DNA of 64,000 nt from Hyphomicrobiales bacterium. GTDB taxonomy: Bacteria > Pseudomonadota > Alphaproteobacteria > Rhizobiales > Rhizobiaceae. The notes beneath the pieces were generated by a model, which was not told the DNA's origin, ran no database searches, and saw only the letters and a program-made list of their open reading frames with translations. A program made the position numbers and the translations under genes. Positions 1 through 64,000 of this stretch are shown piece after piece. Location of the stretch: contig UCEY01000043.1 of assembly GCA_900471605.1 (NCBI GenBank), forward strand, positions 1 to 64,000, in the 5' to 3' direction. Within the stretch, counting starts at the first letter, position 1; every line of letters begins with the position of its first letter.

Positions 1-2727
<2,727 letters not shown>

Positions 2728-2829
2728 GCCGCGAATATGGAGGGAGTCATCGCGAAAGTGAAGAGGGTCAGGTCACAAAACGAGTACAAAAGGGAAACGG
2801 ATTTTGGGGTGCCGAGAGGGGCGGCGGTG

Positions 2830-4824
2830 TCAGGCCACCTGCCGTTCGGCGAGCATGCGCCGGCTTTCGATCCAGCCGGGAATGCGTTCGGCCGGCATCG
2901 GGCGGCTGAAGAAATAGCCCTGGGCGATCGCGCAGCCGAGGGCGGAAAGCGCATTGGCCTCCTCCTCGCTCTCGACGCCTTCGACCACCACTTCCATCGA
3001 CAGCGCCCGGCCGAGCCCGACCATTGCGCCGACGATCTCCTGGTTCTGGCGGCTGAGATGCACGCCGCTGATGAAGCGGCGGTCGAGTTTCAGCCGGTCG
3101 ACCTTCAGCGCCACCAGATAGGCGAGCGAGGAATGGCCGGCGCCGAAATCGTCGACCGCAAGCTTGTAGCCGGAGCGCTCGATGCGTTTCAGCTGCTCGC
3201 CGGCGACCAGTGTGTCGAGGATCGCCTCCTCGGTGATCTCGATCTCGAACAGGGCCGGATCGATGCGATGGGCGCTGGTGATGCGGTCGAGCACGTCGGT
3301 GACCGAATAGAGGTCGAATTCGCGCGGCGAGACGTTGATGGCGACGGTTGCGCGCGGCAGGCCGAGCGCGGGCAGGCGGGTGAGCAGCCGGCAGGCGGCT
3401 TCGGCGACGGTCGCGGTCAGCCGGTCGGCGAGATTGGCGGCCTGGGCGGCCGAGACGATTTCCGGGGGCGCGATCGGCCCGAGATAGGGATGGTGCCAGC
3501 GCACCAGGGCCTCGAAGCCGGTGATCTCCCGGGAGGCGAGATCGATCTGCGGCTGGAACCAGGCTTCGATATGGCCGGCATCCAGCGCATCGGCGAGTTC
3601 CTGCTCGATCTGGTTCTGGCGGTCGGCCTGGGAGCGGAAGGCCGGTTCGAATTCGCGCCACTGGCGGCGGCCGCCGTCCTTGGCCCGGTAGAGCGCCATG
3701 TCGGCGCTGATGAACAGGTCCTCGGCCGTGTCCGCATGCAGCGGAAAGAGGGCAAGGCCGATCGAGGTGCCGACCACGGTCGGCTGGCCCTCCAGCATGA
3801 CCGGCTGGCGGCTGCGCTCGAGGATGCGCCGGGCAAGGTTACGGGCGATCTCGGCCGCATCGGTGCCGCCGAGGATGATCGCGAACTCGTCGCCGCCGAG
3901 CCGGGCGATGACGCCGGTGCCGCCGACGGCCGAGCGCAGCCGGTCGCTGACCTCGACGAGCAGGGCGTCGCCGGCGCTGTGGCCGAGCGTATCGTTGACC
4001 ATCTTGAAACGGTCGAGATCGAGGATCAGCAGGGCGAGCTGCTCCTCCGCGGCGCGCGCTGAGGCAATGCCCTCGTTGAGGGCGGTGTTGAAGGCGGTAC
4101 GGTTGGCGAGGCTGGTCAGCGGATCGCAGCTGGCGAGCACTTCCAGCCGGTAATTGGCGCGCAGAATGTCCGAATTTGCGGAGGAGAGGGAGTCGGCAAG
4201 CGCCGTCGCCTTCAGCTTGCCGAGCACGTTGCCGGCGAACGTGGCCGCGCTGGTGCGGCTGCTGCGGATCAGGATGATCGTCAGCGCCACGACGTTCAGC
4301 GCCAGCAGCCAGCCGCCCGGTCCGCCGCTGGAGGCCAGCGATATCATGACGGATGCGTGCGGCGGCAGGGCGAAGGCGAGTGAGCTGGGGCTGTAGCCGA
4401 CGCCCATCAGCACCGCGCCGGTCGCCATGCCGAGCATCATCAGGTAGAGGCCGCCATCCCTGCCGATCGCCTCGAAACCCGGCAGCGCGAAGGGAAGCGC
4501 CGCCCAGGCGAGGCCGCTGAGCAGGGCGCCGACCGTCATCGCGTCGAGCGCCGATTGCGGCGCATGCGCCACGGTTCCCCAGCGTTTCAGGAGCGATGCC
4601 ATGAAGGCGCGCAGCAACAGGCTGCCGATGACCGTCAGGAACCAGATCGTCGCGGCGAAGGTAAGGCCCCGTCCGATGGTCGTGACAAACAGCGCCGAGG
4701 CCGAGACGCCGGCATTGGCGACAAGTGTCGAGGTCAGGCGATCAAGAATCGCCGATGCCTGTGCGCGCTTCACGTCCAGTGCGAGGGCCGGGTCGGTCTG
4801 GCCAGATCTGAGTTCGGCTTCCAT
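2830..4824 (-). CDS. Membrane-bound GGDEF-EAL cyclic-di-GMP enzyme
   Basis: Bifunctional-type c-di-GMP protein of 664 residues in the inner membrane. The N-terminal 190 residues hold four or five hydrophobic segments (about 52-75, 91-115, 124-144, 150-187) with no recognisable sensor domain. A GGDEF domain follows with intact RLGGDEF near residue 310, then an EAL domain from about 438 with EALVRW, NVSPREF, EIEITEE, VDDFGAGHSSLAYL, KVDRLKLD, EGVES and QGYFFSRP. All of the signature residues I checked for phosphodiesterase chemistry are present. The usual RxxD inhibitory site before GGDEF is absent (GGTGV at the aligned place). It is transcribed alone, divergent from the DUF1800 operon. Which activity dominates cannot be read from sequence. 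Confidence 0.93.
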   Translation of the reverse strand: MEAELRSGQTDPALALDVKRAQASAILDRLTSTLVANAGVSASALFVTTIGRGLTFAATIWFLTVIGSLLLRAFMASLLKRWGTVAHAPQSALDAMTVGALLSGLAWAALPFALPGFEAIGRDGGLYLMMLGMATGAVLMGVGYSPSSLAFALPPHASVMISLASSGGPGGWLLALNVVALTIILIRSSRTSAATFAGNVLGKLKATALADSLSSANSDILRANYRLEVLASCDPLTSLANRTAFNTALNEGIASARAAEEQLALLILDLDRFKMVNDTLGHSAGDALLVEVSDRLRSAVGGTGVIARLGGDEFAIILGGTDAAEIARNLARRILERSRQPVMLEGQPTVVGTSIGLALFPLHADTAEDLFISADMALYRAKDGGRRQWREFEPAFRSQADRQNQIEQELADALDAGHIEAWFQPQIDLASREITGFEALVRWHHPYLGPIAPPEIVSAAQAANLADRLTATVAEAACRLLTRLPALGLPRATVAINVSPREFDLYSVTDVLDRITSAHRIDPALFEIEITEEAILDTLVAGEQLKRIERSGYKLAVDDFGAGHSSLAYLVALKVDRLKLDRRFISGVHLSRQNQEIVGAMVGLGRALSMEVVVEGVESEEEANALSALGCAIAQGYFFSRPMPAERIPGWIESRRMLAERQVA

Positions 4825-5161
4825 CGTTCCGCTCGAGGCTGGAGTTGCTGACGAATGGCCGCACTATCCAATGGCGGCGATAAGAAAGTCTTGATATCAG
4901 GCGGCTTTCTGCAACTTGCCCGGGCTATCCTAAACAAAGGGGTAATTGCCGCCCGCCGACGCCTCAATATCAGGCGAATGCCCTCGAATTGATCTTGGGC
5001 GGGCCAGCAGATCGGAAATCTTTTGCCTGGCCTGGAATGGGCCGGAACTTTCCTGCCGGCATCGAATTACAAATTGTCCATATCACGAAATGGCCGCAAT
5101 TCCTGTTGGTTTCCACCACATTTGTTGGGGAATCTGAGCGGGTGAAACGAGGAGTAGTTCC
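4825..5161. promoter_or_regulatory. Divergent promoter region, no gene
   Basis: This 337-base gap separates the divergent c-di-GMP gene and the DUF1800 operon and must carry both promoters. It is less GC-rich than its flanks. The ten-mer ATATCAGGCG occurs twice in direct orientation, at 4894-4903 and 4967-4976, 73 bases apart. Short open frames here have no supporting start site or family resemblance. I see no RNA gene. Confidence 0.45.
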
Positions 5162-6634
5162 ATGGCTCTTCCCAACCCGACCCTGGCCGCCATCCGCTAT
5201 GGTTATGGCCTTCGTCCCGGCGAAGAGCCGCCTCGCGATGTCGAGGCGCTGCTGGCCCAGATCGGACAAGGCGCTTCCGAAAGGCCCCGCTTTCCGCGCG
5301 AGGGGCTGAGCGGGCGGCTGGACACCGCCACCCGCGTCATCTCGCTGCTCGCCGCCGAGGCCAAGGCCCGCAGGGCCGGCAATCCGAACGAGGACGTCCG
5401 CAAGGCGACCCAGGGCGAGGCGCGGCGGATCTATCGCCAGGACGCCATGGCGCGGCTTGCCCAGGCGATCCATTCGCCCCTCGGCTTCTACGAACGTCTC
5501 GCGAGCTTCTGGGTCGACCATTTCTCGACCAGCGTGATGAAGTCGCTGCCGATGCGGATGATCGTGCCGCTCTACGAGGCCCAGGCGATCCGCCCCCGTA
5601 TCGGCGGCTCCTTTACCGGACTGCTGTCGGCCGCCATCCTGCATCCGGCCATGCTGATCTATCTCGACCAGGACAAGAGCGTCGGACCGGATTCGGCGGT
5701 CGCGCGCAGGACCGGCCGGGGACTTAACGAAAACCTCGGCCGTGAACTGCTGGAACTCCACACGCTCGGTGCCGGCAGCGGCTATACCCAGGACGACGTG
5801 CGGGCCGCGGCGCTGATCCTGACGGGACTGTCCGTGGACAATCGCGCCATGCAGGTCGTCTACGAGCCCCGGTTCGCGGAGGCGGGGCCTGTCAGCCTGC
5901 TCGGCCGGACCTATCAGGACGACGAGGGCGACGGTCAGGACCACGTGCTGATGCTCGAGGACCTTGCCGCCAATCCGAAGACGGCGCAGCATATCTGCGG
6001 CAAGCTCGTCCGGCATTTCATCGCCGACAACGCACCGGAGGAACTGGTCGGCGCGATGGTTGCGGCCTGGACGAAGAGCCATGGCAACCTGACCGAAGTC
6101 TACCGCGCCATGCTTGGGCATCCGCGTGCCTGGTCTGATCCCGGCCGGAAGATCAAGCGGCCGTTCGAGTTCATGGTATCGGGCTTCCGGGCACTCGACC
6201 TGCCGGAGCGGAATTTCGCCAACCTTTTGCGCGACATGGACGATGGCGACGAAGACGAGAGCCCGGTCCAGAAGGCCATGGACATGGCCGGCATGGCGGC
6301 AAGGCAGGATACCAGGAAGAAGGCGGGGCGCGCCAACGCCCTGACGCTCGGCGCCCTGCAGCGCATGGGCCAGCCGGTCTGGCAGCCGCCGAGCCCCGCA
6401 GGTTTCCCGGACGAGGAAAGCGTATGGCTGACCCCGAGCCAGTTGAGCGAGCGGATTTCGTGGGCGCGCACGGTCGCGCGCATCTTCGGGCAGAAGATGG
6501 AGCCATCGGCTTTCCTTGAGGCCGCGCTTGCCGATGCCGCCCATCCGGAGACGGGCAGGGTCATCGCCCAGGCGCCCAGCAAGGTGCACGGCATCACGAT
6601 GGTGCTGGCATCCCCCGAATTCAACAGGAGATAG
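5162..6634 (+). CDS. DUF1800 family protein
   Basis: A 490-residue protein of the DUF1800 family, which has no settled function. The sequence matches the family through HSPLGFYERLASFWVDHFST, the following PLYEAQAIRP segment, LLSAAILHPAMLIYLD, and GLNENLGRELLELHTLG. The start ATG follows GAGGAG at a normal distance. No signal peptide is visible. It lies four bases upstream of the DUF1501 gene, the usual partner, so the two are co-transcribed and probably act together. Family knowledge says the pair is widespread in bacteria and often annotated only by domain. I cannot assign a reaction. Confidence 0.92.
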   Translation: MALPNPTLAAIRYGYGLRPGEEPPRDVEALLAQIGQGASERPRFPREGLSGRLDTATRVISLLAAEAKARRAGNPNEDVRKATQGEARRIYRQDAMARLAQAIHSPLGFYERLASFWVDHFSTSVMKSLPMRMIVPLYEAQAIRPRIGGSFTGLLSAAILHPAMLIYLDQDKSVGPDSAVARRTGRGLNENLGRELLELHTLGAGSGYTQDDVRAAALILTGLSVDNRAMQVVYEPRFAEAGPVSLLGRTYQDDEGDGQDHVLMLEDLAANPKTAQHICGKLVRHFIADNAPEELVGAMVAAWTKSHGNLTEVYRAMLGHPRAWSDPGRKIKRPFEFMVSGFRALDLPERNFANLLRDMDDGDEDESPVQKAMDMAGMAARQDTRKKAGRANALTLGALQRMGQPVWQPPSPAGFPDEESVWLTPSQLSERISWARTVARIFGQKMEPSAFLEAALADAAHPETGRVIAQAPSKVHGITMVLASPEFNRR

Positions 6635-6637
6635 ACG

Positions 6638-7816
6638 ATGAGCTTCGACAATGGCTTCCTGTTGTCCCGCCGCGGTTTTCTGGCCGGCGCCTGTTGCGCC
6701 GCGGCGGCGCCGATCGTGACGCCGGTGAGCTTCGCCGCCATGCCCGGCGACAACCGCTTGGTGACGATCATCCTGCGCGGTGCCATGGACGGTCTCGATC
6801 TCGTCCAGCCCTATGGCGATCCCGCATTTGCCGCGCTGAGGCCGAAGCTCGGCCTGAGGCCCGATACCGGCCTGATCGATCTCGACGGTTTCTTCGGCCT
6901 CAATCCGGCCGCCGCCGCCCTGATGCCGCTGTGGCAGGCGGGCGAACTCTCCTTCGTGCATGCGGTCTCGACGCCCTATCGCGACCAGCGCAGCCATTTC
7001 GACGGACAGGACATGCTGGAGACCGGCGGCAACGGCAAGGGTGAGCGCACCGGCTGGCTGAACCGCACGCTGGCGGTGATCCCGCGCTCCGGTTCCCGTA
7101 AGGCGATCGACATCAACACGTCGATGGAACTGATCCTGAGCGGGCCGAACCAGGCGGATTCCTGGTCGTCGCAGAGCAATTTCGCGCTTGCGGAAGACGA
7201 GATCGCCTTTCTCGACCGTCTTTATGCCGGCGACCCGGCCTTTGCCAAAGCCATGGAGGAGGCGAAGAAGACCGACATGTCGGCGGACTCCCTATACGCC
7301 GACGGCAGGCGCGGCGCGGGCATAACCGACATGGCGCGGCTTGCCGGCGGCATGCTGCGCGAGGATTACCGGATCGCCAGCTTCTCGATCAACGGCTGGG
7401 ACACCCATGTCGGCCAGCAGGGGCAGTTCAGGAAGGCGGTCGGAGCTCTTTCAACCGCCATCGTCACGCTGAAGGACGAGCTCGGCGAGGATGCGTGGAA
7501 GAAGACGGTGGTGCTGGCGATGACCGAATTCGGCCGCACGGCGCGCGAGAACGGCACCAACGGCACCGACCATGGAACCGGCGGGCTTGCGGTGCTCGCC
7601 GGCGGGGCGGTCCCGGGCGGCAAGGTTCTGGGCAAATGGCCGGGCCTTTCCGAAGACAAGCTGCTCGATCGCCGCGACCTGATGCCGACCGGCGACGTGC
7701 GCGAAGTGGCCGCCGCCATGCTCTACAGGCAGTTCGGCGTCGAGCCCGGCGATCTCACCGCCAAGGTCTTTCCAGGACTGGGTTTCGATACGTCCTCGGC
7801 CTATCTGAAGGGTTAG
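6638..7816 (+). CDS. DUF1501 family protein with Tat signal
   Basis: A 392-residue DUF1501 protein. The N-terminus carries a twin-arginine signal (SRRGFLAG) followed by a hydrophobic Ala/Cys-rich core and a likely cleavage region near SFAAMPG, so it is predicted to be exported folded, with or without a cofactor. Later segments fit the family, which belongs to the alkaline-phosphatase-like/sulfatase superfamily: RGAMDGLDLVQPYGD, HAVSTPYRDQRSHFDGQDML, INGWDTHVGQQG, MTEFGRTARENGTNGTDHGT. The His/Asp-rich motifs suggest metal binding, which is inference. It is co-transcribed with DUF1800 just upstream. Confidence 0.92.
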   Translation: MSFDNGFLLSRRGFLAGACCAAAAPIVTPVSFAAMPGDNRLVTIILRGAMDGLDLVQPYGDPAFAALRPKLGLRPDTGLIDLDGFFGLNPAAAALMPLWQAGELSFVHAVSTPYRDQRSHFDGQDMLETGGNGKGERTGWLNRTLAVIPRSGSRKAIDINTSMELILSGPNQADSWSSQSNFALAEDEIAFLDRLYAGDPAFAKAMEEAKKTDMSADSLYADGRRGAGITDMARLAGGMLREDYRIASFSINGWDTHVGQQGQFRKAVGALSTAIVTLKDELGEDAWKKTVVLAMTEFGRTARENGTNGTDHGTGGLAVLAGGAVPGGKVLGKWPGLSEDKLLDRRDLMPTGDVREVAAAMLYRQFGVEPGDLTAKVFPGLGFDTSSAYLKG

Positions 7817-7830
7817 CCGGCTGGTTGCGC

Positions 7831-8418
7831 CTAGGTCAGGAAGTCGTAGACGCGGAAAATCCAGTAGAGCTGGTAGACCAGCGCGAAGATGACAAAACCG
7901 GCGTGATAGCGACGGTTTGCGGTCGTCGCGGCGATAACCGCGAGCAGGAAGTAGATCGCTGTGCGGGCCGGGTATTCCACCCCGAGCGAGGCGAAATAAT
8001 CCCACCCCTTCAGCGCTGTATCGATGATGTCGGTTAAGAGCATGCCCGCCAGGAAGAGGAAGAACCATTTCCGGCGAGACAGGAAATAGTGCTCGTAACC
8101 GTCGTAATCCTGCATCGAGGTCGGAAACAGCAGGGCGCAGAGGAAGAAGAACAGCGCGCAGAAGGCGATCAGGAAGAGATAGGCCGCAAAGCCGATCATC
8201 GGCAGGGCGTGCAGACGGTATTCCCACCACCAGAAATGCACGAGGAACAGGAACATGAACGCCACCCAGCCGAGATGGACCGGGTAGATGCGCGTCGCCT
8301 GCGGATGCTGGACGATACCGGCGAGGCCGTTCAAGAGCCGCGCCAGGCTGAGGCTGACGACCATGCCCATGACAACGCGGATATGCGTGAAGGTTTCGGC
8401 GGCGGTCGCAGCGTCCAT
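7831..8418 (-). CDS. Hypothetical multi-pass membrane protein
   Basis: I do not recognise this 195-residue protein. It has about six hydrophobic segments rich in Phe, Trp and Tyr (for example FMFLFLVHFWWWEY and FLIAFCALFFFLCALLF), with short polar loops and a very aromatic C-terminus ending FRVYDFLT. It follows the thioesterase gene by 13 bases on the same strand and ends 14 bases from the convergent DUF1501 gene. An inner-membrane location is clear; function is unknown. Confidence 0.8.
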   Translation of the reverse strand: MDAATAAETFTHIRVVMGMVVSLSLARLLNGLAGIVQHPQATRIYPVHLGWVAFMFLFLVHFWWWEYRLHALPMIGFAAYLFLIAFCALFFFLCALLFPTSMQDYDGYEHYFLSRRKWFFLFLAGMLLTDIIDTALKGWDYFASLGVEYPARTAIYFLLAVIAATTANRRYHAGFVIFALVYQLYWIFRVYDFLT

Positions 8419-8431
8419 GTTCGCCCTCGAT

Positions 8432-8821
8432 CTATTCCTCGGCCGGCACCGGCACCGGACGGCCGTCCTCGTCGAGCGCGACCATGATGAAGGTTCCGGC
8501 CGTGACCTTCTCTATCATCCGGTGGCGTGCCCGTTGCGCCCAGGCTTCAACAGTCAGCGTGATCGACGAGCGTCCGACGCGGGTGATTTCCGTATAGATG
8601 TTGAGCGTGTCGCCGATCTTGACCGGCAGTTCGAACGCCATTTCCTTGACAGCGGCGGTGACCACGCGGCCCCGGGCGCGCTCGGCGGCGCGGATGCCGC
8701 TCGCCAGGTCCATCTGGGCCATCACCCACCCGCCGAAGATATCGCCGGCAGCATTGGCGTCCGCCGGCATGGCGAGCGTTCTAAGGGTCAGTTCGCCGGT
8801 TGGCTTGGCGTTTTCGGTCAT
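8432..8821 (-). CDS. yciA: Acyl-CoA thioesterase, YciA-like hotdog fold
   Basis: Cytoplasmic acyl-CoA thioesterase of 129 residues, hydrolysing acyl-CoA to free acid and CoA. The family signature is LRTLAMPADANAAGDIFGGW followed by VMAQMDLASG, where the N-A-GDIFGGW loop carries the catalytic Asp of this hotdog subfamily. The C-terminal strand pattern (VRxxx, GTFIMVALDEDGRP) also fits. Length agrees with YciA. It is the first gene of a pair with the membrane protein at 7831-8418. The symbol reflects family resemblance; substrate preference is not readable. Confidence 0.9.
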   Translation of the reverse strand: MTENAKPTGELTLRTLAMPADANAAGDIFGGWVMAQMDLASGIRAAERARGRVVTAAVKEMAFELPVKIGDTLNIYTEITRVGRSSITLTVEAWAQRARHRMIEKVTAGTFIMVALDEDGRPVPVPAEE

Positions 8822-9020
8822 GTCGTCTCTCTGGTCCTGGAACGATTCCTCCGATCCCAGAGTAGCGGCAAGCGCGGGAGAAGAAAACTCCGGGAAAAAA
8901 GCGTTTTATATCAATAATTTAGATCAGGCTAATTCACGTCAGGCGCGATTCGTAAGTGCTTCACTACCTAGTAACCAACGCCGGTTAGTATTTAAGGCGA
9001 ATTGCGAATAAGGGGGTCCC

Positions 9021-10859
9021 ATGCAACGTCTCGCCATTTCCTGGCGCCTTTATAGTCTGGTGCTGTTGTCGCTCGTCATCCTTGGCGGCGCCATGGTCTT
9101 CAGCCTCTTCCAGAGTTATGCCTCGTCGGAACGGGAGCGTAAGGCGGGCCTTGCCCAGATGAACGACGTGGCGCTGACCGTGCTCAAGAAATACCAGGCG
9201 CTGGAAGCCTCCGGCGCCATGACCCGCGAACAGGCCCAGACCGAGGCCAAAGGCGTCATTTCGGTGATGCGCTACGGCGACGGCAGCGGCTATTTCTGGA
9301 TCAACGACATGCTGCCGCGGATGATCATGCATCCGATCAAGGCGGAGTTGAACGGCAAGGACCTGTCGAACGACAAGGACCCGAACGGCAAGTTCCTGTT
9401 CGTCGAGTTCGTCAACGCCGTCAAGGCAAGCCCCACGGGCAAGGGTTTCGTCGACTATTACTGGCCGAAGCCGGGCGCCGAGCAGCCGGTCGAGAAATAT
9501 TCGCACGTGGCCGGTTTCGCGCCCTGGGGCTGGATCGTCGGCACCGGCGTCTATGTCGACGACCTGCACGCCATGTTCCGGCGCGATGCGATCAACTTCG
9601 CCTCGATGTTCGGTATCGGCGCACTGGTGCTGATCGCCGGCGCCACCTTCGTCGTCAAGACCGTGACCGGCCCGATCGGCAAGATCAAGCAGGCGCTGCA
9701 GTCGATCGCCTCGGGCGAAGCGCGCGTCACCGTGCCCTGCACCGAGCAGAACAACGAGATCGGCGAGATGGCCCGGGCGCTTTCCGTGCTGCGCGACTCG
9801 GTCGAGGAACGCGCCCAGCTGCAGGCGCGCGAGGCCGAGCAGGCCCGCACGATCGCCAGCGAACGCTCCGACAACGAGCGGACGATGACGGCGGCCGCCG
9901 AGCGGCAGGGACGGGCAATCACCGAGCTTGGCCGGGCGCTCGAGGCGCTGGCGACGGGCGACCTTTCCGTATCGCTCGCCGACCTCGGCGAGGATTATGC
10001 GAAACTCCGCCACGACTTCAACGCGGCGGTCGGTTCGCTGCACCAGGCGATCGCGGCGATTTCCGAAACCAGCCTCGTGGTGCGCGACAGCGCCTCGGAC
10101 ATTTCGGGCGCGACGGGACACTTGGCCAAGCGCACCGAACAGCAGGCGGCGGCTCTTGAAGAAACCGCGGCCGCGCTCGACGAGATCACCGCGACCGTCC
10201 GCACCGCGTCGGACCGGGCGGTGGAGGCCCGCACCATGGTCAGCGAGACCAAGGACAGCGCCGGCCGTTCGGGCGAGATCGTCCGCAATGCGATCGACGC
10301 CATGGGCCGGATCGAGGAGAGCTCCAACCGCATCAACCAGATCATCTCGGTGATCGACGAAATCGCCTTCCAGACCAACCTCCTGGCGCTGAACGCCGGC
10401 GTCGAGGCGGCGCGGGCCGGCGAGGCGGGCAGGGGCTTTGCGGTCGTCGCGCAGGAAGTGCGCGAACTGGCGCAGCGCTCCGCCAATGCCGCCAAGGAGA
10501 TCAAGACGCTGATCGGCAATTCCGCCCGCGAGGTGGAAGGCGGCGTGGCACTGGTGCGCTCCACCGGCGATGCGCTGGTCGAGATCGCCACGCTGGTCGA
10601 GCGGGTCAACGCCCATGTGGATACGATTGCCACGGCCGCCCGCGAACAGGCGACCGGGCTTCAGGAGATCAACTCCTCGGTCAACCACATGGACCAGATG
10701 ACCCAGCAGAACGCGGCGATGGTCGAGGAAACCACCGCGGCGAGCCAGACGCTCGCTGAACAGAGCCTGCACCTGCAGGGCCTGCTTTCGGCCTTTAGGC
10801 TCGGCGACCGCGGCCGCGGCGCAGCCTCCGGTTACGGGGCCCACGCCCGCGCTGCCTGA
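9021..10859 (+). CDS. Methyl-accepting chemotaxis protein with periplasmic Cache domain
   Basis: Transmembrane chemoreceptor of 612 residues. A first membrane helix (about 10-30) precedes a periplasmic single-Cache domain (to about 190) with the typical DGSGYFWINDMLPRMIMHP and APWGWIVGTGVYVDD segments, which in this family bind small organic acids. A second helix (about 195-217) leads to a HAMP domain, then the cytoplasmic signalling rod with the conserved CheA/CheW-binding tip near residue 447 ([20 protein letters not shown]). The C-terminus ends HARAA, without a CheR-docking pentapeptide. It is transcribed alone after an AT-rich leader and ends at a strong terminator. Confidence 0.96.
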   Translation: MQRLAISWRLYSLVLLSLVILGGAMVFSLFQSYASSERERKAGLAQMNDVALTVLKKYQALEASGAMTREQAQTEAKGVISVMRYGDGSGYFWINDMLPRMIMHPIKAELNGKDLSNDKDPNGKFLFVEFVNAVKASPTGKGFVDYYWPKPGAEQPVEKYSHVAGFAPWGWIVGTGVYVDDLHAMFRRDAINFASMFGIGALVLIAGATFVVKTVTGPIGKIKQALQSIASGEARVTVPCTEQNNEIGEMARALSVLRDSVEERAQLQAREAEQARTIASERSDNERTMTAAAERQGRAITELGRALEALATGDLSVSLADLGEDYAKLRHDFNAAVGSLHQAIAAISETSLVVRDSASDISGATGHLAKRTEQQAAALEETAAALDEITATVRTASDRAVEARTMVSETKDSAGRSGEIVRNAIDAMGRIEESSNRINQIISVIDEIAFQTNLLALNAGVEAARAGEAGRGFAVVAQEVRELAQRSANAAKEIKTLIGNSAREVEGGVALVRSTGDALVEIATLVERVNAHVDTIATAAREQATGLQEINSSVNHMDQMTQQNAAMVEETTAASQTLAEQSLHLQGLLSAFRLGDRGRGAASGYGAHARAA

Positions 10860-10887
10860 TCCGCAGGATCCATCTCCGAAACACCAG

Positions 10888-10920
10888 AGGCCGCCGGAGC
10901 GACAAGCCCGGCGGCCTTTT
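10888..10920 (+). terminator. Rho-independent terminator of the chemoreceptor gene
   Basis: Ten-base perfect stem AGGCCGCCGG (10888-10897) / CCGGCGGCCT (10908-10917) with a ten-base loop, followed by a TTTT run, 28 bases after the chemoreceptor stop. Confidence 0.85.
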
Positions 10921-11001
10921 GACGCCGGTCGAATTGACGAGGGTCAAACGGGCCCGCCTCCGTTGCCTCTAACGCTCGGGCATCTTCAACGGAGAATGAC
11001 G

Positions 11002-11580
11002 ATGACGAGGATCGTGATCATCCAGGGACATCCGGACGCAGGCGAGCCGCATCTCTGTCACGCGCTGGCGGATGCCTATGCCAGGGGTGCCGGGAAAGGC
11101 GGACATTCCGTCGAGCGCATCGAGCTTGCCCGCATCGGCGTGGCATTCCTGACCTCGCAGAAGGAACAGCAGCACGGGACGGTGAGCCCGCCGATCGTCG
11201 ACGCGCAGTTGAAGATCGGCCGTGCGGACCACCTGGTTTTCGTCTACCCGCTCTGGCTCGGCTCGATGCCCGCCCTGCTGAAGGCATTCCTCGAACAGGT
11301 GGCGCGGCCGGGCTTTGCCTATGACACGTCGCTCGGACCGTTCAACAGCGGCCTTCTCGGCGGCAAGTCGGCGCGGGTGGTGATCACCATGGGCATGCCG
11401 GCCTGGTATTACCGGCTCGTTTACGGCAGCCACAGCCTCAAGGCGCTGAAAGTGGGCATCCTGCATTTCGTCGGCATCCGGCCCGTTCGCGCGGCCCTGG
11501 TGGGCGCGGTCAACGCCCGCAATTTCGGTGGCGCGAAATGGATCGCCAGGATGGAAGTTCTGGGGCGGCGGGCGTCCTGA
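11002..11580 (+). CDS. Flavodoxin-fold NAD(P)H oxidoreductase, MdaB/KefF type
   Basis: A 192-residue cytoplasmic protein of the NAD(P)H dehydrogenase (quinone)/flavodoxin-like fold. MTRIVIIQGHPD is the FMN-phosphate strand-loop, YPLWLGSMPALLKAFLEQV is the second flavin segment, and MGMPAWYY the third. Members reduce quinones or nitro compounds with NAD(P)H. I chose the ATG at 11002 because GGAG at 10991-10994 is seven bases away; the ATG at 10996 is too close to it, and longer starts precede the fold. It stands alone between the chemoreceptor terminator and the extensin-like gene. Confidence 0.88.
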   Translation: MTRIVIIQGHPDAGEPHLCHALADAYARGAGKGGHSVERIELARIGVAFLTSQKEQQHGTVSPPIVDAQLKIGRADHLVFVYPLWLGSMPALLKAFLEQVARPGFAYDTSLGPFNSGLLGGKSARVVITMGMPAWYYRLVYGSHSLKALKVGILHFVGIRPVRAALVGAVNARNFGGAKWIARMEVLGRRAS

Positions 11581-11700
11581 AACGGGCTGGAATTGCACCG
11601 AAAGGTCACGAAAGAGCCTTGATTTCTCAAAGGTTCGTTTACCGACTTTGCCTAAACTCGGAGCCTGTGTCATTTCGGCACCGGAAGAGTGGCAACTGGT

Positions 11701-13185
11701 ATGGCGTATGCTTCCTTTTCTCGGCGGGTGATCGGCTCGCTGATGATCCCGACACTGCTGGCTGCCTGTTCCGCCGGGGATCTCGTTCCGCCTGCGTCGA
11801 TCGACAACGGCCGGGTCGGGGCGATCCAGCCGATGCGCGACATCCCGCGCGAACCCCTCTCGCAACAGCCCTATCCCGCCGGCGCCGCACCGGTCTCCCA
11901 GGCGAGAGTCGACTATGTGAACACGCCGAACCTCGCCGGCACCGGTTATCCCAATACGAACGGCCGCAATTCGGCTTCGGCCTATCCCGATGACGGCGGG
12001 CACTACCTGCGGGCGCCGGCCCAGGTGCAGTCCGCGCCCCTCGATGCGCCCCAGAATACATCGTTGAATGCACCGATGGCGCAGCAGTCGCCGGCCGCGC
12101 GCCAGGGCCGCCTGCCGATGATCGACAGCGACGAGGCGATGCAGCAGCAGGCCTCTCTCGGCCGGCGCAACACGACCCGCAATGCCGGGCCGATGACCAT
12201 TCCGGAAGAGGGCGTCAATATCGATGCCGAGCTCGGTTTCGGCCCCGACGAGAGCGACGTGACGGGGCTTGCCGAGGAGGAGGATTCCGATATCGCCGAA
12301 GGTGTCGGCAATCAGCCGGTCGTCGACGGCATCGGCACCGACAATCCGCGCGCGCTGCAGCCGCGCCGCCAGCCGACCTCGCAGCAAATGAACGACGACC
12401 GCGTGCTGGTGCCGCCGAAGCGCCAGGGCGCCGGCTTGCAGGGCGACCTTTCGAACGGCAGCATGGCCAATCGCGGCATGGCGTGGGGCAGTCAGCCGAG
12501 CATCGCGCCGCCCGGCAGCCGATCGGCCGCCGGCACCCAGCAGGTGGCGATGCTGCGGCCCAACAACCCCATGAACGACAGCGGCCCGATGAGCCAGCGC
12601 GACATGCCCTGGCAGCGTGAGGTGATGCCGCAGTCGGAAGTGAGCTGCCGCGCCGAACTGCGCCGTCTCGGCGTCGAGTTCGAAGACCGGCCGTCCATCG
12701 ACGCCGGCCCGAGCTGCAGCGTGCCCTATCCGGTCAAGCTCTCGGGCCTGTCCGGCAATATCGACGTCAAGCCTTCCGTCACGCTCAATTGCCAGACGAC
12801 GCTCGCCTTCGCCAAATGGGTGAAGAACGAACTCGCTCCCTCGGCGCGTTACCGTTACCTCACCGGCGTCCAGAAGATCGTGCCGATGGGTGGTTATTCC
12901 TGCCGGCGGATGAACAACAGCAACCAGCGCTACAACCCGATGTCCGAACACGCCAAGGGCAATGCCATCGACATCGGCCAGATCGTGCTCAAGGACGGCC
13001 ATGAGATCGACGTGCGCAAGAAGGGCCTGTTCTCGCTGCGCGAGGGCGGCCTCCTGAAGGCGGTGCGCAGCGACAGCTGCAAGTATTTCAACACCGTCCT
13101 CGGTCCGGGCAGCAACGCGGAACACTGGAACCACTTCCACTTCGACCTGCGTTCCCGCCGGAGCGGCAAGCGCTACTGCGACTGA
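11701..13185 (+). CDS. Extensin-like C-terminal domain lipoprotein
   Basis: Predicted envelope lipoprotein of 494 residues. The N-terminus (MAYASFSRRVIGS...LLAAC) is a lipoprotein signal with the acylated Cys near residue 22. A long disordered middle (about 25-310) is rich in Pro, Gln, Asn and Gly. The C-terminal 190 residues are the extensin-like domain, related to bacterial proteins with a peptidase-like fold: SCRAELRRLGVEFE, PYPVKLSGL, GGYSCRRMNN, MSEHAKGNAIDIG and HWNHFHFDLR. The His/Asp motifs resemble zinc peptidases acting on peptidoglycan; that role is inference. ATG 11701 is preferred over the upstream GTG at 11689, which adds no signal-like residues. Confidence 0.88.
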   Translation: MAYASFSRRVIGSLMIPTLLAACSAGDLVPPASIDNGRVGAIQPMRDIPREPLSQQPYPAGAAPVSQARVDYVNTPNLAGTGYPNTNGRNSASAYPDDGGHYLRAPAQVQSAPLDAPQNTSLNAPMAQQSPAARQGRLPMIDSDEAMQQQASLGRRNTTRNAGPMTIPEEGVNIDAELGFGPDESDVTGLAEEEDSDIAEGVGNQPVVDGIGTDNPRALQPRRQPTSQQMNDDRVLVPPKRQGAGLQGDLSNGSMANRGMAWGSQPSIAPPGSRSAAGTQQVAMLRPNNPMNDSGPMSQRDMPWQREVMPQSEVSCRAELRRLGVEFEDRPSIDAGPSCSVPYPVKLSGLSGNIDVKPSVTLNCQTTLAFAKWVKNELAPSARYRYLTGVQKIVPMGGYSCRRMNNSNQRYNPMSEHAKGNAIDIGQIVLKDGHEIDVRKKGLFSLREGGLLKAVRSDSCKYFNTVLGPGSNAEHWNHFHFDLRSRRSGKRYCD

Positions 13186-13368
13186 CGCCCGGCGGCAGCC
13201 GATGCCGGCATGCTTCCTCGGATACAGCCGGCACCTGCAACTCCCGCGAGCCTGTGGACATTAAAGATCCGTAAACCATATCCGGCAACCAAACTGGAAC
13301 CATAAGCGGCGGCGAAGCATGAGTGGTGACGCCGCAGTCCGTCCCCCCGACTACCCCTACTGCGGCAC

Positions 13369-13412
13369 GAGACCCGGCATGCGCACCAAGCCCATGACGC
13401 ATGCCGGGTCTC
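13369..13412. repeat. 15-base perfect inverted repeat
   Basis: GAGACCCGGCATGCG (13369-13383) is matched exactly by CGCATGCCGGGTCTC (13398-13412) across a 14-base spacer. There is no T run on either side, so it is not a classic terminator. It could be a mobile palindromic element, a processing hairpin or a terminator of the extensin-like gene 180 bases upstream. Confidence 0.7.
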
Positions 13413-13490
13413 ACCCCAACACCACGCGAGAACCGAGATCGCCAGGATGCCATTCCCATCGGGAAAATCTGGTGGGCCGGGTCACTTTTC

Positions 13491-13519
13491 TTGATTTGTA
13501 CGTCTTTTTGACGTACAAG
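13491..13519 (+). promoter_or_regulatory. Probable autoregulatory promoter/operator of the TacAT-type module
   Basis: TTGTACGTC (13496-13504) and GACGTACAA (13510-13518) form a perfect nine-base inverted repeat with a five-T spacer. TTGATT (13491) and TACAAG (13514) could be -35 and -10 elements at 17-base spacing, so the palindrome would overlap the core promoter. DUF1778 antitoxins of this class bind such palindromes with their acetyltransferase partner. Ribosome site AGGAGG follows at 13537. Confidence 0.6.
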
Positions 13520-13547
13520 GTTTTGCGAAAGCCATCAGGAGGCGACG

Positions 13548-13856
13548 ATGTTTGTTTTCGAGGATGTGACGAGCGAAATCGACGAGCCGAACGATGCGCG
13601 AATGAATTTCCGCACCAAGGAGCGGATAAAGAAGACGATCCATCGCGCTGCGATTCTGTCCGGGGTGGACGATTCTGCCTTCGTGATCAATGCGGCATAC
13701 CAGTCCGCCATGGCGACGATCGCGGCGCATGAGGTCACGCTTCTGCAGCCGGCCGACCACAAGGCGTTTTTCGAAGCCCTCGACAATCCCCCGGCGCCGA
13801 CGCAGAAACTGCAGGAGGCATTCAGGCGCCACGGCGAGACGGTCGTTTCCAAATAA
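13548..13856 (+). CDS. DUF1778 antitoxin, TacA-like
   Basis: Antitoxin of 102 residues. The N-terminal half (ARMNFRTKERIKKTIHRAAILSGVDDSAF) is the ribbon-helix-helix DNA-binding domain of DUF1778 proteins; the C-terminal half (about 60-102, including ALDNPPAPTQKLQEAFRRH) is the flexible tail that wraps the acetyltransferase toxin. AGGAGG sits five bases before the ATG. The stop TAA shares one base with the toxin ATG. It is expected to neutralise the downstream toxin and repress its own promoter. Confidence 0.92.
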   Translation: MFVFEDVTSEIDEPNDARMNFRTKERIKKTIHRAAILSGVDDSAFVINAAYQSAMATIAAHEVTLLQPADHKAFFEALDNPPAPTQKLQEAFRRHGETVVSK

Positions 13857-14404
13857 TGTCCGAAGATATTGTTTCGAAGCCGACAATAGAGCCGCTCGAT
13901 CCGTCCAGGCACGATCGGGCGGCTTTTTCCTGCGGCATACCGCAGGTGGACAACTTCATCCAGAAGACAGCCAACAAGCTATCCCAGGCGGACAATCTGC
14001 GTGTCTATGTCATGACACGCGGCAGCGGCACGATCATCGGCTTCTATGCCATCAACAGCCACTCCGTCGATTATCGGGACCTCCCGATCAAATTCTCTCG
14101 CACCCGCCCGGCACACGGTTATATCCCCGCCGCCTATATTTCGATGATCGGCCGCGATCAGCGCTTTAAGGGAAGTGGTTACGGCGGCGACCTGCTTGTG
14201 GATTGCCTGATGCGGGTTGCCCGCGTCGCCGACAGTATCGGGGTCGCCGTCGTCATGCTGGATGTCCTCGATTGTGGCGATCCGGAGCGCACTGCGCGCA
14301 GAGCCAGGCTCTACAGGGACTACGGGTTCCAATCCTTGCCATCGAACCCAATGCGGATGTTTCTCCCGGTCGCGACCATCCGGAAAATGCTGGGTGAAGC
14401 ATAG
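13856..14404 (+). CDS. GNAT acetyltransferase toxin, TacT-like
   Basis: Toxin of 182 residues in a type II module. TacT-family enzymes acetylate the amino acid on charged tRNA and stop translation. The sequence has the family N-terminus (FSCGIPQVDNFIQ), the acetyl-CoA loop RFKGSGYGGDLL near residue 105, and LYRDYGF, whose Tyr matches the catalytic residue of TacT. Translational coupling to the antitoxin (TAATG) supports the pairing. No frameshift or missing motif is seen, so it is probably functional. Which tRNA is targeted cannot be told. Confidence 0.92.
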   Translation: MSEDIVSKPTIEPLDPSRHDRAAFSCGIPQVDNFIQKTANKLSQADNLRVYVMTRGSGTIIGFYAINSHSVDYRDLPIKFSRTRPAHGYIPAAYISMIGRDQRFKGSGYGGDLLVDCLMRVARVADSIGVAVVMLDVLDCGDPERTARRARLYRDYGFQSLPSNPMRMFLPVATIRKMLGEA

Positions 14405-14458
14405 GCCGCATCCCCGATCGAAGCTTTCACGAGCGATGGCCCGGCTGGCAGCGCCTGC

Positions 14459-14487
14459 AAAAAAGAAAGCCGGCTCAGGGAGCCGGC
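14459..14487 (-). terminator. Rho-independent terminator, minus strand, orphan
   Basis: On the minus strand GCCGGCTC CCT GAGCCGGC (14487-14469) is an eight-base perfect stem with a three-base loop, followed by TTTCTTTTTT (14468-14459). It points away from the toxin gene, whose own 3' end lies on the other side, so it must end a minus-strand transcript starting within the gap. Confidence 0.8.
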
Positions 14488-14533
14488 AAGGGCGGAGGCG
14501 GGGCTCGCGGGGATGAGCCGGACTTCCGGTTAC

Positions 14534-14605
14534 TCAAGAACTCATACTTGAAAACACCAGGCATGCGGCAAGCGGAAATAAAAAGCGCTGAAACACGATG
14601 GTCAT
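14534..14605 (-). CDS. Candidate small hydrophobic peptide (23 residues)
   Basis: The frame starts ATG at 14605 and reads MTIVFQRFLFPLAACLVF then SSMSS, one hydrophobic segment that could span a membrane. It ends 47 bases before a strong terminator on the same strand. There is no clear ribosome site upstream. It may be a real small membrane protein, a leader peptide, or chance coding in a small RNA. I do not recognise it. Confidence 0.25.
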   Translation of the reverse strand: MTIVFQRFLFPLAACLVFSSMSS

Positions 14606-14904
14606 GACGGTCGCGCGAGGGGTTACGTGCGGCGTAAAGAGCGGGACCGTTGCTTGCCTGGTGGGACAATGCTGTACGAACGTCACGGAAAAATGACAGA
14701 AGCGGTGGATAGACATCCTTCCTGGCATGCGATCCGGGACTGCGGCGCCGGCAATGTCGTGACGATCATCCCGGTGCGACCGTTCCTGTCGATTATCCTG
14801 CGAAACCGTCAGCAATATTCTTCCATGAGGGATGGTTTCGAAGGTTTGCGTGCCTATATTCGCGGCGCATCCCGAAAATCGATTCCTTGAGAAGACCGTT
14901 CCCC

Positions 14905-15831
14905 ATGGCGTCAGTCGTTTCCATAGACAAGCTTACCAAGACCTACGAGAACGGGTTTCAGGCGCTGAAGGGCGTCGATCTCGAAATCGAGGAAGGCGAG
15001 ATCCTCGCGCTGCTCGGTCCGAACGGCGCCGGCAAGACCACCCTGATCTCGATCATCTGCGGCATCGTCAACCCTTCGACCGGCAAGGTGCTGGTCGGCG
15101 GCAAGGATGTCGTCAGGGATTTTCGCCAGACGCGGTCGCTGATCGGGCTGGTGCCGCAGGAACTGACGACCGACATGTTCGAGACGGTCTGGAACACGGT
15201 GAACTTTTCCCGCGGCGTCTACGGCAAAAAGCCCAATCCGGCGCTGGTCGAGGGCATCCTCAAGGACCTGTCGCTGTGGAGCAAGAAGGACAACATGCTG
15301 CGCGAACTTTCGGGCGGCATGAAGCGTCGGGTGATGATCGCCAAGGCGCTCGCCCACGAGCCGCAGATCCTCTTCCTCGACGAGCCGACCGCCGGCGTCG
15401 ATGTCAACCTGCGCCGCGAGATGTGGCAGCTGGTCGAGAAGCTGCGCGCGAGCGGCGTCACCATCATCCTCACCACCCACTATATCGAGGAGGCGGAAGA
15501 GATCGCCGACCGGGTGGGCGTCATCAACGGCGGCAAGCTGCTTTTGATCGAGGAAAAGGCGGCGCTGATGAAGAAGCTCGGCCGCAAGCAGCTCAGGCTC
15601 GAACTGTCCGAGCCGCTGAAGGCGCTGCCTGACAGCCTCGGTGCCTACAACCTGGCGCTTTCCGAAGACGGCACCGCGCTGATCCACGAATACCAGGGCG
15701 AGGAGGGGCAGGGCACGATCGCATCGCTGCTGTCGACGCTTGCCGCGCAAGACATTCATTTCCGCGATCTTTCCACGCGACAGAGCTCGCTTGAGGATAT
15801 TTTCGTGGCCCTGGTGGGAGAAGACGCATGA
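14905..15831 (+). CDS. ABC exporter ATP-binding protein, YadG-like
   Basis: Cytoplasmic ATPase of 308 residues that drives the membrane partner encoded next. Walker A is GPNGAGKTT, the signature LSGGMKRR, Walker [13 protein letters not shown] and the switch His [11 protein letters not shown]. The C-terminal 80 residues form the extension typical of ABC-2 exporters. Best resemblance is to YadG. The chosen ATG is 14905; upstream in-frame codons start from TTG and precede the fold. The stop overlaps the permease start as ATGA. Confidence 0.94.
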
Positions 15832-16589
15832 ACTTCGAAGCGATCAAGTCGATCTATGTCTTCGAGATGGCCCGGCTGCGGCGCACCCTGCTGCAGAGCG
15901 TCATTTCGCCCGTCATTACCACCTCGCTTTATTTCATCGTCTTCGGCACCGCGATCGGTTCGCGCATCCAGACGGTCGAGGGCGTATCCTACGGATCGTT
16001 CATCACGCCCGGCCTGATCATGCTGACGCTTCTGACGCAATGCATCAGCAACGGCTCGATCGGCATCTATTTCCCGAAATTCACCGGCACCATCTACGAG
16101 ATCCTGTCGGCACCGGTGGCGATGACCGAGATCCTGCTCGGTTATGTCGGTGCTGCCGCCAGCAAGGGGCTGATCATCGGCCTGATCATCCTTGCGACCG
16201 CCTCGTTTTTCGTCGACATCCAGATCGCCCATCCATTCATGATGGTGCTTTTCCTGGTGCTGACGGCGATCACCTTCAGCTTGTTCGGCTTCATCATCGG
16301 CATCTGGGCGAAGAATTTCGAACAGCTCAACGTCATCCCGATGCTGGTCGTGCCGCCTTTGACCTTCCTCGGCGGCAGCTTCTATTCGATCAACATGCTG
16401 CCGCCCTTCTGGCAGACGGTCAGCCATTTCAACCCGGTCCTCTATCTCGTTTCCGGCTTCCGCTGGAGCTTCTACGAGATTGCCGACGTCAACCCGATGG
16501 TCAGCCTCGGCATGATCGGCCTGTTCCTGGTGATCTGCCTGTCGATCCTCGGCTGGATCTTCAAGACGGGTTACCGGCTGCGCAACTGA
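15828..16589 (+). CDS. ABC-2 type permease, YadH-like
   Basis: Inner-membrane partner of 253 residues with six membrane segments, of the ABC-2 family. The segment [20 protein letters not shown] and [21 protein letters not shown] are typical of YadH-like permeases. Overlapping start and stop (ATGA) with the ATPase show coupled translation. The pair would export a lipid, polysaccharide or drug; substrate is unknown. Confidence 0.94.
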
Positions 16590-16614
16590 CCGCAGCCGAT
16601 AACCGGGTTTGGCT

Positions 16615-17838
16615 TCAGCCCTGGCTGAGCTGGACCTGGCGTCCGCCGCGCATGACCATCACGGACGCACCGAGAACGGAGGCGATGCCGAGGAAGGTCA
16701 TGACGCCGAGCGGGCCTTGGGCGTCGATCAGCAGGCCGCCGAGCACGGCGCCGCTGGATATGGCGATCTGGAAGGTCGTCAGCAGCAGGGCGCCGGCGCT
16801 TTCCGCCTCATCCTGGGCGGCCCGGGTGATATAGCTCTGGATGCTGACGGGCAGGGCGCCGAAGGCAAAACCCCAGAGCGTGATGGCGACCGCCGCGGCC
16901 GTCGTCGATGCTCCGATGGAGACGAGGATCACGGCGGAGACGGCAATCAGGCTGGAGGCGAACACGACGCCGAGCGCCGAGCTGCGTTCGGTGATGATGC
17001 CGCCGACGATATTGCCGAAGAAGCCGCCCACGCCATAGGCAAGCAGGACGAGCGATATCATCTCGACGTTCAGCCGGGGAACGTCTTCCAGGTAGGGGCG
17101 GATATAGGTGAAGCCCGCAAAGTGGCCGGCGACGATCAGCAGCGTCGCGACGAGGCCGATGCGGATCTTCGGGCGCTTGAGGACGGCCGCCAGCGTGCCG
17201 AGCCCGGCATGTCCGGCCGGCGGCAGCGATGGTACGGTGACCGCCTGCGAAAGGAGCGCCAGCACGCCGACGGCGCCCGCCAGCACGAAGGCCGCCCGCC
17301 AGCCGAGCGTGGAGCCGATATAGGCGCCGAGCGGGGCGGCCATGACGGTCGCCACCGAAACCCCGGTGAAGATCATCGCCATGGCGCGCGGCAGGTGATC
17401 CATGGGCACGAGCCGCATGGCGAGCGCGCCCGACATCGCCCAGAAGCCGCCAAGCCCGATGCCGAGCAGCACGCGCGACACGAGGAGCAGGGTCAGGCCG
17501 TTGGCGAAGGCGGCGAGCGCGCAGGAGAGGATGAGAAGGGCGGTCAGCCCGAACAGCGTCCAGCGGCGGTCGAGGCTGCGGGTGCCGATGACGACGCCGG
17601 GGCCGGCAAAGGCGGCGACGACGGCCGTGACCGTCACCGTCTGGCCGGCGACGCCGGAGCTGATGCCGAGGTCGGCGGAAATCGGCGTGAGAAGGCTTGC
17701 CGGCAGAAACTCCGCCGTCACGAGCCCGAAGACGCCGAGGGTAAGCGCGACGACCGCATCCCAGCGGGCCTTCGCCGATGAATCCGGGCTGGACGAATCG
17801 CGCACGACATCGTCCTCTTCGAAAGTACTGTCTGTCAT
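16615..17838 (-). CDS. MFS efflux transporter, DHA1 type
   Basis: Twelve-helix major facilitator of 407 residues. A polar N-terminus (MTDSTFEEDDVV) precedes helix 1. Characteristic segments are FGLVTAEFLPASLLTPIS, VLLGIGLGGFWAMSGALAMR and GALPVSIQSYITRA, as in sugar/drug efflux pumps of the AraJ-like group. The ATG at 17838 is set by the protein N-terminus; longer frames run into the divergent regulator. It shares a 103-base control region with the AraC gene, so that regulator probably controls it. Confidence 0.92.
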   Translation of the reverse strand: MTDSTFEEDDVVRDSSSPDSSAKARWDAVVALTLGVFGLVTAEFLPASLLTPISADLGISSGVAGQTVTVTAVVAAFAGPGVVIGTRSLDRRWTLFGLTALLILSCALAAFANGLTLLLVSRVLLGIGLGGFWAMSGALAMRLVPMDHLPRAMAMIFTGVSVATVMAAPLGAYIGSTLGWRAAFVLAGAVGVLALLSQAVTVPSLPPAGHAGLGTLAAVLKRPKIRIGLVATLLIVAGHFAGFTYIRPYLEDVPRLNVEMISLVLLAYGVGGFFGNIVGGIITERSSALGVVFASSLIAVSAVILVSIGASTTAAAVAITLWGFAFGALPVSIQSYITRAAQDEAESAGALLLTTFQIAISSGAVLGGLLIDAQGPLGVMTFLGIASVLGASVMVMRGGRQVQLSQG

Positions 17839-17864
17839 GATCGTTTCCTGTCTTGGGAGGAGGA

Positions 17865-17882
17865 GGTACGGAGGACCGTACC
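17865..17882. promoter_or_regulatory. Inverted repeat in the MFS/AraC control region
   Basis: GGTACGG (17865-17871) and CCGTACC (17876-17882) are a perfect inverted repeat with a four-base spacer, 27 bases upstream of the MFS start. Possible operator or leader hairpin. Confidence 0.45.
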
Positions 17883-17917
17883 GGAAGGTTAACCCAGACT
17901 TAGGCGTGACAGCCTGT

Positions 17918-17936
17918 ACTTTCCATGCTAGAAAGT
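17918..17936. promoter_or_regulatory. Inverted repeat upstream of the AraC gene
   Basis: ACTTTC (17918-17923) and GAAAGT (17931-17936) form an inverted repeat immediately before the AraC start codon. GAAAGTAC occurs again at 17820, inside the MFS coding start. Candidate regulator site. Confidence 0.4.
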
Positions 17937-17941
17937 CCGAT

Positions 17942-18919
17942 ATGCTTGACCGTTCGTCCAAAGAAATCCCCCAAGACTTCTCCGATCCGCTCACCGAGAT
18001 GCTGCGCGGCCTTCGGCTCGACGGCGTCGAATACGGGCGCTGCCGGCTGCCGGAACCCTGGGCGACGTCCTTTCCGGCCCAGGAGGCGGCGCGTTTCCAC
18101 TTCATTTCATCGGGCTCCGCATGGCTGCAGACGCCGTCGGGCGAATGGCTGGAATTGCGGGCGGGCGATGCGGCTCTTCTTCCGCGTGGCGACGCGCATG
18201 TGCTGGCAAGCGTCCCCGGTCTGACGCCGCTGCCCTTTGGCCGGTTCGGGCGCAAGGAAGTCTGCCAGGGCGTGTTCGACGTGCAATGCGCCGACGCCTG
18301 CGGCGGCACCGTGGCGCTGACCGCCTCGATGCGCTTCAACATCGACAAGCTGCATCCGCTGCTGCAACTGATGCCCGAGGCGATGCTGACCAGCGATCTG
18401 GCCCGCAACGAGCCGGCCATCCCGCATCTTCTCGATGCCATGGCGCGCGAGGTGGACATGGATCGGGTCGGTGCCGGCGGCATTCTCGCCCGGCTCGCCG
18501 ATGTTTTGACGGCGACGCTGATCCGCACCTGGGTCGAGCACGGCTGCGGCGACACGACCGGCTGGATCGCGGCGGTGCGCAATCCCGAAGTCGGCCGCGT
18601 GCTTGCCGCCATCCATCTGCAGCCGGACCGGAACTGGACCGTCGCGTCTCTGGCAAGACTGATGGGCGCTTCGCGATCCGGTTTTGCCGAGCGGTTCCTG
18701 CGCGTGGTCGGCGAAACGCCGGCGCGCTACGTGGCGCGGGTGCGCATGCACCAGGCGCGGCAGTGGCTGCGCGACGGCGAGCGGGTCGCGACCGTCGCCG
18801 AGCGTCTCGGTTACGATGCCGAAGCTTCCTTCAGCCGCGCCTTCAAACGCATCATCGGCACGCCGCCGAGCCAGTTCCGCAAGGGTGGCATGGGCGAAGG
18901 CATTCGGGATTTCGGCTGA
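17942..18919 (+). CDS. AraC family transcriptional regulator
   Basis: DNA-binding regulator of 325 residues. The N-terminal half is a cupin-like ligand domain (FHFISSGSAWLQTPSGEW, AGDAALLPRGDAHVL). The C-terminal 100 residues hold the double helix-turn-helix of AraC proteins, with WTVASLARLMGASRSGFAERF and VATVAERLGYDAEASFSRAFK, ending GTPPSQFRKG. Starts at ATG 17942. It faces the MFS pump across 103 bases, the usual layout of a regulator and its target. Confidence 0.94.
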   Translation: MLDRSSKEIPQDFSDPLTEMLRGLRLDGVEYGRCRLPEPWATSFPAQEAARFHFISSGSAWLQTPSGEWLELRAGDAALLPRGDAHVLASVPGLTPLPFGRFGRKEVCQGVFDVQCADACGGTVALTASMRFNIDKLHPLLQLMPEAMLTSDLARNEPAIPHLLDAMAREVDMDRVGAGGILARLADVLTATLIRTWVEHGCGDTTGWIAAVRNPEVGRVLAAIHLQPDRNWTVASLARLMGASRSGFAERFLRVVGETPARYVARVRMHQARQWLRDGERVATVAERLGYDAEASFSRAFKRIIGTPPSQFRKGGMGEGIRDFG

Positions 18920-18921
18920 AG

Positions 18922-19626
18922 TCAGTCCCGCAGTCTCAGCTCGTCGGTCTGCATCTGCAGGGAACCGAGGGTAGAGAGGAAGCTCATGCCGAGCAGGCTT
19001 TCCCCGAGCTTTCCGTCTTCGGCGACCATCGCACGGATGTTCTTGCGCACGATCGGGCCGATGCCGACTTCGTCGAGCCGGACCGGGGCGGCCATCGCCC
19101 GGCCGTTGGCGGTCATCACCGTGACCGTAAAATTGAGGTTTTGCGGATTGAGACCGACCCTGCGGGCGTCGTCGTAGGACAGCACCACGGTACTGGCGCC
19201 GGTATCGACCAGCATCGCCAGCACCTTGCCCTCGACGCTGACATTGGTCTGGAAATGGCTGCCCCGGGTTTTGTGGATCACCACCTCGTCGCCGCCTTCG
19301 CTGGTCGTCATCACCACGGCCGTGCCGGGCAGCAGGCCGGCGGTCACCCTTGCCGCGACATTGCGGGCATCGTCGCGATAAAGATAGGCGGTCACCAGCC
19401 CGAGGATGATCAAGAGCCAGATGGCGAGATTGCGCAGCACCTCCCCGGCATGGCCGCGCCGGCCGGCGAGAATGCCCGCGGCGAGCAGGCCGGCGATCGG
19501 CAGCAGGTAGAGGATCCGGCCGAAACTGTCGTTGTCGATGCCGAAGGTCTGCCCGGTATCGTGGTTGAAGATCAGGAACGCCAGGCCGATGCCCAGCACG
19601 ATGAGAATGCCGGTGAGCGCGTTCAT
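18922..19626 (-). CDS. Membrane-anchored retropepsin-like aspartic protease (TIGR02281 type)
   Basis: Predicted protease of 234 residues. Three hydrophobic segments (about 5-20, 36-52, 66-82) anchor it in the inner membrane. The C-terminal 120 residues carry the retropepsin strand pattern with LVDTGASTVVLS, Asp141 being the catalytic residue, then LGMSFLSTLGSL. Such proteins dimerise to build one active site from two DTG motifs. The gene overlaps the DUF1289 gene by four bases and is third in the cobS operon. Biological substrate is unknown. Confidence 0.9.
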   Translation of the reverse strand: MNALTGILIVLGIGLAFLIFNHDTGQTFGIDNDSFGRILYLLPIAGLLAAGILAGRRGHAGEVLRNLAIWLLIILGLVTAYLYRDDARNVAARVTAGLLPGTAVVMTTSEGGDEVVIHKTRGSHFQTNVSVEGKVLAMLVDTGASTVVLSYDDARRVGLNPQNLNFTVTVMTANGRAMAAPVRLDEVGIGPIVRKNIRAMVAEDGKLGESLLGMSFLSTLGSLQMQTDELRLRD

Positions 19627-19844
19627 GCGGTGTCGCGTTCCTTTGCAAGACGCTGGCGGCGCGTTTCCCGCCGCGGCTTTCGCTCGACGGTTTCGAGCCG
19701 TGCGGGCAGGGCTTCCATCAGCGCGCGGCGCTCCGTGTCGGTATAATCCATCCAGCCGGCGATCTCGTCGCGGGTGCGTCCGCAGCCGAAGCAATAGCCG
19801 GTCTTGAGGTCGATCGAACAGACGAGGGTACAGGGCGAAATCAT
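19623..19844 (-). CDS. DUF1289 family protein
   Basis: Small protein of 73 residues with a Cys cluster: SPCTLVCSIDLKTGYCFGCG followed by RTRDEIAGWMDYTDTERRAL, which defines DUF1289. The four Cys suggest metal binding. It is followed by a basic tail. Start ATG at 19844 lies 19 bases after the end of cobS and its stop overlaps the protease start, so all three are one operon. Function is not known. Confidence 0.92.
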   Translation of the reverse strand: MISPCTLVCSIDLKTGYCFGCGRTRDEIAGWMDYTDTERRALMEALPARLETVERKPRRETRRQRLAKERDTA

Positions 19845-19863
19845 GCGTCAGTATATCGGGGTT

Positions 19864-20640
19864 TCACGCGGCAAGAGCAAGAGTGGCGAGCATGGCGATC
19901 TCGCTCAATTGTTGGGTAGCGCCGATCGTATCGCCCGTGTGGCCGCCGAGCTTGCGGGCCACGAACCGGGTGAAGCCGAACCCGGCGAGCGCCGCCGCGA
20001 CCAGCGCCAACAGAACCTTCGGCAGGCCGAGAACGGGGACGAGCAGGACGAGCGCGACGGCCGCCCCGGTGAACAGCGCGACATTGCGGGCGCCGTCTTC
20101 CGGAAAGCCGGCGCCGGCCGCCACTCCGCCTTCTCGGGCTGACGGCAGCGCGCGCCAATGGGCCACCATGAGGGCACGGCTGACGGCCGCAACGGCAAGG
20201 ACGGCGAGCGCCGCCGTGACGGCATCCTGCCGAAACAGCGCGGCAAGCGCTGCGGCGCGCAAGGCAAACGTCAGCACGAGCGCTACGACGCCGTAGGCGC
20301 CGACGCGGCTGTCCTTCATGATATGAAGCGCATGCTCCCTGTCCCGCCCGCCGCCAAGGCCGTCCGCCGTGTCGGCAAGCCCGTCCTCGTGCAGCGCGCC
20401 GGTCAGAAGCGTCAGCAGGGCAAGCGTCAACAGGCTGACCAGCAGCGGATCGCCGGACTGCAGGACGACGAGAACGAGCGCCGGGAGGGCCGCGACGATC
20501 AGTCCCGCGAGGGGAAAAGCCCGCACCGCCCGCGAGATCGTGCCGTCATGGCCGCGGAAGAATCGGTCCGGCACCGGCAGGCGGCTGAGGAACCCGACAG
20601 AGCGGGCGAGGTCGGCGATGAAATCCGTCGCGTTTGGCAG
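19864..20640 (-). CDS. cobS: Adenosylcobinamide-GDP ribazoletransferase (cobalamin synthase), CTG start
   Basis: Inner-membrane enzyme of the last cobalamin step, joining adenosylcobinamide-GDP and alpha-ribazole (phosphate). Named CobV in some alphaproteobacterial schemes. The frame shows ARSVGFLSRLPVP, LHEDGLADTADGLGGG, MKDSRVGAYG and a polytopic C-terminal half. The N-terminus needed by the family extends past the first GTG (20574). No ATG, GTG or TTG is available in frame, but a CTG at 20640 sits five bases after GGAGG (20650-20646), giving 258 residues, a normal length. I therefore choose CTG. It is divergent from cobT and heads an operon with DUF1289 and the protease. Confidence 0.85.
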   Translation of the reverse strand: MPNATDFIADLARSVGFLSRLPVPDRFFRGHDGTISRAVRAFPLAGLIVAALPALVLVVLQSGDPLLVSLLTLALLTLLTGALHEDGLADTADGLGGGRDREHALHIMKDSRVGAYGVVALVLTFALRAAALAALFRQDAVTAALAVLAVAAVSRALMVAHWRALPSAREGGVAAGAGFPEDGARNVALFTGAAVALVLLVPVLGLPKVLLALVAAALAGFGFTRFVARKLGGHTGDTIGATQQLSEIAMLATLALAA

Positions 20641-20750
20641 TTGTTCCTCCGTGCTTACCCGATTATGAGTTTGCGCACAGAAGCGCGATTTGCGGGGAAA
20701 GACAAGTTTTCCTGCCGCGATACCAGAGCGAGCTACAAGAGAGACTTTCC

Positions 20751-21770
20751 ATGAGCGTGAGCGGCCTGCCTTTCGACGATTTCCGTGCCCTGCTGCAGAA
20801 CCTTCCGGGTCCCGATCCGCGGGCGCTGGTGGCGGCGCGCGAGCGCGACGCGCAGCTCACCAAGCCGCCGGGCGCCCTGGGACGTCTCGAGGAGATCGCC
20901 TTCTGGCTGGCCGCCTGGACTGGCCGGGCGCCGGCCGTCAACCGGCCGCTGGTGGCGATCTTCGCCGGCAATCACGGCGTGACGCGGCACGGGGTCACAC
21001 CCTTCCCCTCGTCGGTGACCCAGCAGATGGTCGAGAACTTTGCGGCCGGCGGCGCTGCCATCAACCAGATCTGCGTCACCCATGATCTCGGCCTGAAGAT
21101 CTTCGACCTGGCGCTCGATTACCCGACCGGCGACATCACCAGCGAGGCGGCCCTTTCCGAGCGCGACTGCGCGGCGACCATGGCCTTCGGCATGGAGGCG
21201 ATCGCCGGCGGCACCGATCTTCTGTGCATCGGCGAAATGGGCATCGGCAACACGACGATCGCCGCCGCCATCAACCTCGCGCTTTATGGCGGCGAGGCGG
21301 AGGACTGGGTCGGCCCGGGCACCGGTTCGCATGGCGAATTCATGGAGCGCAAGATCGCCGCGGTGAAGGCGGCGGTCGAGTTCCACAAGGACCACCTGAA
21401 CGATCCGCTGGAAATCCTGCGCCGCCTCGGCGGCCGCGAGATTGCCGCGATCGCCGGCGCCATCCTTGCCGCCCGTGTCGAGAAGATCCCGGTCCTGCTC
21501 GACGGCTATGTGGTGACGGCGGCAGCCTCGATCCTCAAGGCCGCCAACCCGGCAGCGCTCGACCACTGCCTGATCGGTCATGTCTCCGGCGAGCCGGGAC
21601 ACCTGCGAGCCATCGAACAGCTCGGCAAGACGCCGCTTCTGGCACTCGGCATGCGGCTCGGCGAGGGAACGGGCGCAGCACTTGCCGCCGGCATCGTCAA
21701 GGCGGCGGCGGCCTGCCATTCCGGCATGGCGACCTTCGAACAGGCCGGCGTCAGCAACAAGAGCCACTGA
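20751..21770 (+). CDS. cobT: Nicotinate-nucleotide--dimethylbenzimidazole phosphoribosyltransferase
   Basis: Cytoplasmic enzyme of 339 residues making alpha-ribazole phosphate from dimethylbenzimidazole and nicotinate mononucleotide for the lower ligand of cobalamin; called CobU in the Pseudomonas denitrificans naming. Family motifs: LTKPPGALGRLEEIA, FAGNHGVTRHGVTPFPSSVT, GEMGIGNTT, LLDGYVVTAAA, HVSGEPGH and MRLGEGTGAA, where the two Glu of GEMG and GEGT correspond to catalytic positions. Start ATG 20751 follows AAGAGAGA. It is divergent from cobS and six bases upstream of dgkA. Confidence 0.96.
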   Translation: MSVSGLPFDDFRALLQNLPGPDPRALVAARERDAQLTKPPGALGRLEEIAFWLAAWTGRAPAVNRPLVAIFAGNHGVTRHGVTPFPSSVTQQMVENFAAGGAAINQICVTHDLGLKIFDLALDYPTGDITSEAALSERDCAATMAFGMEAIAGGTDLLCIGEMGIGNTTIAAAINLALYGGEAEDWVGPGTGSHGEFMERKIAAVKAAVEFHKDHLNDPLEILRRLGGREIAAIAGAILAARVEKIPVLLDGYVVTAAASILKAANPAALDHCLIGHVSGEPGHLRAIEQLGKTPLLALGMRLGEGTGAALAAGIVKAAAACHSGMATFEQAGVSNKSH

Positions 21771-21776
21771 GCCCGA

Positions 21777-22169
21777 ATGGAAAAGACGCCGGTCGACAGC
21801 AATATCGAAAGGGCGACCGGCATCCGCCGGGTGGTGGCAGCATTCCGCTATTCCATGCAGGGCCTGACGCGCCTGTGGCAGGAGGAGGCCTTTCGCCACG
21901 AGCTGATCGCCGGCGCGGCCGGTGTCTTGCTGTTCGCGCTGGTCGGCGCCAGCGCGCTCGACTATTTCGTGTTCGCCATCCTGATGCTGGTGCTGTTTGC
22001 GGTCGAATCGCTGAATACCGCGATCGAGGAACTGGTCGACCGCATCTCGCCGGAAATCTCCACCGTCGGCCGCCACGCCAAGGATCTCGGCTCCTTCGCG
22101 GTCTTCTGCCTGCTCTGCGCCAACGGATTTTTCGCGCTTTATGTAGTGGTCAGGAGCGTGTGGACGTGA
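21777..22169 (+). CDS. dgkA: Diacylglycerol kinase, prokaryotic DgkA type
   Basis: Integral membrane kinase of 130 residues that phosphorylates diacylglycerol with ATP, recycling lipid from membrane-derived glucan synthesis. Three membrane helices after an amphipathic N-terminus. The signature EEAFRHEL and VESLNTAIEELVDRIS, with the Glu and Asn residues that bind metal-ATP, are intact. Six bases separate it from cobT, so it is probably co-transcribed, though no functional link is evident. Confidence 0.95.
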   Translation: MEKTPVDSNIERATGIRRVVAAFRYSMQGLTRLWQEEAFRHELIAGAAGVLLFALVGASALDYFVFAILMLVLFAVESLNTAIEELVDRISPEISTVGRHAKDLGSFAVFCLLCANGFFALYVVVRSVWT

Positions 22170-22178
22170 GGTTGGCGA

Positions 22179-22457
22179 TTACTGTTGGATTTTGCGAGAC
22201 GTATGGCGGAAGCGCTGAACTATGATTTCGCCGGCGCCAACGCGGTAGTAAACCGTGTAGGGATAAGGTTTCAGAAAGAAGCGGCGGGTATTTTTTCTTG
22301 GAGTGGTGCTTCCCGCGAACGGTTGCTCGCTCAAGAACATAAGCGCGCCGCGGATGCGTGCAGCGACATTGTCTGCACCTTGCGGAGAGTGGCTGCCGAT
22401 ATAGGAGATCGCCTCGTCGATTTCACGGAGAGCTCTGGTCGTGTATCGAAGCTTCAC
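22179..22457 (-). CDS. RelE/ParE-family toxin
   Basis: Toxin of about 92 residues with the ParE fold pattern: LRYTTRALREIDEAISYIG, then KPYPYTVYYRV and IIVQRFRHTSRK at the C-terminus. I choose the GTG at 22457 because it overlaps the antitoxin TGA as GTGA; a GTG at 22475 would add six residues. ParE proteins poison DNA gyrase and RelE relatives cut mRNA; the sequence does not decide which. Convergent with dgkA, nine bases apart. Confidence 0.9.
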   Translation of the reverse strand: MKLRYTTRALREIDEAISYIGSHSPQGADNVAARIRGALMFLSEQPFAGSTTPRKNTRRFFLKPYPYTVYYRVGAGEIIVQRFRHTSRKIQQ

Positions 22458-22684
22458 AGGCCGTACTTTGCCCACATGGCGCGGACCTCTTCCTCGGTCG
22501 CAATCTCCCCGCGTTCGATCTCCCGATCAGCCTCTTCCAGGTCAGCCTCTTCCTCCGGCGTAAGCTGATAGACGGCTCCGTCGTCCTCACCCATGAGCCT
22601 CAGAAGAATACCCGCGATCTCATCCTGCATTTCGGCAGGAAGTTCCCTGGCTGCTTCGATGGCGCGGTCGAGAAGTTTGGTCAT
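22454..22684 (-). CDS. Antitoxin of the ParE-like module
   Basis: Antitoxin of 76 residues (MTKLLDRAIEAARELPAEMQ...), a helix-rich acidic protein of the short addiction-module family often paired with RelE/ParE toxins. A C-terminal helix with ADREIERGEIATEEEVRAMW ends the protein. Start ATG 22684. Overlap with the toxin (GTGA) indicates coupled translation. It should bind and inhibit the toxin; autoregulation is expected but I see no clear operator. Confidence 0.85.
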   Translation of the reverse strand: MTKLLDRAIEAARELPAEMQDEIAGILLRLMGEDDGAVYQLTPEEEADLEEADREIERGEIATEEEVRAMWAKYGL

Positions 22685-22732
22685 GGCGGCAGTATGCACG
22701 CAAATCGGCCGGTGCAAAAGAGGTCGATCGCC

Positions 22733-24268
<1,536 letters not shown>

Positions 24269-24388
24269 GGCCACTGAACTGATACCCCGGGTGTTGAGAG
24301 AATATGTCCAAAACCTTAAGAGAGTACTGCCGGGAAAGGTTTTGTTTGCCATTTTCCTGAAGCTTCCGTTTTCCAATAAGGCTGGATT

Positions 24389-24955
24389 GTGGCCAGAACG
24401 TTCAGGATTTTTCGCGATGGCGCGTTTCTCGTGGCCTTCTTCATCCTTCTGGTGCTGATCGCCGCCAAGCTGGACGAGGCAGCTGACAGCGTCGTGCATG
24501 GCCCGTTCCATGTGATCGACGGCGATACGCTCTCGGCGGGCGGGGAGCGGTTGCGGCTGCAGGGCATGGATGCGCCGGAGCTCGACCAGACCTGTGAGGA
24601 CGGCCGCGGCAAGCCCTGGGCCTGCGGGGACGAGGCAAGACGGTTGCTGATACGGCTCGTCGGGAATGGCGAGGTCGAGTGCCTCGGCCGCGAGCGCGAC
24701 AAATATCATCGGCTTCTGGTGCGCTGCCATTCGGGTGCGACGAGCATCAACGGGGCGCTGGTAAGGCAAGGCCTCGCCATCGCCTCGGGACGCTATGCCG
24801 AGGAACAGGAGACGGCGCGGCGCGAACGGCAGGGGCTGTGGGCCGGCCGGTTCGAAAGTCCGCGCGACTGGCGCGCCAGCCGCGGGATGATGGACGATAC
24901 GAGTTTCGTGCAGGCGTTTGCCGACTGGATGAAGCGAGTGACCGGGTGGCAATGA
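24389..24955 (+). CDS. Membrane-anchored staphylococcal-nuclease-like protein
   Basis: Protein of 188 residues, start GTG. A single N-terminal hydrophobic segment (about 13-27) anchors or exports it, followed by an SNase-like OB-fold: VIDGDTLSAGGERLRLQGMD, with the Asp of GDT and the Asp/Glu of MDAPELDQ in positions of calcium binding and catalysis, then DKYHRLLVRC and ALVRQGLAIA. The catalytic Arg pattern is partly kept. It overlaps the next gene as ATGA. Extracytoplasmic nuclease activity is inferred. Confidence 0.88.
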   Translation: MARTFRIFRDGAFLVAFFILLVLIAAKLDEAADSVVHGPFHVIDGDTLSAGGERLRLQGMDAPELDQTCEDGRGKPWACGDEARRLLIRLVGNGEVECLGRERDKYHRLLVRCHSGATSINGALVRQGLAIASGRYAEEQETARRERQGLWAGRFESPRDWRASRGMMDDTSFVQAFADWMKRVTGWQ

Positions 24956-25614
24956 GCATGGATGGCATCGTCAATGGCGAAGATATCGGCGGGCTCGCCG
25001 GCGCGATCGCGGCTTGCCGCATCTGTCGCGACGCGCCCGCGAAGGGCGAGAGCGACCGTCTGCCGCATGAGCCGCGGCCGGTCGCCGTGTTATCGAAGAC
25101 GGCGAGGGTGCTGATCGCCGGGCAGGCGCCGGGGCTTCGGGTGCACGAAAGCGGGCTGCCGTTCAACGATGCCTCGGGAAACCGGCTGCGCGACTGGATG
25201 GCGGTGACCCGCGAGGAGTTTTATGATCCGCAAAAGTTCGCGATCGTGCCGATGGGCTTCTGTTTTCCGGGCTATGACGCCAAGGGCAGCGACCTGCCGC
25301 CGCGGCTCGAATGTGCGCCGCTGTGGCGCGCCCGGGTGATTGCCGCGATGCCGCAGATCGAACTCGTTCTCGCCGTCGGCGGTTATGCGCAGGCCTGGCA
25401 TCTGGGCCGCCGCCGCAGAAAGGGCATGACGGAGACGGTCCGGAACTGGCGCGAATATCTCCTTGCCAATCAGGGGCCACGGATCCTGCCATTGCCGCAT
25501 CCCAGCTGGCGCAATACCGGCTGGCTCAAAAAGAATCCGTGGTTCGAGGCGGATTTGCTGCCGGTGCTGCGACAGCATGTGGATAGCTTGATACGTGAAA
25601 CAAATTTCGGTTAA
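24952..25614 (+). CDS. Uracil-DNA glycosylase superfamily protein
   Basis: Protein of 220 residues with the uracil-DNA glycosylase fold: motif 1 LIAGQAPGLRVHESGLPFND, a central AVGGYAQAW strand, and motif 2 LPHPSWRNTGWL. An N-terminal Cys pair (CRICRD) is present, but the four Cys of the iron-sulphur class are not all there. It is translated from an ATG overlapping the nuclease stop, suggesting joint expression. It may remove uracil or act on related substrates; exact specificity is unknown. Confidence 0.88.
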   Translation: MSMDGIVNGEDIGGLAGAIAACRICRDAPAKGESDRLPHEPRPVAVLSKTARVLIAGQAPGLRVHESGLPFNDASGNRLRDWMAVTREEFYDPQKFAIVPMGFCFPGYDAKGSDLPPRLECAPLWRARVIAAMPQIELVLAVGGYAQAWHLGRRRRKGMTETVRNWREYLLANQGPRILPLPHPSWRNTGWLKKNPWFEADLLPVLRQHVDSLIRETNFG

Positions 25615-25663
25615 CTGCCACGAATTCCGTGTATAACGAAAAATGATTTCGAAAGGGAACTGA

Positions 25664-26152
25664 ATGGACCGCCTCGATCGCAAGATCCTTCGTATTCTGC
25701 AGGAAGATTCCACTCTGGCCGTCGCGGACCTCGCGAAGAAGGTCGGTCTCTCGACCACGCCTTGCTGGCGCCGCATCCAGAAGATGGAAGAGGATGGTGT
25801 CATCCGCCGCCGCGTGGCGCTGCTCGATCCGGTCAAGGTCAACACCAAGGTCACGGTTTTCGTTTCGATCCGCACTGCCAGCCACTCGATCGAATGGCTG
25901 AAGCGGTTTTCGGAAGTGGTGGTGGATTTCCCCGAAGTGGTCGAGTTCTACCGCATGAGCGGCGACGTGGACTACCTGCTGCGCGTCGTCGTTCCGGATA
26001 TCGGCGCCTATGACGCCTTCTACAAGCGCCTGATCGCCAAGATCGAAATCCGCGACGTGTCGTCCGCCTTCGCGATGGAGCAGATCAAGTACACGACCGA
26101 ACTGCCGCTCGACTACATGATGTTGGACAACCAGAAGTCCGGCGAGGAGTAA
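25664..26152 (+). CDS. Lrp/AsnC family transcriptional regulator
   Basis: Regulator of 162 residues. N-terminal helix-turn-helix with LDRKILRILQEDSTLAVADL and GLSTTPCWRRIQKMEEDGVI, then the RAM ligand-sensing domain (VEFYRMSGDVDYLLRVVVPD). Lrp proteins respond to amino acids and bind as octamers. The gene is alone, 49 bases after the glycosylase gene, and ends at a terminator, so its targets lie elsewhere or in itself. Confidence 0.96.
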   Translation: MDRLDRKILRILQEDSTLAVADLAKKVGLSTTPCWRRIQKMEEDGVIRRRVALLDPVKVNTKVTVFVSIRTASHSIEWLKRFSEVVVDFPEVVEFYRMSGDVDYLLRVVVPDIGAYDAFYKRLIAKIEIRDVSSAFAMEQIKYTTELPLDYMMLDNQKSGEE

Positions 26153-26189
26153 TCCGCCGATTGGCGGACCGGGATCATTTTCTGGCAGG

Positions 26190-26216
26190 ACGGGCCGAGT
26201 TGAAACGGCCCGTTTT
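26190..26216 (+). terminator. Rho-independent terminator after the Lrp gene
   Basis: Stem ACGGGCC (26190-26196) / GGCCCGT (26207-26213) with a ten-base loop, then TTTT. Confidence 0.8.
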
Positions 26217-26254
26217 GTCGTATCTGGGCTTCATCGAAACAGATGGAGCGCGAC

Positions 26255-26671
26255 ATGCAGGACCAGGCCAAGACCAACAAGGCGATCGTCGGCGGATATA
26301 TAGAAGAGATCTGGAACCGCGGCATGACCGAACGGTTCGCGGATTTTTTCGCTGACGATTACGAAGAAGCCGTCTATTCACCGGCCAATGCGGAAGGACA
26401 TTGCGCCATGGTGGCGGTGCAGAAGCGCATCATGCCGGATGCGGTTTGGACGGTCGAACGTATGACCGCCGAAGGCGATGCCGTCATCTGCGAGCTGACA
26501 TTGCACGGCACGCACCAGGCGGCTTTCAAGGGTGTCGAAGCTTCCGGCAATTCCATCCGGGTCCGCGCCTACCGGACCTTCGTTTTAAAGGACGGAAAGA
26601 TCGTCCGCCATTCCGCGTTGCTCGATACCGCCGAACTGCTAAAGCAGATGCGGGGACAGCAGGCGGCTTAA
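26255..26671 (+). CDS. SnoaL-like/ester cyclase family protein
   Basis: Small cytoplasmic protein of 138 residues in the SnoaL-like, NTF2-fold group: KAIVGGYIEEIWNRGMTERF, FADDYEE, and a C-terminal half with SIRVRAYRTFVLKDGKIVRH. Members range from polyketide cyclases to uncharacterised isomerases. The ATG at 26255 has GGAG five bases away; ATG 26243 has no ribosome site. It may be co-transcribed with the AraC gene 15 bases downstream. Confidence 0.85.
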   Translation: MQDQAKTNKAIVGGYIEEIWNRGMTERFADFFADDYEEAVYSPANAEGHCAMVAVQKRIMPDAVWTVERMTAEGDAVICELTLHGTHQAAFKGVEASGNSIRVRAYRTFVLKDGKIVRHSALLDTAELLKQMRGQQAA

Positions 26672-26686
26672 ATAAGTCCGGCAGCG

Positions 26687-27439
26687 ATGGCGACGATTTC
26701 TCATGCCTATCATCGGATCTTTGACGAACCTTTCGAGATCGAACGGGCCTTCGATGCCGATTACCTCCTCTATGCTTCAGCCGGCACCTTCATTCTCGAT
26801 ATCGGCGACCGCCGCTGGATCCTGCCGCCGCAAAGGGCGGCGCTGATCGCGCGGGGAACGGTGATTGCCGTTCGCAGCAAGGGGGCGGCCACGGCGTCCT
26901 CCGTACTCTTCGGCGACGGGGAATTCGGGACGCCGCTGTCGGCCTGCCGGGTCTTCGGCCTATCGGAACTGGCGCGGCAGATGATCCTGTATGTCATGCG
27001 CTGGGATGCCGGGCGTGATGCGGCTGACGGAGCCGCGAACGCCTTCTTCAGGGCACTCGCCTCCGCTGCGGAGGAACTGGCCGCCGAGGAAGACGAGACG
27101 TGGCTGCCGAAACCGCAGTCGCCGGGCATGGCGGTCGCCGTCGACCGGATGCTGGAGCAGCTCGACCGGGATCTTGATTTCGGTGCCCTGGCGGAGGCTG
27201 CCCGCCTTTCGGAACGGACGTTGTCACGGCGCTTCGATGCGGAGCTCGGCATGAGTTTTCGCGATTTTCGGCATCGGGCGCGGATGGTGAAGGCCAAGGA
27301 GATGCTGCTTGCCGGGCGGGAACCGATAACGGAAATCGGCCTTGCCTGCGGGTTCGAAAGCACGAGTTCCTTCATCAAGGCGTTTCGGACGTTTGCGGGC
27401 GCGACGCCGCGTCAGTATCGGATGGGGAAAGCCGGCTAA
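26687..27439 (+). CDS. AraC family transcriptional regulator
   Basis: Regulator of 250 residues. The N-terminal part resembles a cupin ligand domain (LLYASAGTFILDIGDRRWIL, PPQRAALIARGT). The C-terminal part is a double helix-turn-helix: LDFGALAEAARLSERTLSRR and ITEIGLACGFESTSSFIKAF, ending GATPRQYR. It follows the SnoaL-like gene closely and may control it. Its last four bases overlap the convergent alkylation-repair gene. Confidence 0.93.
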   Translation: MATISHAYHRIFDEPFEIERAFDADYLLYASAGTFILDIGDRRWILPPQRAALIARGTVIAVRSKGAATASSVLFGDGEFGTPLSACRVFGLSELARQMILYVMRWDAGRDAADGAANAFFRALASAAEELAAEEDETWLPKPQSPGMAVAVDRMLEQLDRDLDFGALAEAARLSERTLSRRFDAELGMSFRDFRHRARMVKAKEMLLAGREPITEIGLACGFESTSSFIKAFRTFAGATPRQYRMGKAG

Positions 27440-28125
27440 GCCTTCAGCCGCGCCAGAAGCTTCTCGCCCGACAATTCCTTGACGGCATCCTTGCCGATCC
27501 AGCGGGCGGTCTTGTCCGGCGAGGCCGCGAGCTTTTCGGAGAGCGCCAGGGCAGGGGCGTGGCAGGCGCGGCTGCGTTTGCCGATATTGCGGAGCGCCCA
27601 GTTGACCGCCTTTTTCACGAAATTGCGCGGGTCGCCGGATTGCGCCTCGATCAGCGGCAGATAGGCGATGAACGTGCCGTCCGGCTCCTTCTTACGGTGC
27701 ACGGCGGCACCGGCGATCATCGCAAACGCGGTGCGGCGGATAAATTCGCGATCGTCCGCGGCGAAATCCGCGACGAGCTGCTGCCAGAACGGCGTCTCGG
27801 TAAAAAGGTCGGCGGCCGTGTCGACGATTTCCCAGGAGACAAAATCCTCCGACCAGCCGCGTGCCTCGGCAGGCGTCAGCGATGCGGGATCGGCGGTGTA
27901 GATCGCCAGCATGCGCGCCTCGCGAATGCCGGTGCGCCAGAGGTCCAGCGCCCGGCCGTGATCGCGTTTGACGATCCGGGCGATCTTCTGCATCTCGGGA
28001 TTGGAAATGCCGATCGCCCGGTCGGTGACGATGCCGAACCGGGACATGCCGGAAATATTCTCCTCCGAGCGCAGCGTTTCGAGATGCGCGACGATCCCGG
28101 CGACGTCGGAGGAGGGGCCGATCAT
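27436..28125 (-). CDS. DNA alkylation repair protein, AlkD-like
   Basis: HEAT-repeat-like DNA glycosylase of 229 residues. Segments RFGIVTDRAIGISNPEMQKI, DLWRTGIREARMLAIY, WSEDFVSWEIVDTAADL and KKAVNWALRNIGKRS follow the AlkD fold, which removes alkylated purines without base flipping. The gene is seven bases after the dehydrogenase gene, so they share a transcript. It converges on the AraC gene. Confidence 0.93.
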   Translation of the reverse strand: MIGPSSDVAGIVAHLETLRSEENISGMSRFGIVTDRAIGISNPEMQKIARIVKRDHGRALDLWRTGIREARMLAIYTADPASLTPAEARGWSEDFVSWEIVDTAADLFTETPFWQQLVADFAADDREFIRRTAFAMIAGAAVHRKKEPDGTFIAYLPLIEAQSGDPRNFVKKAVNWALRNIGKRSRACHAPALALSEKLAASPDKTARWIGKDAVKELSGEKLLARLKA

Positions 28126-28132
28126 GGCCGGA

Positions 28133-29005
28133 CTATTTCTTTTCCAGCCGCGCCAGCAGCGAGGACGTGTCCCAGCGCTTGCCGCCCATCGCCTGCACGT
28201 CGCCGTAGAACTGGTCGACGAGTGCCGTGACCGGCAGCTTGGCGCCGTTGCGGCGGGCTTCGGTCAGCACGATATCGAGATCCTTGCGCATCCAGTCGAC
28301 CGCGAAGCCGAAATCGTATTTGCCGGCATTCATGGTCTTGTAGCGGTTCTCCATCTGCCAGGAACCGGCCGCGCCCTTGGAAATCACCTCGATGACCTTT
28401 TCGATGTCGAGGCCGGCCTGCTTGCCGAAATGGATCGATTCCGCCAGCCCCTGGACGAGGCCGGCAATGCAGATCTGGTTCATCATCTTGGTGAGCTGGC
28501 CGGCGCCGGCCGGGCCCATGAGGCCGACCATGCGGGCATAGGCGTCGATCACCGGCTTTGCCTTGTCGAAGGTCGCCTCGTCGCCGCCGCACATCACGGT
28601 CAGCACGCCGTTTTCTGCGCCCGCCTGGCCGCCGGAGACCGGAGCGTCGATGAAGCCGATTCCCTTTTCCCGTGCCGCGGCATCGAGCTCGCGGGCGACT
28701 TCGGCGCTGGCGGTGGTGTTGTCGATCAGGATCGAGCCCGGTTTCATGCCGGCGAGAACGCCGGTTTCGGTGATCGTCACCGAGCGGAGATCGTCGTCAT
28801 TGCCGACGCAGACGAACACGAAGTCGGCATCCCTGGCTGCTTCGGCCGGCGTCGCGGCGGCCTTGCCGCCGAACTTCGTCGCCCAGTCCTCGGCTTTGGC
28901 GGCGGTGCGGTTATAGACCGTCACGTCATGGCCGCCCTTGACCTTGAGATGCCCGGCCATCGGATAACCCATCACCCCGAGACCGATGAATGCCACTTTC
29001 GCCAT
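28133..29005 (-). CDS. NAD(P)-dependent beta-hydroxyacid dehydrogenase
   Basis: Oxidoreductase of 290 residues of the 3-hydroxyisobutyrate dehydrogenase/tartronate semialdehyde reductase family. The Rossmann motif is VAFIGLGVMGYPMAGHL, the substrate-binding signature IDAPVSGGQAGAENG, and the catalytic Lys lies in AGQLTKMMNQ. The start ATG 29005 begins exactly at the Rossmann fold. Upstream of AlkD-like gene in one transcript. Substrate among the family cannot be fixed by sequence alone. Confidence 0.93.
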   Translation of the reverse strand: MAKVAFIGLGVMGYPMAGHLKVKGGHDVTVYNRTAAKAEDWATKFGGKAAATPAEAARDADFVFVCVGNDDDLRSVTITETGVLAGMKPGSILIDNTTASAEVARELDAAAREKGIGFIDAPVSGGQAGAENGVLTVMCGGDEATFDKAKPVIDAYARMVGLMGPAGAGQLTKMMNQICIAGLVQGLAESIHFGKQAGLDIEKVIEVISKGAAGSWQMENRYKTMNAGKYDFGFAVDWMRKDLDIVLTEARRNGAKLPVTALVDQFYGDVQAMGGKRWDTSSLLARLEKK

Positions 29006-29144
29006 GCTGAACCTCCACGATTTTGTTGGGCAGAGGATTAGAGCAAAGCGGCCCTGCGGAAAAGCGCAGTTCGGCGAAAAGCGCAGATTTCGATCGGCGG
29101 TTCTGTTGGCCGGACGCTGAAAATTGCCAACGACTGGGCGGGGC

Positions 29145-29555
29145 TCAGAACGGCTTGATGACCGCGAGCGCGACGATGACGACCACCGAGCCGAGGACGA
29201 TCGGCAGGCCGGCACGCACGAAGGCCGGCGGGTCGAGATGCGGATCGGCTTCCATGCGGCGCATCCAGGCGCCCTGCATGCCGTGCAGCGCCGACAGCAT
29301 GAGGACGATCAGGAATTTGAAGCCGAACCAGCCGGACGTATAGAAGCCGTAGCCGAAGGCGAGCCAGAGGCCGAACAGCCAGGCGCCGCCGAGGGCCGCG
29401 GTGGTGACGGTACGGTCGTATTTCCTGAGCGCGGAGATCACGCCGGTGCGGATGGTCGGCGGCACCATGCCGATGACGAAGGCATTGATCAGCATGCCGC
29501 CGATCAGCAGGAAGTCGGAAAGGATGTGCAGGGCCTTGATGACGAAATAAAGCAT
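29145..29555 (-). CDS. CopD-family membrane protein
   Basis: Protein of 136 residues with four membrane segments. LYFVIKALHILSDFLLIGGM with a His in helix 1, LRKYDRTVTTAALGGAWLFG and the segment around SALHGMQGAW fit the CopD-like family, which includes haem-related HemJ. Start ATG 29555 is two bases downstream of the DinB gene stop, so the two genes are one operon. Function is uncertain. Confidence 0.78.
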   Translation of the reverse strand: MLYFVIKALHILSDFLLIGGMLINAFVIGMVPPTIRTGVISALRKYDRTVTTAALGGAWLFGLWLAFGYGFYTSGWFGFKFLIVLMLSALHGMQGAWMRRMEADPHLDPPAFVRAGLPIVLGSVVVIVALAVIKPF

Positions 29556-29557
29556 GG

Positions 29558-30112
29558 TCAACTCCAGATCATGGCTTCGGTGAAGCCGAGTTCGGCAAAA
29601 TCCTGTGCGCGCAGCTTTTCTTCGTCGGCGGCGAAAAACTCGTCGAGCTGTGGCGGGGCGACGGAGGTTCCGGACAGCATCGCATGCACCTGGCCGCGAT
29701 GGTGGACCTGGTGCTGGAAGAGATGCAGCAATATCCGGTCGGCCCGTTCCACCTGCACATGTTCGGCGCGGGGGATGCGGATTTCCTCGGCGATGGTTTT
29801 CTCGTCCAGGCGTCGACAGTGATCGATGAGCCGACGGTCGGCGGCGCGCTGCTCGCGATCGAGATCGGCAAAGGCGGGAAACGGGATTTCCGGCTCGAAG
29901 GCCGCAGCACCCACGCAATCGCCTTCGAGCGCGCTGATATAGAGCCAGTCGACGGTCAGGATATGGTTGAGCGTGTGGATGATCGACGGGAAGAAGCCGA
30001 TCCGCGTCGCATCCAGCTCTCCGGGCGAAAGCTCTGCGCAGGCTTTCAGCAGCCGGTGGTTTGCCCAGGCATTGTTATAGGCCTGGGCAAGAAGATAGCG
30101 CTGTGGCGTCAT
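29558..30112 (-). CDS. DinB family protein
   Basis: Cytoplasmic metalloprotein of 184 residues with a four-helix DinB fold. The three metal-binding His are visible in TLNHILTVDWLY and LFQHQVHHRGQVHAML, which match the family pattern. Some members are thiol-dependent transferases using bacillithiol, mycothiol or glutathione; the activity here is unknown. It is co-transcribed with the CopD-like protein. Confidence 0.93.
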   Translation of the reverse strand: MTPQRYLLAQAYNNAWANHRLLKACAELSPGELDATRIGFFPSIIHTLNHILTVDWLYISALEGDCVGAAAFEPEIPFPAFADLDREQRAADRRLIDHCRRLDEKTIAEEIRIPRAEHVQVERADRILLHLFQHQVHHRGQVHAMLSGTSVAPPQLDEFFAADEEKLRAQDFAELGFTEAMIWS

Positions 30113-30287
30113 CCGAATCCCTCCGTTGCGGAGCGCAAATTATCGGTGATCAACCGCGATGAGAAGATGGCTTGGACGGCTTATGATGTCGCGGCTGCGG
30201 GGCGCTTCCCGAACCGGTTGTCCAACCCGGAGATCGGCATTGCACGCCATCAGGCGGCTGATGCCGATTTCCCGTCTCTCGTCATGT

Positions 30288-31109
30288 TCACTGATGGCTC
30301 TGCAATTTCGCAATCACCAGATGCCCCGGCGTCGGATGGCCGTCCTGCATGCGCACGTTGATGTCGGAGATTTCGAGGATTTCGAAGCCGGTGGCGGCGA
30401 GGCGCTCGCGGACGTAGCTTTCGGCATGGGCGAAACGCTGGTGCGGGCCGACCATGTACGGGCGGCCGGCGAAGGTCTCGCCGGGCAGGGTTTCGGACGA
30501 AAAGACGAACAGGCCGCCGGGCGTCATGTTTTCCGCTGCGCCGAAGAACAGCGGCTCCAGCGCGCCGAGATAGGGCAGCACGTCGGTGGCGGTCACGAGA
30601 TCGAAGGGCTCGTCGTCATTGTCTTCGAGGAAATCCTCGACTTCGGCCACGTAAAGCGTCTCGTAGAGATCCTTTTCGTGTGCGATCTCGACCATGTTTT
30701 CGGAAATGTCGATGCCGGTGATGTCGTCGACCATGTCGCGCAGCGTGCCGCCGGTCAGCCCCGTGCCACAGCCGAGATCGAGCATGCGCTTGAAAGGTCC
30801 GAGCTTCAATTCCTGCAGGCGCTGGCGCACGATGACCGGCACGGCATAACCGAGCTGCTCGACGAGAATGTCCTCGAAACTTTCGGCATGCTGGTCGAAC
30901 AGGGTTTCCACATAGGCATCAGGTGCCCTGGGCGGCGTCTCGCCGCGACCCATGGCGGCAATACGCACGGCCGCGCCACCGTGGTCCTCGGGATCGATCT
31001 CCAACACTTCTTCGTAGGCCTTGACCGCGGCGTCGATATCGCCCGCCTTTTCCAGCGCCAGCGCGCGGTTATAGGCCTCCGCCAATGCGTCTTCGTCGAT
31101 CTTCTTCAT
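30288..31109 (-). CDS. TPR-like/SAM-dependent methyltransferase
   Basis: Protein of 273 residues. The first 50 residues are a tetratricopeptide-like helix pair (LAEAYNRALALEKAGDIDAA), followed by a class I methyltransferase: motif I MLDLGCGTGLTGG, IDISENMVEIA, and ATDVLPYLGAL. A family of such predicted methyltransferases is common in Rhizobiales. ATG 31109 is chosen because AAGGA is seven bases upstream; the ATG six bases further up is too close. Substrate unknown. Confidence 0.9.
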   Translation of the reverse strand: MKKIDEDALAEAYNRALALEKAGDIDAAVKAYEEVLEIDPEDHGGAAVRIAAMGRGETPPRAPDAYVETLFDQHAESFEDILVEQLGYAVPVIVRQRLQELKLGPFKRMLDLGCGTGLTGGTLRDMVDDITGIDISENMVEIAHEKDLYETLYVAEVEDFLEDNDDEPFDLVTATDVLPYLGALEPLFFGAAENMTPGGLFVFSSETLPGETFAGRPYMVGPHQRFAHAESYVRERLAATGFEILEISDINVRMQDGHPTPGHLVIAKLQSHQ

Positions 31110-31232
31110 CGCCATATCCTTCGTTTGCTGCGCCTTTAAGCCGATGGCGCCCGTTTGTCCATCAGCGGAACGTGACGCATGTTCATTCGTTGAAGGAACA
31201 GGGAAACAACCCATTGCCTTGGGAGGAACGGC

Positions 31233-31955
31233 ATGCCAGCCGATCAGGGCCATAACGCGCTGGAGCAGAACCTGGAACGGCGGGCGCCCTCGCTGCCGAT
31301 CACCTCTGCGGAAAAAGCCAATGTGATCATCCATTACTATCGCGGCGAACTCGGGCGGATGACGAGCTGGCGCGACCGCATCGACCGGACCACCAACTGG
31401 GCGATCACCGTGGTGGCGGCGCTGCTGTCGGTATCGCTCTCGACGCCAACCTCTCACCATGGCGTGGTCGTGTTCGGCATGTTGCTGGTGTCGCTGCTCC
31501 TGCTGATCGAGGCGCGGCGCTACCGCTTCTTCGACGTCTACCGGGCAAGGGTTCGCAAGCTCGAGCGGCATTATTTCGCCCAGGCGCTCCATCCGCAGGC
31601 GGATCTCAAGCCGGATTGGGCGCAGGCGATCGCCAACAGCCTTCGCAATCCGTGTTTCCTGATCAGCTATCGCGAGGCGCTTTTCCGGCGCGTCCGGCGC
31701 AACTACGTCTGGATGTACGCCATCCTGCTGATGGCCTGGCTTTTGAAGATCTCGACGCCGAAGCTCCTGCCCAACGATACGCAGGCGGATGTCGTCTTTT
31801 CATGGACGGAGGCCGTCCATAATGCCGCGCTCGGGCCGCTGCCGGGATGGAGCGTGATTGCGCTCGTCGCCCTTCTTTATGCTGCGGTCCTCTTCGCAGC
31901 CGTCCACCGCGAGCCGGACGAAGGCGAATTCGCCCATGGCGAGGTGCATGTCTGA
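31233..31955 (+). CDS. DUF2270 membrane protein
   Basis: Inner-membrane protein of 240 residues of the DUF2270 family. Characteristic segments are IIHYYRGELGRMTSWRDRID, RTTNWAITVVAALLSVSLS, LIEARRYRFFDVYRARVRKL and VRRNYVWMYAILLMAWLLKI. About four membrane helices. The start ATG has GGGAGGAAC before it. Transcribed alone, divergent from the methyltransferase gene. Function unknown. Confidence 0.92.
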   Translation: MPADQGHNALEQNLERRAPSLPITSAEKANVIIHYYRGELGRMTSWRDRIDRTTNWAITVVAALLSVSLSTPTSHHGVVVFGMLLVSLLLLIEARRYRFFDVYRARVRKLERHYFAQALHPQADLKPDWAQAIANSLRNPCFLISYREALFRRVRRNYVWMYAILLMAWLLKISTPKLLPNDTQADVVFSWTEAVHNAALGPLPGWSVIALVALLYAAVLFAAVHREPDEGEFAHGEVHV

Positions 31956-31981
31956 GCGTTTGTCTCAAGTCGCGGCGAAGG

Positions 31982-32245
31982 TCAGTGCAGGATGATCTCG
32001 CCCTTGACCGCCCGCCACTCGGTGGCCGAAATCAGCTTGCGGTGGACATAGCGAACGGAATGCAGCGGGCCGTCGAGCTTCTCCTGCCAGAATTTCAGAA
32101 AGCCGTTCATCTCCGGGAAATCCGGGGCGAGGTCGTAGTTCTGCCAGACATAGCTTTGCAGCAGCGCCGGATGGTCCGGCAGGCGGTAGAAGATCTGGGC
32201 GGTCGTGAGACCATAACCTTTCAGCATCATTTCCATTTCAGACAT
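31982..32245 (-). CDS. usg: Usg family protein
   Basis: Small protein of 87 residues belonging to the Usg family, conserved in alphaproteobacteria and of unknown function. The core YGLTTAQIFYRLPDHPALLQ followed by SYVWQNYDLAPDFPEMNGFL is diagnostic. ATG 32245 fits the family start; longer frames upstream read into the amino-acid transporter region. It lies on the same strand as the permease genes but 150 bases downstream past a hairpin, so it is probably independent. Confidence 0.9.
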   Translation of the reverse strand: MSEMEMMLKGYGLTTAQIFYRLPDHPALLQSYVWQNYDLAPDFPEMNGFLKFWQEKLDGPLHSVRYVHRKLISATEWRAVKGEIILH

Positions 32246-32368
32246 GCAGCAGTTCCCGTTTGTTGTTTCGAGCTGACGTCGTTGCGTCAGCCGATAGGAG
32301 AACATGCCATGTTTAACCGAAGCTTTACAATTGCGCCTTAAGAGCACATTCGTGATAAATTACAGTAC

Positions 32369-32400
32369 GTTAGCAGCCGTTTTCCACGAGTGCTGCTAAC
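32369..32400 (-). terminator. Hairpin overlapping the stop of the permease gene
   Basis: GTTAGCAGC (32400-32392 on the minus strand) pairs exactly with GCTGCTAAC (32377-32369), nine bases, 14-base loop, and includes the permease TAG. No T run follows, so termination is possible but weakly supported. Confidence 0.4.
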
Positions 32401-33226
32401 GCTTCAGGTGGCGCGTCAGGCGCGCTTCGAGGAAGGCCCACAGGTGCCGCAGCGCCTCGACGATGGCGAGGTAGAAGATCGCTGCCCAGAGGTAGGTCTG
32501 GTAATCGAACGTGCGCGAGAAGGCATAGCGCGTCTCGCCCATCAGGTCGTAGACGGTGACGATCGACACGACGGCCGAGCCTTTGATCATCAGGATGATC
32601 TCGTTGCCATAAGGACGCAGTGCCACGATGAGGGCCTGCGGAAGGATGACCTTGCGGAATGCGACGTATTTCGAAAGACCGAGTGCCGCTGCACCCTCGT
32701 GCTGGCCGCGCGGTACGCTCTCGATCGCGCCGCGCAGGATCTCGGCCTGATAGGCGGCGGTATTGAGGACAAACGAGAGCAATCCGCAATACCAGGCCTC
32801 GCGGAAGAACCACCAGAGGCCAACCGATTCCAGTTCCGGCCGGAAGCTGCCGAGCCCGTAATAGATCAGGAAAAGCTGGGCGAGCAACGGCGTGCTGCGG
32901 AAGATATAGACATACGCATAAGCGACGGTGTTCAGCACGCTGCTCTTCGACATGCGCGCGAACGCGATCGGCAAAGACAAGACGGCGCCGAAGACGATCC
33001 CCAGCACGACCAGGGAAACCGTCGTCCACAGGCCGTGCAGGTAGCGCGGACCGTAACGCAGGAATTTCTGCTCGTCCCAGCCGTTGATGACCGTCAGCAC
33101 GAGCGCCAGGGCAAGCAGGGCCCAGAGCGCGAGCACGGCCAGGGCGGCGATCCGGGCGCCGGTGATCCTGCGCTTGGCGATGGCTGGCGCGGGGCGCGGC
33201 GGGATCAGCTGGCTGACGGCCGTCAT
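32396..33226 (-). CDS. Polar amino-acid ABC transporter permease, HisM-like
   Basis: Inner-membrane permease of 276 residues of the His/Glu/Gln/Arg/opine family. Membrane helices with LHGLWTTVSLVVLGIVFGAV, FRSTPLLAQLFLIYYGL and the EAA loop QHEGAAALGLSKYVAFRKVI for ATPase contact. ATG 33226 overlaps the upstream permease stop by four bases. It works with the HisQ-like permease and the binding protein, but no ATPase gene follows. Confidence 0.94.
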   Translation of the reverse strand: MTAVSQLIPPRPAPAIAKRRITGARIAALAVLALWALLALALVLTVINGWDEQKFLRYGPRYLHGLWTTVSLVVLGIVFGAVLSLPIAFARMSKSSVLNTVAYAYVYIFRSTPLLAQLFLIYYGLGSFRPELESVGLWWFFREAWYCGLLSFVLNTAAYQAEILRGAIESVPRGQHEGAAALGLSKYVAFRKVILPQALIVALRPYGNEIILMIKGSAVVSIVTVYDLMGETRYAFSRTFDYQTYLWAAIFYLAIVEALRHLWAFLEARLTRHLKR

Positions 33227-34005
33227 CGGCGGACCTCCGAGCGTTTCGCCCAACGCTCCAGGAAGCCAAGCCCGACAGACGAGATGGTGGCAAGCGTCAG
33301 ATAGAGCAGGCAGGCGATGAAATAGAAGAAGAAGGCTTCCTTGCTGACCCGTGCCGCAATGCTGGTCTGGCGCAGGATCTCCGCAAGCCCGATTGCCGAT
33401 GCGTAGGACGTGTCCTTGAGGAGGATCAGCCAGAGATTGGTGAGGCCGGGCAGCGCGATGCGGATGAGCTGCGGCAGGACGACCAGGATCATCGTCCGCG
33501 AGCGGTGGAGCCCGAGCGCGTCCCCCGCCTCGTACTGGCCGCGCGGGATCGCCCGGAAGGCCGACAGCATCACTTCCGACGAATAGGAGGAGAAGACCAC
33601 CGAAAGCGCGACGACGCCCGCCAGGAAGGCATTGATCTCGACGCGTTCCTGATAGCCGAACCACGCCAGCACAGCCTGGATGAGAATCTGCAGGCCGTAA
33701 TAGATGATGAAAAGAGTGAGCAGCTCCGGCAGGCCGCGGAAGATCGTCGTGTAAATGCCGGCGGCGAGCCTCAGCAACTTTTCCTCCGACTGCGCCGCAA
33801 GCGCAATCAGGAAGCCAATCACCAGCCCGACGGGCAGGGTGACGACCGCCAGGCCGATGGTGATCTTCACCCCGAACGCAATCTCGTCGCCCCAGCCCGC
33901 ATCGCCGCAGGCGACGAGCGAGCCCGAGCCGAACAGGGAAAAAACGCCGACAGGACCGCAGAGCGGATCGAGTGCGCTGAAAAGGGCGGAAAAGAATCCG
34001 CTCAT
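33223..34005 (-). CDS. Polar amino-acid ABC transporter permease, HisQ-like
   Basis: Inner-membrane permease of 260 residues. A Cys-containing N-terminal segment precedes the helices; IFRGLPELLTLFIIYYGLQI and EAA loop GQYEAGDALGLHRSRTMILV mark the family. It overlaps the HisM-like gene. A terminator-like hairpin separates it from the binding-protein gene, which would lower permease expression relative to the binding protein. Confidence 0.94.
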   Translation of the reverse strand: MSGFFSALFSALDPLCGPVGVFSLFGSGSLVACGDAGWGDEIAFGVKITIGLAVVTLPVGLVIGFLIALAAQSEEKLLRLAAGIYTTIFRGLPELLTLFIIYYGLQILIQAVLAWFGYQERVEINAFLAGVVALSVVFSSYSSEVMLSAFRAIPRGQYEAGDALGLHRSRTMILVVLPQLIRIALPGLTNLWLILLKDTSYASAIGLAEILRQTSIAARVSKEAFFFYFIACLLYLTLATISSVGLGFLERWAKRSEVRR

Positions 34006-34058
34006 ATGATGGTTTTCCCCTGCGGCTTCTGTCGGACCGCTCTTAACTTTGCTTCATT

Positions 34059-34094
34059 AAAAAGAAAAACGGCGGAAGGGCAAGCCTTCCGCCG
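34059..34094 (-). terminator. Hairpin with T runs between binding protein and permeases
   Basis: On the minus strand CGGCGGAAGG (34094-34085) pairs with CCTTCCGCCG (34079-34070), five-base loop, then TTTTTCTTTTT. It lies 24 bases after the binding-protein stop. Partial read-through would give more binding protein than permease, as in other amino-acid transporter operons. Confidence 0.8.
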
Positions 34095-34117
34095 GATTGA
34101 TGCACCGAACTCGTCGC

Positions 34118-34900
34118 TTACTTTTCGCCGTAGACGTCGAAGTCGAAGTACTTGTCCTGGATCTTCTTGTAAGTGCCGTTGGCGCGGATCGCGGCAATCG
34201 CCGCCGTGAACTTGTCGGCGAGTGCCTGTTCGCCCTTGCGAACGGCGATGCCGGCGCCTTCGCCATTGATCTCGACGTCGATCGGCAGCGCCGAGAGGAT
34301 CTTGCAGCACTTGCCGGCATCGGACTTGACCCATGCCGACAGCACGACGATATCGTCCACCACGCCGTCAATACGGCCATTGGACAGGTCGAGCTTGTAT
34401 TCGTCGGCGGTCGGATAGAGCTTCAGCTCGGCATCCGGCATGTGCTTTTCCGCATAGTTCGAATGGGTCGTCGAGCCCTGGGCGCCGAGCGTCTTGCCCT
34501 TCAGCGATGCAGGCGAGGCATCCTTGATCGGCGAATCCTTCGGCACGGCGATGGCCGGCGGCGTGTTGTAATATTTCTTCGAGAAGGTGACCTGCTCCTT
34601 CCGCTCGGGGGTGATCGACATGGAAGCGACGATGGCGTCGAACTTCTTCGACTGCAGCGCCGGGATGATGCCGTCCCAGTCGTTGGTGACGAAGGTGCAG
34701 GTGACCTTCATCTGGTCGCACAGAGCCTTGGCAATATCGATGTCGAAACCGGTGAGCTGGCCGTTGGCTTCGAGGTTGTTGAAGGGCGGATAGGCGCCTT
34801 CGGTGCCGATCACGAGTTTCTCCTGGGCCATTGCCGAACCGGCGAACAGAGACAGGGCGGCGATCGAGGCGGCAGCAAGGAATCGGGTGGAAATGTTCAT
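34118..34900 (-). CDS. Periplasmic polar amino-acid binding protein
   Basis: Substrate-binding protein of 260 residues. Signal peptide MNISTRFLAAASIAALSLFA with cleavage after AMA, then KLVIGTEGAYPPFNNLEANG, which is the standard cluster 3 motif, GFDIDIAKALCDQ, and DGIIPALQSKKFDAIVASMS. Best resemblance is to lysine/arginine/ornithine/histidine and opine binding proteins. ATG 34900 sets the signal peptide. First gene of a three-gene minus-strand unit with the two permeases. Confidence 0.95.
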   Translation of the reverse strand: MNISTRFLAAASIAALSLFAGSAMAQEKLVIGTEGAYPPFNNLEANGQLTGFDIDIAKALCDQMKVTCTFVTNDWDGIIPALQSKKFDAIVASMSITPERKEQVTFSKKYYNTPPAIAVPKDSPIKDASPASLKGKTLGAQGSTTHSNYAEKHMPDAELKLYPTADEYKLDLSNGRIDGVVDDIVVLSAWVKSDAGKCCKILSALPIDVEINGEGAGIAVRKGEQALADKFTAAIAAIRANGTYKKIQDKYFDFDVYGEK

Positions 34901-35210
34901 GTTGATCCTCTCTGTTGGCAACCTGCGGGTGTTGGTCTTTTTCGGCCGCAGGGAGACGGGACGCGCGCAACCGCACGGCCCGAGTGGATTTTTAGATACC
35001 TGCTCGGGAAAAATTGCAACGGCATTTTACGTGCACGTTCAGGTGCTTTCAGTTCATGAACAACACATTCATGCGAGGTTCAGGCCGGCCGCAACAGGCT
35101 GCGCGGAACCATTTTGGTGCAATTCAGTTGAGGTGCCGCGCAAGTCCGCCGAAAAACGGCAATAAAGGACGCGCATGAAAGGGATGACACCCCTAGAAGA
35201 GGAAATGTCC
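34901..35210. promoter_or_regulatory. Divergent promoter region of transporter and OmpA-like gene
   Basis: This 310-base gap has a moderately AT-rich centre (about 34985-35070) and no credible gene. It must hold the start sites for the binding protein (minus) and OmpA-family protein (plus). I see no strong operator palindrome. Confidence 0.4.
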
Positions 35211-37601
35211 ATGTCGCAAAAATTCAGACTGTTCGCCAGCGTCGCAGCGCCTTTGGTGTCGCTGCCGCTGATGCTGCAGCCAGCCGGTGCCGCCCCCGTG
35301 AGACCTGTTATCGATGCCGGCCAGGCGCCGGGCGTCATCCAGGTGCAGCAACAGATCCTCCCGCCGGGCGCTCCGGGCGCCCAGGAGGGCGAGGGACAGC
35401 CGCGCCCCCGCCGCAAGCCGCAGGAGGAGCAACAGCAGGCTCCGGCGCAAGCCCAGCAGCCGCAAGCCCAGCAGCCGGCCCAGGCCGAACAGCCGCGGCG
35501 TCAGAAACCGGCGGAACCCGACGCAGCCCCTCGCGAAGCAGCACCCCGCCAGGCCCCGCAGGCCGAGCGACCCGCCGCCGAGGCGCCCGCACAGGAGCGT
35601 CCGCGCCGTCAGCAGCAGGATGCCGGCCAGGGGCAAGGTCAGGGCGGAAACGACGCCCAGCCGCGCCGCCAGCGCGAGCAGGCCACGCCGCAGACCGAGC
35701 AGCCGGCCGCAAGGGAAGCGCAGCAGCCGAAGGCGGCTCCGGTAGAAAAGCAGGCCGAAACGCCGAAGCCGGAACGGCCGGCCACCAATCGCGCCGCCAC
35801 CCCGGACGCCGCGCCGGAGGCTCCCGCTCGCCGCGATGCCCAGCAGCCGAAAGCCGCTCCGGCCGAGAAACAGGCTGAAACGCCGAAGCCGCTGCCGCCT
35901 GCGACCAACCGCGCCGCGACGCCGGAAACCGCGCCGCAGGCTCCGGCCGGCCGCAATGCGCAGGAGCGCAACGCCGCCCCGGCGCAGAACCAGGCCGAAA
36001 CGCCGAAGCCTTCGCAGCCGCCGGCAACCGATCGCGCCGCGACGCCCGGTGCAGCACCTGAAAATCCGGCTCGCGGCACCGCAACCGGACAAGCTCCGGC
36101 CCAGGCTCCAGGCCAGGCTCCGGGCACTGGCACCGCGCAGGACAGGCGCAACCAGCCGCCGGCCGCAACCGGCCAGGCCGCCCCGGGCCAGCAGGTTCCC
36201 GGCCAGCCGGTTCCGGGTGAGGCGCCCCGCCGGCAGACGACCGAAGGACAGCCTCCGGTCGCGCCTTCCGGTCAGCAGCTCCCCGGCCAGCCCCAGGGCC
36301 AGCAGGCGACCGGCGCCCAGCCCGGCGCGCAGCCGACCGCTCCCCAGACGGCAACCACGCCCCAGCAGGTCGAACGCGCCAAGGAACTTGCCAAGGATCC
36401 GGCTGCGGCCAAGAGCGGCGAACAGGTCGTGCTGCCCGTTCAGAACGGCGCAGCCGTGCTCGACAGCGCCAAGGAAGCGCCGTCCGCCCGTCCGCCACGC
36501 GACGGAGAGCGTCCGCGCCGTCCGGCTCCCCAGCAGGCCGACCAGCAGCAGCTCGCGCCGCCGAAATCCGATGCCGAGGCCCAGGCCGGCACCCGCGCCA
36601 CCCGCGAACAGCAGCAGGAATTCCGCCAGCTGTCGGAAGAGCGGGGCCAGCGCCTCGACCAGCGTCCGCAGTTCGAACGCCCTCGCGGCTGGGAATTCCG
36701 CGATGCGGCCGGCTTGAACGGCAGCCGTGACCGCAACGGAGGCCGCGACCGGGATGGCGACCGGGTGATCATCTCGATCGACAACCAGACCGTGGTTCGT
36801 CACGACGACAGCCGTCGTTTCTACGACGACCGTGGCCGGGCGCCGCAATACGAGCAGCTTCGCGACGGCCGGGTGCGCGAGGTCATCGTGCGTGACGACG
36901 GTACCCGGATCGTCACCGTCCGCAACAGCTATGGCGAGATCGTCCAGCGTTCGCGGGTGGTGAAGGGCGGTGAGGAATACGTGCTCTATTATGCGCCGGA
37001 ACTGGTGGATAACCGTCGCGGCCGCGACTATGTCTGGCGCGACCCGGGCGACGATCTGCCGCCGATGCGCCTCAGCGTGCCGCTCGACGACTACATCATC
37101 GATACCTCGACCGAACCGGACCGGGATTATTACGAATTCCTGGAACAGCCGCCGGTCGAGCGGGTCGAACGGGTCTATTCGCTCGACGAAGTGCGCTACT
37201 CCGCCCGCATCCGGGACAAGGTGCCGCGTATCGACCTCGATACCATCACCTTTGCCACCGGCAGTGCCGAAATCCCGATGAACCAGGCGAGCTCGCTGCG
37301 CAAGGTCGCGGACGCGATCAACAAGGTTCTGAAGCGGGATCCTTCCGAAACCTTCCTGATCGAAGGTCATACGGATGCCGTCGGCAGCGACGACAGCAAC
37401 CTCGTTCTTTCGGACGAGCGCGCCGAAAGCGTCGCCCGGGTGCTGACGGATGCGTTCAACATTCCGCCGGAAAACCTGGCGACCCAGGGTTATGGCGAGC
37501 GTTACCTCAAGGTCCGCACCGACGGCCCGGAACAGGAAAACCGCCGCGTGACCGTGCGCCGCATCACCCCGCTCGTCAAACCGGTCGCCTCGAACCGGTA
37601 A
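35211..37601 (+). CDS. OmpA-family protein with Pro/Gln-rich repeats
   Basis: Predicted secreted or outer-envelope protein of 796 residues. Signal peptide to about residue 30 (SLPLMLQPAGAAP). Residues 45-430 are Pro/Gln/Ala/Arg-rich and disordered, containing three consecutive 40-residue repeats from about 170 (AQQPKAAPVEKQAETPKP and variants). Two segments with Arg/Asp-rich strands follow (450-640), then the OmpA-like peptidoglycan-binding domain: TITFATGSAEIPMNQ, LIEGHTDAVGSDDSN, LSDERAESVARVL. It should tether to peptidoglycan noncovalently. ATG 35211 has AGAGGAA seven bases upstream; ATG 35205 is also possible. Confidence 0.9.
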   Translation: MSQKFRLFASVAAPLVSLPLMLQPAGAAPVRPVIDAGQAPGVIQVQQQILPPGAPGAQEGEGQPRPRRKPQEEQQQAPAQAQQPQAQQPAQAEQPRRQKPAEPDAAPREAAPRQAPQAERPAAEAPAQERPRRQQQDAGQGQGQGGNDAQPRRQREQATPQTEQPAAREAQQPKAAPVEKQAETPKPERPATNRAATPDAAPEAPARRDAQQPKAAPAEKQAETPKPLPPATNRAATPETAPQAPAGRNAQERNAAPAQNQAETPKPSQPPATDRAATPGAAPENPARGTATGQAPAQAPGQAPGTGTAQDRRNQPPAATGQAAPGQQVPGQPVPGEAPRRQTTEGQPPVAPSGQQLPGQPQGQQATGAQPGAQPTAPQTATTPQQVERAKELAKDPAAAKSGEQVVLPVQNGAAVLDSAKEAPSARPPRDGERPRRPAPQQADQQQLAPPKSDAEAQAGTRATREQQQEFRQLSEERGQRLDQRPQFERPRGWEFRDAAGLNGSRDRNGGRDRDGDRVIISIDNQTVVRHDDSRRFYDDRGRAPQYEQLRDGRVREVIVRDDGTRIVTVRNSYGEIVQRSRVVKGGEEYVLYYAPELVDNRRGRDYVWRDPGDDLPPMRLSVPLDDYIIDTSTEPDRDYYEFLEQPPVERVERVYSLDEVRYSARIRDKVPRIDLDTITFATGSAEIPMNQASSLRKVADAINKVLKRDPSETFLIEGHTDAVGSDDSNLVLSDERAESVARVLTDAFNIPPENLATQGYGERYLKVRTDGPEQENRRVTVRRITPLVKPVASNR
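35718..36080 (+). repeat. Three 40-codon tandem repeats
   Basis: Repeat units start at 35718, 35838 and 35958 and encode AQQPKAAPVEKQAETPKP..., AQQPKAAPAEKQAETPKP... and AQERNAAPAQNQAETPKP..., each followed by a version of PATNRAATP. The DNA identity is high in the first two. Such repeats can change in number by slippage. Confidence 0.85.
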
Positions 37602-37624
37602 GCGGTTTCAGGCACTTCAAGCCA

Positions 37625-37652
37625 AGCCGCCGGAGCGATCCGGCGGCTTTTT
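37625..37652 (+). terminator. Terminator of the OmpA-family gene
   Basis: Nine-base stem AGCCGCCGG (37625-37633) / CCGGCGGCT (37640-37648), six-base loop, then TTTTT. It abuts the end of the convergent mobB gene. Confidence 0.85.
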
Positions 37653-38167
37653 CACGTGTCTGGAAGCCCCGTCACCTTGGCGATGAAATCGGCGATCGCG
37701 GTCGTGTCGTCGAGGTCGAAGACCGGGATGCCGGCATCCGTGACCGGGTGGTCGGCGGCGATGGCGACGATATGGGGATCGCCGGGTGCGAGCGGTTCGC
37801 GATTGTTGCTCTCGAGGCGACGAGCTTCGATCTTCGGGACCGGCTCACGCTTGTAGCCCTCGATCAGAACCAGATCGCACGGGGCGAGGCGCGAGAGGAT
37901 TTCCTCGAAACTCGGTTCCGGCGCGCCGCGCAGCTCGTGCATGATCGCAAAGCGGGTGCCGGAAACGATTGCCACCTCATGGGCGCCGGCTTGGCGGTGG
38001 CGGAAGGAATCGGCACCCACCTTGTCGATATCGAAATCGTGGTGGGCGTGCTTGATCGTCGAGATCGCGTAGCCGCGGCGGGTGAATTCCGCCACCAGCC
38101 GCACCGCCAGACCCGTCTTGCCGGAATTTTTCCAGCCGGAAATGCCGAAGACGCGGGGAGGGGTCAT
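37652..38167 (-). CDS. mobB: Molybdopterin-guanine dinucleotide biosynthesis adapter MobB
   Basis: GTP-binding adapter of 171 residues assisting MobA in making the guanine dinucleotide form of the molybdenum cofactor. P-loop GISGWKNSGKTGL, then TIKHAHHDFDID and LVLIEGYKREPVPKIE, all typical. ATG 38167 overlaps the mobA stop as ATGA. It is the last gene in the unit that begins with the DMT and MFS transporters. Confidence 0.95.
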   Translation of the reverse strand: MTPPRVFGISGWKNSGKTGLAVRLVAEFTRRGYAISTIKHAHHDFDIDKVGADSFRHRQAGAHEVAIVSGTRFAIMHELRGAPEPSFEEILSRLAPCDLVLIEGYKREPVPKIEARRLESNNREPLAPGDPHIVAIAADHPVTDAGIPVFDLDDTTAIADFIAKVTGLPDT

Positions 38168-38796
38168 GAAAGCTCCTGAGCGAAACGGCGGGCCTCCTGA
38201 AGGTCCTCGGGCGTGTTGATGTTGAAGAAGGGATCGAGCAATCCGTGCGGCGTCCCGATCATCGCGAACTCGACGGTCACCAGGGGGTGACGTCGGAGAA
38301 AATCCCTGATGCGGCGGTTGTCGGGCCCGGCGAGCCAGCTTCCCAGATCGTCGGCGATGGAGACCGGCCAGAGCCCGAATACCGGATGATCGCGGCCGTC
38401 CGAGACGGCGATGACGATCGCGTTCGGATCGTCCGCTCCCGCTTCAAGTCGGCGCACGAGATCGAGGGGGACAAAAGGGCTGTCGGAGGGGACGGTGAGG
38501 AGATGCGTTGCGCCGGGGCCGCGGGCGCGCATGTCGCGCAGGCCGGAGAACACCCCCGCGAGCGGGCCGATCTGGCCGCCGATCCGGTCGGGCAGCAGGC
38601 GCAAGCCGAGCGGATTGGCAAACTCCGCCGGCGCGTTCAGGGTGATTTCCGAAACCTGAGGGCCGAGCCGGCGCACAACATGAGCGAGGATCGTATCGCC
38701 GCCGATGTCCAGGAAGGCCTTGTCGGCGCCCATGCGGCTCGATCTGCCGCCGGCAAGGATCAGGCCGGGAGGTCGGGTGGAGACGGGCGCAGCCAT
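38164..38796 (-). CDS. mobA: Molybdenum cofactor guanylyltransferase MobA
   Basis: Enzyme of 210 residues attaching GMP to molybdenum-molybdopterin. Nucleotidyltransferase signature LILAGGRSSRMGADKAFLDI, then VPSDSPFVPLDLV with the metal-binding Asp, and FFNINTPEDLQEA. The ATG shares a base with the upstream MFS stop (TGATG), and its stop overlaps mobB. Together with moaA at 44.6-45.6 kb it shows that molybdoenzymes are made in this organism. Confidence 0.95.
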   Translation of the reverse strand: MAAPVSTRPPGLILAGGRSSRMGADKAFLDIGGDTILAHVVRRLGPQVSEITLNAPAEFANPLGLRLLPDRIGGQIGPLAGVFSGLRDMRARGPGATHLLTVPSDSPFVPLDLVRRLEAGADDPNAIVIAVSDGRDHPVFGLWPVSIADDLGSWLAGPDNRRIRDFLRRHPLVTVEFAMIGTPHGLLDPFFNINTPEDLQEARRFAQELS

Positions 38797-40022
38797 CAGC
38801 CGTCTTCCTTCGTCGGGATCGCGCCCTCGCGCCGGTCGATCTGCCGGACATAGGCGGTGGCGAAAAGCGCGAGGACGGTGGTGACGCCCATAACGATGAG
38901 AAGCGGCATGGCGCCACCTTCTTCCTTCAGCACCGCGGCTGCAAGTGTCGAAAGCGCCGCACCGCCGCCGACGGTGATCGCCCCGCCAAGGCCGGACGCG
39001 GAGCCGGCAAGATGCGGCCGCACGCTGACGATGCCGGCATTGGAGCTGGGAAGGGTAAGGCCGTTGCCGACGCCGGTGAGCGCCAGCGGTGCGAAGAACG
39101 CAAACGGCCAGGGTGCCTCGAAGAGCAGGAAGACGGCGGTGATGGCGACACCGATCAGGCTGACCACGCTGCCGGAGATCATCATCGACATGGTGCCGAA
39201 ATGACGGGTGTAGCGTCCCGAAATGAAGTTGCCGACCATGTAGCCGGCGGCGATCAGGAAGAACTGCACGCCGAGCATGGTCGGCGACAGATGGTAGATC
39301 GCGGTGCCGACGAAGGGCGCCCCGCCGAGGAACGAGAAGAAGACGCCGGAAGAGAAGGTCGAGGTGAACGTATAACCCCAGAAGCGGCGCGAGCGGAAAA
39401 GGTCCGGCCAGCTGCGGAACTGCGCGGTGAAGCTGCTGGCCGGCGCGCGGTTGGTCTCGCCGAGATCGGAAAAGACCAGCGTCAGCGTCAGCAGGCCGAG
39501 CCCGAGCATCAGGGCGAAATTCGCCTCCCAGCCGAACAAGTCGTTGAGCGCGCCGCCGATCGTCGGGCTGACCATCGGCACCAGCGACATGCCCATGGTC
39601 ACGTAGGCGATCATCGAGGCGGCGCTTTCCATCGGCACGGTATCGCGGATGATGGCGCGCGGCAGGACGAAGCCGGCGACGACCGCCGTCTGCAGCAGCC
39701 GCCCGATCATGAAGACGGTGACATTGGCGGCGAACAGGCAGATCAGCGTGCCCGCCAGCATGATCAGGATGCTGCCGATCATCACGCGGCGGCGGCCGAG
39801 GAGGTCGGACAGCGGGCCGAGAACCAGTTGCAGCACGGCGGTGCCGGCGATGTAGCCGGAGACGGCGAGCTGCATGACGGCGTATTCGGTACCGAAATGG
39901 GTCGCCATGGCGGAGAGCGACGGCAGGAAGACGTTGAGCGAGAGGGCGGCAAGACCGGCGCAGACGACGAGCGTCAGAATATGGGGCGGGGTCCGTCTGT
40001 CGAGAAATCGGCTTTGCTGCAC
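38796..40022 (-). CDS. Bcr/CflA-type MFS drug transporter
   Basis: Twelve-helix efflux protein of 408 residues. Motif A-like GPLSDLLGRRRVMIGS after helix 2, LQTAVVAGFVLPRAIIRDTV in helix 4-5 and SGRYTRHFGTMSMMISGSV fit the Bcr/CflA subfamily of drug pumps. The GTG at 40022 has AGGA four bases away; a GTG at 40040 has no ribosome site. It is translationally linked to mobA, although no functional tie to molybdenum is known. Confidence 0.9.
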   Translation of the reverse strand: MQQSRFLDRRTPPHILTLVVCAGLAALSLNVFLPSLSAMATHFGTEYAVMQLAVSGYIAGTAVLQLVLGPLSDLLGRRRVMIGSILIMLAGTLICLFAANVTVFMIGRLLQTAVVAGFVLPRAIIRDTVPMESAASMIAYVTMGMSLVPMVSPTIGGALNDLFGWEANFALMLGLGLLTLTLVFSDLGETNRAPASSFTAQFRSWPDLFRSRRFWGYTFTSTFSSGVFFSFLGGAPFVGTAIYHLSPTMLGVQFFLIAAGYMVGNFISGRYTRHFGTMSMMISGSVVSLIGVAITAVFLLFEAPWPFAFFAPLALTGVGNGLTLPSSNAGIVSVRPHLAGSASGLGGAITVGGGAALSTLAAAVLKEEGGAMPLLIVMGVTTVLALFATAYVRQIDRREGAIPTKEDG

Positions 40023-40069
40023 GTCGTCCTGTCCTTTCACGCCTGTCTTTCGCCCTTCCGTCCGGCGCT

Positions 40070-40984
40070 TCAGCTCCGGCCGCCCGTCAGGCCGGCCGTT
40101 GCCTTCTCGGCGATGCCGTTCTGGCGCTTGCGCTCGCGGTAGAAGGTATAGAGGCCGGAGCCGATGACGACCGCCGCGCCGACCAGCATATAGGCGTTCG
40201 GACGTTCGCCGAAGGCGAAAAAGCCGATGAACAGGGCCCAGAGCAGGCCGGTATAGCGGAACGGCGCGATGAAGGAGATCTCGCCTGTCCGCATCGACTG
40301 GATCACCGCCTGATAGCCGGCAAAGACCAGCACCGAAGCGACCGCCAGGTGCCCGAGCGCATAGGTGCTGACCGGCTGCCAGCCGCCCATCGGCACGATC
40401 AGGATCGCTCCGAGAACCGTATTGGCGAGCGACGTGAACAGGGTCAGCGTCAAACTCGGGGTGTCGGCCCTGATGCGCTTGGTGGTGAGATCGCGGCATG
40501 CGGTGCAACAGCAGGCGACGACGGCAAGCAGCGCCGCCGGCGTAAAACCTTCCGGACCGGGGCGGATGATGATCAGCACGCCGAGGAAGCCGATGCCGAT
40601 CGCCGTCCAGCGCCGCCAGCCGACGGGTTCGCCGAGAAAGAGAGCCGCGCCTAACGTTACGGCAAGCGGCAATGCCTGCATGATCGAGGAGATGGCGGCG
40701 AATTCGATATGGGCCAGCGCCGAGAGAAAGGTCAGCGTCGCGCCAAGCTCGAAGACTGTGCGCAGCAGCACCAGCGGCTGCATGACCGCCTTCAGCGAGA
40801 GGGTGACGCCCATATACCGCGCCACGCAGTAGATCAGCGCCGTTGCCATGACGCCGCGCACCGCCATGATCTGGCCGATGCCGAGCTCCGGGGTGACCGA
40901 CTTGACGAGCGCATCGTTGCAGGTGAAAGCCGCCATGGCGAGCGCCATGAACAGCGCGCCCCGCGAATTTTCCGACGATGCCAT
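40070..40984 (-). CDS. DMT-family (EamA) transporter
   Basis: Inner-membrane protein of 304 residues with ten predicted helices in two EamA repeats. Segments AAFTCNDALVKSV, LSALAHIEFAAISSIMQALP and ISFIAPFRYTGLLWALFIGF are typical of RhaT/EamA exporters for metabolites. ATG 40984. It lies 47 bases upstream of the Bcr/CflA gene and probably begins the unit with mobA and mobB. Substrate unknown. Confidence 0.92.
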   Translation of the reverse strand: MASSENSRGALFMALAMAAFTCNDALVKSVTPELGIGQIMAVRGVMATALIYCVARYMGVTLSLKAVMQPLVLLRTVFELGATLTFLSALAHIEFAAISSIMQALPLAVTLGAALFLGEPVGWRRWTAIGIGFLGVLIIIRPGPEGFTPAALLAVVACCCTACRDLTTKRIRADTPSLTLTLFTSLANTVLGAILIVPMGGWQPVSTYALGHLAVASVLVFAGYQAVIQSMRTGEISFIAPFRYTGLLWALFIGFFAFGERPNAYMLVGAAVVIGSGLYTFYRERKRQNGIAEKATAGLTGGRS

Positions 40985-41256
40985 TCCAAGTTTCCTCCGG
41001 TACCCGGTTCTCTTAAAGCAACGGCTTACGCATCGCCAGTCCGGTTGGCCCGCAGGCGGTACTCTTTTGGGTAGAAAGAGAAAATCGCAATATGCGGCAG
41101 GATGTAGTAAATGTAAGGGTCCCGAATTAACCCTTGCTCAACCGAATTTGACGATTGTGAATGCCATTCATTCCCGCATGACGCTGGGATCGTGCCGTTG
41201 CCGTTTCGCGAATGCCGCTGACGCGAAAGCCGCATCTGGTTTGCAGTGGGGGAAAA

Positions 41257-43818
41257 ATGTCTTTTATCGATCGTCTTCTTCAGAGCCGCAGGATCGTCAC
41301 CAAGGTCCTGCTTTTCGTCATCCCGCTGGTGCTTCTGATCGCGGGTGTCGGCCTTGCCGGCTACTATACGGCCAGCATGCTGAACGGCCATATGACCGTG
41401 ACGCGCGCGACGATCGAGAATATCGGCGATTTCGAAAACCTCCAGGCGGTCCTCCAGGAGTTCAACAGCAAGCCGGACAATACCTCGCTCGCGGCATTGA
41501 AGGCCGCCATCGACAAGCAGGAGAGCGGCGTGCGCACGCTTGAAGGTCTGCTGGTGACCGATGGCGACCGCGAGCGCGTTGCCGTGGTGACGGGTCTCGC
41601 GCCCAAGATGCGCGCCGCCACGGACGTGCTCTGGAAGATCAAGCAGAAGCGCGATGAGAACGCGGCAGCGGTCGACTCCAGCATCGACGACGTGCGAACC
41701 GTGGCGACGGGGGTTTCGGACCAGGTCGCCAACGTCCGCAAGCAGTTCGAAGGCAAGGAAAAATTCGCCAAGAGCATGGTGCTGGAAGCCTATGCCTACA
41801 AGGCGATCGCCGAACAGATCGGCGAACTCCGCAATTCGGTCAAGGAGACCGGTACGGACGACGGCGCGATCGGCACCGCGGACATGTATCTCGGCATCCT
41901 GGACAAGACGTTCCAGGAGGTGCAGGCCTTCCTGACCCCGAACGGGATCAAGCAGCTGAAGCCGATCAACGACGCGATCAATGCCCTTGCGGCCACCATC
42001 AAGGGCAACAAGGATGTCGCGGAAAAGGCGAAGGCGGTGCGCGACACCGTTGCGGGCATGGAGCCGCTCCAGGCGAAAATGGAGGCGGAGGTCACCAGCA
42101 AGGCGGGCAACGCGGCGTCTCGTTTCGCCAGCATCGAAGGCGAGGTCGCGAGCCTGCGCACGCTTCTCGACCGCAGCGCCGAGGCGCTGCGGCTGATCGA
42201 TGCCATGCAGCTCTATGTCGAGCGGCTGCGCGCCACGCAGACGGAGGAGGCCCGCAAGGTCGTCCTCGATGTCATGGCAAAGCTGAAGGATGCCAGCGCC
42301 GAAGTATCGGAACTGGCGAGAAATCCCGCCATGCGTGAATTCGCAACCCAGCTTCAGCCGCGCCTGAAGTCGATCGAGGACGATACCGCCCGGCTTCTGT
42401 CCATCGCAGCCGACTGGAGGAAGGCCCGGACTGCTGCCAATGAGACGCTGACGGCCGGCATGGCCGGCCTCAAAAATTTCGTGGCCCAGGCCCAGGAGGT
42501 CGGCAAGGAAGACAGCGAGCGTTCCGCCCAGCTGTCGCTCGTCGCCATGGTGGTCGGCACGCTGCTCGCCATTGCCGGCGGCCTGATGCTGGTGGAAACG
42601 CTGCGCGGCCCGCTGCGTCGCGTCACCGAAGTGATGAAACGCCTCGCCGACGGCGATCTCGAGGTCAGGATCGAGGGCCGCGAGCGCGGCGACGAAATCG
42701 GCGACATGGTCCGTTCGGTCACCGTCTTCCGCGATGCGGCAGTCGAAAACGTCCGCCTCGAACAGGATGCCGCTGCCGCCCGCGAGCTTTCGACGGCGGA
42801 AGCCGAGCGCCGTGCGGCCGAGCGGGCACGCATTGCCGGCGAGCAGCGCCAGGCGCTGACCGCGCTCAACGAAGTGCTCGGCAAGCTCGCCGAGGGTGAC
42901 CTCGAACGCAGCATGGACGAGAACCTGCCGGAAGACTTCATCGAAATGGCGCGCACCTACAACCAGGCCGTCGAGGCGCTGCGCGCCACGCTTGCCGACG
43001 TGCGTTCCACAGCCGAGGAGATCGACGGCGGCACCGGCAACCTGGCGTCTTCGGCCGACGATCTTGCCCGCCGCACCGAACAGCAGGCGGCAGCTCTCGA
43101 AGAAAGCTCGCGCGCCCTTCGCCATCTCAGCGACATCGTCCGCTCGACGGCCGAAAGCGCCAAGCAGACGTCGGTGTCTGTCAACGAGACCGAAGATTTC
43201 GCCGTCCGCTCCGGCGAGGTCGTGTCGCGCGCGGTCGATGCCATGGGCGAGATCAGCCGCTCCTCCGAAAAGATCGCGACGATCATCGGCGTCATCGACG
43301 AAATCGCCTTCCAGACCAACCTGCTGGCGCTGAACGCGGGCGTCGAGGCTGCCCGTGCGGGCGAAGCGGGCCGCGGCTTTGCGGTCGTCGCCCAGGAGGT
43401 CCGCGAGTTGGCGCAGCGTTGCGCCGGTGCTGCCCGCGAAATCAAGGGCCTGATCTCGGCAAGCTCGACCCAGGTCAGCAACGGCGTGCATCTCGTCGAG
43501 GAGACGGGTTCGGCGCTGACCGAGATCATCACCCACATCACCGACGTCCGTAAGCTCGTCGCCCAGATTTCGGCAGCGACCGGCGAGCAGTCGACCGGCA
43601 TCAACGAGGTCACCAAGGCGGTGCAGGAGGTCGAGCTGATCACCCAGCGCAACGCCGCCATGGTCGAGGAAAACAATGCCGAGATCCACGGCCTGCGCCG
43701 GCGCGTGGAAATGCTGTCGGAAAAGATCGAGCGCTTCAAGACGCGCGATCCGAACGTCAGCTTTCACGCCGGCGCCACCGACCGCCGCCAGGCCCTCCGC
43801 CGCAGCAACGCGGCCTGA
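41257..43818 (+). CDS. Methyl-accepting chemotaxis protein with large helical periplasmic domain
   Basis: Chemoreceptor of 853 residues. Helix 1 at about 17-37 ([20 protein letters not shown]), a periplasmic domain of about 385 residues that looks all-helical (helical-bimodular type), helix 2 at about 427-450, HAMP to about 500, and a long signalling rod with [20 protein letters not shown] near residue 683. No CheR-docking pentapeptide at the end (RRSNAA). GGGGGAA precedes the ATG at 41257. The large sensor domain distinguishes it from the Cache receptor at 9-10.9 kb. Confidence 0.95.
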
Positions 43819-43841
43819 GACGCCGCCTCATATGCCTTCGA

Positions 43842-43869
43842 AAGCCGGGACGCTAGTTCCGGCTTTTTT
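43842..43869 (+). terminator. Terminator of the large chemoreceptor gene
   Basis: Stem AAGCCGG (43842-43848) / CCGGCTT (43859-43865), ten-base loop, then six T residues in total. Confidence 0.85.
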
Positions 43870-43958
43870 GTTGAGCGCCAGGAAACGGGTAGTTTGGGCC
43901 GTTTCGACGGGTAGAGCATGAGAAGGAAGCGCTGGACCGGCGGCGGGGTCGGCCCAGT

Positions 43959-44252
43959 TTAGTAGCCGGCTTCCTTCTGGTGGCGAAATGCCAGGGCATG
44001 AACCACGTCGTTCTCACCATCGTATCGATAAAGGGCGACGTAGCAGGAATCGCCGAAAGGAATGAGCAGCTCGCGCAATTGCCCGTCACCCAGAAAAGGG
44101 CGGCCGATCTGCGGCGATGTTTCCAAAAGGGTGACCTGCTTGTCTATCGCCTCGCTGGCACGGCGAAGGACCCGGACGCCGGCATTCTTCAGAAACGCCC
44201 GACACCGTTCGATACCCACGATCGCTCGGCGGGTAATGATTACTTGTGGCAC
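43959..44252 (-). CDS. ParE-family toxin
   Basis: Toxin of 97 residues: VIITRRAIVGIERCRAFLKN, ETSPQIGRPFLGDGQLRELL, and YVALYRYDGENDVVHALAFR at the C-terminus, matching plasmid-stabilisation ParE proteins. It overlaps the antitoxin by 13 bases. Family members inhibit DNA gyrase. Convergent with the chemoreceptor gene beyond its terminator. Confidence 0.92.
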   Translation of the reverse strand: MPQVIITRRAIVGIERCRAFLKNAGVRVLRRASEAIDKQVTLLETSPQIGRPFLGDGQLRELLIPFGDSCYVALYRYDGENDVVHALAFRHQKEAGY

Positions 44253-44512
44253 TCCGGCGGCTCCGTTTCAGCGTCGGTGCCCCAAGTGCTCAGCCATGTG
44301 CGGAGTTCGTCGCCGGTGAGATGCAGGCCGGTTTCCTGATAATCGTCCCCGGACGCCAAAGCCTCCTGCCTGAAATGCTCGCGTGCTTCTTCGCGCTCGA
44401 CATATTGCTGGATGGCTTCCCGCATGATGCCGTCCGGCGACTGCTGCCGGGAGGCCGCCAGATTCTGGACCCGGTTTTCCAGATCGTCATCGATTTTGAT
44501 CGATATTGTCAT
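44240..44512 (-). CDS. ParD/CopG-like ribbon-helix-helix antitoxin
   Basis: Antitoxin of 90 residues. The N-terminus MTISIKIDDDLENRVQNLAA with REAIQQYVEREEA is the ribbon-helix-helix DNA-binding domain, and the C-terminus is the toxin-binding tail. ATG 44512 is chosen over GTG 44518 because AAGG lies five bases before it. It should neutralise the overlapping ParE-type toxin and repress the operon. Confidence 0.9.
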   Translation of the reverse strand: MTISIKIDDDLENRVQNLAASRQQSPDGIMREAIQQYVEREEAREHFRQEALASGDDYQETGLHLTGDELRTWLSTWGTDAETEPPECHK

Positions 44513-44576
44513 GGACACCTTCGCGAAGCCGATTTCCCTGCAAAACTAGCGAACGGGACGGTGCTTGTCCATCGCC

Positions 44577-45626
44577 CTAGCCGCCGGTGACGCTCATGTG
44601 GCGGGCGACGGCGGGGCGTTTGTGGGTGCGGTCGATGATGAAGTCGTGGCCCTTGGGCTTGCGGGTGATCGCCTCGTCGATCGCGGCCGACAGGTAGTCG
44701 TCGCTCTCGGAGGCGCGCAGCGCCGTGCGCAGGTCGGCCGCGTCGTTCTGGCCGAGGCACATGTAGAGCGTGCCGGTGCAGGTCAGGCGCACGCGGTTGC
44801 AGCTCTCGCAGAAATTATGGGTCATCGGCGTGATGAAGCCGAGGCGGCCGCCGGTTTCCTTTACCTCGACATAGCGGGCGGGGCCGCCGGTCTTGTAGGG
44901 GATGTCGGTCAGCGTGAACTGTTCTTCGAGGTCGGCGCGCAGCTTGGAGAGCGGCAGATACTGGTCGGTGCGGTCCTCGTCGATCTCGCCCATCGGCATG
45001 GTTTCGATGACCGTCATGTCCATGCCGCGGCCATGGGCGAAACGCAGCATGTCGGCGATCTCGAACTCGTTGAAATCCTTCAGCGCCACGGCGTTCAGCT
45101 TGATCTTCAGCCCGGCCCTCTGGGCGGCGTCTATGCCTTCCATGACCTTGTGGAAATCCCCCCAGCGGGTGATCGCCTTGAATTTTTCCGGGTTCAGCGT
45201 GTCGAGCGAGACGTTGATGCGGCGCACGCCGCTGTCAAAGAGCTCGTCGGCGTATTTGGCGAGCTGGGAGCCGTTGGTGGTCAGCGTCAGTTCGTCGAGC
45301 GCGCCCGCCTTCACGTGCTGCCCGAGTTCGCGCACCAGGAACATGATGTTCTTGCGCACCAGCGGCTCGCCGCCCGTCAGGCGGATCTTGCGCACGCCCT
45401 TGGAAATGAAGGTGGAACAGAGCCGGTTGAGCTCTTCCAGCGTCAGCAGGTCCTTTTTCGGCAGGAAGGTCATGTTTTCCGCCATGCAATAGGTGCAGCG
45501 GAAATCGCACCGGTCGGTGACCGAGACGCGCAGATAGGTGACGGCGCGACCGAAGGGATCGATCATCGGCCCCTTGTCGGCGACGATCGGCGCTGCGCCT
45601 GCGACCGGTCCTGCGAAACTGTTCAC
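44577..45626 (-). CDS. moaA: GTP 3',8-cyclase MoaA
   Basis: Radical SAM enzyme of 349 residues carrying out the first step of molybdenum cofactor synthesis from GTP. N-terminal cluster CDFRCTYC (Cys40, 44, 47) binds one [4Fe-4S], and the C-terminal Cys of [14 protein letters not shown] bind the second. LTGGEPLVR is the SAM motif, and the protein ends in the conserved GG. The start is GTG 45626 with GGGAG eight bases upstream; ATG 45566 would remove residues common to rhizobial MoaA. It stands alone. Confidence 0.97.
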
Positions 45627-45787
45627 GTGCTATTCTCCCTTACCCCGAAAGTGGGGGTTTCGAGCCCGCACGTCAAGTCTACGACACTCGGTCGCGCCAG
45701 GCCAGCACCGGACGCGAAACCGCTTGCGGCGAAACGCCGTAGCTCATAATCCTCCGCCATAGACATGACAATCGGGAGCCTAAAAGC

Positions 45788-46162
45788 ATGAGCGACATCT
45801 GGCCGACGGAACTGCGGGTTTCCAAGGACCGCCACACGCTGAACGTCACCTTCAGCGACGGTACGGCTTATCCCTTGCCGGCCGAGACGATGCGCGTGCT
45901 TTCCCCTTCCGCGGAAGTGCAGGGGCATGGCCCGGGCCAGAAGGTCACCGTGCCCGGCAAGCGCGATGTCGGCATCGCGGCCATCACGCCGGCCGGCAAT
46001 TATGCGGTGCGGATCCGTTTCGACGACGGCCATGACAGCGGCATCTTCACCTGGCCTTATCTGCGGGAACTCGGCGAGCGCGGCGCCGAACTGTTTGCCA
46101 ACTATGAGCGGGATCTCGCCGACAAGGGCCTTTCGCGCGATCCGCCCCGACGGACCCGCTAA
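45788..46162 (+). CDS. DUF971 family protein
   Basis: Protein of 124 residues of the DUF971 group, which matches the N-terminal domain of gamma-butyrobetaine hydroxylase. WPTELRVSKDRHTLNVTFSD and YPLPAETMRVLSPSAEVQGH are characteristic, and ITPAGNYAVRIRFDDGHDSG ends the core. In other bacteria such proteins sit near Fe-S or Mrp/ApbC genes. GGGAG precedes the start. It is divergent from moaA by 161 bases and ends 11 bases from the MarR gene. Confidence 0.92.
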   Translation: MSDIWPTELRVSKDRHTLNVTFSDGTAYPLPAETMRVLSPSAEVQGHGPGQKVTVPGKRDVGIAAITPAGNYAVRIRFDDGHDSGIFTWPYLRELGERGAELFANYERDLADKGLSRDPPRRTR

Positions 46163-46173
46163 GCAGATCGGGA

Positions 46174-46653
46174 TCAGGCCGGTTCGCGGCTGTCCTCTTG
46201 AATATCCGATTGCAGGGTGACGATCAGGCGCTCCATCGACTCCGCCATCGCCATGCATTGGTCCAGCGGCTCGGAGGAGAGCGTCCGCTCGATCAGGGCC
46301 GTCTGGATCGCCATTGCCCTTTCGGTCACCGAACGGCCTTCCGGGGTCAGGTAGAGGCGAAGCACGCGCTTGTCCTTCTTGTCGCCGCGCCGCTCGATCA
46401 GTCCACGCTTTTCCATCTGCGGCAGCGCCATGCTCATGTTGGAGCGCCCCACCAGCAGCTTGTGGGCGAGCTCCTGCTGGGAGATCCCCTCGAACCGGTA
46501 GAGATTGATCAGGATGTCGAGATGCGGCGGCTTGATGTCCAGTTCGGCGAGCTCGCGGGTCAGCACGGTCTGCATCAGCTGGCAGGCGCGGGCCGTGGCA
46601 ATCCAACTGCGAAAACGAGGATGATCCCAGGGGAGGGATTGATTTTTGTTCAT
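46174..46653 (-). CDS. MarR family transcriptional regulator
   Basis: Winged-helix regulator of 159 residues: DILINLYRFEGISQQELAHK, SNMSMALPQMEKRGLIERRG and KDKRVLRLYLTPEGRSV form the DNA-binding domain. The gene shares a 47-base control region with the alpha/beta hydrolase; a palindrome in it is a likely operator. The sequence suggests control of the divergent hydrolase and of itself. Confidence 0.93.
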   Translation of the reverse strand: MNKNQSLPWDHPRFRSWIATARACQLMQTVLTRELAELDIKPPHLDILINLYRFEGISQQELAHKLLVGRSNMSMALPQMEKRGLIERRGDKKDKRVLRLYLTPEGRSVTERAMAIQTALIERTLSSEPLDQCMAMAESMERLIVTLQSDIQEDSREPA

Positions 46654-46666
46654 TGCTGTACTTTAT

Positions 46667-46682
46667 TGTTCATGATTGAACA
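46667..46682. promoter_or_regulatory. Probable MarR operator
   Basis: TGTTCA TGAT TGAACA (46667-46682) is a perfect inverted repeat. The half-site TTGTTCAT recurs at 46646-46653 over the MarR start codon. Placed midway between the two divergent genes. Confidence 0.6.
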
Positions 46683-46700
46683 TTATTGGATTTTCCCACT

Positions 46701-47642
46701 ATGCCACCCTTTGCACTCAAGGTCACCCGTTTCGGATTTGCCGCCTTAGGCCGGCCTTTCCCTGCTGCCGCCGCAAGGCTCGCCTTTCGGCTTTTCTGCC
46801 TGACGCCCTCGCGCCGCCCCAGGGGCGACAAGGCGCAGGCGATGGAGAAGGAGGGCCGGGACCGGCTCTCGAAGGCCCAGAAGATGCCGTTTACGGTCGG
46901 AGCGTCGACGGTGATGGCCTATCGCTTCAACGGCGACGGCAAGCCCGGCCGGCCGCGTTACCTGGTCGTGCACGGCTGGGGTTCGAGCGCCGCCTATATC
47001 GCGGCGCTGCCAGCGGGCCTTGCCGATACCGGCGCCGAGGTCGTGGTGCTCGATTTTCCAGGACACGGGCTTTCCAGCGGCCGCAGCCTCAACATGCGCC
47101 AGGCGGTCGAGGCGATCGTCGAGGCGGAAAGACGTTTCGGCCATTTCGACGCTGCCATCGGACATTCCTTCGGCGGCGCGAGCATGATGCTGGCCGCCGG
47201 CGGGGTGATGAAGGCCGTCGGCGCGATCTCGCCGTCGAAACTGGTGGTGATCGGCGCGCCGAGCCATATCCATTGGCTGTTCGACGATTTTTCGCGGATG
47301 GTCGGCCTGCCGCCGCGCGTCAAGGCGCAGCTGATCCGGCGGGCGGAGCACGTGGCCGGCGCCTCGCTCGACGATTTCGACACGGTCGCGAGCGCCGCGC
47401 GGCTTGGCACGCCTCTGCTGGTCGTGCATGCCGAGGAGGACAAGGAGGTCGCAGCCGACCACGCCCGCCGTTTCGAAGGACTTGGAACGGCGCGGCTCGA
47501 ATGGGCCAACGGGCTGGGTCATCGCCGGATCGTCAGCGACCGCGGCGTGATCGCGACGATCGCCGCGTTCCTGACCGGAGATGACCGCCCGGGACGCCAG
47601 ATCTCCGGAGTTGGGAGGCCGGGCGGCGACGCGGCCGCTTGA
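46701..47642 (+). CDS. Alpha/beta hydrolase
   Basis: Hydrolase of 313 residues. VVHGWGSSAAYIAALPAGLA is the oxyanion segment, GHSFGGASMMLAAGG holds the nucleophilic Ser in GHSFG, then LVVHAEEDKEVAAD and GLGHRRI supply the likely acid and His. ATG 46701 is preferred over TTG 46686. It is divergent from MarR and probably under its control. Substrate unknown. Confidence 0.9.
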   Translation: MPPFALKVTRFGFAALGRPFPAAAARLAFRLFCLTPSRRPRGDKAQAMEKEGRDRLSKAQKMPFTVGASTVMAYRFNGDGKPGRPRYLVVHGWGSSAAYIAALPAGLADTGAEVVVLDFPGHGLSSGRSLNMRQAVEAIVEAERRFGHFDAAIGHSFGGASMMLAAGGVMKAVGAISPSKLVVIGAPSHIHWLFDDFSRMVGLPPRVKAQLIRRAEHVAGASLDDFDTVASAARLGTPLLVVHAEEDKEVAADHARRFEGLGTARLEWANGLGHRRIVSDRGVIATIAAFLTGDDRPGRQISGVGRPGGDAAA

Positions 47643-47708
47643 TCCACGGGAACCGTCATCATACTGTCGCCCGCGCGGGTTACGGCCCGCCGAAATCGGG
47701 GGCGAATC

Positions 47709-48317
47709 ATGACCATCATCACATCCGTCGAGCAGTTGAAGGCGATCTACGAGGGTGTGTCGGAAGCCTCGATCGCCAAGGTGACGAAGACGCTGACCGC
47801 GGAATACCGGCAGATGATCGAGGCGTCTCCCTTCGTCGCGTTTGCCACGGTCGGGCCGGAAGGGCTCGACTGTTCGCCGCGCGGCGACCTCGGCGGCGCG
47901 GTGCGGATAAAGGACGAAGCGACGCTGCTCCTGCCCGACTGGCGCGGCAACAACCGCATCGATTCGCTGATCAATATCGTCCGCGACCCGCGCGTGGCGC
48001 TGATGTTCCTGATCCCCGGCTCCAACACGGCGATGCGCATCAACGGCCGCGCCGTGATTTCGGTGGAACCCGAACTGCTGCTGAGCTTCGAGATGGACGG
48101 CCGGCATCCGCGCAGCGTCACGGTCATCACCATCAACGAGGTCTATTTCCAGTGTGCCCGCGCCCTGATGCGGGCGGAGCTGTGGAACCCGGAGCGTTTC
48201 GTCGATCCGAAGGACCTGCCGACGCCCGGCACGCTCCTGAAGGCCGCCAAGGCCGATTTCGACAAGGAAACCTACGACCGCGAATGGCCGGAACGCGCCG
48301 CCAGGACCATGTGGTAG
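47709..48317 (+). CDS. PPOX-class flavin protein (MSMEG_1061-like)
   Basis: Pyridoxamine 5'-phosphate oxidase-like protein of 202 residues with the FMN-binding split-barrel fold. FVAFATVGPEGLDCSPRGDL, LLPDWRGNNRIDSLINIV and VALMFLIPGSNTAMRINGRA are the family segments. Members act as F420 or FMN oxidoreductases of unknown substrate. GGGGGCGAATC precedes the ATG. It is transcribed alone after the hydrolase gene. Confidence 0.9.
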   Translation: MTIITSVEQLKAIYEGVSEASIAKVTKTLTAEYRQMIEASPFVAFATVGPEGLDCSPRGDLGGAVRIKDEATLLLPDWRGNNRIDSLINIVRDPRVALMFLIPGSNTAMRINGRAVISVEPELLLSFEMDGRHPRSVTVITINEVYFQCARALMRAELWNPERFVDPKDLPTPGTLLKAAKADFDKETYDREWPERAARTMW

Positions 48318-48456
48318 CACCGCCGGTCCATTCGCGGTCATAACGGCGTATCATTTTTGAAGAAGCAGCCGGCCGCCCGGCGTCGTCATGGACATTTGTC
48401 GCGGTCAGGGCAACAATCTAGTCGACCCGCCATAGGGGACGGGCACGGGGGATTTC

Positions 48457-48846
48457 ATGAAGTTTGGAACCGGCTTTGCGGCGGTGATTCTGGCCGCGAC
48501 GATGTTCGGCGCCCATGCGGCGCGGGCCGACCAGTTGATCGAGGAATACAACGCCTTCATCGGCGAGGATGACCTCTACAATTCCAGCAACGCGCGCCTG
48601 CAGGAGCCCTGGCAGATCATCCGCCAGGACCGCGCCAATTTTCACCGCTTCGGCGTCTCGCAGCGCGGCGACCAGAGCGACAGTTTCTTCGCCGACGCAG
48701 GCAATCGCGAACTTGTCGAGCGCATGATCAGCCGCGGTACCATCGAGCGCAGCGCCCGCAGCGCCATCGTTCGCGGCAACGTCATGATCAACGTGCGGAT
48801 TTTTCGGGGGCCGCGCGGCGATTACGTCAATGTCCTGGTGTATTGA
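48457..48846 (+). CDS. Small secreted protein of unknown function
   Basis: Protein of 129 residues with a signal peptide (FAAVILAATMFGAHAARA, cleavage near ARA-DQ). The mature part (LIEEYNAFIGEDDLYNSSNA, HRFGVSQRGDQSD) has no Cys and ends DYVNVLVY. Family not recognised. Predicted periplasmic. It is convergent with the diguanylate cyclase gene. Confidence 0.75.
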   Translation: MKFGTGFAAVILAATMFGAHAARADQLIEEYNAFIGEDDLYNSSNARLQEPWQIIRQDRANFHRFGVSQRGDQSDSFFADAGNRELVERMISRGTIERSARSAIVRGNVMINVRIFRGPRGDYVNVLVY

Positions 48847-48867
48847 CAGGCCGTTTTGCAAGCGGTT

Positions 48868-48891
48868 GCCGTGATGCCCGGGCATCACGGC
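48868..48891. terminator. 24-base perfect palindrome between convergent genes
   Basis: GCCGTGATGCCC followed by its exact complement GGGCATCACGGC with no spacer. It sits between two convergent stops (48846 and 48909), so a bidirectional terminator or transcript-stabilising hairpin is likely. No T run is present. Confidence 0.5.
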
Positions 48892-48908
48892 CCGTGACCG
48901 AGGGGAAT

Positions 48909-49979
48909 CTACTTCCTGTAGATCAGCCAGCTCTTGCCGACATAGTCCTTCTTCATGCCGTCCTCGAAGAACACCGACCGGTTGCGGCCGGAATTCTTGG
49001 CGGTATAGAGGGCCGTATCGGCGTTGGCGTAGAGTTCGCCCGGATCGCTCGCCTGCGAGCCCATCGCGAAGCCGAGGGAAATGGTGACCGGCCCGTAGTC
49101 GACGCCGGAGCGCGAATTGCGGAAGGTCCGGGTTTCCAGCGCCCGGCGGACCCGCTCGCAGATGATCATCACTTCTTCCGGCGTATTGCCCTCGACGATG
49201 ATCGCGAATTCCTCGCCGCCCGAGCGGGCGACGAACACGTCCTTGCGAACGTTCGAGCGGATGACCGAGGCGACCGTCGCGAGGATCTTGTCGCCGACGG
49301 GATGGCCGTAGCTGTCGTTGATCTTCTTGAAATTGTCGATATCGGCCAGCACCAGCGCGGTGACCGGCAATACCGCCGAATTGTCGTAGGTCGCGGCAAG
49401 GCGCTCGTCGAAGGCCCGGCGGTTGGCGATGCGGGTGAGCGAATCGGTGTTGGCAATGCGCTTGTATTCGTCGAGTTCGCGGCGGACCTGGTCCATTTCT
49501 TGGCTGCGCTGGACAACGCCGCCGACGGTCTTCTCGCCATGCGCCATGGTATTGCCCGTCGCCTCGCTCAGGAGCATCAGCGCGCTGGTCAAAAGGTCGT
49601 TGGAAAAATTGCTCTTGGAGTTGATCCGCTGGGCGGTCTCTCCAAGCAGCCGGCCGTAGCTTTCGAGCGAGCTCTGTTCCTGGCGCAACAGTTTCAGGAG
49701 CGCGTCCAGTTCGCTGAGAAGCTTGCTATGGGCGTCTTCGATGACGGCCACCTGGCCCGTTCCAAGGTAGCGATGCGAAAGCGCGTCCAGCTCTTCCTGC
49801 GTCGCACGGCTGCCGAGCGCCGCCAGGTCGCGGGTCAGATCGGGATTGGAACCGATATAGGCTTCGTAGAAAAGCTGATAGTTACGAGGGATCGGCGCGA
49901 CGCCCATCGATCGCACCGCATAGATGATCTGGCCGATCAGATCGCTAGATTGCGCCCTCGGCGCCGTTGCCGTCGTCAT
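48909..49979 (-). CDS. Diguanylate cyclase (GGDEF)
   Basis: Soluble c-di-GMP synthase of 356 residues. The N-terminal 170 residues form a helical sensor or dimerisation region (VRSMGVAPIPRNYQLFYEAY, then a coiled coil to MDQVRRELDEYKRI). The GGDEF domain starts near 175 with DSLTRIANRRAFDERL, DIDNFKKINDSYGHPVGD, and active-site SGGEEFAI. An RxxD inhibitory site is absent (RKDV at the aligned position). No EAL domain. It has a long AT-rich upstream region. Confidence 0.96.
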   Translation of the reverse strand: MTTATAPRAQSSDLIGQIIYAVRSMGVAPIPRNYQLFYEAYIGSNPDLTRDLAALGSRATQEELDALSHRYLGTGQVAVIEDAHSKLLSELDALLKLLRQEQSSLESYGRLLGETAQRINSKSNFSNDLLTSALMLLSEATGNTMAHGEKTVGGVVQRSQEMDQVRRELDEYKRIANTDSLTRIANRRAFDERLAATYDNSAVLPVTALVLADIDNFKKINDSYGHPVGDKILATVASVIRSNVRKDVFVARSGGEEFAIIVEGNTPEEVMIICERVRRALETRTFRNSRSGVDYGPVTISLGFAMGSQASDPGELYANADTALYTAKNSGRNRSVFFEDGMKKDYVGKSWLIYRK

Positions 49980-50271
49980 CGACGATCCCCACTAGATCCC
50001 ACCCGTATGCTATGAAGCGAAGTAGTATGTGAAAAATGTTGGAAAAGAATTAAGGGGTACCAGCGGAAGAGCTTATTCTTAAATTTAACTCGCATTTCTG
50101 AATTTCCCCATTTTCCCTCAAAATTAATGGGTTTCCGGACTTTAGGGCCGAAAAGATATTCACTTTGTAAAATTTGATATATTCTCGAAATTAATCAATT
50201 GGATTGCCCTCAAGAGAAAGCCCGCCATTCGAGAGGCGGGCTTTTTCCGTTATATTATCAGATAGCTATGC
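49980..50271. other. AT-rich intergenic region, no gene
   Basis: This 292-base gap between the diguanylate cyclase (start at 49979) and fumC (stop at 50272) is strikingly AT-rich from about 50030 to 50210, with many TTAA and A/T runs. The cyclase promoter must be here. A strong terminator with a plus-strand T run lies at 50218-50246; an unannotated small RNA on the plus strand is possible. Confidence 0.5.
50218..50246. terminator. Bidirectional terminator next to fumC
   Basis: Stem AAGCCCGCC (50218-50226) / GGCGGGCTT (50235-50243), eight-base loop, then TTTTT on the plus strand and TTTCTCTT on the minus strand. It ends fumC on the minus strand and perhaps an unknown plus transcript. Confidence 0.85.
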
Positions 50272-51663
50272 TTATTTGGGGCCGATCATGTTTTCCGGGC
50301 GGACATACTGATCGAATTCCTCGTTCGTCAGGTATCCGCCGCCGACCGCCTCGTCGCGCAGGGTGGTGCCGTTCTTGTGGGCGGTCTTGGCGATCTTGGC
50401 GCAGATGTCGTAGCCCAGTCTGGTGTTAAGCGCGGTAACCAGCATCAGCGAGTTTTCCACGCCGCGTCTGATATTGTCTTCGCGCGCCTCGATGCCGACC
50501 ACGCAATTGTCGGTGAAGGAAACGGCAGCGTCGCCGAGCAGCTGCACCGACTGCAGGAAATTATAGGCCATCATCGGATTGTAGACATTGAGCTCGAAAT
50601 GGCCCTGGCTGCCGGCGAAGGTCAGCGCCGCATGATTTCCGAAGATGTGGGCGCAGACCTGGGTGAGCGCCTCCGACTGGGTCGGGTTGACCTTGCCCGG
50701 CATGATCGACGAGCCCGGCTCGTTTTCCGGCAGCGACAGTTCGCCGAGGCCGGCGCGCGGGCCGGAGCCGAGGAAGCGGATGTCGTTGGCGATCTTGAAG
50801 AGCGCGGCCGCGGCGGCGTTGATCGCGCCATGCGCGAAAACCATCGAGTCGTGCGAGGCGAGCGCCTCGAACTTGTTCGGCGCGGTCACGAAGGGCAGGC
50901 CGGTGATCTTGGAGATCTCCTCGGCGACCTTTTCGGCAAAGCCGACGGGAGCGTTGAGGCCCGTGCCGACCGCTGTGCCGCCCTGGGCGAGCTTGGAAAG
51001 CGCCGGCAGCGTCAGTTCGACATTGGCGATCGCCGAGCCGACCTGCGCCGCATAGCCGGAGAATTCCTGGCCGAGCGTCAAGGGCGTGGCGTCCTGCGTG
51101 TGGGTGCGGCCGATCTTGATGATGTGCGAGAACGCCTTGACCTTCGCTTCCAGCGCTTCGTGCAGGTGCTTCAGCGAGGGGACGAGATGGCGCACGATGG
51201 TTTCGACGCAGGCGATGTGCATGGCCGTCGGATAGGTGTCGTTCGACGACTGGCTCATGTTGACGTGGTCGTTCGGATGCACGGGCTTCTTGGAGCCCAT
51301 CACGCCGCCGAGCATTTCGATCGCGCGGTTGGAGATGACCTCGTTGGCGTTCATGTTCGACTGGGTGCCGGAACCGGTCTGCCAGACGACGAGCGGGAAG
51401 TGATCGTTGAGCTTGCCGTCGATGACTTCCTGGGCGGCGTCGATGATTGCCTTGCCAAGCCCCGCGTCGAGGCCGGCGAGTTCCATGTTGGCGCGGGCAG
51501 CGGCCTGCTTGACGATGCCGAGTGCGCGCACGACCGGAAGCGGCTGCTTTTCCCAGCCGATCTTGAAGTTGCCGAGCGAGCGCTGCGCCTGGGCGCCCCA
51601 ATAACGGTCGCCTGCCACGTCGATCGGGCCAAACGTATCGGTTTCGGTGCGGGTCGATGCCAT
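50272..51663 (-). CDS. fumC: Fumarate hydratase, class II
   Basis: Iron-independent fumarase of 463 residues in the citric acid cycle. [36 protein letters not shown] and [16 protein letters not shown] are the class II signatures, with the catalytic Ser loop in the last. Start ATG 51663. It is transcribed alone and divergent from the L,D-transpeptidase. Confidence 0.98.
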
Positions 51664-52044
51664 CTTCGCTGCCTCTTTTTGCTCGTGGTCGCTGCCGGTG
51701 TTTCAGAAGATCAACAACGCGTTACCGCGTCCGCGCCGGCCGGCGGCATTACTATACGATTGCGGCGCGTCCGCAAGCCGGGGAAACAGGGTTTTTGGCG
51801 TTCTTTCGCCGTGCCTTTTATGACACGGGCCGCGGAATTATGCAGTAAAATCCGCCTCCCCACCCGCTGCTCGTCGATGGCCGTCAGTAAAAATTTAACG
51901 AATAGTTTCTTAACCTTCCGGCTGCGCACCGATGCTTTTTTGGCGGAGCCCGAACTGGCTGGACACACGGGCGTTTCTTTCCATCCCTCACGCGATCGGT
52001 TAGATGGCGTGATACATATTCGAGCCCGCGAATTTAAGACGCGG
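51664..52044. promoter_or_regulatory. Divergent promoter region of fumC and the L,D-transpeptidase
   Basis: This 381-base gap has no credible gene. TTAACGAATAGTTTCTTAACC lies at 51895-51915; its two TTAA elements resemble a CtrA target but are spaced by 11 rather than 7 bases. A tract around 51880-51915 is AT-rich. Confidence 0.4.
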
Positions 52045-54012
52045 ATGCAGGTGACGGGGACGACATTGCAATACAGACACAAGAAAACTTCGATCGCCTT
52101 GGCGCTTGTTTCGGGCATCTCGATCTTCGCCGGAGCGGCCGTTCCCGCACATGCCGTAACCCTTCTCGACATTCTGCGGGGCGGTCCCGGCGCCGACCGG
52201 GCAAGGCGTGTCGATAACGGCCTGCCGGGTGTCGGCGGCAACGCCGCCCTGCCGACGGAGCGCAGCCTTGCCGATCCGGAGCCGCTGCCGAAAGTTTCCG
52301 GTCCTCGTTATTACACCTACAAGCCGGATGCCGAACGCCTCGTGAAGACGGCGGGTTTTGCGGCGATATCGGCGACGGATGGCAGCCGCCTGGTCGCCGA
52401 GGCCAAGGTTTCGGCGCCCGCGGAAATCGCGACTGCCCTTGAGGCCTTCTACGCCAAGGCCGCCCAACCCGTCTGGATCTCCGGCGGAGACGTCAATGAA
52501 AAGGCGAGGGGCGTCCTGGCGCTCTTCGAACGCGCCGGCGAATACGGCCTGGAGCCCGCCGATTACATCCTGCCGGTCCCGGCGCTGACCACGGCAAGCG
52601 TCGCGGCACCGACCGATGCGGCAACGCCGGTCAACGCTTCGGCGACGGCTATGGCTGTCGCTACGGGGGCTGCGTCGACCCCGGCTCCGGTTGCAGCTGC
52701 CGACAGCCATGACCGCGCCTTGATGCAGTTCGAACTGGCCCTGTCGGAAAAGGTGCTGGTGTTCGCACAGGATATGATGCGCGGCCGCATCGATCCGAAC
52801 AAGCTGTCGGGTTACCACGATTTCAAGCGCAAGGACGTCAAGCTTTCGCTCGTTCTGCCTTTCGCGCAGACCGGCACGGACGTCGCGGCCTACCTCCAGG
52901 GCCTTGCGCCGCAGGGCCCCCAGTTCCAGGCGCTGAAGGCCGAACTCGCAACGCTGCGCGCCGCGGCCGCCAACGATGGCCCCCGCATCTCGCTGCCCAA
53001 CGACATTCTCCTGAAGCCGGGCAAGAGCAGCCCGGATATGGCAAGCATCATCGCCGCCATCCAGCACACCGGCTCCGAGGCGCTGAAGACCAAGCACGCG
53101 GCGACGTTTGCGGCCTATCAGCAGACCCCGGACTACACGCCGGAACTCGTCGAGGTGGTCAAATCCTTCCAGGCCGAAGTCGGCCTCAAGGCCGACGGCG
53201 TCATCGGCAATGCAACGGTGCGCAGGATGGTCGGCCATACCTCGAAGGACAAGATCGAGAAGGTCGAGGTCGCCATGGAACAGGCGCGCTGGCTGCCGGA
53301 CGATCTCGGTCAGCGTTACGTCTTCATCAATCAGCCGGCCTTCATGGTCTATTACCATGACCGTGGCGCCGAACAGTTCTCGATGCGCGTCGTGGTCGGC
53401 GGCAAGGCCAACCAGACCTATTTCTTCCAGGACGAGATCGAGACGGTCGAGTTCAACCCCTATTGGGGCGTGCCGCAGTCGATCATCATCAACGAGATGC
53501 TGCCGAAGTTGCGCCAGGACCCGAGCTATCTCGATCGTCTGGGTTACGAGGTCTCGATCGGCGGCAAGGCCGTTCCGTCGAGCAGCGTCAACTGGTTCGG
53601 ATCCACCGAGAAGGTTTCCGTCCGCCAGCCGCCGTCGAGCGACAACGCGCTCGGCGACCTGAAGATCCTCTTCCCGAACAGCCACGCGATCTACATGCAT
53701 GACACGCCCTCGAAGAGCTTCTTCCAGCGCGACATGCGGGCGTTGAGCCACGGTTGCGTCCGTCTCGCGGAACCGCGCAAGATGGCGGCCGCTGTGCTCG
53801 GCACGACGATCGATGACGTCAACGGACGTATCGCCGCCGGCCAGAACGTCGCCACCAAGGTGCCGGTCAAGATCCCGGTCTACGTCTCGTACTTCACCGC
53901 CTGGCCGAACAAGGACGGCAAGGTCGAATATTTCGACGACGTCTATGGCCGCGACGACGCGACGGTGAAGGCTTTTGCCGCAACCACCAAGGTGCGTGCG
54001 GCACAGAGCTGA
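52045..54012 (+). CDS. L,D-transpeptidase of the YcbB/LdtD type
   Basis: Periplasmic peptidoglycan enzyme of 655 residues. Signal sequence near residues 15-35 (SIALALVSGISIFAGAAVPA), a long N-terminal region with an Ala/Pro-rich linker (about 190-220), a peptidoglycan-binding domain (EVVKSFQAEVGLKADGVIGN), then the YkuD catalytic domain with ALSHGCVRLAEP, Cys571 being the nucleophile and the His the base. It makes 3-3 cross-links. ATG 52045 is followed by a basic n-region; a TTG at 52066 is possible. Rhizobiales grow from a pole and use many L,D-transpeptidases, a plausible context. Confidence 0.92.
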   Translation: MQVTGTTLQYRHKKTSIALALVSGISIFAGAAVPAHAVTLLDILRGGPGADRARRVDNGLPGVGGNAALPTERSLADPEPLPKVSGPRYYTYKPDAERLVKTAGFAAISATDGSRLVAEAKVSAPAEIATALEAFYAKAAQPVWISGGDVNEKARGVLALFERAGEYGLEPADYILPVPALTTASVAAPTDAATPVNASATAMAVATGAASTPAPVAAADSHDRALMQFELALSEKVLVFAQDMMRGRIDPNKLSGYHDFKRKDVKLSLVLPFAQTGTDVAAYLQGLAPQGPQFQALKAELATLRAAAANDGPRISLPNDILLKPGKSSPDMASIIAAIQHTGSEALKTKHAATFAAYQQTPDYTPELVEVVKSFQAEVGLKADGVIGNATVRRMVGHTSKDKIEKVEVAMEQARWLPDDLGQRYVFINQPAFMVYYHDRGAEQFSMRVVVGGKANQTYFFQDEIETVEFNPYWGVPQSIIINEMLPKLRQDPSYLDRLGYEVSIGGKAVPSSSVNWFGSTEKVSVRQPPSSDNALGDLKILFPNSHAIYMHDTPSKSFFQRDMRALSHGCVRLAEPRKMAAAVLGTTIDDVNGRIAAGQNVATKVPVKIPVYVSYFTAWPNKDGKVEYFDDVYGRDDATVKAFAATTKVRAAQS

Positions 54013-54070
54013 GTTTCGGCCGGACCGAGTTTCGGATTGCGGAGTAGGGCGGCCTGGTGCCGCCCTCTTC

Positions 54071-54772
54071 TTATTTGGCTGCCGCCACCCGCTTCACGTC
54101 GGCGGAAATCAGGGTTTCCACCATCTCCACGGTCAGCTGGTCATAGCCGCTGATCACGCGATCGGGGTTGAGCGTCTCGACGGCGACGTCGGAATAACCG
54201 AAGGTCACGGCGACCGAGGCGATGCCCGCATTCTGCGCGGCCAGGATGTCGTTGACGCTGTCGCCGATCATGACGCTCCTCGCGGGATCGCCGCCGGCCC
54301 GTTCGATCGTGCCGAAAATATGCCGTGCATCCGGCTTGCGGACGGCGAACGTATCCCCGCAGGTCATTGCGACGAAACGATCGAGCAGGCCGAGCTTCTG
54401 GAGAAGCGGGAAGGCGAGCTGCCCGGACTTGTTGGTGCAGACGGCGAGCCGCATTCCCGCCGCCGACAGGCGGTCCAGGCAGGCGACGACGCCGTCATAG
54501 GGGCGGCTCCTGCCTGGCATCTGCGCCTCGTAATGCTCCATGTAGCGGTCGAACAGCTTTGCGGCGGTCGGTTCGTCGAGCGGCGCCCGGCGAAGTTCGA
54601 AGGCCCGGCGGATCATCACGCGCACGCCCTGGCCGACAAGATGCGTGAGGTCCTCGAAGGTGACGGGCGCAAGGTCGACCGCCGAAATCGTATGGTTGAG
54701 GCTGTCGATCAGATCCGGTGCGGTGTCGATCAGTGTGCCGTCGAGGTCGAAAATGACGAGTGGAGCGGTCAA
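54071..54772 (-). CDS. gph: Phosphoglycolate phosphatase
   Basis: HAD-superfamily phosphatase of 233 residues removing phosphate from 2-phosphoglycolate. Motif I LVIFDLDGTLIDTAPDLIDS, motif II AVCTNKSGQL, and motif III GDTFAVRKPDA with IGDSVNDILAA. I chose the TTG at 54772, which has GAGG five bases before it and matches the usual start of the family; no ATG or GTG lies nearby and longer starts read into the region upstream of rpiA. Confidence 0.88.
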   Translation of the reverse strand: MTAPLVIFDLDGTLIDTAPDLIDSLNHTISAVDLAPVTFEDLTHLVGQGVRVMIRRAFELRRAPLDEPTAAKLFDRYMEHYEAQMPGRSRPYDGVVACLDRLSAAGMRLAVCTNKSGQLAFPLLQKLGLLDRFVAMTCGDTFAVRKPDARHIFGTIERAGGDPARSVMIGDSVNDILAAQNAGIASVAVTFGYSDVAVETLNPDRVISGYDQLTVEMVETLISADVKRVAAAK

Positions 54773-54944
54773 TGGAACCTCGTGAACGTCGTTCGGGAGA
54801 TGTCCCGGATTAAGCAATGCTGCCGTGAAAAGCAAATATGCGAGATTCGCGACCCTTCGTAAAACCCGCTGCAAGGGGACTTTCGTTTGCCGGGAGAGGC
54901 GTGTAAACAGCGGGTCGGCAAAAACAGCGGGGAGCTTTTGGCGG

Positions 54945-55640
54945 ATGGACGCCCGGGAAATGAAAGTCAAGGCGGCGCAAGCGGCACTGGCCTATGTCGA
55001 GGACGGCATGAGGCTTGGCATCGGCACCGGTTCGACGGCGGACGAATTCGTCAGGCTACTCGCCGAAAAGGTTGATGAGGGCTTCAAGGTCGAAGGCGTA
55101 CCGACGTCGGAGCGCACGGCAAGGCTCTGTGTCGAGCTCGGTATCCCGCTGAAATCGCTCGACGAACTTCCGGAGCTCGATCTGACGATCGACGGCGCCG
55201 ACGAGGTCGATGCCAACCTGACCCTGATCAAGGGCGGCGGCGGTGCATTGCTGCGCGAGAAGATCGTCGCCGCGGCGTCTGCGCGCATGATCGTGATTGC
55301 CGACGAAAGCAAGCTGGTCGGCATGCTCGGAGCCTATCCGCTGCCGATCGAGGTCAATCCCTTCGGCCTGGCGGCGACCCAGATCGCGATCGAAAAGGCT
55401 GCCTCCAGGTTGGGGCTGAGCGGTGCGCTGACGCTGCGCAAATCCGGCGCCGATATCTTCATGACGGACGGCGGCCACTACATTCTGGACGCATCTTTTG
55501 GCCGCATTCCTGATGCAGACGCTCTGTCGGCGGAGCTTAATTTCATTCCCGGTGTCGTGGAACACGGGCTGTTCATCCACATGGCGTCCTTAGCGATCAT
55601 TGCCGGCGAGGCTGGAGCGCGGACGCTCGAGGCGAAATAA
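54945..55640 (+). CDS. rpiA: Ribose-5-phosphate isomerase A
   Basis: Cytoplasmic isomerase of 231 residues of the pentose phosphate pathway. [18 protein letters not shown] is the phosphate-binding segment, [20 protein letters not shown] contains the catalytic Asp and Lys, and [20 protein letters not shown] the Glu/Lys pair. GGGGAG lies 11 bases before the ATG. The next gene follows by 17 bases. Confidence 0.97.
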
Positions 55641-55657
55641 CTAGGAGCAACACACTC

Positions 55658-56356
55658 ATGATCAGATTCGCGGTTCTCGGCCGTGCCGCCGCTGTGGCGA
55701 TCCTCTTCTCCGGCGCCTTCACGGTATCGGCTCGCGCACAGGAAGTTTCGGAAGCCCAGCTTGCCGCTGCGCGCGATGCCATCGCGGCGCTCAATGTGAC
55801 CGATCGCTACGACAACATCCTGCCCAACCTCGCAGAGCGTCTGAAGGCCCAGTTCATCCAGGCCTCTCCGAACTTCCAGGGGCAGATCTCCAACGTCGTC
55901 GACGAACAGGCGCTGGTGCTTGCGCCGCGCCGCGCCGATCTGGAAAAGGAAGCCGCGACCATCTATGCCAAGAGCTTCTCGGTCGACGAGCTGAAGTCGA
56001 TCTCCACCTTCTTCAACACGGAAGCCGGCAAGAAGCTGCTGACCAACCAGCCGCTCGTCAGCCGCGAACTGACCAAGGCCGCTGAAATCTGGGCAAACGG
56101 AATTTCCCGCGACCTGACCAACCAGAGCTCCGAAAAGCTGCGCGGCATCATCGACGCAAACCCGATCAAGCCGCCGGTCGTCGATCCGGCACCCGCCGAA
56201 GCTCAGGCGGCACCCGCCCCGGCAAAGCCTGCTGCGGCGCCGGCCAAGCCCGCTGCCGCGCCTGCCGCCAAGCCCGCCGCTCCGGCAGCAGCCGCGCCGG
56301 CCAAGCCTGCCGCTCCGGCCGCCAAGCCCGCTCCGGCTCCGGCGCCGAAGCCCTGA
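55658..56356 (+). CDS. DUF2059 secreted protein with Ala/Pro-rich tail
   Basis: Secreted protein of 232 residues. Signal peptide to about residue 27 (ILFSGAFTVSARAQ), the DUF2059 domain (LPNLAERLKAQFIQASPNFQ, SVDELKSISTFFNTEAGKKL), and a C-terminal tail of about 50 residues made almost only of Ala, Pro and Lys repeats (PAKPAAAPAKPAAAPAAKP). The tail resembles TonB-like spacers and may cross or bind the cell wall. AGGAGC precedes the start. Co-transcribed with rpiA, 17 bases downstream. Confidence 0.9.
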   Translation: MIRFAVLGRAAAVAILFSGAFTVSARAQEVSEAQLAAARDAIAALNVTDRYDNILPNLAERLKAQFIQASPNFQGQISNVVDEQALVLAPRRADLEKEAATIYAKSFSVDELKSISTFFNTEAGKKLLTNQPLVSRELTKAAEIWANGISRDLTNQSSEKLRGIIDANPIKPPVVDPAPAEAQAAPAPAKPAAAPAKPAAAPAAKPAAPAAAAPAKPAAPAAKPAPAPAPKP

Positions 56357-56384
56357 TCGCATCCGCGACCCGCTGAATTTATGG

Positions 56385-56408
56385 AAGCCCGGAGCAATCC
56401 GGGCTTTT
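56385..56408 (+). terminator. Terminator after the DUF2059 gene
   Basis: Nine-base stem AAGCCCGGA (56385-56393) / TCCGGGCTT (56398-56406), GCAA loop, then TTTT. Confidence 0.85.
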
Positions 56409-56472
56409 CCTTTGGGGGCTTCCGTCACTATATGTGGGCCACATCCAGCCGCCTGCTTCCAAGGAGAATGCC

Positions 56473-57861
56473 ATGACCGCCTATGACTATGATCTCTTCG
56501 TGATTGGCGGCGGATCGGGCGGCGTGAGGGCCGGGCGCGTGGCCGCATCGCTGGGCAAGCGGGTGGCGATCGCCGAGGAATATCGGTTCGGCGGCACCTG
56601 CGTCATCCGCGGCTGCGTGCCGAAGAAGCTGTTCGTTTATGCCTCGCAATATCATGAGCATTTCGAGGATGCCGCAGGTTACGGCTGGGACGTCGGCGAA
56701 AGCACGTTCGACTGGAAGAAGCTGATCGCCGCCAAGGACAAGGAGATCGCCCGCCTCGAAGGCCTTTATCGCAAGGGCCTTGAGAACAACGGTGCGGAAA
56801 TCCTTGAGACCCGCGCCGAACTGGTCGATGCCCATACGATCCGGCTCGTGAAGACCGGCAAGATGGTGACCGCTGAAAAGATCGTCATCGCGACCGGCGC
56901 CGCTCCCTACATGCATACCGCGGTGCCCGGCCACGAGCTCTGCATCTCGTCCAACGAGGCCTTTCATCTGCCGGAACTGCCGCGCTCCATCCTGATTGCC
57001 GGCAGCGGTTATATCGCGGTCGAGTTCGCCAACATCTTCCACGGCCTCGGCGTCGACGTGACGCTGATCTACCGCGGCAAGGAGATTCTGTCGCGCTTCG
57101 ACCAAGACCTGCGCCAGGGCCTGCACAAGGCGATGGCCGAGAAGGGCATCCGCATCGTGCTGACGGATGTGATCGAAGAGGTCACCAAGACGCCGGCCGG
57201 AGGGCTTGTTGCCAGGACGATGAAGGGCGAGAGGATCGCCGTCGACACCATCATGCTGGCGCTCGGGCGTGATCCGAACACGCACGGTCTAGGCCTCGAG
57301 GCCGCGGGCGTCGAGGTGAACCATCGGGGCGCCATCGTCGTCGACAAATATTCGCGCACCAGCGTACCGCATATCTATGCGCTCGGCGATGTCACCGACC
57401 GGGTACAGCTGACGCCGGTCGCGATCCACGAGGCGATGTGCTTCATCGAAACCGAATACCGGAACAACCCGACCGCCCCCGACCACGACCTGGTCGCCAC
57501 CGCCGTGTTCTCGCAGCCGGAGATCGGCACCGTCGGCCTGTCGGAAGAGGAAGCGGCCAAACGGTATCCGGAGCTCGAAGTCTACCGCGCCGAGTTCCGG
57601 CCGATGAAGACGACGCTTTCGGGCCGTTCCGAAAAGATGATCATGAAACTGGTCGTCGATGCGGCGAGCCGCAAGGTGGTCGGCGCCCACGTCCTCGGCC
57701 ACGATGCCGGCGAGATGGCGCAGCTTCTCGGCATCTCGCTGAAGGCCGGCGTCACCAAGGACGATTTCGACCGCACCATGGCCGTCCATCCGACGGCGGC
57801 GGAAGAGCTCGTCACCATGTATAACCCGAGCTACCGGGTGAAGAACGGCGAGCGCGTCTGA
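56473..57861 (+). CDS. gor: Glutathione-disulfide reductase
   Basis: FAD-dependent NADPH oxidoreductase of 462 residues that regenerates glutathione. FAD motif LFVIGGGSGGVRAGRVAAS, redox pair in GGTCVIRGCVPKK (Cys43, Cys48), NADPH motif ILIAGSGYIAVEFANIF, FAD second motif YALGDVTDRVQLTPVA and C-terminal HPTAAEE with the proton donor His. Start ATG 56473 has AAGGAG. The CVIRGC active site, rather than CVNVGC, is typical of this order. Confidence 0.97.
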   Translation: MTAYDYDLFVIGGGSGGVRAGRVAASLGKRVAIAEEYRFGGTCVIRGCVPKKLFVYASQYHEHFEDAAGYGWDVGESTFDWKKLIAAKDKEIARLEGLYRKGLENNGAEILETRAELVDAHTIRLVKTGKMVTAEKIVIATGAAPYMHTAVPGHELCISSNEAFHLPELPRSILIAGSGYIAVEFANIFHGLGVDVTLIYRGKEILSRFDQDLRQGLHKAMAEKGIRIVLTDVIEEVTKTPAGGLVARTMKGERIAVDTIMLALGRDPNTHGLGLEAAGVEVNHRGAIVVDKYSRTSVPHIYALGDVTDRVQLTPVAIHEAMCFIETEYRNNPTAPDHDLVATAVFSQPEIGTVGLSEEEAAKRYPELEVYRAEFRPMKTTLSGRSEKMIMKLVVDAASRKVVGAHVLGHDAGEMAQLLGISLKAGVTKDDFDRTMAVHPTAAEELVTMYNPSYRVKNGERV

Positions 57862-57870
57862 CGCGCTCGC
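57848..57870. terminator. Hairpin across the gor stop codon
   Basis: GCGAGCGCG (57848-57856) / CGCGCTCGC (57862-57870), perfect nine-base stem, loop TCTGA that contains the gor TGA. No T run, so it may be a weak terminator for gor or the convergent TadG-like gene. Confidence 0.4.
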
Positions 57871-57885
57871 GGCTTCGGTGTGGCA

Positions 57886-59226
57886 TCAGCTGGTGATGCG
57901 CGGGCTGGCGACGATCTTGCGGAAAAGGGTATTCATGGCCGCAGCGATACCTTCAGTCGGGCTCACCTCGAAGTAATAGCCTTCGGTGGCGCAAGCCTGC
58001 ATGTTGTTCGGTATTTTAGGCTGAAACGGCGCGATCCAGTTCTTGTAGAAGTCGTTCTCCGGCAGAGGCAGATAGGTCGTGTATAGCACGGCGATCTTGA
58101 CGCCCCGAAGCTTGATATCGTTGCAGTACTGGACGTCGATCGGCTCCATGCAGCGTGGCAGTTGTTCTGATCCCACCTTGGTATGGGTCAACTTCTCTTT
58201 ACAGTTGGCGCGTTGCGCGTCACCCACGCCATCCCCGACCAGGAAGACGATCGCCTGTCGGTCGGCAGAACTTGTACCATTGCCGGTCGACTTGATCTTG
58301 TCGCTGATGCCGGTCAGGGCCGCGTTGTAATCCGTCTGGTTGTTTGGGTAGTTGTGACTTGGGATGCTCATCAGCTGAATCTTCTGCGTTGCCTTGCTGA
58401 GAGCATCGAAGTCGGTGGTGGGATTGGCGACGGTGAAGAGTTTCGCGTCCAGCGCAGACTGGCCGAATGTATAAGCCGACATGCGGAACTGGCCGGTAAC
58501 TGTTTGGGTGTCTTTGGCGGTGCTCATAAGCGCGGCAACCGCGTCTGCCACCACGTCGATGCGGATTGTCGCTCCAATAGTTTTTGCGAGGTTGTAATAG
58601 CTGCCTGTATCCTCGACGCCGCTTTCGGAAACGATATGACAGGCGAAGGCGCAATCCTTGTCTTTGCCGTCGCGGCCATTGATCGTCGCCGCCCGGAGTT
58701 TGGCCACGTCTGCAGGTGTCGCCCCAACACCCATCGATGGCGTGTTGTCGAGCAGCATGTAGAAGTCTAGGAACGATGGCGTCTGGTATTGCGCGGTGGC
58801 CTGTCCGGATACGGTGATGTCGTCCTTGCCGAGAATGGTCATGAACATGGTCGGCAGCGTCGCGCTGAAAGACACACGCGAGGTCAGCACACCGTTGGTC
58901 TTCAGCACGTCGATATCGACGCTGACGGGTAGGGTGGAAAGTTCGCCGGACATCTGGCCGAGGAAGATGCTGTGGGCCTCCGCGGGATCGAGCGCCACGC
59001 TGCCGTCGCCCTGCAGCTGCATCGCCTGGGCGACCGCCTTGGACTTCTCGGCGATCGCGCCGACGGCGGCCGCATCGGCTGCGCCGACGAGTTGCTGCTT
59101 GACGGTAAGGGCGTGGCCGAAATCAAGCGCCATGCCGGCAGTTCCGATCAGCGGAACCAGCAGAAAGGCGGTCATGACGCCGAAATTGCCCCGGCGATCT
59201 TTCCAGAAACGTATCATCGGATGCAT
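57886..59226 (-). CDS. TadE/TadG-like pilus assembly protein with vWA-type C-terminus
   Basis: Secreted or membrane protein of 446 residues. The N-terminus FWKDRRGNFGVMTAFLLVPL with GTAGMALDFGHALTVKQQLV is the TadE/TadG-like membrane segment of Flp pilus systems. The rest has vWA-like features (MLLDNTPSMGVGATPADVAK, TTYLPLPENDFYKNWIAPF) with a partly changed metal site (DNTPS for DxSxS). Base use is less GC-rich than in neighbours. No other tad gene is nearby. GGGAG is six bases before the ATG at 59226. Confidence 0.82.
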   Translation of the reverse strand: MHPMIRFWKDRRGNFGVMTAFLLVPLIGTAGMALDFGHALTVKQQLVGAADAAAVGAIAEKSKAVAQAMQLQGDGSVALDPAEAHSIFLGQMSGELSTLPVSVDIDVLKTNGVLTSRVSFSATLPTMFMTILGKDDITVSGQATAQYQTPSFLDFYMLLDNTPSMGVGATPADVAKLRAATINGRDGKDKDCAFACHIVSESGVEDTGSYYNLAKTIGATIRIDVVADAVAALMSTAKDTQTVTGQFRMSAYTFGQSALDAKLFTVANPTTDFDALSKATQKIQLMSIPSHNYPNNQTDYNAALTGISDKIKSTGNGTSSADRQAIVFLVGDGVGDAQRANCKEKLTHTKVGSEQLPRCMEPIDVQYCNDIKLRGVKIAVLYTTYLPLPENDFYKNWIAPFQPKIPNNMQACATEGYYFEVSPTEGIAAAMNTLFRKIVASPRITS

Positions 59227-59548
59227 CGCCTGCTCCCCAGCAAGAAGACCTTGGGCGAAACCTCGCCCAAAATCGTGAAATTGTGGCTAAGAACGGCAGT
59301 AAAATCCCGCTCATGCGCCGATTTCGTACTGCAGGCGATCGACCGGCCGCCGGAAGCATGGAGGGCCGCCGGGAAGGCCTCCGCAGCGGGGCGCCTTTTG
59401 CCCCAACGGGGGCAGCCCGCTCGAGGTGGATCGGGGCAGGCGGCGGCGCAAACCGGCTATGCAAGGCGGCTGTTAAGGTTTATAAGCCGCCTCGATTTTA
59501 AGGGCGTTTGCCCGGCAGAGGATGCCGCGGCCGAGACAGGTGAGTGAG
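59227..59548. promoter_or_regulatory. Divergent promoter region with leader hairpin
   Basis: This 322-base gap lies between the TadG-like gene and the DAHP synthase. AGGCGGCT (59464-59471) / AGCCGCCT (59485-59492) can form a hairpin before the synthase gene, flanking an A/T-rich TTAAGGTTTATA that could be a -10 region. No gene is evident. No leader peptide with aromatic codons is visible, so attenuation is not supported. Confidence 0.45.
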
Positions 59549-60922
59549 ATGGCACAGAATTGGACCCCCAGCAGTTGGCGGCAAAAACCGATCCAGCAGG
59601 TCCCGGAATTTCCGGACAAGGCCGCGCTGGCCGCGACGGAAGCTCAGCTCGCGACCTTCCCGCCGCTCGTCTTTGCCGGTGAAGCCCGCCGCCTGAAGAA
59701 GCAGCTCGCCAGCGTCGCGGAAGGCAATGCCTTCCTGCTGCAGGGCGGCGACTGTGCCGAAAGCTTCGTCGAGCACGGCGCGGACAACATCCGCGACTTC
59801 TTCCGCTCGTTCCTGCAGATGGCCGTCGTCCTGACCTATGGCGCCCAGCTTCCGGTCGTCAAGGTCGGCCGCATCGCCGGCCAGTTCGCCAAGCCCCGTT
59901 CCTCGAATATCGAAGTTCAGGGCGGCGTCGAACTGCCATCCTACCGCGGCGACATCATCAACGGCATCGAGTTCTCGCCGGAATCGCGCATTCCCGACCC
60001 GGAACGCCAGATGATGGCCTATCGCCAGTCGGCGGCGACGCTGAACCTTCTGCGCGCCTTCGCGATGGGCGGTTATGCCAATCTGGAAAACGTCCACAAG
60101 TGGATGCTCGGTTTCGTCAAGGATAGTCCCCAGGGCGAGCGTTACCGCAAGCTCGCCGACCGTATCAGCGAAACCATGGATTTCATGAAGGCGATCGGCA
60201 TTACCGCGGAAAACCAGCCGAGCCTGCGCGAGACGGATTTCTTCACCAGCCATGAAGCGCTGCTGCTCGGTTACGAAGAAGCTTTCACCCGCGTCGACTC
60301 CACATCCGGCGACTGGTACGCGACCTCGGGCCACATGCTGTGGATCGGCGACCGCACCCGCCAGCTCGACCATGCGCATGTCGAATATTTCCGCGGCATC
60401 AAGAACCCGATCGGTTTGAAATGCGGCCCGTCGCTGCAGCCCGACAACCTGATCGAGCTCATCGACGCGCTGAACCCGGCCAACGAAGCGGGCCGCCTGA
60501 CGCTGATCTGCCGTTTCGGCCACGACAAGGTCGCCGAGAACCTGCCGAAGCTGATCCGCGCCGTCGAGCGCGAAGGCAAGAAGGTGGTCTGGTCCTGCGA
60601 TCCGATGCATGGCAACACGATCACGCTCAACAACTACAAGACCCGGCCTTTCGACCGGATCCTGTCGGAAGTCGAGAGCTTCTTCCAGATCCACCGCGCG
60701 GAAGGCACCCATCCGGGCGGCATCCATATCGAGATGACCGGCAAGGACGTCACCGAATGCACCGGCGGCGCCCGCGCGGTGACGGCCGGCGACCTGCAGG
60801 ACCGCTACCACACCCATTGCGACCCGCGCCTCAATGCCGACCAGGCACTGGAACTGGCCTTCCTGCTCGCCGAGCGGATGAAGAGCGGCCGCGATGAAAA
60901 GCGGATGGTCGTCAACGGCTGA
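59549..60922 (+). CDS. aroG: 3-deoxy-7-phosphoheptulonate synthase, class II
   Basis: First enzyme of the shikimate pathway, joining phosphoenolpyruvate and erythrose 4-phosphate; plant-type class II, 457 residues. [15 protein letters not shown] has the metal-binding Cys, [59 protein letters not shown] and [13 protein letters not shown] are the class signatures. ATG 59549 follows AGGTGAG and matches the family start. The symbol varies in class II naming (aroG, aroF or aroH). Confidence 0.95.
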
Positions 60923-60951
60923 ACCGCCACGCACGATGGCTAAGAATTGAG

Positions 60952-60977
60952 AAGGCCGGCGGTGACGCTGGCCTTTT
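60952..60977 (+). terminator. Terminator of the DAHP synthase gene
   Basis: Stem AAGGCCGGCG (60952-60961) / CGCTGGCCTT (60966-60975) with one G-T pair, four-base loop, then TTTT. Confidence 0.8.
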
Positions 60978-61074
60978 CCTATTATTTCCCCTGATGGCAT
61001 GATCAGCCGAATAGATTTGACCCCGCGGCCCGCGCTCGCGACACTGAGCATGTTGCTTTCGTCGGGGATGTTGC

Positions 61075-61485
61075 ATGGAGCAGAAGAACAGCGGTCGTTG
61101 CCTGTGCGGTGCGATCCGGTTCGAGACAGTGGGTCCGCTGCGCACGGTTACGGCCTGCCATTGTTCGCAATGCCGCCGTCAGACCGGGCTTTACTACGCG
61201 GCGACCAGCGTTCGCGTCGAGAACATGACGCTCGAAGGCGAGGAGGCGCTCAACTGGTATCGCGCCAGCGATGAAGCGCGGCGCGGCTTCTGCTCGCAAT
61301 GCGGCTCGGCGCTGTTCTGGCAGGCGGAGGGCGCACAGAGCATTTCGATCCTGGCGGGCGCCTTCGACCAGCCGAGCGGGCTCGTCATGGGCGAGCACAT
61401 CTATTGCGCCGACAAGGCGGATTTCTACGACCTGCCGCAGGACGGCGTGCCGCATTATCCGGGCGACCGTCCCGCATCTTCCTGA
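61075..61485 (+). CDS. GFA-family zinc protein
   Basis: Protein of 136 residues of the GFA (glutathione-dependent formaldehyde-activating/CENP-V) family. Zinc ligands are visible as RCLCGAIRF, ACHCSQCRRQTG and GFCSQCGSALFW. Members are lyases or of unknown function; formaldehyde activation should not be assumed. Start ATG 61075. It is 60 bases before nadE. Confidence 0.93.
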   Translation: MEQKNSGRCLCGAIRFETVGPLRTVTACHCSQCRRQTGLYYAATSVRVENMTLEGEEALNWYRASDEARRGFCSQCGSALFWQAEGAQSISILAGAFDQPSGLVMGEHIYCADKADFYDLPQDGVPHYPGDRPASS

Positions 61486-61545
61486 ACGACAAAAAACTCT
61501 CGCAACGACGTTGCCGCCACCTGCGGCTGACGCTAAATCGGTACC

Positions 61546-63219
61546 ATGACCCAGGACATAAGCCAGACTTTCCGTATCGCCGTCGCCCAGCTCAACCCGA
61601 CCGTCGGCGATATCGCCGGCAATCTGGCGCTGGCCCGAGAAGCCCGAAGAGATGCCGCCCGTGAAGAGGCGGATATCGTTCTTTTCACCGAGCTTTTCCT
61701 CTCCGGTTATCCGCCGGAAGACCTCGTCCTGAAGCCGGCTTTCCTGAAGGCCTGCCTGAAAGCCGTAGAGGAGCTCGCGGCGGATACGGCCGACGGTGGC
61801 CCCGGCGTCATCATCGGCTTCCCGCGCGAGGGCAAGGAAGGCCGCCACAATTCGATCGCCGTGCTCGACGGCGGCAAGGTGATCGCCGTGCGCGACAAGA
61901 TCGACCTGCCGAACTATGGCGAGTTCGACGAGAAGCGCGTCTTCATCGCCGGCGAGATGCCGGGCCCGGTGAATTTCCGCGGCGTCCGGCTCGGCATCCC
62001 GATCTGCGAGGACATCTGGGGCGATCTCGGCGTCTGCGAGACGCTGTCGGAAAGCGGCGCGGAAATCCTGCTGGTGCCGAACGGTTCGCCCTATTATCGC
62101 GGCAAGGTGGATATCCGCCACCAGGTCGTCCTGAAACAGGTGATCGAGACCGGCCTGCCGATGATCTACGCGGCCCAGCTCGGCGGCCAGGACGAACTGG
62201 TCTTCGACGGCGCCAGCTTCGCCTTCAACACCGACAAGTCGCTCGCCTTTCAGATGAGCCAGTTCGAGCCGGCGGTCGCCGTCACCGAGTGGCGACGGAT
62301 CGGCGAGACCTGGCACTGCGCCCGCGGGCCGATGGCGCGCATTCCGGAAAAGGAGGAGGCGGATTACCGCGCCTGCCTTCTCGGTTTCCGCGACTACGTC
62401 AACAAGAACGGCTTCAAGTCGGTCGTGCTCGGCCTGTCCGGCGGCATCGACAGCGCCATCTGCGCGGCGATCGCCGTCGATGCGCTCGGCGAGGAGAGGG
62501 TGCGCACGGTGATGCTGCCCTATCGCTATACGTCCGAGGACTCGCTGAAGGACGCCGCCGATTGCGCGAGAGCCCTCGGCTGCCGTTACGACATCGTCCA
62601 GATCGCCGAGCCGGTGGATGGTTTCTCGTCGGCGCTGGCGGAACTGTTCGAGGGAACCGAGGAGGGCATTACCGAGGAGAACCTCCAGAGCCGCGCCCGC
62701 GGCACGATCCTGATGGCGATCTCCAACAAGTTCGGCTCGATGGTGGTGACGACCGGCAACAAGTCGGAAATGTCGGTCGGTTACGCCACCCTCTACGGCG
62801 ACATGAACGGCGGCTTCAACCCGATCAAGGACCTCTACAAGATGCAGGTCTATGCGCTGGCCGCCTGGCGCAACGAACATCTGCCGCCGACGGCTCTCGG
62901 CCCGAGCGGCGAGGTGATCCCGAAGAACATCATCTCCAAGGCGCCCTCCGCGGAACTCAGGCCCAACCAGACCGACCAGGATTCGCTGCCGCCCTATCCG
63001 GTCCTCGACGACATTCTCGAATGCCTCGTCGAACTGGAAATGGGTACGGAAGAGATCGTCGCACGCGGCCATGACATCGCCACCGTGCACCGGATCGAGC
63101 ACCTGCTTTATCTTGCCGAATACAAGCGGCGGCAGTCGGCGCCCGGCGTCAAGATCACCAGGAAGAATTTCGGCCGCGACCGGCGTTACCCGATCACCAA
63201 CCGTTTCCGCGACCGGTAG
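61546..63219 (+). CDS. nadE: NAD+ synthase, glutamine-dependent
   Basis: Enzyme of 557 residues with an N-terminal nitrilase-like glutaminase domain and C-terminal NAD synthetase domain. Glutaminase triad Glu49 ([15 protein letters not shown]), Lys118 ([16 protein letters not shown]), Cys154 (PICEDIWGD). ATP loop of the synthetase is [20 protein letters not shown], and [18 protein letters not shown] follows. Uses ammonia from glutamine to convert deamido-NAD to NAD. Next gene is 10 bases downstream. Confidence 0.97.
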
Positions 63220-63229
63220 GAGAGGGATC

Positions 63230-64000
63230 ATGGCCCTGCGCAGCTCGGTCGAGATTTTCAACATCCGCACCCGGCAAAACCGGGTGGTCTGGCAGACGGA
63301 GGCGCTGTTCGAGGCGCCGAACTGGTCGCCGGACGGCCGATACCTGATGCTGAACAGCGACGGCCTGATCTATCGGCTGTCGCCGGATGGTGACGGCGGT
63401 CCACAGCTTGTCGATACGGGCTTTGCCCGGCAATGCAACAACGACCACGGTATTTCGCCGGACGGATCGCTGATCGCGATTTCCGACAAAGCGGAGTTCG
63501 GCAAGTCGGCGATCTATGTTCTTCCCGCAGGTGGAGATGCGCCGAGACTGGTGACGCGGGACCTGCCATCCTACTGGCATGGCTGGTCGCCGGACGGAAA
63601 AAGCTTCGCCTATTGCGGCATCCGCGGCGACGAATTCGACATCTATACGATCGGCGTTGAAGGCGGCGAGGAGACACGGCTGACATTCGGCGAAGGCCGC
63701 AATGACGGGCCGGATTATTCGCCGGACGGCCAGTGGATCTATTTCAACTCCAGCCGCACGGGTGTGATGCAGATCTGGCGCGTTCCGGCATCAGGCGGCC
63801 CGGCCGAGCGCATCACCGACAGCGGTTACGGCGACTGGTTTCCGCATCCGTCACCGAAGGGTGACAAGATCGTTTTCGTCTCCTACGACGCCGATGTCTT
63901 CGACCATCCGCGCGATCTGAATGTCCGCGTCCGGCTGATGGACATGGACGGCGGCAATGTCGAGACGCTGTTCGATCTCTTCGGCGGGCAGGGCACGATG
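63230..64000 (+). CDS. TolB-like beta-propeller protein, 3' end outside window
   Basis: The frame starts ATG 63230 after AGGAGAGGG and is still open at the right edge, 257 codons visible. It shows repeated blades with the WSPDG pattern ([55 protein letters not shown]), as in PD40/TolB-like propellers. No signal peptide is seen, so it is cytoplasmic rather than TolB itself. Ten bases after nadE, so possibly co-transcribed. Function unknown. Confidence 0.9.

What the first reader, a model, noticed from the sequence alone, without database searches (positions are those of the whole stretch)
5162..7816. DUF1800-DUF1501 Tat-linked operon of unknown role
Two genes four bases apart; the second has a twin-arginine signal, the first no visible export signal. 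The pair is widespread but uncharacterised. The layout suggests a cytoplasmic partner that matures or co-exports a Tat substrate with a sulfatase-like metal site.
Basis: partly seen in the sequence, partly recalled or inferred. Interest (0 to 1): 0.5.

Follow-up and report, generated by a model that had tools for sequence, protein, structure and literature searches.

The report
Tat-exported metalloenzyme with signal-less partner
Two neighbouring bacterial genes of unknown function, almost never found apart, appear to make a metal-dependent enzyme that is exported already folded together with a partner protein that has no export signal of its own; a second copy in the same genome, and copies in some other bacteria, sit behind a cell-envelope stress switch, which gives a first testable idea of when such a pair is used.

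Summary
In detail: DUF1800 (5162-6634) and DUF1501 (6638-7816) are adjacent, and the pair is widespread. All 67 DUF1800-bearing genomes of a 299-genome phylum sample also have DUF1501; in 204 of 207 collected DUF1800 frames DUF1501 follows directly. DUF1501 carries a nearly invariant twin arginine (201 and 204 of 205) and invariant metal-ligand-like residues of alkaline-phosphatase type, but no sulfatase cysteine. The window DUF1800 has one possible start and no signal. Its clade of 155 has none (154; one unclear), while two other clades carry export signals on DUF1800. A PF13801-type gene precedes 40 of 204 pairs, with the sigma seen in 32, many in close relatives. No passage read links the pair to such a switch. 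The window copy lacks it; the substrate is unknown.

The parts
5162..6634 (+). DUF1800 protein, 490 aa, no N-terminal signal
   Evidence: PF08811 E 5e-100; only one start codon before the conserved RYGYG motif
5726..5764 (+). NENLGRELLELHT motif (residues 189-201), core of DUF1800
   Evidence: A3 (65 sequences) invariant columns N189 E190 N191 R194 E195 E198 L199 H200 T201; in A1 (11 sequences, with signal-bearing relatives) all of these but the His are invariant
6638..7816 (+). DUF1501 protein, 392 aa
   Evidence: PF07394 E 6e-35
6638..6739 (+). predicted Tat signal (RR at 6668-6673); cleavage site not determined, end approximate
   Evidence: TIGR01409 15.5 bits, cut-off 16.7; RR columns 201 and 204 of 205
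6788..6790 (+). D51, proposed metal ligand
   Evidence: D in 204 of 205
6992..6997 (+). S119-H120, proposed nucleophile and ligand
   Evidence: S 202 and H 203 of 205; roles are inference
7400..7408 (+). D255-T-H257, proposed metal ligands
   Evidence: D 203 and H 203 of 205; H257 aligned by HMMER with the His of an alkaline phosphatase 'DWAGH' stretch, E 0.09
7526..7537 (+). E297-F-G-R300
   Evidence: E 200, R 203 of 205; aligned with sulfatase 'SDnG' by hhalign
7568..7573 (+). D311-H312 of GTDHG, proposed metal ligands
   Evidence: D 199, H 203 of 205
5066..5130 (+). non-coding block upstream of DUF1800, conserved in most window-type copies of the genus; role unknown
   Evidence: alignment of upstream regions of the window and 20 orthologues

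Best explanation
The operon encodes a two-protein unit. DUF1501 is a metal-dependent hydrolase of the alkaline-phosphatase type that folds and takes up its metals in the cytoplasm and leaves through the Tat translocase on its own twin-arginine signal. DUF1800 has no signal, is made next to it from closely spaced genes, binds it and is carried out with it (Tat hitchhiking), so that both act in the periplasm. Shown here: pairing, gene order and close spacing, the RR motif, absence of a signal on DUF1800 in this clade, its presence in two other clades, a shared invariant core, correlated divergence. Inferred: complex formation, co-export, metal binding, hydrolysis. The second copy in the same genome is probably controlled by an ECF sigma factor released by an envelope sensor; the window copy is not behind that module and must be controlled otherwise.
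For: Co-occurrence: the same 35 of 60 genomes (own included) carry both families; 67 of 67 DUF1800 carriers in 299 phylum genomes, own included; 67 of 68 in 239 class genomes. DUF1501 follows DUF1800 on the same strand in 204 of 207 frames; nearest usable start within 30 nt of the DUF1800 stop in 184 of 199 readable junctions. RR columns 201 and 204 of 205. DUF1800 signal: 29 yes, 166 no, 12 unclear; the states change 4 times on the tree against at least 23 in 200 shuffles; the window's clade is 154 no, 1 unclear of 155. In 20 of 21 window-type genes of the genus (window included) a start lies exactly 11 codons before the RYGYG/RFGYG motif (L252: 15), and in 12 of 21 no start lies further upstream, so no signal can be read there. 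Core residues shared by signal-less and signal-bearing DUF1800. Pairwise identities of the two proteins correlate at r 0.915 over 200 pairs, permuted maximum 0.12. TatC present.
Against: Curated Tat models are weak on this family: TIGR01409 15.5 bits in the window, below its cut-off, and a match at E 1 in only 7 of 61 members; PF10518 in 12 of 61, not in the window protein. Shared species history also raises the mirror-tree value, and adjacent partners were recognised by it in only 20 of 26 cases within ten multi-copy genomes that I listed. Kinship to alkaline phosphatases is weak: PDB E 0.09, hhalign probability 18% though P 0.0013 and above seven controls. The two clades with signals also hold 3 and 9 members without one, and signal-less DUF1800 is the commoner state in this (biased) sample, so which state is ancestral is open and a cytoplasmic role in this clade is not excluded. 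My signal calls combined a simple script with reading by eye.
Confidence: 0.55

Rival explanations
1. DUF1800 is a cytoplasmic maturation factor: it binds the DUF1501 precursor, helps folding or metal loading and releases it to Tat, as NarJ/TorD-type chaperones do.
For: No signal on DUF1800 in a clade of 155 (154 no, 1 unclear); adjacency and tight spacing. Dedicated chaperones encoded beside Tat substrates are a known pattern (recalled).
Against: Two other clades carry Sec, lipoprotein or Tat signals on DUF1800 with nearly the same core residues, which a cytoplasmic chaperone should not need. No Pfam match other than PF08811 at E 1.
Confidence: 0.27
2. The two proteins are linked only by regulation: DUF1800 works alone in the cytoplasm and DUF1501 alone in the periplasm.
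For: Nothing in sequence proves contact; partner recognition by similarity profile was imperfect, 20 of 26.
Against: Near-absolute co-occurrence and fixed order; pairing held whether DUF1800 has a signal or not.
Confidence: 0.1
3. DUF1501 is a true formylglycine sulfatase and DUF1800 its activating partner.
For: Aligns with sulfatases in the 'TEFGR' region by hhalign, score 35.6 against 13.4-21.4 for seven controls.
Against: No PF00884 match at E 1; the only cysteines are at 19 and 20, in the signal; the aligned site is Ala or Gly in 179 of 205, Ser in 10 (the window among them) and Cys in 8.
Confidence: 0.03

Closest known systems
DUF1501-DUF1800 pairs beside bacterial chitin synthases (PMC5122149, passages read)
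   Same: Same two families, predicted operon, DUF1501 with a predicted Tat signal; Agrobacterium vitis has two pairs
   Different: No chitin synthase was noticed beside the window pair or the second copy (ORF lists; no domain search for it); the passages seen do not discuss a signal on DUF1800, and 'sigma factor', 'ECF' and 'heavy metal' do not occur in the main text
Tat hitchhiker complexes such as E. coli PaoABC (PMC4273604, start of abstract in search listing)
   Same: Several subunits leave together by Tat; that the partners bear no signal of their own is recalled
   Different: PaoABC is an aldehyde oxidoreductase; here the signal-bearing subunit is alkaline-phosphatase-like and export is not shown
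CnrYXH of Cupriavidus metallidurans (recalled; papers only in listing)
   Same: ECF sigma, single-span anti-sigma-like protein and PF13801 envelope protein in one operon, seen at the second copy
   Different: Gene order differs (recalled), no conserved His or Cys in the sensor, neighbour genes are DUF1800-DUF1501; module absent from the window
Alkaline phosphatase / sulfatase superfamily
   Same: Invariant D, S, D-x-H, E, D-H residues
   Different: Only weak detectable kinship; no formylglycine site

Membership tests
DUF1800 (PF08811) | Score above Pfam cut-off | tested here: met
   336 bits, cut-off 26.1
DUF1501 (PF07394) | Score above Pfam cut-off | tested here: met
   121.6 bits, cut-off 27
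Tat substrate | Conserved twin-arginine motif before a hydrophobic stretch | tested here: met
   RR at residues 11-12, columns R in 201 and 204 of 205
Tat substrate | Curated Tat-signal model over its cut-off | tested here: not met
   TIGR01409 15.5 bits, cut-off 16.7; PF10518 no match in the window protein at E 1, 12 of 61 members match
Tat substrate | TatC-dependent export | not testable with these tools
   TatC gene present; needs an experiment
Tat hitchhiker complex | Partner without any signal | tested here: met
   Single start codon, no signal; 154 of 155 clade members without, 1 unclear
Tat hitchhiker complex | Partner binds the signal-bearing subunit and reaches the periplasm | not testable with these tools
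Alkaline phosphatase superfamily | Detectable profile kinship | tested here: inconclusive
   PDB E 0.09-0.1 to four alkaline phosphatases; hhalign to 16 sulfatases probability 18%, P 0.0013, seven controls below 1%
Alkaline phosphatase superfamily | Conserved Asp/His metal-ligand set and Ser/Thr nucleophile | tested here: inconclusive
   Invariant residues of the right kinds, but geometry not modelled
Formylglycine sulfatase (PF00884) | Conserved Cys/Ser of C-x-P-x-R | tested here: not met
   Ser in the window, but Ala or Gly in 179 of 205, Cys in 8; no PF00884 match at E 1
NarJ/TorD-type Tat chaperone | Match to a known chaperone family | tested here: not met
   DUF1800 matches only PF08811 at E 1; fold not tested
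CnrYXH-like ECF regulon | ECF sigma, anti-sigma and PF13801 sensor next to the pair (window copy) | tested here: not met
   None of the three profiles hit the 64-kb window at E 0.001
CnrYXH-like ECF regulon | Same, second copy in the genome | tested here: met
   L016 5437-9666; PF04542/PF08281, PF13801 E 3e-22; the 145-aa middle protein matches no family, its anti-sigma role is inferred

The most novel reading that the evidence does not exclude
DUF1800-DUF1501 is the output of a previously unlinked envelope-stress switch: an ECF sigma factor held by a membrane anti-sigma and a CnrX/ZraP/CpxP-type sensor fires a promoter GACGGATT-N10..14-CGTT in front of the pair, and the products leave as a Tat-hitchhiking metalloenzyme complex that repairs or remodels the envelope; the window copy is a paralogue uncoupled from that switch.
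Probability: 0.35. Interest if true: 0.7.

Novelty: new variant of a known kind. Interest (0 to 1): 0.5.

Why it matters
DUF1800 is carried by 67 of 299 sampled genomes of the phylum, yet only four papers of the library name it, and the passages read in three of them give it no function (the fourth, PMC7563939, was seen in the listing only). The work gives three handles: a sharp test of co-export against chaperoning, a ligand set to mutate, and, for the second copy, a candidate promoter with its sigma factor to learn when the pair is needed. If co-export is right, losing or gaining a signal on one subunit while its partner keeps Tat would be a natural experiment in how hitchhiker complexes evolve.

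Tried and rejected
Sulfatase proper: rejected for lack of a conserved formylglycine site and of any PF00884 match. A chitin-synthase link, known elsewhere: no such gene noticed in the ORF lists around either copy, though I ran no search for it. Metal sensing as such: all seven sensor proteins scanned and the two are PF13801, but in the alignment of 40 no column conserved in more than 65% is His or Cys, so I call it an envelope sensor, not a metal sensor. ECF control of the window copy: no ECF module in the window and no match to the promoter pattern near it; the three matches in the genome are two at the second copy and one inside a coding frame on C61. A promoter count over whole related genomes is noisy: 47 of 60 genomes match, with 1 to 7 matches each, while the reversed pattern has 0 to 2, so the reversed control is lenient and I rely on position. 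Dyad counting gave no clear winner (best dyad in 6 of 22 sequences, shuffles up to 4; several hits fall in coding repeats); the element was seen by eye in the printed sequences and then tested. Fused DUF1800-DUF1501 frames: none among 207.

Solved structures: no phmmer match for either protein at E 1, none for the DUF1800 profile at E 10. Fold comparison was not possible without a model.

Full report
OBSERVATION. The two ORFs are at the stated places. The first, 490 aa, is DUF1800 (PF08811, 336 bits); the second, 392 aa, is DUF1501 (PF07394, 121.6 bits). Three bases separate stop and start. The genome (7.12 Mb, 110 contigs) has a second pair on contig 38. A genome of the same genus, G015, has a contig of 1,807,065 bases, the length of the Neorhizobium galegae replicon NZ_HG938354.1, with the gene at the same place, so the host is very probably Neorhizobium (inference).

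CO-OCCURRENCE. Of 60 genomes (own and relatives) 35 have DUF1800 and the same 35 have DUF1501 (lists compared by eye). Of 299 phylum genomes, own included, 67 have DUF1800 and 71 DUF1501; all 67 have both, and the four extra have only weak matches, three below the Pfam cut-off and one at it (by eye). Of 239 class genomes, own left out, 67 have both, one (G287, a fragment beginning 33 bases from a contig end) DUF1800 only, six DUF1501 only, four of these below cut-off and two on contigs of 5.6 and 4.0 kb. Of 209 DUF1501 frames four have no partner: a second fragment in L059, one on a short contig (L184) and two distant ones scoring 36 and 27 bits (L182, L183). The sample leans to the window's kind of DUF1800, since the 80 are the best matches to it and its like. 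Taking the usable start nearest to the DUF1800 stop, DUF1501 begins within 30 nt in 184 of 199 readable junctions, median 2 nt.

EXPORT SIGNALS. In 205 aligned DUF1501 partners the two arginine columns are R in 201 and 204; a regular expression found a twin-arginine motif in 201 of 205, and of the four misses two have RRR variants, one is masked and one (L021) has none. Curated Tat models are less sure: TIGR01409 matches 7 and PF10518 12 of 61 members at E 1. DUF1800 is different. In the window only one start, eight codons after a stop, precedes the conserved motif. Of 21 window-type genes of the genus 20 have a start exactly 11 codons before that motif (L252 has 15), and 12 have none further upstream. 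By script and eye 29 of 207 DUF1800 proteins have an export signal (mostly Sec, some lipoprotein or Tat), 166 have none and 12 are unclear. On a tree of the DUF1800 domain these states need 4 changes against at least 23 in 200 shuffles; the window lies in a clade of 155 with 154 signal-less and 1 unclear, and signals gather in two other clades: 18 of 29 (3 without, 8 unclear) and 11 of 23 (9 without, 3 unclear). An alignment of 11 of both kinds keeps the same core, including N-E-N, R-E, E-L and T. One family working outside the cytoplasm in two clades, and losing or lacking its signal in a third while the adjacent partner keeps RR, is most simply explained by co-export; a cytoplasmic chaperone remains possible. 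The divergence of the two proteins is correlated (r 0.915, 200 pairs, permuted maximum 0.12), but common descent contributes, and the adjacent partner was picked correctly in only 20 of 26 cases in ten multi-copy genomes that I listed.

ACTIVE SITE. In DUF1501 D51, S119, H120, D255, H257, E297, R300, D311 and H312 are conserved in 199 to 204 of 205. Against PDB sequences the profile has six hits up to E 10: four alkaline phosphatases at E 0.09-0.1, with H257 aligned with the His of 'DWAGH', and two NEMO chains at 0.8 and 1.2. hhalign against 16 sulfatases gives score 35.6, probability 18%, P 0.0013, against 13.4 to 21.4 for seven unrelated alignments. This is suggestive, not proof. The conserved sulfatase cysteine is absent. 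DUF1800 has no detectable relative among solved structures.

A STRESS SWITCH AT THE SECOND COPY. Around the second pair (L016) the order is: ECF sigma 5437-5979, a 145-aa protein with one hydrophobic stretch 5976-6413, a PF13801 'Metal_resist' protein 6410-6859, DUF1800 6935-8440, DUF1501 8437-9666. A PF13801-type gene lies upstream of the pair in 40 of 204 pairs (16 of 122 with at least 2.5 kb of upstream sequence; many of the 40 are Neorhizobium or other relatives, so the figures depend on sampling). Of these 40, the sigma is seen in 32 and the anti-sigma-type profile in 34; short flanks hide some (counted by eye). It occurs with signal-less (36) and signal-bearing (4) DUF1800; among the four signal-bearing ones the sigma profile hits only two, weakly, and the anti-sigma profile none. 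All seven further members sent to Pfam are PF13801, three also LTXXQ. Presence of the gene changes 10 times on the tree. In its alignment no strongly conserved column is His or Cys, so I do not claim metal sensing.

PROMOTER. Reading the upstream sequences showed a repeated element. GACGGATTT-N10..15-CGTT matches three places in the whole genome: before the sigma gene and before DUF1800 of the second copy, and once inside a coding frame; the reversed pattern matches none. In the collected loci ACGGATT-N10..14-CGTT lies within 700 bp before the DUF1800 domain in 17 of 40 pairs with the module and 3 of 164 without (two of the three are one locus held twice), the reversed pattern in 0 of 204, against 17 further matches in 3.97 Mb of strand sequence, some of which are the sigma promoters. 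Ten of the 17 are Neorhizobium, six Burkholderia or Paraburkholderia and one unnamed. The pattern was derived from some of these same loci, so the count is not an independent test, but it is far above background. Across whole genomes 47 of 60 have 1 to 7 matches and the reversed pattern 0 to 2, so many single matches are chance. The window copy has neither module nor element; most window-type copies share another conserved upstream block of unknown meaning.

KNOWN WORK. Searches for DUF1800 (4 papers), DUF1501 (10), both (2), COG5267 (1), COG4102 (2), PF08811 (2), PF07394 (1), PF13801 (0). PMC5122149 (passages) describes the operon with chitin synthases and a predicted Tat signal on DUF1501; PMC6946804 (passage) names both COGs as uncharacterised among the 50 most abundant in SAR202; PMC4452313 (passage) mentions signal peptides in DUF1501 clusters of planctomycetes and relatives; PMC6653060, PMC3597751 and PMC6329079 (passages) only list the domains. 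The other papers that name the domains were seen in listings only. None of the passages links the pair to an ECF sigma factor; one broad search for ECF, anti-sigma, CnrX and context (listing only) was not followed into the papers. The library lacks most subscription papers and supplements were not read.

VERDICT. The regulatory link is the new part and belongs to the second copy, not to the window copy.

Noticed in passing
L016 5437-9666 (second copy, contig 38): Five-gene operon: ECF sigma, small single-span protein, PF13801 sensor, DUF1800, DUF1501, with two promoter-like elements.
   Followed up: yes
window 5066-5130: Non-coding block (TTACAAATTGTCCAT... GGTTTCCACCACATT) conserved upstream of most window-type DUF1800 genes in the genus; no known site assigned.
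   Followed up: partly
L051, L052, L056, L059, L062, just upstream of the sigma gene: Reading frame that looks by eye like EF-hand repeats (MDTNKDGFVDK...) ends just before the ECF sigma (sequences printed); not checked with a profile.
   Followed up: no
L176-L180: Distant DUF1800 proteins with long N-terminal extensions; signal state could not be decided.
   Followed up: partly
L021: DUF1501 that seems to lack an export signal although its neighbour DUF1800 is signal-less too.
   Followed up: no
plasmids collection, 42 records: DUF1800 genes also lie on large plasmids of Rhizobium, Vibrio, Novosphingobium, Cupriavidus and others; one is in Miltoncostaea, an actinobacterium (its phylum recalled).
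   Followed up: no
window 2830-4824 (-), 7831-8418 (-), 8432-8821 (-), 9021-10859 (+): Neighbours of the window pair: GGDEF-EAL protein, unknown protein without a significant Pfam match, 4HBT thioesterase, chemotaxis receptor with Cache domain; no functional tie to the pair is evident.
   Followed up: partly
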